Shown: positions 1-36,445 of the stretch, in pieces
Layout of the letters: each line of letters starts with the position of its first letter
Numbering within the stretch: position 1 is the stretch's first letter
Made by a program: the position numbers and the translations under genes
Assembly: GCA_019694795.1 (NCBI GenBank)
Contig: JAIBBF010000028.1
Span: 1 to 36,445, forward strand
Reading direction: 5' to 3'
From: Flavobacteriales bacterium
GTDB lineage: Bacteria; Bacteroidota; Bacteroidia; Flavobacteriales_D; UBA2798
DNA: 36,445 nucleotides
Notes under the pieces: model-generated
Told to the model about the DNA's origin: nothing
The model's database searches: none
The model's input: only the letters and a program-made list of their open reading frames with translations

Positions 1-1053
1 TACATTTTCTTCCACATCATAAAAGGGAGTGATTTCATCATCGATGGAGTTCACATTTTTTCCTGCGTTTTTTGCTTTAGTATGTGTGCCGGAAGTGCCG
101 ATTTCTGAATACCAAATATCCATTTTCCCTTCACCGCCATCCATATTACTCGAGAAAAATAAAACCTCACGATCGCCAACACGTGCAACCATTGGTTGAG
201 TAGACGTAAATCCTTCTTTGTTTACGCCGCCGTTTACTTCTTTGGGTTCCGACCATTTTCCATTTTTAATATCGCAATACACAATTTTACATTGAGGTCC
301 ATCGCAACGTGAAAAGTAAAAACGCGATTGGTCCGAATTAAAACAACCATTGGCATTGTGCGTCATAACTGAATTAATCAGCGTATCCAGCGAAATGGTT
401 TTGCCAAATTCTTTTCCTTGTTTTTCGTTCGAGTAAATTTTGATTTTGTAATTGGGATCATGGATTTCAAAATCGCCCTTTACATTTTCGGCACGGAGTG
501 ATGTGTAGTACAGGGTGGAGTCGATCCATGAAGAACCAAATTCCGAATCGGTAGAATTAATTTTTTCGCCGGCATTGTACATTTTATATCCGACCGTATC
601 TTTTTTTTGCGACTTCATGGCAAAGGCGCAGGACTGCATCTCCTGTCGCGCTTTCAGGTATTCGAACGATTTCTTTTTGGAAGAAAATTGTTTGGTAACC
701 AGTTTAAAGTTTTTCTGCGCTTCTTTATATTTCCCATTGTATTTCTGCATGGTAGCCAGATAATACAAACTGAGCGGAAACAATTTACTCTGTTCGCGAT
801 AATAGATTTTATCGTAATAATATTCGGCCTTTTCGTAGTCGTTATACAAACGCAAACATTCGGCGTATTTCCATACGATGTTGATGTCGAGACTATCAAT
901 ATCCAATGCTTGTTTGTAGTAAATGGAAGCGCTGTAATAATCACCAGCATCATAATTTTTATCGGCAAACTTTATCAATTGTTTGTAGTTCTGTGCAAAT
1001 GCGGTTTGCAGAGAAAAAATCAATAATGCTATGAAGAGGATTTTCTTTTTCAT
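1..1053 (-). CDS. PD40/TPR outer-membrane-associated protein, partial (C-terminus beyond left edge)
   Basis: An open frame of 351 codons runs without a stop from an ATG at 1053 to the left edge, so the C-terminal part is missing. Residues 1-21 form a signal peptide ending TAFAQ. The next 100 or so residues look like TPR helices (a YYSASIYYKQALDID-type repeat). The rest holds beta-propeller PD40-like strands such as VLFFSSNMDGGEGKMDIWYS near the truncation point. In this family such proteins usually continue into a carboxypeptidase-regulatory-like domain and an OmpA peptidoglycan-binding domain, but that part cannot be seen. The start codon overlaps the stop of the upstream porP/sprF-like gene as TGATG, so the two are probably translationally coupled. 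Inference: an envelope partner of the PorP/SprF protein. A complete protein of the same architecture lies at 16613-18646. Confidence 0.85.
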   Translation of the reverse strand, partial: MKKKILFIALLIFSLQTAFAQNYKQLIKFADKNYDAGDYYSASIYYKQALDIDSLDINIVWKYAECLRLYNDYEKAEYYYDKIYYREQSKLFPLSLYYLATMQKYNGKYKEAQKNFKLVTKQFSSKKKSFEYLKARQEMQSCAFAMKSQKKDTVGYKMYNAGEKINSTDSEFGSSWIDSTLYYTSLRAENVKGDFEIHDPNYKIKIYSNEKQGKEFGKTISLDTLINSVMTHNANGCFNSDQSRFYFSRCDGPQCKIVYCDIKNGKWSEPKEVNGGVNKEGFTSTQPMVARVGDREVLFFSSNMDGGEGKMDIWYSEIGTSGTHTKAKNAGKNVNSIDDEITPFYDVEENV

Positions 1054-2060
1054 CAGATGTAGTTGGGACAAATCCTTCGTTGTATCATTTTAGGCCGGAA
1101 TACATCGATGATATAAATGACTCCAAATTCAAGTGCACCACGGTACCGGCTGGCAGGTACGAGTTTAGAAATATTGATATCGTACGAAATACCAGCAACC
1201 CATTTATCGTAATCGATTCCTACTGATAAATACCCTGCATCCGAAGAACGATAAAATGCTCCTGCCCTTACAGCGCGGTAAACTCCTTTTTCGTTTACGA
1301 GAATATATCTCACTTGTGATCCTGCAATTAATTCCTTGTAGGTTCCCTGAAATTGGGAATATACCGACGGCACGATTTCGAGTTTGTCGTTCAATGCATA
1401 ATTCATGGTGGCATGAACATTAAAACGGCGGTCGAGTTGAATACTGGTTACATCGAAATAACTTTGTTTGGGTTTGGAAATATTTGCCAGGGCAATTCCC
1501 CCTGTTATGAAATTTCGCGCACTTAATTTTTTGTAAAAGGCTGCACCCAATTGCAGATTGACATACGTTCTGCTTTCGCGGGCAAAGTTTTCACCTGTGC
1601 TTAAGGATGGATCGTAATAAATTCCATTGTATTGGTTATCGAAACGCAAGGCATCATAACTCAGGTTTCTGCTGGTTAAACCTAACATGGCACCTGCTGT
1701 TATTTTTAAGGTGCTATCCTTCACCGGAAGAAAATAGCTGCCCGATAAATTGCATTGGAAGGTGTGGAATTTGGAATCGCCGGCAATGTCGTTATTAATG
1801 GTCAAACCCAATCCCAGGTTTTGTTTGTCCAGTGGCTGGTATCCGTCGGCCGATAGGGAAAAGGTGCTATAAGGCGTGGTCACTGATCTCCATTGGTTGC
1901 GGTAGTTTCCTGCAAAACGATAGGAACCCTCGAATAATCCGGTGTTGGCGGGATTTAAATTTAGCGGGGAAAGGTCAAACTGCGAATAATGAATATCCTG
2001 TCCGAAAGTATTCAGATGGGATATAAGCATAACCAGCAGGACTACGAGTGACTTCCGCAT
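1053..2060 (-). CDS. PorP/SprF family type IX secretion-associated membrane protein
   Basis: This 335-residue protein starts with a signal peptide (about residues 1-20, ending TFGQ) followed by the family hallmark DIHYSQFDLSPLNLNPANTG. The remainder has alternating aromatic and polar strands expected of an outer-membrane beta-barrel, with typical motifs GNYRNQW and GLGLTINND. PorP and SprF proteins are linked to T9SS and to gliding-adhesin export in Bacteroidota, and individual paralogues are thought to serve particular secreted partners. The likely partner here is the large secreted protein at 2407-6789. The downstream PD40 gene overlaps its stop by one base. A good TTTG-N19-TATCTTTC promoter ends 5 bases before the ATG, so the gene probably has its own near-leaderless start in addition to any readthrough. 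Confidence 0.9.
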   Translation of the reverse strand: MRKSLVVLLVMLISHLNTFGQDIHYSQFDLSPLNLNPANTGLFEGSYRFAGNYRNQWRSVTTPYSTFSLSADGYQPLDKQNLGLGLTINNDIAGDSKFHTFQCNLSGSYFLPVKDSTLKITAGAMLGLTSRNLSYDALRFDNQYNGIYYDPSLSTGENFARESRTYVNLQLGAAFYKKLSARNFITGGIALANISKPKQSYFDVTSIQLDRRFNVHATMNYALNDKLEIVPSVYSQFQGTYKELIAGSQVRYILVNEKGVYRAVRAGAFYRSSDAGYLSVGIDYDKWVAGISYDINISKLVPASRYRGALEFGVIYIIDVFRPKMIQRRICPNYI

Positions 2061-2065
2061 ATACC

Positions 2066-2096
2066 GAAAGATAGCGAAAAGTCCAATTCCAACAAA
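2066..2096 (-). promoter_or_regulatory. Bacteroidota-type promoter of the porP/sprF-like gene
   Basis: On the minus strand TTTG (2096-2093) is followed after 19 bases by TATCTTTC (2073-2066). This is close to the phylum consensus of a -33 TTTG and a -7 TAnnTTTG. Only 5 bases separate it from the ATG at 2060, so the predicted transcript would begin at or next to the start codon. Confidence 0.55.
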
Positions 2097-2100
2097 GTGC

Positions 2101-2370
2101 TTATTGCAGTTCGTTCAGACGATCAATGAATTCAAGGGTTTTCTCGTCGAGCTCCAGCTCCATTTTTTTGTATTCAGCTGCCGCATTTTCGCTTTTGCGG
2201 GCCTTTCCAAAACGGGTGATGAGGTCGTTACGGAACTGAATGGCATCGTTTAAAAGGGGACGAATTTTCTCTTCGCTTACATTTTCGAAATCATGCAGGG
2301 TTAAACATTCGTCGATGATGTCGAAACAAACTGCATTGATGTTCGCTTTCAGTAATTTTCTGGATGCCAT
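2101..2370 (-). CDS. Small conserved-looking cytoplasmic protein of unknown function
   Basis: This 89-residue protein has no signal peptide or membrane segment. It is charged and probably all alpha-helical, with a long C-terminal amphipathic stretch ending in TLEFIDRLNELQ. I do not recognise the family. It lies 36 bases downstream of the large secreted protein and 40 bases upstream of porP/sprF on the same strand. An exact -7 element (TAGTTTTG) sits 16 bases before its ATG, so it may be transcribed from its own promoter. The coding frame is convincing because it fills the interval, has an ATG with an A-rich leader, and has a soluble-protein composition. Its position suggests a cytosolic accessory of the surface cluster, but it could equally be an unrelated gene inside it. 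Confidence 0.75.
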   Translation of the reverse strand: MASRKLLKANINAVCFDIIDECLTLHDFENVSEEKIRPLLNDAIQFRNDLITRFGKARKSENAAAEYKKMELELDEKTLEFIDRLNELQ

Positions 2371-2386
2371 AGTTTTTAATTTTTTA

Positions 2387-2394
2387 CAAAACTA
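2387..2394 (-). promoter_or_regulatory. -7 promoter element upstream of the 89-residue gene
   Basis: The minus-strand sequence TAGTTTTG is an exact match to TAnnTTTG. It lies in the 36-base gap after the large secreted protein, 16 bases before the ATG. No TTG is visible at the usual -33 spacing, so only half of the promoter is supported. Confidence 0.35.
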
Positions 2395-2406
2395 ATAAAT
2401 TTTGCC

Positions 2407-5400
2407 TCAGCGCTGAAGGATTAATTTCCGAATCAGGTAATGATCGGCGTATTTCACTCTGAACAGGTAAATTCCATCGCTGTATTTATTCATGGCAATA
2501 TCCAGTTTTACCCTTCCGTTTAGTGGAATACGCTCCATGAGTTGTCCGTTGGAATTTAAAATTTCTAATTGTCCCTCTATATTCAAATTCCCGAAATCTA
2601 CCGTAACACGATCGAAGGTAGGGTTAGGATATAAATTGAACTGATCATTGTAGATTTCACGTATACCGGTTGCATCCATCACCAGAATGGTGAATGAAAG
2701 CGTATCCGTACAGCTGTGGTTACTCAGAATATTCGTAATGACATAAGATCCTGTATCGGCATAACTGTGTGTTGTGCTACTGAATGTAGATGATCCTCCA
2801 TCTCCAAAATCCCAATAGAAATTAGTGACCTGCGAACTGCTCATGTTAATGAAAGAAACGGATTGTCCAACCCCAACAATGGAATCATTCAGAATGAAAG
2901 AAGCCGTTGGATAAGGATATCCCGCATTTACCACCACCGTGTCTCGGTGAGCGCAGTTGTTGTCGTCGGTAACTGTTACGATGTACATTCCACTGCACAA
3001 ATCGGAATAGCTGTTGTTGTTGCCAAGACTATTGTTCCATTGCAGCACTAAATTTCCGGTTCCGCCACTGGCACTTGCATTAATTGAACCATCGCAATCT
3101 CCACCGCAGGTTTCATTGGTTCCGGATGCATTTACAAGTGGAGCATTTGGATTTTCAATTACAACAAAATCATTTTTTACACAACCATTTTCATCCGTAA
3201 CGCTTACCGTGTAAGTTCCGATATCGAGATTGCTGATAGCATTAGTCGTGCTGCTATCCGACCAAAGAATAGCATATGCACCGGTTCCTCCGGTGATGTT
3301 AACCGAAGCCGTTCCGTCCTGAATACCGCAATTTGCATTGGTAAAATTGCTGCTCAGAATTAATTCATCCGGTTCGGTTATTTGTATGCTTGTGTTCGCA
3401 AAACATCCTTTCGCATCGCGCACAAACAAATCGTAGTTCCCTGCGCAAAGTGAATAAATGGAATCGGTAATGGCAGCGTTGGACCATGAATATTCATAGG
3501 GAGATGTTCCTGAAATGATCGTTGCTTTAATGTTGCCGTTGCATGCGGCGTGACATAACATATTATTGGAAGAATAGGTAATTGCAACTTCGGGATTCAC
3601 ATGAACGATTGCGTTTTGTGTAATGGTGCTTGTGCTTGTGCCGTTTCCTGCAGTAAGCGTCACCGAATAGGTGCCTGCATTGGGATACATTACAACAGGA
3701 TTTTGCAAGGTCGAGCTGGATGGATTTCCTCCCGGAAAACTCCAGTTCCAGGTGTTGGTTCCACTCTGAGAAAGATCGCTAAACTGTACTGCGTTTCCGG
3801 CACAGATTTCAGGTTCGGGTGCAGAAAAAGAAGCGTAATAAGTGGATGCAATGCAAAAATTATGTGTTACGGTTGAACCGTAATTTCCATTGGAATTTGC
3901 ATTCTGAACAAGTACATTTCCTGAAGGATCTGTAAGTTGATACGAACCATTGATGTCGCAACCATCGGCCATTCCGTTAAGTCCGTTACCTTCGGTATCA
4001 TTCATGGTTAACGTGTAACAATTTGCGCTTAAACAAAAATGTTCGGTGACATGCGTACCACCGTCGATCCAGTTATTGACATTTCCGGGATAATCGCCCG
4101 GTGTTTTTTCATACAATACCGTTGCTCCGTTTTTTAATTGCCATGAAGTTTCTTCTCCAAAACAATCCAATTGTAAATTCAATTCAGTGTGTACTGCATT
4201 AACAATTCCTGTAAACGGTATGGTGAGCGTATCGTTAAACGGATCGCTGTCGTTCGTGTTGTTGGGAAGAGATGTCCAAACTCTAAACGTATGCGCACCT
4301 GCAACCACAGGTAATGCCGGTAATGTAATTTCAAGATTCGATTGTGGTGCAAGAATTCCATTCCAGTTATAAACTGCAGGTGTTCCGTTATCCACATTGT
4401 AGGAAATTACTGCTGAATATAAATTTTGATCGCTGCTATTGGTCAATACAATTTCCGGTGAGAAATGTGATCCGCAAACTTCATTGGTAGGATAGTGGAC
4501 ATCACTAATGCGAATATCATTGATGACATACGAATACAAATCCGATTCCCAGATTCCTCTTCCATACATGGCTGCGCGAATTTTTCCGCTCAGGTAGTGA
4601 ATTTCAAGTTCGCGCACAATACCGTTTGGTAATCCGCCGCTGAATAATACCCATGCTCCACTAGAATTATCGCGATAATAAACACCCAGATCCGTTCCGA
4701 GATATAAGGCATCGTTGCTGTTGTTTTGATACACGATGGTGTTGGTTGGAATGTTAGGTAATCCCTGCGAGTAATTGGTCCAGGTTTGACCCGCATTGGC
4801 TGAGTAATACACTTTCTGATTATTGCTAAATCCGCTTAAACAAACCCACACTTTTTCGGGATCCTGATTGCTAACGGCAATGTATTGAATGGCTGCACTG
4901 CCCGGGAGTCCGGAGGTGCGATCGGTAAATGCGCTTCCGTTGGTGGTGACGTAAAATTTATTGGTTTTGGAAACGTAAATATAATTTGGATTAGAAGGCG
5001 CGTAGGCAATGGCATTAATTTTTGTTTGTCCGGAACCAATGCTTCCTACTTGCGACCAACTTGTACCTGCATTGGTACTTTTCCATAATTGCGATTTTCC
5101 GACGAGCAATGTATTGGCATTGGTTGGATGTTGTACAAATGGTGTAACCCATTCGCCGTCTTCATCCACACCAGTTCCACCTGAACCTACTACATTGGAG
5201 AAGTTGTTTCCTCCATTGGTGGATTTATAAATATCTCCGTAATAATATTCACCATACATGGTGGAAGGATTGTTCCAGGATACCAATGCTTCCATTCCAT
5301 CGCCGCCTAAAACCTGACGATAATTTGGTGTGGAAAGATTTGTTCCGTTGTCCTGCCAACCGGAAATAATAATGGTTGAATTGGTTGGAGATCCACCCAT

Positions 5401-6789
5401 GCGGTAGATTTGTGCAACATGTAAATTAGAGGATAAATCGGTCCATGTATTTACATTGGCTTCGCGCACAAAAACACCGCCGTCGCATCCGGCATAAAGT
5501 TTATTGTTGTGCGGATTATATTCCAGCGTGTGAATGTCGGCATGTACATAGGGCAATCCTTGTGCGCCGTACCAATGCGCAACACAGGTCATGCTGGATC
5601 CTCCATTGGTAGATCGCCAGATATTGACGCCTCCGGTAAAAATGATTTCAGCATTATTTCTGTCCACCGCCAGAGCGAGATCGTAATTTCCTTGTCCGCC
5701 CGTATCGCCTCCATTTGCATCCCAGCCAAGAATATTCGGACTATCCGTTCGCAATGTAAAATTCAATCCCGCATCAGTAGAACGATAGATAGCGTAAAAT
5801 CCTTGTCCCACATCTGAAACAAGCAGATAAACGTAATTTGGATTTGCGGGTGAAACGCCAATGTTAATCCGAGCCATTACGGAGGATGATCCGAGTCCGG
5901 ATGTAATTTGTGTGAAGGTACTGGCAGTATCGGTAGAGCGATAAAATCTCCCGTTGCGCGCTGCGTATACAACGGATGGATCATTTGGTTTAAATTCGAT
6001 ATCTCGGTGAAGTGTTCCGGAAGTGAGTGTCCAGCTTTGTCCGCTGTTCCAACTTTTATATATTCCGTTAGCGGTGCTTGCAATAATGATGTTGGTGTCC
6101 ACCGGGTGAATTAAAATTTTATTGACGGGTACATCTACATTGTTGGCAAATGAAAGTCCCGTTGTATTCCAGGTTAAACCGCCGTCGTACGATTTATAAA
6201 TTCCGAGTCCCCACTGATCTCCTCCATCCTGATCGCCGGTTCCCATATACACGATATTTGGATTTAGCGGATTAAAGGTGATGGCAGATACCGCAAGTGT
6301 TGGAAGTTCGTCGGTGGTGCAAATCCAGCTTTGTCCTCCATTGGTACTTCTCCATAATCCACCCGCAGGAGCTCCAACGTAAATGATATTCGGATCGGTA
6401 GGATGAAATGCGATGGCATTGATTCTTCCTGCTCCTCCGCCATTGGGAACAGTGCTGTTTCCGATGTAGGACCAATTTCCTGCTGCATTACGAAATGCGC
6501 CGGCTTGATGCATTTGTTGTTGTATGATGGCGGTATTGCGTAATTGGTGTAAATCACCACTGGGGTAAACACGTGGAGCAACAAAATCTTCCCAGCGTTT
6601 AAATACTTTCCATCCTTTACCTCGTTCAATGGTTTTGCCCGCCCAGTAATTTTCAAAAGCGGCTTTGATGTCGTAAAAATTTGCAGAAGTGTCCTGCGCT
6701 ACTTCCCAATATGGACGATTGGTGTTTTGCGCCGAGAGCATGGATTGAATTCCAAAAAAGGAAATCAGTAAAAGAGATTTAATTTTCAT
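2407..6789 (-). CDS. T9SS-secreted multidomain surface protein: beta-propeller, PKD, SprB-like repeats, type A sorting domain
   Basis: This 1460-residue protein has a signal peptide (about 1-20, ending MLSAQ). Residues about 120-770 carry repeated BNR/sortilin-like blades (LWRSTNGGQSW, IYKSYDGGLTW, IYRSTDAGLNF, LWKSTNAGTSW). After a linker comes a Cys-containing module (DCFGEETSWQL to HNFCIAS), a PKD domain (about 986-1066), three SprB-like repeats (about 1067-1288; TVSVTDENGC and IVTVTDDNNC type), a second PKD domain (about 1289-1370), and a T9SS type A C-terminal domain (about 1386-1460; LYPNP, then GIYLFRV, ending RKLILQR). The protein is expected to cross the outer membrane through T9SS and be anchored or released at the surface. 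The propeller resembles sialidase- and VPS10-type folds, but I see no specific enzymatic motif, so adhesion or binding is at least as likely as glycoside hydrolysis. Confidence 0.92.
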   Translation of the reverse strand: MKIKSLLLISFFGIQSMLSAQNTNRPYWEVAQDTSANFYDIKAAFENYWAGKTIERGKGWKVFKRWEDFVAPRVYPSGDLHQLRNTAIIQQQMHQAGAFRNAAGNWSYIGNSTVPNGGGAGRINAIAFHPTDPNIIYVGAPAGGLWRSTNGGQSWICTTDELPTLAVSAITFNPLNPNIVYMGTGDQDGGDQWGLGIYKSYDGGLTWNTTGLSFANNVDVPVNKILIHPVDTNIIIASTANGIYKSWNSGQSWTLTSGTLHRDIEFKPNDPSVVYAARNGRFYRSTDTASTFTQITSGLGSSSVMARINIGVSPANPNYVYLLVSDVGQGFYAIYRSTDAGLNFTLRTDSPNILGWDANGGDTGGQGNYDLALAVDRNNAEIIFTGGVNIWRSTNGGSSMTCVAHWYGAQGLPYVHADIHTLEYNPHNNKLYAGCDGGVFVREANVNTWTDLSSNLHVAQIYRMGGSPTNSTIIISGWQDNGTNLSTPNYRQVLGGDGMEALVSWNNPSTMYGEYYYGDIYKSTNGGNNFSNVVGSGGTGVDEDGEWVTPFVQHPTNANTLLVGKSQLWKSTNAGTSWSQVGSIGSGQTKINAIAYAPSNPNYIYVSKTNKFYVTTNGSAFTDRTSGLPGSAAIQYIAVSNQDPEKVWVCLSGFSNNQKVYYSANAGQTWTNYSQGLPNIPTNTIVYQNNSNDALYLGTDLGVYYRDNSSGAWVLFSGGLPNGIVRELEIHYLSGKIRAAMYGRGIWESDLYSYVINDIRISDVHYPTNEVCGSHFSPEIVLTNSSDQNLYSAVISYNVDNGTPAVYNWNGILAPQSNLEITLPALPVVAGAHTFRVWTSLPNNTNDSDPFNDTLTIPFTGIVNAVHTELNLQLDCFGEETSWQLKNGATVLYEKTPGDYPGNVNNWIDGGTHVTEHFCLSANCYTLTMNDTEGNGLNGMADGCDINGSYQLTDPSGNVLVQNANSNGNYGSTVTHNFCIASTYYASFSAPEPEICAGNAVQFSDLSQSGTNTWNWSFPGGNPSSSTLQNPVVMYPNAGTYSVTLTAGNGTSTSTITQNAIVHVNPEVAITYSSNNMLCHAACNGNIKATIISGTSPYEYSWSNAAITDSIYSLCAGNYDLFVRDAKGCFANTSIQITEPDELILSSNFTNANCGIQDGTASVNITGGTGAYAILWSDSSTTNAISNLDIGTYTVSVTDENGCVKNDFVVIENPNAPLVNASGTNETCGGDCDGSINASASGGTGNLVLQWNNSLGNNNSYSDLCSGMYIVTVTDDNNCAHRDTVVVNAGYPYPTASFILNDSIVGVGQSVSFINMSSSQVTNFYWDFGDGGSSTFSSTTHSYADTGSYVITNILSNHSCTDTLSFTILVMDATGIREIYNDQFNLYPNPTFDRVTVDFGNLNIEGQLEILNSNGQLMERIPLNGRVKLDIAMNKYSDGIYLFRVKYADHYLIRKLILQR

Positions 6790-6808
6790 ATGCGTTGTAG
6801 AGAGGACC

Positions 6809-6839
6809 TAAATATACAATGGAAAGAGCAGGTGCTCAA
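6809..6839 (-). promoter_or_regulatory. Promoter of the large T9SS-secreted protein gene
   Basis: On the minus strand TTG (6839-6837) is followed after exactly 20 bases by TATATTTA (6816-6809). This resembles the TTG / TAnnTTTG promoter of the phylum, with a final A instead of G. A 19-base gap to the ATG leaves a short leader. It lies in the 208-base interval 6790-6997, where I see no other gene. Confidence 0.5.
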
Positions 6840-6997
6840 TTTAAAATTCAGCGGATTATTGGCTTGAATCCGAATGTCAGTTTAAACGGTAAATGCCTCT
6901 GATAAATGGCAATGTGTTTTTATCGAATGAGGGAACGGTACAAAATCGCTGATGAAGTGTAGCGAATAAAATTAAAATAGCATCTTTTCTGTTATTC

Positions 6998-7294
6998 CTA
7001 TTTTAAACTAAAAGCACATTTTGCAGCTTCTTTCAGAATAGCAGCTCCGTCGAGCGAATTGGCTTTTTCAAGATCCAGATTCTGTGAAATATTATCGGCA
7101 GCACAGGTACAAAACTGATCTGCTTTTTCCTCATTCATCAATGATGCTACTTTGGTTTTGCAGTCTTTCTTGTATTTTTTTATTTGTTTTTTGGTCCAGT
7201 GTTTCGCTGCCGCTTTGGCTACCGATTTACAGGATACAGGAACAATCATCAGGCTTATTCCGGCAAATGCCAATAGAAGGATAGATTTTTTCAT
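6998..7294 (-). CDS. Small exported four-cysteine protein of unknown function
   Basis: This 98-residue protein begins MKKSILLLAFAGISLMIVP with a signal sequence. SC follows, so it may be a lipoprotein, although Pro at -3 makes the lipobox poor. I chose the ATG at 7294 because it forms an ATGA overlap with the stop of the upstream DUF2490 gene; a longer in-frame start at 7312 would lie inside that gene and spoil the signal peptide. The mature part is Lys/Ala-rich, with cysteines in the order DC-x16-FCTC-x28-KC. The same order and the identical CxC-x28-C spacing occur in the lipoprotein at 26011-26415, so the two are probably diverged members of one family. The cysteines may form disulfides in the periplasm or bind a metal; the function is unknown. 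Confidence 0.8.
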   Translation of the reverse strand: MKKSILLLAFAGISLMIVPVSCKSVAKAAAKHWTKKQIKKYKKDCKTKVASLMNEEKADQFCTCAADNISQNLDLEKANSLDGAAILKEAAKCAFSLK

Positions 7295-7962
7295 AGTCCA
7301 AATGTAAGCCACAGTACGTGATTGAGTTCGTATTTACCGGATTTTTTATCCAGTAAAATATTCATATAGGCCAATTCGATATAGCGCGATTTTTCGAATT
7401 TTCTTCTGAATCCGAGGTAGACGCGGTTCTGGTCGAAACCGAAACAGTTAAAGTTGTGCGATTGAAAAAGGACTTCATCGGCAAGGATGATTTGATTTTT
7501 TGTGTTTTTTAAATCAATGGCCATCCGGTACTGATATCTGGGACGATGATAGGGAATCCGGTGTTCGGGGTCTTTCAGATTTTCCATTAACTGGTATTCC
7601 CAACGAAATCGACTTCTGAAACTGATTTTTCCGTTTTTCCAGTCTTCCTGTATCACGAAGTGAAAACGATGTTCATTGGCCGCTTCTGCTCCTGAATAGG
7701 GATATTGGTTGGAAAAAGCATATCCTGCTCCGAGTTGAAGGTGATCGCTGAGTGCATAGGCAATTTGACCTCTGTACAATTGTTGTCGCCAATGCAAGGG
7801 AAAACCGTAGAAGCGGAGACTTACATCAAAATTCAGTTTTATTTTATTGATCTTAATGTCCTTGGCAACCGAATTCCACGATTCGTAATGTTCTGCAACT
7901 ACCTGTGCTCTGCTCGACTGAAGGAGCAGAATTGACAACAGCAGGAGGAGGTGTTTTTTCAC
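7291..7962 (-). CDS. DUF2490-type outer-membrane beta-barrel protein
   Basis: The predicted protein has 223 residues. A signal peptide (KKHLLLLLSILLLQSSRAQ) is followed by an amphipathic beta-strand protein rich in Tyr, Arg and Phe (QLGAGYAF, ISFRSRFRWEYQ, HRPRYQYRMA, RVYLGFRRKF), which matches DUF2490 proteins of Bacteroidota, predicted outer-membrane barrels of unknown role. The frame extends to a TTG at 7989, but I prefer the GTG at 7962: it places the signal peptide at the N-terminus, and an exact TATTTTTG element stands 3 bases before it. The four-cysteine protein gene follows with an ATGA overlap, which suggests co-expression and perhaps a physical link. The final aromatic-rich strand (LNHVLWLTFGL) looks like a typical barrel C-terminus. 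Confidence 0.8.
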   Translation of the reverse strand: MKKHLLLLLSILLLQSSRAQVVAEHYESWNSVAKDIKINKIKLNFDVSLRFYGFPLHWRQQLYRGQIAYALSDHLQLGAGYAFSNQYPYSGAEAANEHRFHFVIQEDWKNGKISFRSRFRWEYQLMENLKDPEHRIPYHRPRYQYRMAIDLKNTKNQIILADEVLFQSHNFNCFGFDQNRVYLGFRRKFEKSRYIELAYMNILLDKKSGKYELNHVLWLTFGL

Positions 7963-7965
7963 ATT

Positions 7966-7973
7966 CAAAAATA
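7966..7973 (-). promoter_or_regulatory. -7 element decides the GTG start of the DUF2490 gene
   Basis: Minus-strand TATTTTTG matches TAnnTTTG exactly and lies 3 bases before a GTG codon. This supports GTG at 7962 over the TTG at 7989, which would be upstream of the expected transcription start. No clear -33 TTG is at the usual spacing. Confidence 0.4.
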
Positions 7974-8040
7974 GCCATTTTATTTCCAATCGTTAAATAT
8001 TCCTCAGGTTTTGTATTTTCACACTTTACAATTTGGCACT

Positions 8041-9327
8041 ATGAAATCCAAAGCTCATATTTTAATCATCGTGGTAGCTGCACTTGGCTATTTTGTAGAT
8101 ATCTATGATCTGGTTTTGTTTGGTGTAGTTAAAAAGGAAAGTTTGGATCAGATCATGGCTTCTTCATCACCCGCAGAGCGGGCTGCTATGGGGAAGTTTC
8201 TGTTTAATATGCAGATGATTGGAATGTTGTTAGGAGGTGTAATCTGGGGAATTCTGGGTGATAAAAAGGGACGATTAAAAGTCCTGTTTGGTTCCATCTT
8301 ATTGTATTCTGCCGCCAACATCATTAATGCGTTTGTAAGTGATATTCCTACTTATACCATCGTGCGGATTATTGCGGGAATCGGATTGGCGGGTGAATTG
8401 GGTGCGGGAATTACATTGGTTTCCGAGATGATGTCGAAAGAAAATCGGGGTTATGGAACGATGATTATTGTCACCTTCGGTGCATTAGGTGCGGTGGTAG
8501 CTTCCCTGGTTGGTGCAAAAGGTGAAAGCATTGGTAATTTCCTTGAATCGCTGAGTGGATTTTCATTTGCCAATTGGCAGGTGGCGTATATCGTTGGCGG
8601 ATTAATGGGCATTGCGCTATTGTTGTTGCGGATCGGTACCATAGAATCAGGTATGTTCTCCACCATTAAAACGGAGAAACATATCCGGAAGGGTGATTTT
8701 CGTTTGATCTTTTTTCATTGGGGAAACTTTAAAAAATACATGTGGTGCATATTTGTGGGCATTCCGATTTGGTATGTGATTGGATTATTGGTGATGAATT
8801 CTGCCGATGATTTTGCACCTCTATTGGGTGTAAAAGGAATTTCAAATGGAATTGCAGTGATGTATGCTTATATCGGATTGTCGGTTGGCGATTTAATTTC
8901 CGGATTATTAAGTCAGCTATTACGCAGCAGAAAGAAAGTGGTGTATTTGTATTTGGGAATGACCCTCTTTTTAACCGTTTTATTTCTCTTTTTCTCCAAT
9001 GGAATTTCCAGTTCAACCTATTACTTCTACTGTTTTTTATTGGGAACAGCTACCGGATACTGGGCAATATTTGTGACCATTGCAGCCGAGCAGTTTGGAA
9101 CCAATATTCGCTCAACGGCTGCCAATACGGTACCGAATTTTGTGCGCGGTTCTGTGAGTCTGATTGTCCCCCTGTTTTCCATATTGGTTGGAGCAAGTAT
9201 GGGTAAAGATATTTCTGCATTGGTAGTTGGAATCATCTGTCTATCGCTGGCTTTTTACGGAGCATGGAAATTGCAGGAAACCTTTGCCAAGGATTTGGAT
9301 TATGTTGAGGACCATCATGAAATCTGA
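8041..9327 (+). CDS. Major facilitator superfamily transporter
   Basis: This 428-residue inner-membrane protein shows about twelve hydrophobic segments. The MFS loop 2-3 motif appears as GILGDKKGRLKVLFGS (about residues 70-85), followed by a second conserved stretch AGELGAGITLVSEMMSKENRG that resembles the sugar-porter / metabolite:H+ symporter branch. The substrate cannot be read from the sequence. I chose the ATG at 8041 rather than a TTG at 8011, because the latter would add ten residues that do not fit a transporter N-terminus. An imperfect TACAATTTG stands 5 bases before the ATG. The stop overlaps the start of the next gene (TGATG), so the transporter is co-translated with a FemAB/GNAT-like transferase. 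It is divergent from the DUF2490 gene. Confidence 0.88.
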   Translation: MKSKAHILIIVVAALGYFVDIYDLVLFGVVKKESLDQIMASSSPAERAAMGKFLFNMQMIGMLLGGVIWGILGDKKGRLKVLFGSILLYSAANIINAFVSDIPTYTIVRIIAGIGLAGELGAGITLVSEMMSKENRGYGTMIIVTFGALGAVVASLVGAKGESIGNFLESLSGFSFANWQVAYIVGGLMGIALLLLRIGTIESGMFSTIKTEKHIRKGDFRLIFFHWGNFKKYMWCIFVGIPIWYVIGLLVMNSADDFAPLLGVKGISNGIAVMYAYIGLSVGDLISGLLSQLLRSRKKVVYLYLGMTLFLTVLFLFFSNGISSSTYYFYCFLLGTATGYWAIFVTIAAEQFGTNIRSTAANTVPNFVRGSVSLIVPLFSILVGASMGKDISALVVGIICLSLAFYGAWKLQETFAKDLDYVEDHHEI

Positions 9328-10235
9328 TGAGTGAATTTCGATTGATAGCGCGAAAGGATTTGGATCTTGCTCAATGGGATGAACTGGTGCAGCGTTCGCC
9401 CAATGGTAAAATCTATGATTTATCATTTTATCTCGATGCAGTAGCTGAAGATTGGATGGCGATTTGCAAGGACGATTATTCCGCAGGAACCAGTTTTGCT
9501 TTTAAAAACAGAGCGGGTTATAAAAATATTTACCAGCCATTTTTTCATCGTCAGTTTGGCCTTTTATCGCTCAATGATTCCGCTTTTATCGAAGTTTTTC
9601 CTAAGGACATAAAGCATATTCACTGGTGCTCTTCCGTTCCCGATTTGTCATTTCCGTACAATGAAAAATGGATGTATCAGGAATTGATGATTGACCGGAG
9701 TTTGGAGTCCATCCGAAAATCCTATTCCGAAAATGCGCGCCGCATGATAAAAAAATCGGAACTGAATGCGCATCGTATTACGGAATCGGATAATGTGGAC
9801 CGTTTCATTCAGTTTTTCAGAGATCAGAAAGGCGATGATATTAAAGAATTCAAAAAAGATGATTACGAGCGCTTACGATTATTGCTAAAAGGCGGAATAC
9901 GGAAGGGACTCGGGAAAATTGTGGAAGTGCGTGCGGGAGAAGAGTTAATTGCTACCGGATTTTTTTGGTTTTTCAAGGACCGTATCACCTATTTAAAAGG
10001 CACCGCCAGTAAACAAGGCAGGAACGAAGGCGCAATGTTCGCACTTTTTGATTACGTCATCTCCACCGCCTCTTTCGATGCCAAAATTCTTGATTTCGGA
10101 GGATCCCGCATCCCTGCCATTGCACAGTTTTATAAACGATTCGGAGCGCAGGATGTTTATTATTATTCGTATCAATCGGGTAAACGTCCCTGGTATATTC
10201 AGTTGGCATCATCGCTGAAGCGTCGCTTTCAATAA
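9327..10235 (+). CDS. FemAB/GNAT-like acyl- or aminoacyl-transferase
   Basis: This 302-residue soluble protein has the double-GNAT look of FemAB and BioF2-like acetyltransferases. Its N-terminal half has QWDELVQRSPNGKIYDLSFYLDAVA, a pattern common in peptidoglycan-bridge-type transferases. A later core (about 205-285) reads GEELIATGFFWFFKDRITYLKGT, then ILDFGGSRIPAIAQFYKRFGA, typical of the second GNAT fold. Family members transfer amino acids or acyl groups onto cell-wall precursors, sugars or lipids; the acceptor here is unknown. The ATG overlaps the stop of the MFS transporter gene (TGATG), which makes shared metabolism with the transported compound plausible. The gene ends 78 bases before recG, which has its own promoter-like element. 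Confidence 0.75.
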   Translation: MSEFRLIARKDLDLAQWDELVQRSPNGKIYDLSFYLDAVAEDWMAICKDDYSAGTSFAFKNRAGYKNIYQPFFHRQFGLLSLNDSAFIEVFPKDIKHIHWCSSVPDLSFPYNEKWMYQELMIDRSLESIRKSYSENARRMIKKSELNAHRITESDNVDRFIQFFRDQKGDDIKEFKKDDYERLRLLLKGGIRKGLGKIVEVRAGEELIATGFFWFFKDRITYLKGTASKQGRNEGAMFALFDYVISTASFDAKILDFGGSRIPAIAQFYKRFGAQDVYYYSYQSGKRPWYIQLASSLKRRFQ

Positions 10236-10301
10236 GTATAATTCAGGGCGGATTGTTGACAAGCATATCGCTTCTTAACATCTTTTTTATTCAGGTTATG
10301 T

Positions 10302-10309
10302 TATTTTTA
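10302..10309 (+). promoter_or_regulatory. -7-like element 4 bases before recG start
   Basis: TATTTTTA (TAnnTTT plus A) is followed by CCCC and the ATG at 10314. The same element at the same 4-base distance precedes the genes at 32238 (minus) and 35411. I see no TTG at the usual -33 distance, so the promoter call rests on position and similarity to the others. Confidence 0.4.
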
Positions 10310-10313
10310 CCCC

Positions 10314-12416
10314 ATGGCTGTTTTACCTGAAACATCTGTTGAATTTCTCAAAGGAGTGGGTCCGCAACGTGCCGATACGCTCAAGCGGGAATTGGGTATT
10401 TTCACCTGTGGTGATTTGCTTCATTTTTTTCCTTACAGGTATATTGATCGCAGTAAATTTTTTAAAATTTCTGAATTGAATTCAGAAATGCCTTATGTTC
10501 AGTTGCGCGGAAAAGTAATTTCCATGCAGGAAATACAAGGGAAAGGACCTTCGCGGTTGACGGCTGTTTTTTCTGACGATAGCGGTTCGGTGGAGTTGAT
10601 TTGGTTTCAGGGTGCAAAATTTATTAAGAGCAGTATTAAACCCGGACAAGAATATGTTTTGTTTGGTAAGCCGAATTTATTCAGAGATAAATATTCCATT
10701 CCACATCCGGAACTTGAATTGTTAAGTACGTATCAATCGGGCATAAAAGGAAACCTGCAAGGGATGTATTCCTCTACGGAAAAAGCAAGTGCAAAAGGAT
10801 TTAACAGCAAAGGAATTGAAAAATTAATGCGGATTTTGGTTCCAGAGTTATTGTCCTCCATTACCGAAATTTTCCCTGATGAATTATTGAAACGGTATTC
10901 GCTTCCGGAACGCAAATTTGCCTATGAACAGATTCATTTTCCTACCAGTCACGAAAACATGAATCGTGCTGTTTGGCGAATGAAGTTTGAAGAATTGTTT
11001 TTTCTTCAATTGCAATTGGTCAGAGCTAAAATAACACAGACCAAAAAAACAAAAGGATTTTCCTTTTCCGAAGTAGGAGAGATGTTTAATCGGTTTTATA
11101 AGGATCATCTTCCTTTTGAATTGACGAATGCTCAAAAGCGAGTAATTAAGGAAATACGCAAGGATATGGGCACCGGTGCACATATGAATCGCCTGGTGCA
11201 GGGAGATGTTGGTTCCGGAAAAACAGTTGTTGCTTTGTTGTGCATGTTGATTGCTATAGATAATGGATTTCAGTCCTGTTTGATGGCGCCGACAGAAATT
11301 TTAGCTACTCAGCATTATCAAACTTTATCGGAATTGCTTTTTGGAATGCCGGTGCAAATCCGATTACTCACCGGTTCAACCAAAACATCGGAGCGCAATG
11401 AAATTCATGCCGGAATAAAAGATGGCAGCGTTCATATTTTAATTGGAACACATGCGTTAATTGAACCCGTTGTGCAGTTTAAAAATTTAGGATTGGCTGT
11501 GATTGATGAACAACATCGATTTGGAGTGGAACAACGCTTTAAACTCTGGAAAAAAAATGCACTTCCGCCTCATGTGTTGGTCATGACCGCCACTCCCATT
11601 CCGCGTACGCTGGCCATGACTTTATACGGGGATCTCGATGTAAGTGTAATTGATGAATTACCTCCGGGAAGAAAAGCCATTAAAACGAGTCACCGTTTCG
11701 ATTCATCGCGCATTAGCGTTTTCGGATTTATGGAAGAACAAATCAAAGCGGGTCGACAGGTCTATGTCGTTTATCCATTGATTGAAGAATCGGAAAAAAC
11801 GGATTACAAAGATTTGATGGATGGCTACCAAAGTTTATCACGACGTTTTCCTTTACCGGAATATCAGATCAGTATTGTGCACGGACGAATGGCTCCTCAT
11901 GCCAAAGAAGTAGAAATGCAACGTTTTGCAGATGGAAAATCGCATATAATGGTGGCCACTACCGTGATTGAAGTGGGGGTGAATGTTCCCAACGCATCAG
12001 TGATGGTCATTGAAAGCGCGGAACGTTTTGGTTTATCGCAATTGCATCAGTTGCGAGGAAGGGTTGGGCGTGGAGCTGATCAGAGTTATTGCATTTTAAT
12101 GACGGGAAATAAATTAAGTAACGATGCACGTTTGCGAATGGAAACCATGTGCAGAACCAATGATGGATTTGAAATTGCAGAAGTAGATTTGAAATTGCGC
12201 GGTCCGGGTGATATTATGGGAACGCAACAAAGCGGAATGCTGGATTTAAAAATTGCAGATCTGGCCAAAGATGGTGATGTTATGAATGCCGCACGTCAGG
12301 CAGCGATTGATCTGTTGGAGAAAGATCCTGATCTCGGTCAAAGTTCACATCAGGGTATTCGTCAGCGTTTGTCGGAAATGTTGAAGAATCGTCCCAATTG
12401 GAGCCGAATATCTTAA
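10314..12416 (+). CDS. recG: ATP-dependent DNA helicase RecG
   Basis: This 700-residue protein is full length for RecG, which remodels stalled replication forks and Holliday junctions by branch migration. The N-terminal wedge contains an OB-fold region (about 55-140; VQLRGKVISMQEI, RLTAVFSDDSGSVELIWFQG) with the conserved YRYIDR just before it. The helicase core has Walker A GDVGSGKT (297-304), motif Ia APTEILATQH, the DEQH box (398-401), TATPIPRTLAMTLYGD (425-440), and GRVGRG (582-587). The C-terminal TRG-like region contains LKLRGPGDIMGTQQSG. The gene appears to be monocistronic: 78 bases upstream and 60 bases downstream separate it from its neighbours. No frameshift or missing motif is visible. 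Confidence 0.97.
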   Translation: MAVLPETSVEFLKGVGPQRADTLKRELGIFTCGDLLHFFPYRYIDRSKFFKISELNSEMPYVQLRGKVISMQEIQGKGPSRLTAVFSDDSGSVELIWFQGAKFIKSSIKPGQEYVLFGKPNLFRDKYSIPHPELELLSTYQSGIKGNLQGMYSSTEKASAKGFNSKGIEKLMRILVPELLSSITEIFPDELLKRYSLPERKFAYEQIHFPTSHENMNRAVWRMKFEELFFLQLQLVRAKITQTKKTKGFSFSEVGEMFNRFYKDHLPFELTNAQKRVIKEIRKDMGTGAHMNRLVQGDVGSGKTVVALLCMLIAIDNGFQSCLMAPTEILATQHYQTLSELLFGMPVQIRLLTGSTKTSERNEIHAGIKDGSVHILIGTHALIEPVVQFKNLGLAVIDEQHRFGVEQRFKLWKKNALPPHVLVMTATPIPRTLAMTLYGDLDVSVIDELPPGRKAIKTSHRFDSSRISVFGFMEEQIKAGRQVYVVYPLIEESEKTDYKDLMDGYQSLSRRFPLPEYQISIVHGRMAPHAKEVEMQRFADGKSHIMVATTVIEVGVNVPNASVMVIESAERFGLSQLHQLRGRVGRGADQSYCILMTGNKLSNDARLRMETMCRTNDGFEIAEVDLKLRGPGDIMGTQQSGMLDLKIADLAKDGDVMNAARQAAIDLLEKDPDLGQSSHQGIRQRLSEMLKNRPNWSRIS

Positions 12417-12476
12417 TATCATTAACGTTGCTACACTTCACTTTTAAATGTCGTTAATTCACCGTAGTTTGTATAG

Positions 12477-13847
12477 ATGAGAAGATTGATTACGATAGCA
12501 GGATTGTTTTTTAGTGTGGCTTTACCGGCCCAGAATCTGGTTTATAATGCTTCGTTTGATGAAGGATTACCGGATAAACCGATTCATTACCGTTCGGAGG
12601 GTGGATCATCGGGTAGGACAATCATCAGTCACTGGGTTTCGCCGAATATGTCCTCACCGGATGTGTTTAATTCGCCATTTAGTTCTGCAGAACAAATTCC
12701 CTGTGCGGTGGGAAGAAGTGGACGAGGAGTAATGGGTTTGGTGATGTCGGAAAGTAAAAACATGGCCATGCATTATGGCGGTTGTTTTAAAGAATATATC
12801 CAGGGCGAATTAAAAGATGGCCTGGAAGCTGGAGTGTATTACAGGGTTGAATTTTATATTGCTTTAGACCGCACTTCGGGTTTTATTGCGAATAACATCG
12901 GATTGTATTTTTCGAAGGAACGCATACATCGTGAAGATAAATTTGGATTTGATGTTCAGCCTCAGATTATGCTATCGAACGATTCGGTGGTTACTACTTC
13001 TGCGGGCTGGGTTCGTGTTATGGGGTTGTATGAAGCACAAGGGGGAGAAAAGTACATTACCATTGGAAGTTTCGGACAGGATTTTATGATTCCTTTATCG
13101 AACTTTAATTTGAAACCGGAGGTTCAATCCGGACATACCCATCGCAATGCTTATTATTACATCGATGATGTGTCGGTAAAAAAAAGTGATCCCACCGTGC
13201 CCGGAAATGTTTTTCCCGAAGAACCGAAGACAGTCAATTTTATTTTGAATGCAGGAGAAGAGGAGATGTCGCCCGAGTACCTTTCCGCCTGGATTTCCCA
13301 ATGGAAAATTGCCATTCCGAAATTGTCGCCACAAACCAATCTCAATTTTTTTATTGCATCTTCCGATAGTGTCACTTTATTCAGAAATAGTTCGGCAATA
13401 AGTCTGGTCAGTTCCAAGGAAAAAATTTCGTTTAGCAGCATAAAAGCATCGAATGATCCGGATTACAATGGATCGGTAATGGATTTTATTTCATTAATGA
13501 AGCGTTCGGAGGAACCGCAGCATTTTGTGTTGATTCACGCCGGAAGAAAAGGATTGCGTGCGGAAACCCGCGAGACCATGAAACGCGCATTTGCGGAACA
13601 GAACACCACCTTTAGTGTGATCCAATTAGGAGGAAGCACTCACAAGGAAACCCGTAACCTTGTAGAAAATCTTGGAGGCAGTTATCAGATTTGGGATAAG
13701 GAACATGAACAAGCCATGATGGAATCGCTGGATAAGGTTGAGCATTTCAGAAACCGACTAGTTTATGCCGAATCGCGCACGAAAAAGACCTTGTATTTTA
13801 TTGGTGCATTCGGATTACTGGCTATTATTATTGCAGGAACATTATGA
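12477..13847 (+). CDS. Envelope protein: jelly-roll-like N-domain plus degenerate vWA domain plus C-terminal anchor (paralogue 1)
   Basis: This 456-residue protein is the first of three tandem paralogues. A signal peptide spans about 1-18. Residues 19-235 form a domain that opens QNLVYNASFDEG and closes AYYYIDDVSV, with internal marks CFKEY (103-107), FYIALDRTSG (126-135) and GWVRVMGLYEAQGGEKY (177-193). This domain resembles the N-terminal jelly-roll, carbohydrate-binding-like module found ahead of OmpA domains in Bacteroidota. Residues about 253-425 align in layout with a von Willebrand A domain, but the MIDAS motif is lost: NAGEE (258-262) stands where DxSxS is expected, and HAGRKG where TDG is expected. 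A hydrophobic segment near 437-454 ends the protein and probably anchors it in the inner membrane facing the periplasm. Its stop overlaps paralogue 2 (ATGA). Confidence 0.8.
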   Translation: MRRLITIAGLFFSVALPAQNLVYNASFDEGLPDKPIHYRSEGGSSGRTIISHWVSPNMSSPDVFNSPFSSAEQIPCAVGRSGRGVMGLVMSESKNMAMHYGGCFKEYIQGELKDGLEAGVYYRVEFYIALDRTSGFIANNIGLYFSKERIHREDKFGFDVQPQIMLSNDSVVTTSAGWVRVMGLYEAQGGEKYITIGSFGQDFMIPLSNFNLKPEVQSGHTHRNAYYYIDDVSVKKSDPTVPGNVFPEEPKTVNFILNAGEEEMSPEYLSAWISQWKIAIPKLSPQTNLNFFIASSDSVTLFRNSSAISLVSSKEKISFSSIKASNDPDYNGSVMDFISLMKRSEEPQHFVLIHAGRKGLRAETRETMKRAFAEQNTTFSVIQLGGSTHKETRNLVENLGGSYQIWDKEHEQAMMESLDKVEHFRNRLVYAESRTKKTLYFIGAFGLLAIIIAGTL

Positions 13848-15196
13848 GAATACTTGTGCTTTTGATGTTGGTGTGCAATCAGCTTTCGGCACAAGAAAAT
13901 TTAATTCCTAATCCTTCTTTTGAAGACAGCAGTATAGCCACCCGTAAAAAATACGAAGGCATGGGAGAAGCGGGTCGTCCACTCTGCAAAGACTGGATTG
14001 TTCCAAATCAATCCTCTGCCGATTTTTTACCGGATCATCGTTCGATGTTACTGGGTTATCCCGCAGCTTTAGCACACAGTGGTGAAGGTCGGGTAGGAAT
14101 TATTCTGGCAGCAGGTTCATTTGCGCAGAATGCCGACAAAGGAAGTTATAAAGAATATGTGCAAGCACGCTTTATTCATCCGATGGATAGCGGAAAACGA
14201 TACCGGATTGAATTTTACATTGCACAAGATCGCATCGATAAACATTTTGCGCTGAACATTGGTGCTCATATTTCCAAAACACAATTGCTGCGGAACGATC
14301 ATTTTGCGTTTACGGAAAAGCCTCAGATTGTTTATGAGGAACGGAAAACAGTGACGGCCGAGCAAGGGTGGGTGAGGGTTTGCGGAGAGTATTTATCGCA
14401 AGGGGGAGAGGAGTGGATTACTTTAGGTTCTTTTGATACTACGCGTATGATTTCCATGCGTAGCATTGGTAAAAAACCGGAAAAGAAAAGTGTTCGTGCT
14501 GCACGTTATGCTTATTATTATCTCGATGATGTCAGCGTAATTGAACTCCGGGAAAATGAAAACTGCAAAAACAGCAGTAGTCAATTTCAACAATGGTATT
14601 TTTTAATCGATGCTTCTGAGTCGATGAATAAAGAAGGAAAATGGAATCATTTACCCGAAGGAATAGCACAGGGAATTTCCTATACCGCTGAAGGAGATCA
14701 TTTGCAGTTGTACGGATTCAATGATGAAGTTTTTTCATTGGGGAATGATACCATCGCTCAAGCGTACGATTATTCAGCATTACTTCAGTATCACCCAAAG
14801 GGTGCAACGGCGGTGCAGCAGGGATTAAAAAAAATCTATAGCGAAATTTCACAGCATCCGGAAAATACTTCGGTGGTGTTGATTACGGATGGTCAGTTCT
14901 CGCTTGGAGCATTTAAGGATACGATTGAACGTTATTACAAGCATAGAAATATCTCTTTTTCGGTGCTACAGATCGGATCGAAAAACAATAAATCGTTGCG
15001 GAAAACGGCAGAGCGAAATGGTGGTTATTACTTGTTATCTGATGATTCCGAATATGGCAGGGAAATTGCTGGTATTGTTCAGAATGAAATGAAGGATCGC
15101 GAAGAAGTGAATTATGGGAAAGGGAAATTTTACGTTACTCCCGCTTTTTTGTTTACCTTGATTCTTACGCCTATTATTGTTGTACGATGGCTTTAA
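13844..15196 (+). CDS. Envelope protein: jelly-roll-like N-domain plus intact vWA domain plus C-terminal anchor (paralogue 2)
   Basis: The protein has 450 residues. A signal peptide (about 1-17, ending LSAQ) precedes the shared N-domain: NLIPNPSFEDS (19-29), SYKEYVQ (101-107), EFYIAQDR (123-130), GWVRVCGEYLSQGGEEW (175-191) and AYYYLDDVSV (223-232). The vWA domain keeps a metal-ion-dependent adhesion site: DASES (256-260), a Thr in GATAV (about 322), and Asp in ITDGQ (349). It can therefore plausibly bind a divalent cation and a protein ligand. The C-terminal segment FYVTPAFLFTLILTPIIVV is a membrane anchor followed by RWL. The ATG overlaps the stop of paralogue 1, and the stop lies inside paralogue 3 by 10 bases, so the three should be made together. 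Confidence 0.85.
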   Translation: MRILVLLMLVCNQLSAQENLIPNPSFEDSSIATRKKYEGMGEAGRPLCKDWIVPNQSSADFLPDHRSMLLGYPAALAHSGEGRVGIILAAGSFAQNADKGSYKEYVQARFIHPMDSGKRYRIEFYIAQDRIDKHFALNIGAHISKTQLLRNDHFAFTEKPQIVYEERKTVTAEQGWVRVCGEYLSQGGEEWITLGSFDTTRMISMRSIGKKPEKKSVRAARYAYYYLDDVSVIELRENENCKNSSSQFQQWYFLIDASESMNKEGKWNHLPEGIAQGISYTAEGDHLQLYGFNDEVFSLGNDTIAQAYDYSALLQYHPKGATAVQQGLKKIYSEISQHPENTSVVLITDGQFSLGAFKDTIERYYKHRNISFSVLQIGSKNNKSLRKTAERNGGYYLLSDDSEYGREIAGIVQNEMKDREEVNYGKGKFYVTPAFLFTLILTPIIVVRWL

Positions 15197-16599
15197 GGAC
15201 AATTTTATTATTCGGATTAATGCACTTGACGGTGTCGCTGTTTTCGCAGGAAAATCTGGTGATCAATCCGGGTATGGAAGAAACTGTTCCCACTCCGCCA
15301 ACGCATCATTGGAATACTAAACTGAAAGTGAATACGCCACTAGCTCCGGATTGGTTTACGGCAACCGAAGCAACGGCCGATTATTTTAATTCGCATGAAT
15401 CGACCATGATGGGATCGCCAACGGTGGTAGCGCATCGCGGACAAGGTCGTATTGGTTTTATTTGTGGTGCGAAAAATAAATATACCCGTATCGATTATAA
15501 GGAATACCCAATGGGAAAATTGGTTCGTCCACTCGAAGCCAATAAAAATTACTGCGTCACTTTTCATATCGCGCTCGACGGTAGTTCGAAGTTTGCCATG
15601 GATTCCATCGGATTTTATTTTTCGCCTGAACCGGTAGGATTGCAGCAAACGACATTGATAAAAGTGAAACCTGCTTATGTGATGCCTGCTGATAGTATTG
15701 TGACTGCAAAAGATGGTTGGGTAGAAGTGAAAGCGGTGTATCCTGCCAATGGGGGAGAGCGTTACATTGTGTTTGGGAGTTTTTCTCATAAGGATCGCAT
15801 AAAATTAAAATCCATCGGCGAGCATCGTCCCAAACGATTTCATTTTTCGAAAGTGAAAAAATTAGCGTATTACTATCTCGATGATGTTTCCGTAAGCGAA
15901 TTACCGGATAGTACGGATCGTCCCTGCCTCAGTGGTAAAACAAAAAACGTAGCGAAGAGTAACCGTTATTTGTTTTTGGTGGATGTTTCCGGCTCCATGC
16001 ATGCCGGCGGAAATTTAGATTCAGTGAAGCAGGCCTTAAAAAATAGCATTCGCGAATTGCCGGCAGAAGCAGAAGTGGCCATGGTAAGTTTTTCGGGAGA
16101 ACCTAAATTGATTGTTCCGTTTTCTTCTCCGCAAGCTGCGGGACTAAATGCATCCATTGATTCGTTGAAACATGGAGGCTACACCAATGTGGCTAACTCC
16201 ATTGAATTTGCCTATAACTATCTTCAAAAATCGGAAAAGGCAGAAGGGACAAGCATCATGTTATTTACCGATGGAATTTTTGAAGTGAATGTGCCGACCA
16301 ACAAACGCATTCTTCAAAATTATCACGATCATCAGATTCGCTTTTCGACTTTCCAATTTGGCGATCGCACTAATTTTGATTTGGAAAAAGTAGCAGCAGC
16401 CACCAAGGCCGATTATATAAAAGTTCAATCAGAACAACTCAACGATATGCTGGCTCCGCATTTGTACGATGTAGTTGAAATTCCCAATAAAGAAAAAGTG
16501 TACTACACCCATATGCGATTTGAAATGATAGCTATTCGTCCACTTCGCTATTGGCTGTTTATTCTGATTGGCGTTGCCCTGGGGGTGAAGTATTTCTAA
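15187..16599 (+). CDS. Envelope protein: jelly-roll-like N-domain plus canonical vWA domain plus C-terminal anchor (paralogue 3)
   Basis: The protein has 470 residues, with a signal peptide (about 1-21, ending LFSQ). The N-domain repeats the family pattern: NLVINPGMEE (23-32), DYKEYPMGKL (103-112), FHIALDGSSKFAM, GWVEVKAVYPANGGERY (177-193) and AYYYLDDVSV (227-236). The vWA domain has a textbook MIDAS: DVSGS (266-270), Thr in GYTNV (333), and Asp in FTDG (362). A short hydrophobic segment (RYWLFILIGVALGVKYF) closes the chain. The start codon lies 10 bases inside paralogue 2. Downstream, the stop is only 13 bases from the convergent ompA-like gene. vWA proteins with membrane anchors often organise envelope complexes (for example BatA/BatB in Bacteroidota), but this domain pairing is not the Bat arrangement. 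Confidence 0.87.
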   Translation: MALRTILLFGLMHLTVSLFSQENLVINPGMEETVPTPPTHHWNTKLKVNTPLAPDWFTATEATADYFNSHESTMMGSPTVVAHRGQGRIGFICGAKNKYTRIDYKEYPMGKLVRPLEANKNYCVTFHIALDGSSKFAMDSIGFYFSPEPVGLQQTTLIKVKPAYVMPADSIVTAKDGWVEVKAVYPANGGERYIVFGSFSHKDRIKLKSIGEHRPKRFHFSKVKKLAYYYLDDVSVSELPDSTDRPCLSGKTKNVAKSNRYLFLVDVSGSMHAGGNLDSVKQALKNSIRELPAEAEVAMVSFSGEPKLIVPFSSPQAAGLNASIDSLKHGGYTNVANSIEFAYNYLQKSEKAEGTSIMLFTDGIFEVNVPTNKRILQNYHDHQIRFSTFQFGDRTNFDLEKVAAATKADYIKVQSEQLNDMLAPHLYDVVEIPNKEKVYYTHMRFEMIAIRPLRYWLFILIGVALGVKYF

Positions 16600-16612
16600 C
16601 AGGAACTATTTT

Positions 16613-18646
16613 TTATTTCGCAGTAATCACAAATTCTGTTCTACGGTTTAATGCACGGTTGGCATCGCTGGTGTTGGGGACTTTCGGTTTGGTTTGTCCA
16701 AATCCCTGCGCTGTAATCCGTTCCTGAGAAATTCCTTTTGAAATGATGTAGGCCATTACCGCTTTCGCACGATTATCGGAAAGCGTCAGGTTTTCATTTG
16801 GATTACCGCGGTCGTCGGTGTGACCATGAATGGCTATTTTAATATTCGGATTCTCCTTGAGGAAAACGATGAACTGATCGATCACAAATTTGGTGGCAGC
16901 ACTTAATTCATACGAATTCGTTGCGAAAAGAATGTCCTTCATCGTGTAGGCTTTTCCTACTTCTATTTTTTCCGCTTTTAAATCTGCAGCCTTAATCACA
17001 GGAGATGTGGAATTGGAAGCAATTAATTTCGAATCGAAGGTGCGGTCTTCCGTTTTAACGGTAATAACGGCATCATTTCCTTTTTCTACATTGATAACCG
17101 CAACGTATTTTGCATCGTCGGGATCAACTTTTATTTCTTCTTTTTTATTGGAATTGGTGTAGGTGATTTCCAGTTTAGCATCGGTAACGGGAGCTCCGTT
17201 TTCATCAATGACTTGTCCTTTTACCAATATTACTTTTTCGGGACGCGCTTTTTCGGGTAATTCAAAACGGTAGATGTCGAGACCCTTCGCATTTTTTAAT
17301 TTGGAAGATGCATAATATGCCAGTTTACCATCAGTGCTCACCATTAATCCATGTTCATCTTCTGAAGAATTAATCGGGTATCCGATGTTTTGTGGTTTGG
17401 TCCAGCTTCCATCTTCTTTTTGTTTTGTAAAGTAGATATCGTATCCGCCGGCACCCCAATAATTTTCATTCACCTGTGCTGCGAAATATAAGGTTTTGGA
17501 ATCGCTGTGCATGAAAGGTGCTTTTTCATTGCCCTCGGTGTTGATGGCCTGCAAAGGACGGGCAGGTCCCCATTTCCCATCTTCTCCGCGATTGGAATAC
17601 CAGATATCAGTATTCATTTCCTGACCGGGAATATCGCGTACAACGGCGAAATAAAGTGTTTTTCCATCGGCAGAAAGGGATGGTTGAGCTTCCCATCCAT
17701 TCGGCGTATTAATTCCTGAGCCTAAATTTTCGAGAGCCGACCATTTGTATTCGTACTTGCCGGTATTCATGTTTTTGATGCGTTCGTATTTGGAAGAATA
17801 CAAATCGCAATTGTTGTAATCGGGAATTCGTTTGTTGTCTTTTCTGCAGGCGCAAATGATCATTTCTTTGTTGTCGACCGATATCGTTGCTCCACCGAAA
17901 TTATCACCATAGATGTTAAACGGTGCCGGGAGTTTGGTCCCTGCATCGAAGGGGGAATTTAAGTCGGGACGTTGCGATAAGGTGAATTCTTCAACTACGC
18001 GACTTGTTAAATCGCCCAATGCTTTTCGGTCTGCCTTCCGTGTAAAAAACAATAATTCGTTATCGGGCGAGATCATGGGTAAATATTCATCCGCTTCGGT
18101 GCTCACGTTTTCCACAATAGCGGGAGCAAAGGGGACAGGATTTTTAAAGAAGGTGGAATAAAATTCAATCTCGGGCAGAATCTCTTTTACATCTCTTTTT
18201 TTCTCGGGATGATCCAATGCCATTTGTGCATCGTCGGTGATTTTAAATTCCAGAAACTGATTGAACCAGCTCAAGGCATTTTCATAATCTTCGCGCGAGT
18301 AGGCGATAACACCAAGGTAATAATAGGGATCGGAATGGTATTTCGGACAAGCCGCAATAAGTCGACGGAAATAATCGTCGGCATATTTATAATCTGTTCC
18401 ATCCGCATGCGCTTTTTTAAAGGCTTTTACGCCGAGTTGGTACAAACAGGTGGCACAATTCTCATCGATGGCCAGAGCGTCGATTAAAGCTTGTTTACGG
18501 TCCTTCGGTTCAACTTTGGTATCGTTGGCTTTTTCAACGAGTTTCTTTACTTTTTTGTCGCTGATAACTCCGCAGTCCTCATCGTCCTGAGCCACTGCGC
18601 TCAACACCATGAACAATGCAGTAATGGTTAAAATGGTATTTTTCAT
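16613..18646 (-). CDS. OmpA family protein with TPR, PD40 repeats and peptidoglycan-binding domain
   Basis: The protein has 677 residues from the ATG at 18646. A longer frame reaches 18733, but the chosen start begins a clean signal peptide (MKNTILTITALFMVLSAVAQ) and has a near-perfect Shine-Dalgarno 6 bases upstream. Residues about 25-145 are TPR-like (ENCATCLYQLGVKAFKKA, YYLGVIAYSREDYENALSWF). Residues about 170-475 hold PD40 blades (KTLYFAVVRDIPGQ, KTLYFAAQVNENYWGAGGYD). A carboxypeptidase-regulatory-like domain follows (VKGQVIDENGAPVTDAKLEI). The last 110 residues are an OmpA domain with IHGHTDDRGNPNENLTLSDN and RALNRRTEFVI, expected to bind peptidoglycan. This architecture is common in Bacteroidota, where members link the outer membrane or T9SS apparatus to the wall. 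Confidence 0.93.
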   Translation of the reverse strand: MKNTILTITALFMVLSAVAQDDEDCGVISDKKVKKLVEKANDTKVEPKDRKQALIDALAIDENCATCLYQLGVKAFKKAHADGTDYKYADDYFRRLIAACPKYHSDPYYYLGVIAYSREDYENALSWFNQFLEFKITDDAQMALDHPEKKRDVKEILPEIEFYSTFFKNPVPFAPAIVENVSTEADEYLPMISPDNELLFFTRKADRKALGDLTSRVVEEFTLSQRPDLNSPFDAGTKLPAPFNIYGDNFGGATISVDNKEMIICACRKDNKRIPDYNNCDLYSSKYERIKNMNTGKYEYKWSALENLGSGINTPNGWEAQPSLSADGKTLYFAVVRDIPGQEMNTDIWYSNRGEDGKWGPARPLQAINTEGNEKAPFMHSDSKTLYFAAQVNENYWGAGGYDIYFTKQKEDGSWTKPQNIGYPINSSEDEHGLMVSTDGKLAYYASSKLKNAKGLDIYRFELPEKARPEKVILVKGQVIDENGAPVTDAKLEITYTNSNKKEEIKVDPDDAKYVAVINVEKGNDAVITVKTEDRTFDSKLIASNSTSPVIKAADLKAEKIEVGKAYTMKDILFATNSYELSAATKFVIDQFIVFLKENPNIKIAIHGHTDDRGNPNENLTLSDNRAKAVMAYIISKGISQERITAQGFGQTKPKVPNTSDANRALNRRTEFVITAK

Positions 18647-18650
18647 TGAT

Positions 18651-18659
18651 CTCCTCCTT
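18651..18659 (-). promoter_or_regulatory. Strong Shine-Dalgarno of the ompA-like gene
   Basis: The minus strand reads AAGGAGGAG, with the AGGAGG core (18658-18653) 6 bases before the ATG at 18646. This decides the start codon. It is the only strong Shine-Dalgarno I found in the window; other genes have A/T-rich or overlapping starts. Confidence 0.7.
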
Positions 18660-18761
18660 AATTCTCCACCGCCGATTACGGTATTTTTTCTATAATGTTT
18701 CAAAATGAAAGAAGTTACGGACGAATAATTCAAATTTCATTCCATTTTCGGTTTAGGCAAT

Positions 18762-18794
18762 AAAAAAAGGCAGATCCGGGGGGGACCTGCCTTT
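18762..18794 (-). terminator. Rho-independent terminator after the AsmA-like gene
   Basis: On the minus strand a 12-base-pair stem (AAAGGCAGGTCC with GGATCTGCCTTT, one G-U pair) closes a 5-base C loop and runs into seven T. It sits 17 bases after the stop of the AsmA-like gene and upstream of the ompA-like gene, so it separates the two transcripts. In the plus direction the T run is short, so it acts mainly on the minus strand. Confidence 0.85.
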
Positions 18795-18810
18795 CGTAGT
18801 GCAAATTGTT

Positions 18811-21711
18811 TTATTTCAGTTTATCGGCCTGGGCACGTGCTTCATCCAATACCTTTTGGGCTTTTTCATCGGCTTCCTTCTCCAGTTTTTGTGCTTTATC
18901 CTCCGCCTCTTTATTCATTTTTTGAGCAGTTTTTTCGGCAGCAGCTTTTTTCAGAGGATTATTTCCTGCTTCGGCTACCAATTTTTCGCCGGCGGTTTTC
19001 GATTCCTCACGAACTTTATCTGCGGCCTTTTTAGCTTCAGCACGAATTTGCGCTGCTTTTGCTTCTGCATCTTTCATGATTTTTTCAGCTTCGGCGCTTG
19101 CTTTGGCTTTCACGTCTTCTTTCACTTCCTCAATCTTCTCTTCTACTTTCTCTTTCACTTGCTCTTTGATTTCGTTTTTCAAATCCTGAGTTTGTGATTT
19201 AAGATCGGTTTCAATTTTCGGATCAGTCACCGTTCCGGTGATGGTGGCGCGAACGTTTACGATGTCGCCAACCTCAATGGTGGTTCCTGCTTTTGCATTC
19301 GCTTTTGCCATTAATCCGTTAAGGGTTTCATTGGCAGCTGCACCAAATTCACTACGCGGAATAGCCATGTCCATTTTGTAATCGAGCGTTTGATCGAAAC
19401 CGGTGCTTCCTGCAATGGTGGTTTTGTAGTTGTTCACTTTTATGTCGTACGGATCAACAAACACGCGTCCGTCTTTAAAGGTGTAATTCAGATTTACATC
19501 CTGAATGTTTTGTTTCGAAAGTTTGCTGATTTTCAATTTTTCCGCCAGTTTATTCAATGGTGCAAATCCTTCGATGTAAATGGATTTTGTACTCAGTGTT
19601 CCATTACCGTTCATGGTATTGTACAGAGGTTCCATTTTGTTATTCAGGTGGGTGTTGAATTTCATTTTGGTAGAAAACTTACCGGTACATTTCGACGCAA
19701 TCGGTGCAAGTTTTTCGATGGTATTAAATGTTTCGGATGCTTTTTTAATATCCATGTTTGAAATATCAAAATCGAAATCTACCAATGGTTCAAGCGGATT
19801 TCTCGAGTCGTAAACACCATTCATCATTACACTTCCTTCGAGGGTGTTCAGGTGCAATTTGTCGAGCGACATCACCCCTTCGCGCATGATGATATTTCCG
19901 CCTACATTATCCAAAACAATTTCCGGTTTTCCGGCATAATTCGGATAGCGTACTTTTCCGAAATTCGATGATAACACGAAGTCGATGTTTTTCGGAACTT
20001 CAAATACATAGGATTCTGACGTTGCTGTTGCGGGAACAGGATCGGCAGCTGGAGCAGGTTGTGCGGCAACGGTTTCTTCGCTGCTTCCCATTAAACTTCC
20101 AAAATCCAATTCCGGTGAGCTCACGTTAAAGGTTCCTTTTAATGTTTCACCTTTGAGGAAATAAGCGAGGTAATTATCAATTTTTCCATTCGCCAGCAAT
20201 TGCGTTTTATCTACAGTAGCATCAAAGGAAGCCAGTTCGAGGTATTGCGGATTAAATCGGAAATCCATGATTTTAATGTTGGTCGGATATCCCATCGAGG
20301 TATCGTTATACACCAATTCTTTCGCTACGATACTTCCTTCGGCTTTGAATTTTTCATATTCACCTTTGTCAATGCTCGACATCCTGCCGTCGATTTGTAC
20401 ATCCGAATCAATTAATCCGGTTAATACCGTTCCGCTCGAAACAGGAACAACATCTTTTAAAGTGGCTAAATTGAAATTCGCTTTTAATCCCGCTTTAATT
20501 GCAGGATCTGTCATTGGATGTGCCAGATGTAAAAATGCTTCCAGTTGATTTCCGCCGAGGTTCGATTTTAAAGTTGGAATATCTACAACGATATCATCCA
20601 TCGAAGGATCTCCTTTGGAGTTGACATTTCCTTTTACATAAATGCCGGTAGCCGATTTTGGTAATCCGGGATATTGGAAACTTCCGTTTTCTACTAAAAG
20701 ATCCACATTAAAGCCAGGCATAGATTTTTCGCTGTATACACCCGATAATTTTCCTTTTACCTCTGCTTTACCTCCGAATTTAATGCTGTTGTAATCGGCC
20801 GTGTAAATAGCAGGAACCAAAGAGTAAATGTTTTTAAATTCAGTTTTAACGGTTGCAAAATTGATGTCCATATCAATATCACTCGATGGCATCGCAACAA
20901 ATCCGTCGAAACCTAATTCGAGTTCATTCAATTTTACATAATCATCCGGCATGAAAGTGTACTTGCTGTTTTTCATGTCCATCGCAAAATCGAATTTCGA
21001 ATCCACTTTCGTGTTTTTCATATAAGGAACGCCACCGTAAATGAAGTCGAGCGTATCTGCCGTAGTGGTCGTTTTAAAATCGAATTCATCTTGTGTAAAG
21101 TCGCCTTCACCGTGGTGATTTAAATTCACGATGCGTGCATACATATCGCCGGCGCGGTCGTCGTAAGTGATGTTTGTGTTTTCTAAATAATAGCTGCGAA
21201 CCTTCAGCGCAAATTTAGTTTCTGAGGTGTCCACTCCTTCTGCCACTTTCGTGGAGTCGGATTTGGCTATGTCGTAATTGGCTTTTCCGTTTTCGAGCAC
21301 AATCACATTCAGGTCGGTGTTCTTCAGTCCAACCTCGCGAATGTCGATTTGATCGCCCCATAATACCGAATACAAATCTACACTCACAATAATCGTTTCA
21401 GCATCGATTAGTTTTACGCCTTCGAATTCTTTTTCACCGGTGAGCGAAACTTTTTTCAATTCCATAGTGAAATTCGGAAAGGTGGAGATCAGTGTTAAAC
21501 TATAATCTTCACATTCAAATTTACCATGCAGGTTGTTGTTGATTTGTTCTTTGATGAGTGCGAAAATTTTATCGCGGAACAGGAAAGGTGCAATCAGTAC
21601 GAATACAAAGAGCAGCAGAAATGTAATTCCGCTCCATTTTAAAATTCTTTTCCATAAAGGTTTTTTCACCTTGGGTGCATTCGGATCAGTGGTTTTCTTT
21701 TTGAAGAACAT
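18811..21711 (-). CDS. AsmA-like protein with a long charged helical C-terminal tail
   Basis: The protein has 966 residues. A membrane segment near the N-terminus (about 28-48; SGITFLLLFVFVLIAPFLF) anchors it in the inner membrane. A long beta-rich periplasmic region of the AsmA / repeating-beta-groove type follows, with family-like stretches such as LKKVSLTGEKEFEGVKLIDA, IDIREVGLKNTDLNVIVLENG and VDPYDIKVNNYKTTIAGSTG. Large AsmA proteins are thought to carry phospholipids between membranes. Residues about 833-966 are different: an Ala/Lys/Glu-rich, probably continuous amphipathic helix or coiled coil with repeated AEAEKIMKDAEAKAAQIRAEA-like heptads. The gene is the last of a minus-strand run, 32 bases after the symporter, and is followed by a strong terminator. 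Confidence 0.88.
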   Translation of the reverse strand: MFFKKKTTDPNAPKVKKPLWKRILKWSGITFLLLFVFVLIAPFLFRDKIFALIKEQINNNLHGKFECEDYSLTLISTFPNFTMELKKVSLTGEKEFEGVKLIDAETIIVSVDLYSVLWGDQIDIREVGLKNTDLNVIVLENGKANYDIAKSDSTKVAEGVDTSETKFALKVRSYYLENTNITYDDRAGDMYARIVNLNHHGEGDFTQDEFDFKTTTTADTLDFIYGGVPYMKNTKVDSKFDFAMDMKNSKYTFMPDDYVKLNELELGFDGFVAMPSSDIDMDINFATVKTEFKNIYSLVPAIYTADYNSIKFGGKAEVKGKLSGVYSEKSMPGFNVDLLVENGSFQYPGLPKSATGIYVKGNVNSKGDPSMDDIVVDIPTLKSNLGGNQLEAFLHLAHPMTDPAIKAGLKANFNLATLKDVVPVSSGTVLTGLIDSDVQIDGRMSSIDKGEYEKFKAEGSIVAKELVYNDTSMGYPTNIKIMDFRFNPQYLELASFDATVDKTQLLANGKIDNYLAYFLKGETLKGTFNVSSPELDFGSLMGSSEETVAAQPAPAADPVPATATSESYVFEVPKNIDFVLSSNFGKVRYPNYAGKPEIVLDNVGGNIIMREGVMSLDKLHLNTLEGSVMMNGVYDSRNPLEPLVDFDFDISNMDIKKASETFNTIEKLAPIASKCTGKFSTKMKFNTHLNNKMEPLYNTMNGNGTLSTKSIYIEGFAPLNKLAEKLKISKLSKQNIQDVNLNYTFKDGRVFVDPYDIKVNNYKTTIAGSTGFDQTLDYKMDMAIPRSEFGAAANETLNGLMAKANAKAGTTIEVGDIVNVRATITGTVTDPKIETDLKSQTQDLKNEIKEQVKEKVEEKIEEVKEDVKAKASAEAEKIMKDAEAKAAQIRAEAKKAADKVREESKTAGEKLVAEAGNNPLKKAAAEKTAQKMNKEAEDKAQKLEKEADEKAQKVLDEARAQADKLK

Positions 21712-21743
21712 ATTCGTGGTTTTGGTTCGTTTAAAAATTAAAA

Positions 21744-23132
21744 TTAGGAATTAGTCGGATGCGTGTCAACCGGATGAAACTCGCCTTCGGAGCGTGCAAT
21801 CACTACCGCTGCGAGACAATTTCCAATCACATTCACGGCAGTGCGGGCCATGTCCATTAATGCATCTACAGCTAATATGATAAAGGCTTTTTGCGGATCT
21901 ATTCCGAGACTTTGAACGGTACTCACTAAAATTATAAAGGAAGCTCCCCTTACACCGGCAACACCTTTGGAAGTGAGCATCAGAATTAGACACATGTACA
22001 CTTGTTCACCGAATGACATGTCGAGTCCCGATAACTGCGCCACAAACACCGATGCCAAGGATAAATACAAGGTTGTACCATCGAGATTAAAGGAGTAACC
22101 GGTGGGTAAAACAAAGGCGACAACCTTGCGGCTAACGCCAAATTTTTCCATGTTCTCCATCGCTTTCGGTAATGCAGCTTCGGAAGTGGAGGTAGCAAAT
22201 GCAATGGATACGGGTTCCCATACCGCTTTGAAAAAGGCTTTTACGGGGACTTTAAAAAAGACCATTACGGGGACTAAAACTCCGCCGACAAAAACAAGTA
22301 ATGCACCATAGAGGGTGAGGACCAAATTAATGAGCACACCCAAAACTTCAATTCCCGATTTTCCCACGGTAGAGGCCAATGCACCGAATACGGCGAAAGG
22401 TGCAACATACATCACAATATGGGTGAATTTGAACATCACTTCACTGAGGCTCTCCATGAAATGAAGCATGGTATTTTTCTTGCCTTCATCTTTCACCATA
22501 AACAATGCAATGGCAAAGAGGATGGCAAAAACCACAATTTGCAAAACCTGATTTTCCGCAATCGATTTCGCAATGTTCTGTGGGAAAATATCGACGATGA
22601 CGTCGTGGTCGACATTCTGACTCAATAATTTTTCTGCTTTCGCCGAAGTCTTGCTCGCAATGCTGGCCGTAACTTCAGGATCTAATCCTTTTCCTGCATT
22701 GGTAAGATTAATAGCACCCAATCCGATGAACAATGCTACCGTGGTTACCAATTCAAAATACAAAAGCGATTTTAAACCCATTCGTCCAACCTGCTTCATG
22801 TTGGAATGTCCTGCAATTCCCACAACAAGTGTGGAGAGTAATAAAGGCGCGATTACAGTTTTAATCAGATTGAGAAAAATTTTGCTCAGTCGGTCCAGTT
22901 CCACCGCCTGATCCGGAATATCAACACCTACTTCAATACCTGCCACCATCGAAAACATAATCCACATGGTGAGTGATTTTCTTCGGAAAGTGAGCACGCC
23001 TAAAACGGAAATCAGTGCCAGACGAATCCCCATGATGAGTCCCTCCGAAGCGATATCGCTGTATTTCCAGAAGAGAACAATCATGGCAATGATGCCGGTG
23101 TACATCAATGTAAATAATCCTTTATTGCGCAT
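21744..23132 (-). CDS. Dicarboxylate/amino acid:cation symporter (DAACS family)
   Basis: This 462-residue inner-membrane protein has the family signatures: SKIFLNLIKTVIAPLLLSTL in the N-terminal half, ATSTSEAALPKAMENM (the Ser-rich re-entrant loop), PTGYSFNLDGTTLYLSLASV, and DMARTAVNVIGNCLAAVVIA for the substrate/cation site in the last helices. These proteins take up glutamate, aspartate or C4-dicarboxylates with Na+ or H+. The conserved Asp and Arg in the DMARTAVNV stretch fit acidic-amino-acid binding, but the exact substrate cannot be assigned. Its ATG overlaps the stop of chorismate synthase (TGATG), and the AsmA-like gene follows after 32 bases. An extra N-terminal pair of hydrophobic segments (about 8-52) makes it slightly longer than GltP. 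Confidence 0.92.
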   Translation of the reverse strand: MRNKGLFTLMYTGIIAMIVLFWKYSDIASEGLIMGIRLALISVLGVLTFRRKSLTMWIMFSMVAGIEVGVDIPDQAVELDRLSKIFLNLIKTVIAPLLLSTLVVGIAGHSNMKQVGRMGLKSLLYFELVTTVALFIGLGAINLTNAGKGLDPEVTASIASKTSAKAEKLLSQNVDHDVIVDIFPQNIAKSIAENQVLQIVVFAILFAIALFMVKDEGKKNTMLHFMESLSEVMFKFTHIVMYVAPFAVFGALASTVGKSGIEVLGVLINLVLTLYGALLVFVGGVLVPVMVFFKVPVKAFFKAVWEPVSIAFATSTSEAALPKAMENMEKFGVSRKVVAFVLPTGYSFNLDGTTLYLSLASVFVAQLSGLDMSFGEQVYMCLILMLTSKGVAGVRGASFIILVSTVQSLGIDPQKAFIILAVDALMDMARTAVNVIGNCLAAVVIARSEGEFHPVDTHPTNS

Positions 23133-24211
23133 CAGATTCGATTGGTTTTAGAACGTAAATAATGATCTGCAAGTACCATTGCTGCCATTGCTTCTACAAT
23201 AGGTACTGCACGGGGAACCACGCAAGGATCGTGGCGACCTTTCCCTGAAATATGGGTTTCATTTCCATTTGCATCCACCGTTTGCTGATCCTTCATGATG
23301 GTGGCTACGGGTTTAAATGCAACACGGAAATAAATATCGCTTCCATTCGAGATACCACCTTGTATGCCACCGGAAAAATTAGTGGAGGTGGTTATTTTTT
23401 TATCCTGTACACGAAAGCTGTCGTTATGTTCAGAACCTTTCATCCGCGTTCCCTCAAATCCGGAGCCGTATTCGAATCCTTTTACCGCATTAATCGCGAG
23501 CATTCCTTTTCCCAGATCAGCATGTAATTTATCGAATACCGGTTCGCCCCAGCCGGCAGGTACACCACGTATCACACAGGTGATGATTCCTCCCAGCGAA
23601 TCACCGGCCTTACGGGTTTCTTCAATGAGTTCGATCATTTGCGCTGCCATGGATGGATCAGGACAACGCACTGCGTTATTTTCTTTGAGTGTTAAATCCA
23701 CACCGGTATAAGGAACTTTAAGTTCAAGGTTACCGACGGAACTCACATAAGCATCAATTTGGATTTGCTCTTGTTGCAAGATTAATTTTGCGATGGCACC
23801 GGCCACTACTCTGCAAGCTGTTTCCCTGGCAGAAGATCTTCCACCACCACGGTAATCGCGTATTCCGAATTTTTCCTGGTAAACGAAATCGGCATGGGAG
23901 GGACGAAAAACTTCCTTGTTATGCGAATAATCTTCACTGCGGTGATCTTCGTTGGGAATGATAAATCCAATTGGTGTTCCTGTACTTTTTCCTTCGAAAA
24001 TACCCGATAAAAATTTTACCGAATCGCTTTCTTTTCGCTGGGTACTTATGGAGGATTGTCCCGGTTTACGACGGTCCAGTTCCTGCTGAATAAAATCCGT
24101 GTCGATAATCAATCCTGCCGGACAACCCTCAATGATTCCGCCAATGGCTTCACCGTGTGATTCGCCAAAGGAGGTAAGAGAAAAAATATGTCCGAAACGA
24201 TTGGCCGACAT
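23132..24211 (-). CDS. aroC: Chorismate synthase
   Basis: The 359-residue enzyme converts 5-enolpyruvylshikimate 3-phosphate to chorismate, the last step of the shikimate pathway, with reduced FMN as cofactor. The conserved blocks are present: [19 protein letters not shown] (15-33), [37 protein letters not shown], and [20 protein letters not shown] near the C-terminus. The length is normal. The start lies 2 bases after the stop of the solute-binding lipoprotein gene, and the stop overlaps the start of the symporter (TGATG), so aroC is inside an operon of transport and envelope genes rather than with other aromatic genes. The leader before the ATG is A-rich with no Shine-Dalgarno. Confidence 0.98.
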
Positions 24212-24213
24212 TT

Positions 24214-25866
24214 TTATTTATTGATTTTAACCCGCTTTAATTCGAGACGATTCATGGCATTTACCGATAATCCTTCAACGTAGTTGTGCACAAAGCGAAC
24301 GACTTCATCGTAATACAATGGAATAACAGGAGCTTCTTCCAATAGAATCTCTTCCATTTTGGTATAAAGCTCATAGCGTTTCATTTCGTCGGTTTCGGTG
24401 AGTGATAATTCGAAATTTACATCGTAGGGACCATTCCGGAAATGCGTGTAATTGGGTCCTTTTGGTGATTCGTTTTTGCTGTAGAACAACTGATAAAAAT
24501 TGATGGCTTCCGGATAGTCGGCGGTCCATGATTTCCTAAACATGTTTGTTTGAAAACCGGCAATCATTTGTTTCTGCACATTGGGAAGAACCAATTCCAG
24601 ATCGCAGCGCAATCCTAAATCTTCGATGTTCTCCTTGATGTATTCGCAGATCTGTTTGTATTCGTTGGTGGCGATCAGTTTTACAGGTTCAAGTGATTTC
24701 GGATTGGTAATTCCCGCTTCGAAAAGCAGAGCTTTTGCTTTTTCCGGATCATAGGTATAGCCAATGATGGATGCGTATTTGTAGCTGGGCATACCCATGG
24801 GGACAAACCCGTTTTCGGCAGGTTGGCCGATTCCGTTTCGCAGGAAGGTGATAATTTCTCTGCGGTTGATTCCGTAGTTGATGGCTTTGCGGACTTGTTT
24901 GTATTTGATGGGACTATTCGCAAATGCGGGCTGATCTTCTTTGAGCATAAATCCGATGTAATCCGTCTTTAACCATGGATGGCGCTGCAGATACATGCGG
25001 TCGGAAAATTCCGGTTCCAGATCACCTTCTTTGGTGAGGAGCTGATCCTGATACGAAGGATGCAATCCGGAAATGAATTCAAACTTTCCTTTCAGGAATT
25101 CGCGGAACTCCACATCTTTTTCGCGAATGAAGGAAATGGAAACAGCATCGATGTAGGGGAGACGGTTACCGTTTTCATCCAACTCAAAATAATTTTCGTT
25201 TTTAAGCAATACCAGTTTTACATCTTCTTTCCAGGATTTGAAGGTAAAGGGTCCGGTACCCACGGGGTTTCTCGAAAAATCATCACCGTAGTGATCTACG
25301 ATTTCAATGGGCACTACGTAGCAGAACGAAAGCGATAATTGCTCCAGAAATCCATGTTGCGGTTTGGCAAGAACGATTTTAAGAATGGAATCATTGGGAG
25401 CGTAAAAGCCGAGTCCAAATGAGCGGGCCGATTTATCGAGGTTCTGAAAAATGTATTGTCCTGGAGAGGCCACATCGGGATCGGTGATGCGGAAAAAGCT
25501 ATTGACAAAATCCTGCGCCACTACTTTTCTTCCCTTTCCATTGGGGAACTCCGGATGATCGTGGAAATAAACATCATTACGCAGGGTGAAGGTGTATTCG
25601 AGCTTATCGTCGGAAACCGTCCAGGACTTAGCAATGTCGGGAACCACATTCAAATCCTTATCCAGGGTTACCAGTCCGTTAAACAACTGACTCATTGCCC
25701 AACCATCCTCAAAACGCACGGCCAATGCCGGATCCAGGAAGGAAATACCGGCCGATTCATTATATCGAAATACTTTTTTACCACTTAATTCTGCAGAATC
25801 CCTTTGTTCGTTGCAGGAGAACAGCACCAGTGAAAAAATCACGACAAAAAATCCAATCGATCTCAT
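24214..25866 (-). CDS. Peptide/oligopeptide ABC-type solute-binding lipoprotein (SBP_bac_5 family)
   Basis: The 550-residue protein begins [18 protein letters not shown], a lipoprotein signal with the acylated Cys at 18. Family 5 solute-binding features are clear: [93 protein letters not shown], and a conserved end [16 protein letters not shown]. Such proteins bind peptides, or sometimes nickel or sugars, for an ABC permease. No permease or ATPase gene of that system lies nearby, so the partner must be elsewhere, or the protein acts as a stand-alone sensor or chaperone. It heads an apparent four-gene run (lipoprotein, aroC, symporter, AsmA). A TATCTTTA element lies 17 bases before the ATG. 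Confidence 0.9.
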
Positions 25867-25883
25867 TCAGAAAATTATTTGGG

Positions 25884-25891
25884 TAAAGATA
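25884..25891 (-). promoter_or_regulatory. -7-like element upstream of the solute-binding lipoprotein gene
   Basis: Minus-strand TATCTTTA (TAnnTTT plus A) lies 17 bases before the ATG in the 144-base divergent interval 25867-26010. The -33 region is T-rich (TTTTTA) rather than TTG, so support is partial. Confidence 0.3.
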
Positions 25892-26010
25892 GAGGCTGGA
25901 GGCTTAAAAATAAAATTCCGAAAGGGGAAAAATTGGGGATTGTCGAAATAAAAACCGAAGCTGCCGATACGTAGAAATTTGGTTATATTGCAAGCATAAA
26001 TTCTAGAAAC

Positions 26011-26415
26011 ATGAAAAAAATGATTATGCCTCTCATGCTTGTTGCTTTGGTACTTGGCTCTTGCGGAGAAAAAAGTAAAAAAGGTGCCTGGATTGCAGAG
26101 GATAAAGACAACTATACTTCTGAATGTAAAAAAGCTGCTGAAGGTGAAAGTATTCCGGGAATGGATGCTGATACCTACAAGAAGTTTGTGGATCAGGTAT
26201 GTAGCTGTTCATTAGAAAAACTGGAAGATGGTTACGAGAATGCGATTGAAGCCAACAAGGACCGCGAAGGGGTGACCAAAATTGGTGAAGAATGCGGAAT
26301 GGAAGCTGCTATGAGCCTGATGGGCGAAATGGACATGGGTGGTGCAATGGAAGAAGCTCCCGTAATGGATGAGGCTGCCGTTGAAGAAGTAGCTACTGAA
26401 GAAGGTGCTGAATAA
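26011..26415 (+). CDS. Small acidic four-cysteine lipoprotein of unknown function
   Basis: The 134-residue protein has a classic lipoprotein signal, MKKMIMPLMLVALVLGSC, with the acylated Cys at 18. The mature domain has cysteines in the order EC-x24-VCSC-x28-EC. The CxC-x28-C spacing matches the protein at 6998-7294, which suggests a common small-protein family. The last 30 residues are very acidic and Ala/Glu/Met-rich (GGAMEEAPVMDEAAVEEV), a low-complexity tail absent from the other member. It is probably tethered to a membrane and faces the periplasm or surface; no enzymatic motif is seen. It is transcribed alone: a divergent gene lies upstream, a TATATTG element stands 20 bases before the ATG, and a perfect terminator follows. 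Confidence 0.85.
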   Translation: MKKMIMPLMLVALVLGSCGEKSKKGAWIAEDKDNYTSECKKAAEGESIPGMDADTYKKFVDQVCSCSLEKLEDGYENAIEANKDREGVTKIGEECGMEAAMSLMGEMDMGGAMEEAPVMDEAAVEEVATEEGAE

Positions 26416-26438
26416 TTGTTCTTGAGATTACAGAGAGA

Positions 26439-26463
26439 GGGGACCAAGCGGTCCCCTTTTTTT
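26439..26463 (+). terminator. Rho-independent terminator after the acidic lipoprotein gene
   Basis: A perfect 7-base-pair GC-rich stem (GGGGACC 26439-26445, GGTCCCC 26450-26456) with loop AAGC is followed by seven T. It starts 23 bases after the stop codon and insulates the downstream mtaB operon. Confidence 0.92.
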
Positions 26464-26497
26464 ATCGCCTTTCCTGTGTAAAATGATGCGAATGCTA

Positions 26498-26505
26498 TAC
26501 CTTTG
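26498..26505 (+). promoter_or_regulatory. -7 promoter element immediately before mtaB
   Basis: TACCTTTG matches TAnnTTTG exactly and ends 6 bases before the ATG at 26512. An alternative in-frame TTG start at 26503 lies inside this element, which argues for the ATG. The predicted transcript start falls at or within a few bases of the A of the ATG. Confidence 0.5.
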
Positions 26506-26511
26506 CAGCTT

Positions 26512-27846
26512 ATGAATCAGTACAAGAAGGTCAGTTTTTACACGCTGGGCTGCAAATTGAATTTTTCTGAAACATCCACCATTGCCCGTCAATTTGTGGA
26601 TGCCGGCTTTGCGCGTGTAGATTTTTTTGATCGTCCGGATATTTACGTCATCAACACCTGCTCCGTTACCGATAATGCCGACAAGAAATGCCGGCAATTG
26701 GTTAAAAAAGCCCTCAAGGTAAATTCCAATGCGCAGATTGTAATCATCGGTTGTTATGCGCAATTAAAACCGGATGAAATTGCTTCGATAGAAGGAGTGG
26801 ATCTGGTCCTGGGTGCGAATGAAAAATTTAATGTGATTGAACACCTTGAAAAACTGGAAGGGAAAGCGGCTGAGCGCGGAAAAGTGGAGGCGATTGAAAT
26901 TAAGCAGACCAAACATTTTGTACCCTCTTACAGTTATGGCGACCGCACCCGGAGTTTTTTAAAAGTGCAGGATGGTTGCGATTATTTTTGCGCTTTCTGT
27001 ACTATTCCTCTTGCACGTGGATTTTCACGCAGTGAGACGATAGAAAATACCTTAAAAATTGCCCGCGAAGTGGCTGCCACCGATGTGAAGGAAGTGGTGC
27101 TCACCGGTGTGAATATCGGTGATTTTGGAAACGGCGGAGATGAAAATTTTTATGGTTTGGTACAAGTCCTTGATGAAGTAGAAGGAATAGATCGTTACCG
27201 TATTTCATCCATCGAACCCAATCTGTTGAGTGACGAAATCATTCAATTTGTTTCCAGCTCCAAACGATTCGCACCGCATTTTCATGTTCCGCTTCAATCC
27301 GGATCCGATAAAATTTTAAAACTGATGCGTCGCCGTTATGAACGCTCGCTCTATGCCGACCGTGTCCGTTCCATTAAACAACGGATGCCGGACGCTTGCA
27401 TCGGTGTGGATGTGATTGTTGGTTTTCCCGGCGAAAGTGATGAAGATTTTCTGGATACCTATCAGTTTTTAAACGATCTGGATGTCTCTTATTTCCATGT
27501 TTTCACCTACAGTGAACGCGATAATACCACCGCAATTCGCATGACGGATGTAGTTCCGATGGATGTGCGGAATAAACGCAGTAAAATGTTGCACATACTT
27601 GGAGAAAAGAAAAAACGTGCATTTTATTCTACACAAGAAGGAAAAATTGCCCGTGTTCTTTTCGAATCGGAAGAAGAAGAGGGGATGATGTATGGTTTTA
27701 CCGAGAATTATGTAAAAGTAAAATTCCCTTATGATGAACAATTGGTGAACCGTTTTGCCGATATCCGATTAACACAAACCGACCGGGATGGAGTAATGAA
27801 AGCCGAATTGATTGCGGTAGTTCCCGATAACAAGATTTTAGCCTGA
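26512..27846 (+). CDS. mtaB: tRNA t6A37 methylthiotransferase MtaB
   Basis: The 444-residue radical-SAM enzyme adds a methylthio group to N6-threonylcarbamoyladenosine at position 37 of ANN-decoding tRNAs. The N-terminal methylthiotransferase domain has the three cluster cysteines in TLGCKLN (C14), NTCSVT (C50) and IIGCYAQ (C81). The radical-SAM motif GCDYFCAFCTIPLARG supplies C156, C160 and C163. VQDGC and HFHVPLQSGSDKILKLMRRRY further down fit the MiaB/MtaB family, and TLGCKLNFSE separates it from RimO and MiaB types. A C-terminal TRAM-like region (about 375-440) is expected for RNA binding. The stop overlaps the Lgt-family start (TGATG). It heads a three-gene operon after a strong terminator. 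Confidence 0.93.
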   Translation: MNQYKKVSFYTLGCKLNFSETSTIARQFVDAGFARVDFFDRPDIYVINTCSVTDNADKKCRQLVKKALKVNSNAQIVIIGCYAQLKPDEIASIEGVDLVLGANEKFNVIEHLEKLEGKAAERGKVEAIEIKQTKHFVPSYSYGDRTRSFLKVQDGCDYFCAFCTIPLARGFSRSETIENTLKIAREVAATDVKEVVLTGVNIGDFGNGGDENFYGLVQVLDEVEGIDRYRISSIEPNLLSDEIIQFVSSSKRFAPHFHVPLQSGSDKILKLMRRRYERSLYADRVRSIKQRMPDACIGVDVIVGFPGESDEDFLDTYQFLNDLDVSYFHVFTYSERDNTTAIRMTDVVPMDVRNKRSKMLHILGEKKKRAFYSTQEGKIARVLFESEEEEGMMYGFTENYVKVKFPYDEQLVNRFADIRLTQTDRDGVMKAELIAVVPDNKILA

Positions 27847-29006
27847 TGTATCCTACACTTTACCATTTTTTTTACGATATCACCGGATTCGAAATTCCGT
27901 TTCTGCGTGCCGTTAACAGTTTCGGTTTTTTTGTCGCCATGGCCTTTCTGGTAGCCGGCTGGTTATATGCCAAAGAATTAAAACGAAAAGAAGAAGAAGG
28001 ATTTGTTCCTGTATCTAAGCGCTTGATTTGGGTTGGTGCTCCTGCTCCCTTGCATGAGATTGTATTAAACGGATTATTGGGTGCGTTTTTAGGATTTAAA
28101 TTGATTTATGCATTCACACATCAGGATGTTTTTTCGCGCTTTCCGAAATTTTTATTTTCTGCAGAAGGAAGTTGGATCGGATTGATCATTGGTGCAGCGA
28201 TTATGGCTTATTGGCGTTATGCAGATGGAAAAAAAGCTGAATTGCCCAAACCTGAGCAGCGGGAAGAACTGGTTCACGGTTATGATCATCTTGGAAAATT
28301 AATCACGCTTGCCGTGTTGTGGGGATTCATCGGTGCCAAATTATTCGCGTGGCTCGAAGATCCGCAACCGCTTGGTGAATTTTTAAAAGATCCTTTTCGC
28401 GGTTTAACCATGTATGGCGGATTAATCTGCGCAGCGATTGCCATGACGTTTTACATGCGCAAACATCAACTACCGGTATGGCATTTTTACGATGCAGCAG
28501 CTCCTGCTTTAATGCTGGCTTACGGTGTTGGACGAATCGGTTGTCACGTAAGTGGCGATGGAGATTGGGGAATTGAAAACACCGCTCCAAAACCGGGGTG
28601 GATGTCCTTTTTACCCGACTGGATGTGGTCCTACACTTACCCAAATAACGTGAACATGGTAGGTGTTCCGTTAAAGGATTGTCTCTATGGCGATCAGTAT
28701 TGTACCGTATTACCCAATCCTGTTTTTCCTACGCCCTTTTATGAAACCTTAATGTGTGTGGCCTTCTTTTTTATTCTGTGGGCCATGCGAAAAAAAATTA
28801 CCATTCCCGGTGTATTGTTTATGTCCTACCTCGCCATGAACGGAGTAGAACGTTTCTTCATCGAAAGCATTCGTGTAAATGAAAAATATCATTTATTGGG
28901 CATAGAAGTTACCCAGGCGCAACTGATTTCCTTAAGTTTTATTCTTGTGGGTATTGCAGGAATTTTTTATCTTAAACACAAGCAAAAAAATGCAGTCTCG
29001 GCATGA
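27846..29006 (+). CDS. lgt: Prolipoprotein diacylglyceryl transferase family protein, long variant form
   Basis: The 386-residue inner-membrane protein has about seven or more hydrophobic segments. Lgt transfers diacylglycerol from phosphatidylglycerol to the lipobox cysteine of prelipoproteins. The signature region reads GVGRIGCHVSGDGDWG (227-242). It keeps the Arg (230) but has Cys where E. coli Lgt has Asn146, and Asp where it has Glu151. An extra soluble stretch (about 245-290; FLPDWMWSYTYPNNV, then LPNPVFPTPFYE) makes the protein about 100 residues longer than E. coli Lgt. I recall this longer form from other Bacteroidota, so it is probably a lineage variant; whether it is the main Lgt is open. 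It is joined to mtaB by TGATG and to the lipid-kinase gene by ATGA. Confidence 0.82.
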   Translation: MYPTLYHFFYDITGFEIPFLRAVNSFGFFVAMAFLVAGWLYAKELKRKEEEGFVPVSKRLIWVGAPAPLHEIVLNGLLGAFLGFKLIYAFTHQDVFSRFPKFLFSAEGSWIGLIIGAAIMAYWRYADGKKAELPKPEQREELVHGYDHLGKLITLAVLWGFIGAKLFAWLEDPQPLGEFLKDPFRGLTMYGGLICAAIAMTFYMRKHQLPVWHFYDAAAPALMLAYGVGRIGCHVSGDGDWGIENTAPKPGWMSFLPDWMWSYTYPNNVNMVGVPLKDCLYGDQYCTVLPNPVFPTPFYETLMCVAFFFILWAMRKKITIPGVLFMSYLAMNGVERFFIESIRVNEKYHLLGIEVTQAQLISLSFILVGIAGIFYLKHKQKNAVSA

Positions 29007-29920
29007 GCATTGTTTTTATTGTAAAATCAACCATTCGCAATAAGCAAAACTTTTATCGTTTTCTGGAAGAGTTTCGCTCGTTTGGACATATAGAACGCAT
29101 CGAAGTTAAGGAAACCCAAAAGGCGGGTCACGCTATTTCTCTGGCCTTTCAAAGCTGTAATGAAGGATTTGAATATGTAATTGCTGTTGGTGGCGATGGA
29201 ACACTGAATGAAGTGATCAATGGCGTTTTATCGCATCCTCACCATGTGCCCTGCATAGCGCTTTTGCCTTATGGAAGCGGAAATGATTTTTCGCGCATGG
29301 CTTTTGGATTTCATCAACCGCAGGAATTAATGGAGGCCTTGCGGAAACAAAAACGTAAGACGGTCGACATTCCCGTACTTCGTTCTACTGCTGAAAACAC
29401 AGAGAGCCGAAAAATGTATTATGTAAACATGCTCGATGCAGGAATTGGCGGTGTGGTGAGCAGAAAAGTGAACCGCAGTAAAAAACGATTGGGTGTGGGA
29501 TTTTCATTTTTCACTTCCATTTTAAGCACTTTTTTAACGTATTCAACCAGCCGTGCGCGGATTGTGTTGAATGGAAAAGAAGTGATTGAAAAGAAAATTC
29601 TGATGGTTGCCGTTGCCAATGGAATCTCATTCGGAAACGGACTCATCATCTCGCCCGATTCGCGTCCCGACGATGGTAAATTAAACGTGATTGTATTCGG
29701 TGATGTCAGTGTGTGGCTTTATCTGAAATACCTTCCTAAAATCCGCAAGGGGATTAAAATTGAACATCCGGAAATCAGTTACCATTTGGCGCAATCCATT
29801 TCGGTAGAACCCATTTCTCATTCTCTATCTGTTGAGTACGATGGAGAATTTGGAGGATATGCGCCCCTGAAGGTGGAGTTGAACGGGACAAAAATTGATT
29901 TTCTGGTTCCTGTATTATAA
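29003..29920 (+). CDS. Diacylglycerol/lipid kinase family protein (YegS/DagK-like)
   Basis: The 305-residue protein carries the DAGK catalytic signature: VGGDGTLNEVINGVL (62-76), then LPYGSGNDFSRMAFG, and a C-terminal half with NGISFGNGLIISPDSRPDDG typical of the YegS/DgkB/LCB5 fold. These enzymes phosphorylate diacylglycerol or related lipids with ATP. Its ATG overlaps the stop of the Lgt-family gene (ATGA). Lgt reactions leave glycerol-1-phosphate, while other lipid turnover yields diacylglycerol, so a role in recycling envelope lipids is plausible but inferred. No membrane segment is evident. The stop abuts the stop of the convergent membrane-protein gene within a 12-base palindrome. Confidence 0.9.
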   Translation: MSIVFIVKSTIRNKQNFYRFLEEFRSFGHIERIEVKETQKAGHAISLAFQSCNEGFEYVIAVGGDGTLNEVINGVLSHPHHVPCIALLPYGSGNDFSRMAFGFHQPQELMEALRKQKRKTVDIPVLRSTAENTESRKMYYVNMLDAGIGGVVSRKVNRSKKRLGVGFSFFTSILSTFLTYSTSRARIVLNGKEVIEKKILMVAVANGISFGNGLIISPDSRPDDGKLNVIVFGDVSVWLYLKYLPKIRKGIKIEHPEISYHLAQSISVEPISHSLSVEYDGEFGGYAPLKVELNGTKIDFLVPVL

Positions 29921-30778
29921 TACCTCCGGGTCACTTTCTTCACCATTGAACCGCTCTTCATTCATGTTTTTTTCTGCTTTCATTTGTAAAACCATAGGGT
30001 GAATCATACCGATGGCTGAAATGGGCAGGAATAAAATAACGATTCCCAGACCGGCAGCAAATACAAATGGGACCATGAATAAAATATTTGTATCCAACAG
30101 ATTGAAGAAAAAATAATTCAGTCGTTCTACTACATAAGTGAGGCCCATAAACATGAGTTCAATGGAAACGATTAATAAAAGGAAACCGGATATTATTCCT
30201 TTCCATGCAATCTCTCTTTTATTAATGGAATAGGTATAATGAAAAATTAAAAAGGGGACGAGATGAAACAAAATGATTTGAGCGTCTTCTTTAAAGAAAT
30301 TGGGATGATAATAAAGTATTGAACCCAAACTCGGTTCTTCAGGCGGAAAATACATTTGAAAGATAAAAATTAAAATTCCACCGATAATTCCGCCTACGAT
30401 ACAACGAATGAATGTGATTTCCTTCAGCATCATTTTAAAATAGTCGCGCGAAATACCTTCCTCATTTTTCGAATGCAACAGCATTTTATAAAACACCATG
30501 TAAAATCCGCAGCTAAATACCACTGATGTGAAATAGAATGAATTAAAGATAACAGGAATCTCCAGTGGTTGTAGTGGTGCTTCCAGGAAATAGAAGTAAT
30601 AATTATAGACGTATTTAAACTCGATAATGGCGATGATGTAAGGGATAAAAAAACTAATCAAAAAGGAAATAATGGAAAATCCAACGAGAAAAGAGAATAT
30701 GTTTTTCTTTCTGTAATAGAAGCGTAACATTTCAAAAATGCTCGCTTGAAATAGATCGATAAAGCGAATTTTTTTCAT
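29915..30778 (-). CDS. Polytopic membrane protein of unknown function
   Basis: The 287-residue protein is strongly hydrophobic and rich in Phe, Tyr and Ile. It has about six predicted membrane helices (near 28-52, 80-100, 122-145, 168-185, 195-215 and 232-265). The N-terminus is basic (MKKIRFIDLF) and the C-terminus is acidic (NGEESDPEVL), both probably cytoplasmic. I do not recognise the family and see no catalytic motif. The start overlaps the stop of the sodium:solute symporter gene as ATGA, so it is translationally coupled and may be an accessory subunit or simply an operon partner. Its stop abuts that of the convergent lipid-kinase-family gene. Confidence 0.8.
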   Translation of the reverse strand: MKKIRFIDLFQASIFEMLRFYYRKKNIFSFLVGFSIISFLISFFIPYIIAIIEFKYVYNYYFYFLEAPLQPLEIPVIFNSFYFTSVVFSCGFYMVFYKMLLHSKNEEGISRDYFKMMLKEITFIRCIVGGIIGGILIFIFQMYFPPEEPSLGSILYYHPNFFKEDAQIILFHLVPFLIFHYTYSINKREIAWKGIISGFLLLIVSIELMFMGLTYVVERLNYFFFNLLDTNILFMVPFVFAAGLGIVILFLPISAIGMIHPMVLQMKAEKNMNEERFNGEESDPEVL

Positions 30779-32238
30779 GCTTTTTCAGAGGTAAAGTGAA
30801 GTCCTGCGTAAACCAATAATCCGTTTAAACCCAATAATTCATATCCAAATTCATATCCGTCGAAAAAGGATTTGGAATACATGCTGAGTATATAACAAAT
30901 TACCGGTGCAGCGAGTGAAAAATATGGAACAAGCGAATCGTTCGCCTTGCGTTTGCTGAGTATGCCAAAGAAGAAAAGTCCGAGTAAAGGACCATAAGTA
31001 TAGGCAGCAACCGTAAGAATGGTATTGATGATGGCATCATTGTTCATCGCTTCGAAAATGAGAATAACCAGTAATAAGGCAATGGCAAAACCAATATGAA
31101 TTCCGTTTCTCCATTTTCTTTTTTCTTGTTCTGACCGCGATTGCTGATCCATTTTCAGAATGTCGATATAAAACGAAGTGGTGAGGGTGGTGAGTACGGA
31201 ATCTGCACTGGAGAAAGTAGCGGCGGTTAACCCGAGTATAAATACAATTCCCGCAAAAGAGCCCAGATGGTTTAAAGCGAGTTCCGGAAAAACTTTATCG
31301 GGAATTACATCACCTGTGGCGTTTAATGGAAGTGGAATGTGACTTTGCGCGTAGTATTGATAAATTAATACACCCAGCGACAAAAAGAAAAGATTTACAA
31401 TCATCATCACAAAACTAAAACTGCGGATATTTTTTTGAGCTTCACCCAGTGTTTTGAGGCTGAGATTTTTTTGCATCATGTTTTGATCCAATCCCGTCAT
31501 GGCAATGGAAGTGAGCATGCCGCCGATGAACATTTTAAAGAAAAACGATTTTTGGGTCCAGTCCCAGAAAAAGGTTGTTGAATTGGAATCATTTGCAATA
31601 CGCGAAACCATTTCTCCGAATCCAATTTCCATGTTTTTCTGAATCGCATAAATGGAAAGGATTACCGCTAATAATAAAATTCCCGATTGCAGCACATCGG
31701 TCCACACCAATGTGCGTATCCCTCCCTTGAGTGTATACACCAGAATTAAAATGATAATGATGGAAACAGAAATGCTGAATGGAATATTTAATTGCTTCAA
31801 AACAAAATAGTGAATGACACCCGCAGCGAGATAGAGTCGACCGCCTGCTCCCAGCAAGCGTGAGATAAGAAAGAAAACAGATCCCGTTTTTTCGGCTTTG
31901 GGTCCGATTCTTACCCCCAGATACGAGTAAATGGAAGTAAGATTCATTTTGTAATACAGCGGAAGTAGAATTTCGGAAATCACAAAATAGCCGGCGAAAT
32001 AACCGAATACCAATTGCAAGTAGGAGAAATCCCCTTTTTCCACCGCGCCGGGAACGGAAATAAAGGTGACACCCGACAAGGAATCTCCCAGCATACCGAA
32101 GGCAACGGCAATCCATGGCGATTTTTTACTTCCCAGGAAATAGGCATTATCATCGGCCCCTCTGGATGTTATCCATGAAATTCCGACCAGCAGCAGGAAA
32201 TAAAACAGTAAAACAGCAATGACAAAAAATGGATCCAT
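30775..32238 (-). CDS. Sodium:solute symporter (SSS family)
   Basis: This 487-residue inner-membrane protein has about thirteen helices, as usual for SSS transporters. Family marks include ADDNAYFLGSKKSPWIAVAFG (about 28-48), GDSLSGVTFISVPGAV for helix 1, LPLYYKMNLTSIYSYLGVRIG, TLKGGIRTLVWTDVLQSGI (the conserved GGI...VWTDV stretch) and LGLTAATFSSADSVLTTLTTSFYID (a Ser-rich stretch typical of helix 8 Na+ binding). The substrate (sugar, proline, pantothenate, sialic acid and others occur in the family) cannot be deduced. The gene has a TTG-N22-TATTTTTA promoter ending 4 bases before the ATG and is divergent from the lolD-like gene. It is followed by the coupled unknown membrane protein. Confidence 0.93.
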   Translation of the reverse strand: MDPFFVIAVLLFYFLLLVGISWITSRGADDNAYFLGSKKSPWIAVAFGMLGDSLSGVTFISVPGAVEKGDFSYLQLVFGYFAGYFVISEILLPLYYKMNLTSIYSYLGVRIGPKAEKTGSVFFLISRLLGAGGRLYLAAGVIHYFVLKQLNIPFSISVSIIIILILVYTLKGGIRTLVWTDVLQSGILLLAVILSIYAIQKNMEIGFGEMVSRIANDSNSTTFFWDWTQKSFFFKMFIGGMLTSIAMTGLDQNMMQKNLSLKTLGEAQKNIRSFSFVMMIVNLFFLSLGVLIYQYYAQSHIPLPLNATGDVIPDKVFPELALNHLGSFAGIVFILGLTAATFSSADSVLTTLTTSFYIDILKMDQQSRSEQEKRKWRNGIHIGFAIALLLVILIFEAMNNDAIINTILTVAAYTYGPLLGLFFFGILSKRKANDSLVPYFSLAAPVICYILSMYSKSFFDGYEFGYELLGLNGLLVYAGLHFTSEKA

Positions 32239-32242
32239 GGAT

Positions 32243-32275
32243 TAAAAATAAGCGAGTAAAGCGCTAAACCGGCAA
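32243..32275 (-). promoter_or_regulatory. Promoter of the sodium:solute symporter gene
   Basis: On the minus strand TTG (32275-32273) is followed after 22 bases by TATTTTTA (32250-32243), which ends 4 bases before the ATG at 32238. It fits the phylum promoter pattern and implies a leaderless or nearly leaderless transcript. Confidence 0.5.
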
Positions 32276-32303
32276 GCGGCTAAGGATAGATTTCCACAGC
32301 GAT

Positions 32304-32317
32304 TGCTTAATTAAGCA
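32304..32317. promoter_or_regulatory. 14-base perfect palindrome in the symporter/lolD divergent interval
   Basis: TGCTTAATTAAGCA is its own reverse complement. It lies between the two divergent starts, 31 bases before the lolD-like ATG and 29 bases upstream of the symporter -33 TTG. A dimeric regulator could bind it, but no regulator gene is nearby and no second copy was noticed. Confidence 0.3.
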
Positions 32318-32347
32318 GGATATTGTTCTTTTTCCTATTTTGGCCCC

Positions 32348-33001
32348 ATGATCGAGATCAAGGGCATTGAAAAAGCGTATGGCGAATTAAAGGTTCTGAA
32401 AGGAATAGACCTGGAGGTGCGTGAAGCGGAAGTGATTTCCATTGTGGGATCTTCCGGTGCGGGTAAATCGACCTTGCTTCATATTTTAGGAACCTTGGAT
32501 CGGGCGGATAAGGGGACCTATTTTTTTAATGGTACCGATTTATCGAAATTAAACGATGCCGCACTGGCACAATTTCGAAATCAACATATCGGATTTGTAT
32601 TTCAATTTCATCAATTGTTACCGGAGTTTACGGCATTGGAAAATGTATGTATGCCTGCTTTCATTGGGAAAAAGGACGTGAAGGCGAGTCAAAAAAGTGC
32701 GCAGGAATTACTGGAATTTCTCGGTTTATCATCACGACTTACACATAAGCCATCAGAGCTTTCCGGTGGAGAACAACAGCGGGTGGCCGTTGCGCGTGCT
32801 TTGATGAATGAGCCCGGATTAATACTTGCCGATGAACCATCGGGAAATCTTGATTCGACCAATGCCCGCGAATTGCACAAATTATTTTTCGAATTACGGG
32901 ATCAGTTTAAACAAACATTCATCATTGTAACCCACAATGAAGAATTAGCGAACATGGCAGATCGTAAACTGGTGATTAAAGACGGAGTGTTTCTTGCCTG
33001 A
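32348..33001 (+). CDS. lolD: ABC transporter ATP-binding protein, LolD-like
   Basis: The 217-residue ATPase has Walker [10 protein letters not shown] (34-42), Q-loop [10 protein letters not shown] (85-94), signature [15 protein letters not shown] (138-152), Walker [14 protein letters not shown] (158-170) and the switch His in VTHNEE (196). The [16 protein letters not shown] and PSGNLD patterns are typical of the LolD/MacB/FtsE-type group. LolD powers release of lipoproteins from the inner membrane with LolC/LolE. No partner permease is adjacent, so an export role in lipoprotein sorting is a family-based inference. An incomplete -7 element (TATTTTG) sits 5 bases before the ATG. The stop overlaps the next gene as TGATG. 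Confidence 0.85.
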
Positions 33002-33756
33002 TGAACCGGGAATTACTTTTCGATTTTCTGAATGAAAAAGCAGAACAGTACGAAGAACCATCGTTTATTTCTTCCGATCCGCTCTCTATTCCGCATCGCT
33101 ATCAAAAAAAAGAAGATATAGAAATCGCAGGATTTTTATCGGCGACCATTGCATGGGGACAACGCATTACCATTGTAAAAAACGCCGAACGTCTGATGCA
33201 ATTAATGGATGATTCGCCGTATGAATTTGTCACTTCACACAGTGAAAAAGACCTCCTTCGTTTATCGCGTTTTGTTCACCGCACACTGAATGGTGATGAT
33301 GCGATGGCTTTGATTTCCGCATTAGGAAAATTGTACAAGGAAGACGGTGGATTGGAACAAGTTTTTTCCGGAGAAGGTAGCATATTCGAAAAAATAGCCT
33401 TGTTTCACCGGGTGATGCGGATGCATTTACCATTGGAACGAAGCGCCAAACACATCAGTGATCCTGTTAGCGGATCTGCGGCAAAGCGAATCAACATGTT
33501 TTTGCGCTGGATGGTTCGGTCGCCTAAAAAAGGAGTTGATTTCGGAATATGGAAAGCAATTTCGAGTGCAGAATTAATTTGTCCGTTAGATGTACATACA
33601 GCAACCGTTGGAAGAAAACTTGGTTTGTTGCATCGTACACAAAACGATTGGTTAGCAGCAGAAGAACTAACGGCATCACTCCGTGAAATCGATGGCAATG
33701 ATCCCGTAAAATTTGATTTTGCATTGTTTGGTCTCGGTGTTAATCGTGAGATTTGA
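33001..33756 (+). CDS. TIGR02757 family protein (DUF2400), function unknown
   Basis: The 251-residue soluble protein matches the TIGR02757/DUF2400 family as I remember it. It begins LLFDFLNEKAEQY, and has DPLSIPHRYQKKEDIEIAGFLSATIAWGQR, AKRINMFLRWMVR, and the late block LICPLDVHTATVGRKLGLL. The last block and the helical composition recall helix-hairpin-helix DNA-repair folds, but the family has no assigned activity that I know. It is translationally coupled to the LolD-like ATPase (TGATG), which need not mean related function. The end is followed by 33 bases to the DUF4919 gene. Confidence 0.85.
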   Translation: MNRELLFDFLNEKAEQYEEPSFISSDPLSIPHRYQKKEDIEIAGFLSATIAWGQRITIVKNAERLMQLMDDSPYEFVTSHSEKDLLRLSRFVHRTLNGDDAMALISALGKLYKEDGGLEQVFSGEGSIFEKIALFHRVMRMHLPLERSAKHISDPVSGSAAKRINMFLRWMVRSPKKGVDFGIWKAISSAELICPLDVHTATVGRKLGLLHRTQNDWLAAEELTASLREIDGNDPVKFDFALFGLGVNREI

Positions 33757-33789
33757 TTTCTTTTTCTTATATTGATTCAAATTACGGTT

Positions 33790-34518
33790 ATGCGCGCTTT
33801 CTTTCTTATTCTGTTTTTTCTTCCCCTTGTGGCTTTGTCGCAAAAAATTTCGAATGTCGATTACGATGAAGTCAAACTAACAACAGCCGATTCGAGTTCT
33901 GCATTTTATTATGCAAAACTTCAGGAGCGAATGATAGCGCTGGATACAACACTTAGCGAAAAGGAATATTTTTATCTCTATTACGGAAATGTGTTTCAGT
34001 CCAACTATTCCCCCTATGGCGATTCCGATGCAATCAAGAATTTTAACGACTTGTATAAGGAAGCGAAATTCACTGAGGCCATTGTTGCGGGTGAAAAAGT
34101 CTTAAAGGAAAATCCGGTGAATATTCGTGTTCAAATGCGGATGCTGGTGTGTTATCACAAGCTGGGTGATAAAGTGATGGCTAAAAAATATGCGCATAAT
34201 TATTATTCGCTGCTCAATGTTATTTACAGCAGTGGTGAAGGTACCTCCCTCGAAAATCCATTTGTTGTGATTCGCGTATCGGATGAATATGATATTATTT
34301 CCGATTTGGAATGCAGGTTTGTGAAGCAGGCTTTGGTGGGAACGGTGGATGTTATGACGGTTATTCCTCCTGCGCAAGGCGATGGTGAAGGCGAAAATGT
34401 AAAAGGAAAAAAGAAGAAATCGAAAAAAGGAAAAGAAGAAACGCGCGAATTGTATTTCGATGTTACGCAATCCTTCAGTTATCTGCAGCGTCAGTTTAAG
34501 GAGAGCGATAAGAAATAA
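33790..34518 (+). CDS. DUF4919-type exported protein of unknown function
   Basis: The 242-residue protein starts MRAFFLILFFLPLVALSQ, a signal peptide. I chose the ATG at 33790 because an upstream TTG at 33772 overlaps a TATATTG promoter-like element and would displace the signal. The DUF4919 pattern is visible: AFYYAKLQERMIALDTTLSEKEYFYLYYG (about 38-66), then YKEAKFTEAIVAGEKVLKENPVNIRVQ, a TPR-like helical pair. Residues about 197-217 form a Gly/Glu/Lys-rich low-complexity insert (KKKKSKKGKEE) near the C-terminus. The protein probably acts in the periplasm; its function is unknown. Its stop directly abuts the stop of the convergent SRAP gene. Confidence 0.8.
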   Translation: MRAFFLILFFLPLVALSQKISNVDYDEVKLTTADSSSAFYYAKLQERMIALDTTLSEKEYFYLYYGNVFQSNYSPYGDSDAIKNFNDLYKEAKFTEAIVAGEKVLKENPVNIRVQMRMLVCYHKLGDKVMAKKYAHNYYSLLNVIYSSGEGTSLENPFVVIRVSDEYDIISDLECRFVKQALVGTVDVMTVIPPAQGDGEGENVKGKKKKSKKGKEETRELYFDVTQSFSYLQRQFKESDKK

Positions 34519-35247
34519 TTAAAACAAGGAGCCCTGAAACGAATTCGGATCGATCCATTCTTCAATGAGTTTTGGATTTTGATCGTTATCCTCTTTAAAC
34601 TGTTGTTCAGAAATTTTCCAGGCTTGCATTTGCTGCTCGGGAAAGGGACGCATTAATTTTTCAAGTTCTTCCAATGCCAGTTTTGGGTCCAGCCATTTTT
34701 CCTCATCCTCTTTTTCAAGAATCAAAGGCATTCTCTCTTTGCTGTTATGGATTTTTGCCGTCATCGGATTCGCCACGGTGGTGATGATGGAGAAACTGTT
34801 GATTTTTTCCCCGTTGGCAGGATTGATCCACGATTCATATATCCCTCCCATGGAGAACAAAGGCGCATCATTAAGTGAAATGTAATGCGGAATTTTTTTC
34901 TTTCCCTCGTGCTGCCATTCGAAATATCCGGTTGATACGACCAGACAACGTTTGCTTTGTATGGATTGGCGAAAGGATGGTTTTTCAAATATACTTTCTG
35001 CCCGGGCGTTCAGGGTTTTTAGACGTATTTCCTTCGCCTCCTCCGCCGAACGAATCCATGAAGGGATAAGTCCCCAGCGATAATGATCGATGATTTGCGG
35101 GTTTTCCTGCAGAATAAGCGCGCATTTCGGGAATTGAAAACCATTCTCCCGGAATCTGGCTTTGTGTAATGTAGGGTCCTTAAATTTCGCTTTATAGCGG
35201 CTTTCGATTTCCTCTACTTGCTGGGCGTTGGATTTGTAATAGCACAT
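34519..35247 (-). CDS. SOS response-associated peptidase family protein (SRAP; YedK/HMCES-like)
   Basis: The 242-residue protein starts MCYY, so Cys2 becomes the N-terminal catalytic residue after Met removal. The other active-site residues of E. coli YedK (Asn75, Glu105, His160) fit LNARAES (Asn80), GYFEW (Glu110) and KIHNSKERMPLIL (His167). SRAP proteins shield abasic sites in single-stranded DNA by forming a thiazolidine DNA-protein crosslink. The length is normal. An excellent TTG-N19-TATCTTTA promoter stands 4 bases before the ATG. No LexA-type box is apparent. It is divergent from the GNAT gene. Confidence 0.93.
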   Translation of the reverse strand: MCYYKSNAQQVEEIESRYKAKFKDPTLHKARFRENGFQFPKCALILQENPQIIDHYRWGLIPSWIRSAEEAKEIRLKTLNARAESIFEKPSFRQSIQSKRCLVVSTGYFEWQHEGKKKIPHYISLNDAPLFSMGGIYESWINPANGEKINSFSIITTVANPMTAKIHNSKERMPLILEKEDEEKWLDPKLALEELEKLMRPFPEQQMQAWKISEQQFKEDNDQNPKLIEEWIDPNSFQGSLF

Positions 35248-35251
35248 AAGC

Positions 35252-35281
35252 TAAAGATAGGAGATTTAGTTGCTAATTCAA
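35252..35281 (-). promoter_or_regulatory. Promoter of the SRAP gene
   Basis: On the minus strand TTG (35281-35279) is followed after 19 bases by TATCTTTA (35259-35252), ending 4 bases before the ATG at 35247. It is one of the best promoter matches in the window. Confidence 0.55.
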
Positions 35282-35373
35282 GAAGGTGAAATCAGCTTTT
35301 TAAGTCAAAATTTAGTTTATCCCGGTGGAATTTTAAACTGTTTTCCATTCGGACCATAGAATTCAAATGATAA

Positions 35374-35406
35374 TTGTTCATTATCCTTTTCTTCTGCCTA
35401 TTTTTA
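35374..35406 (+). promoter_or_regulatory. Promoter of the GNAT acetyltransferase gene
   Basis: TTG (35374-35376) is followed after 22 bases by TATTTTTA (35399-35406), which ends 4 bases before the ATG at 35411. An inverted repeat GATAAT-N5-ATTATC (35369-35385) overlaps the TTG and could be an operator. Confidence 0.5.
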
Positions 35407-35410
35407 CGCC

Positions 35411-35899
35411 ATGGAGCTACAACTGCGAACAGCCGGTGAACAGGATATTGCTTTGATAGCAGCAATGGCCGACCGGATTTGGAAGATTCATTACCCGCCG
35501 ATCATTGGAATGGAACAGGTGGAGTATATGCTTAACAAGATGTACAGTGCAGAAGCCCTTATCCGTCAAATGGGGGAGGGTCAGGTTTTCCGTATTATCG
35601 AATCGGATACCGCTTCAGTGGGTTTTATTTCCGTTTCTGAAAAAGTGGAGCATGAATTATTTCTGCATAAATTTTATTTGGATGCGAATGTGCAGGGCAG
35701 GGGAATGGGGGCTGCTGTTTTTTCCCAATTAATGGCCATGTATCCCGGCGTAAAAAAAGTGCGATTAACAGTGAATCGTCAGAATTATAAATCCATTAAT
35801 TTCTATTTTAAACTCGGATTTACCATTGCAGAAGTGGCCGACTTCGATATCGGAGAAGGTTATCTGATGAATGATTTTGTGATGGAGCTTCAGCGATGA
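35411..35899 (+). CDS. GNAT family N-acetyltransferase
   Basis: The 162-residue protein has the full GNAT fold. The N-terminal strand and helix read LQLRTAGEQDIALIAAMADRIWKIHY. A central strand (GFISVSEKVEHELFLHKFYLDANVQGRGMGAAVF) contains the acetyl-CoA pyrophosphate loop QGRGMG (about 97-102). It ends with KVRLTVNRQNYKSINFYFKLGFTI, typical of the last GNAT motif. It should use acetyl-CoA to acetylate an amine; the substrate (small molecule, peptide or protein N-terminus) is unknown. The gene has its own promoter, is divergent from the SRAP gene, and ends 6 bases from the stop of the convergent carbonic anhydrase gene. Confidence 0.9.
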   Translation: MELQLRTAGEQDIALIAAMADRIWKIHYPPIIGMEQVEYMLNKMYSAEALIRQMGEGQVFRIIESDTASVGFISVSEKVEHELFLHKFYLDANVQGRGMGAAVFSQLMAMYPGVKKVRLTVNRQNYKSINFYFKLGFTIAEVADFDIGEGYLMNDFVMELQR

Positions 35900-35905
35900 A
35901 GGTCA

Positions 35906-36445
35906 TCAGGAAAAAAATTCCACGATCCCTGTCGTAACATTATAAATTCCACCGATCAGTTTTATTTTTCCGCTTTCTTCCAGTTCTGCAATAATGGTGC
36001 TTTCTCTTCTGATTTTTTCGATGTTCAGTTGAACATTGTTATGTGTAACGTGATTTAAAAATTCAGGATTTCCGGAGTTGCGGTTTTCTTTGGTGGTTTT
36101 TTCGGAATAGATGGCGGGTTGAATTTTATTGAGCAGTGTTGTGAGGTTTCCCATTTCAAATTTATCGCAGGCACTGCTGATAGCGCCGCATTGGGTGTGA
36201 CCTAACACTAAAATGACTTTAGAACCGGCCACTTTGGTAGCAAATTCCATGCTCCCGAGTATATCTTCGTTTACAATATTTCCCGCTACACGAATACTGA
36301 AAATATCACCCAGCCCCTGGTCGAAAATCAACTCCGCCGAGGTCCTGCTGTCGATACAACTTAAAATAGTGGCAAAAGGGAATTGTCCTGCCGAAGTCTC
36401 ATTCACCTGCTTAAGCAGATTGCGGTTCATTTTTAGGTTATTCAC
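35906..36445 (-). CDS. Beta-class carbonic anhydrase, partial (N-terminus beyond right edge)
   Basis: The visible 179 residues belong to a beta-carbonic anhydrase, which interconverts CO2 and bicarbonate with zinc. Zinc ligands are present: SCIDSRTSAE (Cys and Asp-Arg pair) and GHTQCGAI (His and Cys). ILGSMEFATKVAGSKVILVLGHTQC matches the family core. The frame is open to the right edge. The GTG at 36445 is not trusted as a start, because the first residues (VNNLKMNRNLL) look internal to a family N-terminus that normally has about 30 more residues. No signal peptide can be judged. It is convergent with the GNAT gene. Confidence 0.93.
   Translation of the reverse strand: MNNLKMNRNLLKQVNETSAGQFPFATILSCIDSRTSAELIFDQGLGDIFSIRVAGNIVNEDILGSMEFATKVAGSKVILVLGHTQCGAISSACDKFEMGNLTTLLNKIQPAIYSEKTTKENRNSGNPEFLNHVTHNNVQLNIEKIRRESTIIAELEESGKIKLIGGIYNVTTGIVEFFS

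Follow-up and report, generated by a model that had tools for sequence, protein, structure and literature searches.

Tandem genes of a Flavobacteriales bacterium that fuse a jelly-roll-like head to a vWA domain and a C-terminal hydrophobic helix

Here, we describe three overlapping genes (P1, P2, and P3) in a stretch of Flavobacteriales DNA of 36,445 nt (the window), each of which encodes a signal peptide, an N-domain (the head), a vWA domain, and a C-terminal hydrophobic helix (the tail). The head–vWA–tail fusion is real and rare, and its design apparently had not been described before. P2 and P3 carry an intact MIDAS in the vWA domain, and P1 has lost it.

Gene layout, vWA domains, and heads

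The three ORFs all lie on the (+) strand (Table 1), with P1 starting 60 bases downstream of recG and P3 ending 13 bases from a convergent PD40/OmpA gene. All three show the domain order given in a preliminary description of this DNA (signal peptide, N-domain, vWA domain, and membrane segment), the vWA domain of P1 being degenerate, and the overlaps given there, i.e., 4 bases for P1/P2, where the P2 start codon overlaps the P1 stop codon, and 10 bases for P2/P3, were recovered from the ORF coordinates. Judging from these frame overlaps, P1 to P3 may be translationally coupled and expressed in a fixed ratio. Promoter- and terminator-like sites at the locus were not clearly above shuffled sequence and thus give no information on an operon.

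Table 1. Features of the three-gene locus (positions are those of the window; hydropathy is the Kyte-Doolittle mean of the hydrophobic 19-mer)
Feature	Position	Strand	Description
P1	12477-13847	+	456 aa: signal peptide, N-domain, MIDAS-less vWA-like domain, C-terminal hydrophobic helix
P1 N-domain	12531-13193	+	aa 19-239; CBM4/16/22-like jelly roll; profile match and model
P1 vWA-like domain, degenerate	13224-13751	+	about aa 250-425
P1 NAGEE, where DxSxS is expected	13248-13262	+	
P1 HAG, where TDG is expected	13536	+	
P1 C-terminal hydrophobic helix	13788-13844	+	aa 438-456; hydropathy 2.12; helix in model, middling confidence
P2	13844-15196	+	450 aa: signal peptide, N-domain, intact-MIDAS vWA, C-terminal hydrophobic helix
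P2 N-domain	13895-14554	+	aa 18-237; profile match
P2 vWA domain	14591-15088	+	about aa 250-415; Pfam 8e-9
P2 MIDAS	DASES 14609-14623, GAT 14801, TDG 14885	+	
P2 C-terminal hydrophobic helix	15128-15193	+	aa 429-450; hydropathy 2.16
P3	15187-16599	+	470 aa: signal peptide, N-domain, intact-MIDAS vWA, C-terminal hydrophobic helix
P3 N-domain	15250-15909	+	aa 22-241; profile match and model
P3 vWA domain	15958-16461	+	about aa 258-425; Pfam 1e-17; model Z about 20 vs solved vWA
P3 MIDAS	DVSGS 15982-15996, GGYT 16174, TDG 16267	+	
P3 C-terminal hydrophobic helix	16525-16596	+	aa 447-470; hydropathy 1.71; helix 450-469, block-mean pLDDT 77-87

Each protein has a hydrophobic N-terminal signal sequence, and each head opens with NL(V/I)xN..(F/M)(E/D), shares the core elements KEY, GWVxV, and GGE, and ends in AYYYxDDVSV. 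Pairwise identity among P1, P2, and P3 is 35–41% for the heads and 17–25% for the vWA domains. Most members of the fusion, in both of the orders in which it was found (see below), have a Y-[ST]-type motif ahead of the tail. Basic residues precede the tail, on the would-be periplasmic side, and a basic cluster is lacking behind it; the topology proposed below thus has no support from the positive-inside rule.

The Pfam vWA matches of P2 and P3 are significant, while the VWA_3 match of P1 (E-value of 0.021) falls under the cut-off; the vWA assignment of P1 rests on alignment and an AlphaFold model. Specifically, the P1 model (mean pLDDT of 72) matches vWA-type chains over residues 249–418 with a Z of about 10, and the P3 model (mean pLDDT of 81) has the solved BatB vWA domain (3ibs) among its fold matches. 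The vWA fold, which the preliminary description had put forward as a matter for structure prediction, is thus present in both models. A PDB sequence search with the alignment returned almost only vWA domains. Two further names, the sortase-target family TIGR03788 (24 bits against a cut-off of 552) and magnesium/cobalt chelatase, were set aside as generic vWA matches.

Contrary to what the same description had implied, the three vWA domains are not equivalent partners. P2 (DASES, T, and TDG) and P3 (DVSGS, T, and TDG) keep the MIDAS residues, which the vWA fold does not require, and P1 has lost them, with NAGEE in place of DxSxS and HAG in place of TDG. The loss is shared by the P1 orthologue in a genome of the same genus, G001 (DPSHA and FQDK), and L193, a tailed copy from another order, has become MIDAS-degenerate by a separate loss. 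Identity to the G001 orthologue is 52% (head), 48% (tail), and 20% (vWA) for P1 and 65%, 56%, and 53%, respectively, for P3. With 20% against the 53% of P3, the P1 vWA domain is thus freed from the constraint that acts on its P3 counterpart. Since the P1 head and tail are conserved above the vWA domain, the function shared by the proteins seems to lie in these two parts, with the MIDAS dispensable in P1.

Because vWA matches dominated the fold search with P3, we took the head fold from the P1 model. The P1 head matches CBM4, CBM16, CBM61, CBM22, HpiC1-type cyclases, and gingipain adhesin domains with a Z of about 10–12.6 (about 12 for CBM4/CBM16), at low identities of about 8–19%. No Pfam family covers the heads of P1 to P3, and CBM_4_9 (PF02018) has no match there at an E-value of up to 1, let alone one above its gathering score. 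Within a wider set of N-domains (n = 63), weak Pfam matches to CBM_4_9 (34/63, counted at an E-value of up to 0.1; best, 1.6e-5) and to HpiC1-like domains (24/63) were found. The NCBIfam choice-of-anchor J family scores 13.4 bits with P3, under its 30-bit cut-off, and matches four members of the set (best, 7e-4); no family-library name other than vWA exceeded its cut-off for P1 to P3. The head therefore shares a fold and weak profile matches with CBM4/16/22 modules, HpiC1 Stig cyclases, and gingipain cleaved-adhesin domains. The preliminary description had called it jelly-roll-like, which agrees with the CBM4/16/22-like class of the P1 model, and this fold match makes binding of a glycan or a protein plausible.

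Distribution of the head and of the fusion

The head occurs phylum-wide. Among 91 named head-bearing ORFs, it is joined to OmpA in 69, as expected from the earlier statement that OmpA is its main partner in Bacteroidota, to a CHU_C-type type IX domain in 9, and to another domain or none in 13, with vWA in 0/91. The genome from which the window derives also has the head with OmpA (one protein) and with CHU_C (three proteins). A single-sequence scan returned no close named relatives.

Within the window's family, the three genomes examined carry three, two, and one head–vWA copies. In G001, P2 is missing and the P1 and P3 orthologues overlap by 4 bases, and the third genome (G002) has one head–vWA gene directly after recG. 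The three-component system that the preliminary description had suggested does not hold as a general arrangement, since this copy-number series shows that the three subunits are not an obligate conserved complex. The remaining head–vWA proteins noticed in the order (399 genomes) are longer, namely, head–vWA–vWA forms (~660 aa; families f3, f9, and f11), forms of ~690 aa (f13 and f9), and one head–head–vWA protein.

The class sample included a genus of another order (g106), of which five of seven genomes were examined, the other two being incomplete. These contain one to four single head–vWA proteins per genome, with a tandem pair in one genome; four of the proteins, tandem pair included, are tailed, L193 among them. 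The tandem arrangement of three paralogues stands for this locus, and the architecture itself extends more widely than had been described. That it is not a product of chance is shown by homologous loci, which occur in the two other family genomes and in a second order. In a phylum-wide sample of 395 genomes, no further full-length members were found at an E-value of 1e-50, a threshold that weaker-scoring copies could escape.

In a tree of heads, every head–vWA protein except the head–head–vWA form lies on one side of one supported branch (98/96 with the f49 head–vWA proteins included and 100/93 without them). The simplest reading of these sequences would be a single fusion followed by duplication, gain and loss of the tail, and patchy retention or transfer.

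Possible function and related systems

Our leading interpretation, to which we would give about an even chance, is that P1 to P3 are adhesion proteins of the periplasm, anchored in the inner membrane and carrying a glycan-type head, with the MIDAS as a partner site in P2 and P3 and with P1 as a MIDAS-dead companion. The three paralogues would be exported by Sec and, after signal cleavage, reside in the cell envelope as single-pass proteins, with the CBM4_9/HpiC1-like head and the vWA domain in the periplasm and the C-terminal helix holding them at the inner membrane; export, anchoring, and periplasmic display would follow from the signal peptide and the tail. The head most likely binds a glycan or a glycosylated envelope protein, as its fold suggests. 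In P2 and P3, the MIDAS most likely uses a divalent metal to hold on to an acidic residue in a partner protein, a proposal based on the intact motif and on McaA of Magnetospirillum, the MIDAS of which is required for localisation and function (PMC9512821). P1 most likely accompanies P2 and P3 in their patch of membrane without gripping a partner itself and would supply head and helix contacts. Membership of a heteromer is suggested by the frame overlap, which persists in G001 although P2 is absent there, and by the conserved head and tail of the MIDAS-dead P1. In favor of this interpretation, the head appears to have been module-swapped with OmpA and CHU_C type IX partners (69/91 and 9/91); against it stand the lack of a conserved partner gene in the neighbourhoods examined, the positive-inside mismatch, and the 3-2-1 copy numbers, the last of which count against an obligate trimer.

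The copy numbers, together with the absence of P2 from the same-genus genome, the 20% identity of the P1 vWA domain, and the mostly single, dispersed copies of the other order, would also fit independent lineage-specific paralogues, i.e., three homomeric receptors or adhesins that arose by tandem duplication, bind different ligands, and form no hetero-complex, the P1 vWA domain being a decaying spacer. This is a real but tentative possibility, as the P1 and P3 orthologues of G001 still overlap by 4 bases without P2 and the head and tail of P1 stay conserved. Alternatively, the heads might bind the homologous heads of N-domain–OmpA proteins and so link the inner membrane to the peptidoglycan or the outer membrane. 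The window's genome does have the same head on OmpA and on tailed vWA proteins, and N-domain–OmpA genes are often tandem in the order, but in this genome the genes of the two kinds are not linked and the head–head contact is putative, which makes such an envelope bridge quite improbable.

Membrane-associated vWA proteins of Bacteroidota are classically Bat proteins, and P1 to P3 resemble BatA/BatB as putative membrane-associated periplasmic vWA proteins, with a MIDAS in P2 and P3. Bat proteins are not known to have a jelly-roll head. P1 to P3 differ from them in lacking the BatA N-terminal region (PF07584; no match at an E-value of up to 1) and in having, besides the signal peptide, one C-terminal helix only rather than transmembrane helices flanking the vWA domain; no moxR or other bat gene was found among the window proteins scanned, and a genuine BatA lies elsewhere in the genome (G000:C38). 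The earlier view that the three proteins are distinct from Bat is therefore well founded. Motor-coupled vWA force transducers, proposed in 2025, are marked by an N-terminal transmembrane segment with an SHLS motif or by a transpore helix with a conserved Asp, and by a tolQ-like neighbour (PMC12204202). In contrast, the helix of P1 to P3 is at the C-terminal end and has no such Asp, and no tolQ-like gene was found among the window genes scanned. A Bat/MoxR-type or motor-coupled system is thus largely excluded, and we consider it very improbable here.

Of the other related proteins, McaA resembles the tailed vWA proteins in layout, with a signal peptide, a periplasmic vWA domain with a MIDAS, and one transmembrane helix after the vWA domain; it differs in its cytoplasmic C-terminal region and its role in magnetosome positioning, and no jelly-roll head is described for it (PMC9512821). 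N-domain–OmpA proteins (unnamed, in Bacteroidota) share the signal peptide and a homologous head of ~220 aa and are often tandem (as at L044 and L046) but end in a peptidoglycan-binding OmpA domain in place of vWA and tail, and their heads fall on the opposite side of the 98/96 branch. The head–vWA–vWA proteins of other Flavobacteriales families and the f49 head–vWA proteins have homologous heads and vWA domains on the same supported side, but they have two vWA domains or, in many cases, no tail, and lie at other loci. No description of a head–vWA fusion was found in the curated families or the open-licence literature searched, in line with the preliminary statement that no system of this form had been described.

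It is also conceivable, though rather unlikely in our estimate, that these proteins represent an undescribed Bacteroidota class of inner-membrane-anchored periplasmic receptors, in which a phylum-wide glycan-type head was fused once to vWA and mixed MIDAS-active and MIDAS-dead complexes act in an integrin-type manner while facing the cell's own envelope. Irrespective of this reading, different C-terminal parts place one head at three likely envelope sites, namely peptidoglycan (OmpA), cell surface (type IX sorting domain), and inner membrane (vWA and tail), and if it binds an envelope glycan, these proteins would provide matched tools for asking, layer by layer, what is sensed or held by Bacteroidota. 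MIDAS loss beside intact copies, seen at least two times, would be a sign of mixed complexes that can be put to the test.

Neighbourhoods of head genes

Tandem head–OmpA genes recur within a conserved neighbourhood in Flavobacteriales (L044, L045, L046, L048, and L052); at several of these loci, the neighbours include a hemE-like gene and one that encodes a multi-pass transporter-like protein. A hemE gene, named from the look of its sequence, adjoins a head–OmpA gene in relatives (as at L056). In the window's genome (G000, 99.92% complete), compared with L056 and G002:C118, hemE was not found, as a gap or a loss, and it is present in both other family members. In three g106 genomes, tailless head–vWA genes (L191, L194, and L198) lie between lnt-like and hemH-like genes, placing head genes near haem genes in two orders.

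The convergent neighbour of P3 (16616-18646, (−) strand) encodes a PD40/OmpA protein whose nearest NCBIfam families are the outer-membrane-integrity protein CHU_0125 (208 bits against a cut-off of 620) and PorE (189 against 600), well under both cut-offs. Elsewhere in the window (1056-6789, (−) strand), a PorP/SprF gene adjoins one whose 1460-aa product is of the Sortilin/PKD/SprB-repeat type and ends in a type IX sorting tail, likely a secreted surface protein and its partner. Finally, a 1913-aa protein of an uncultured member of the Chitinophagales (L100, 220-5961) carries three head domains in one chain.
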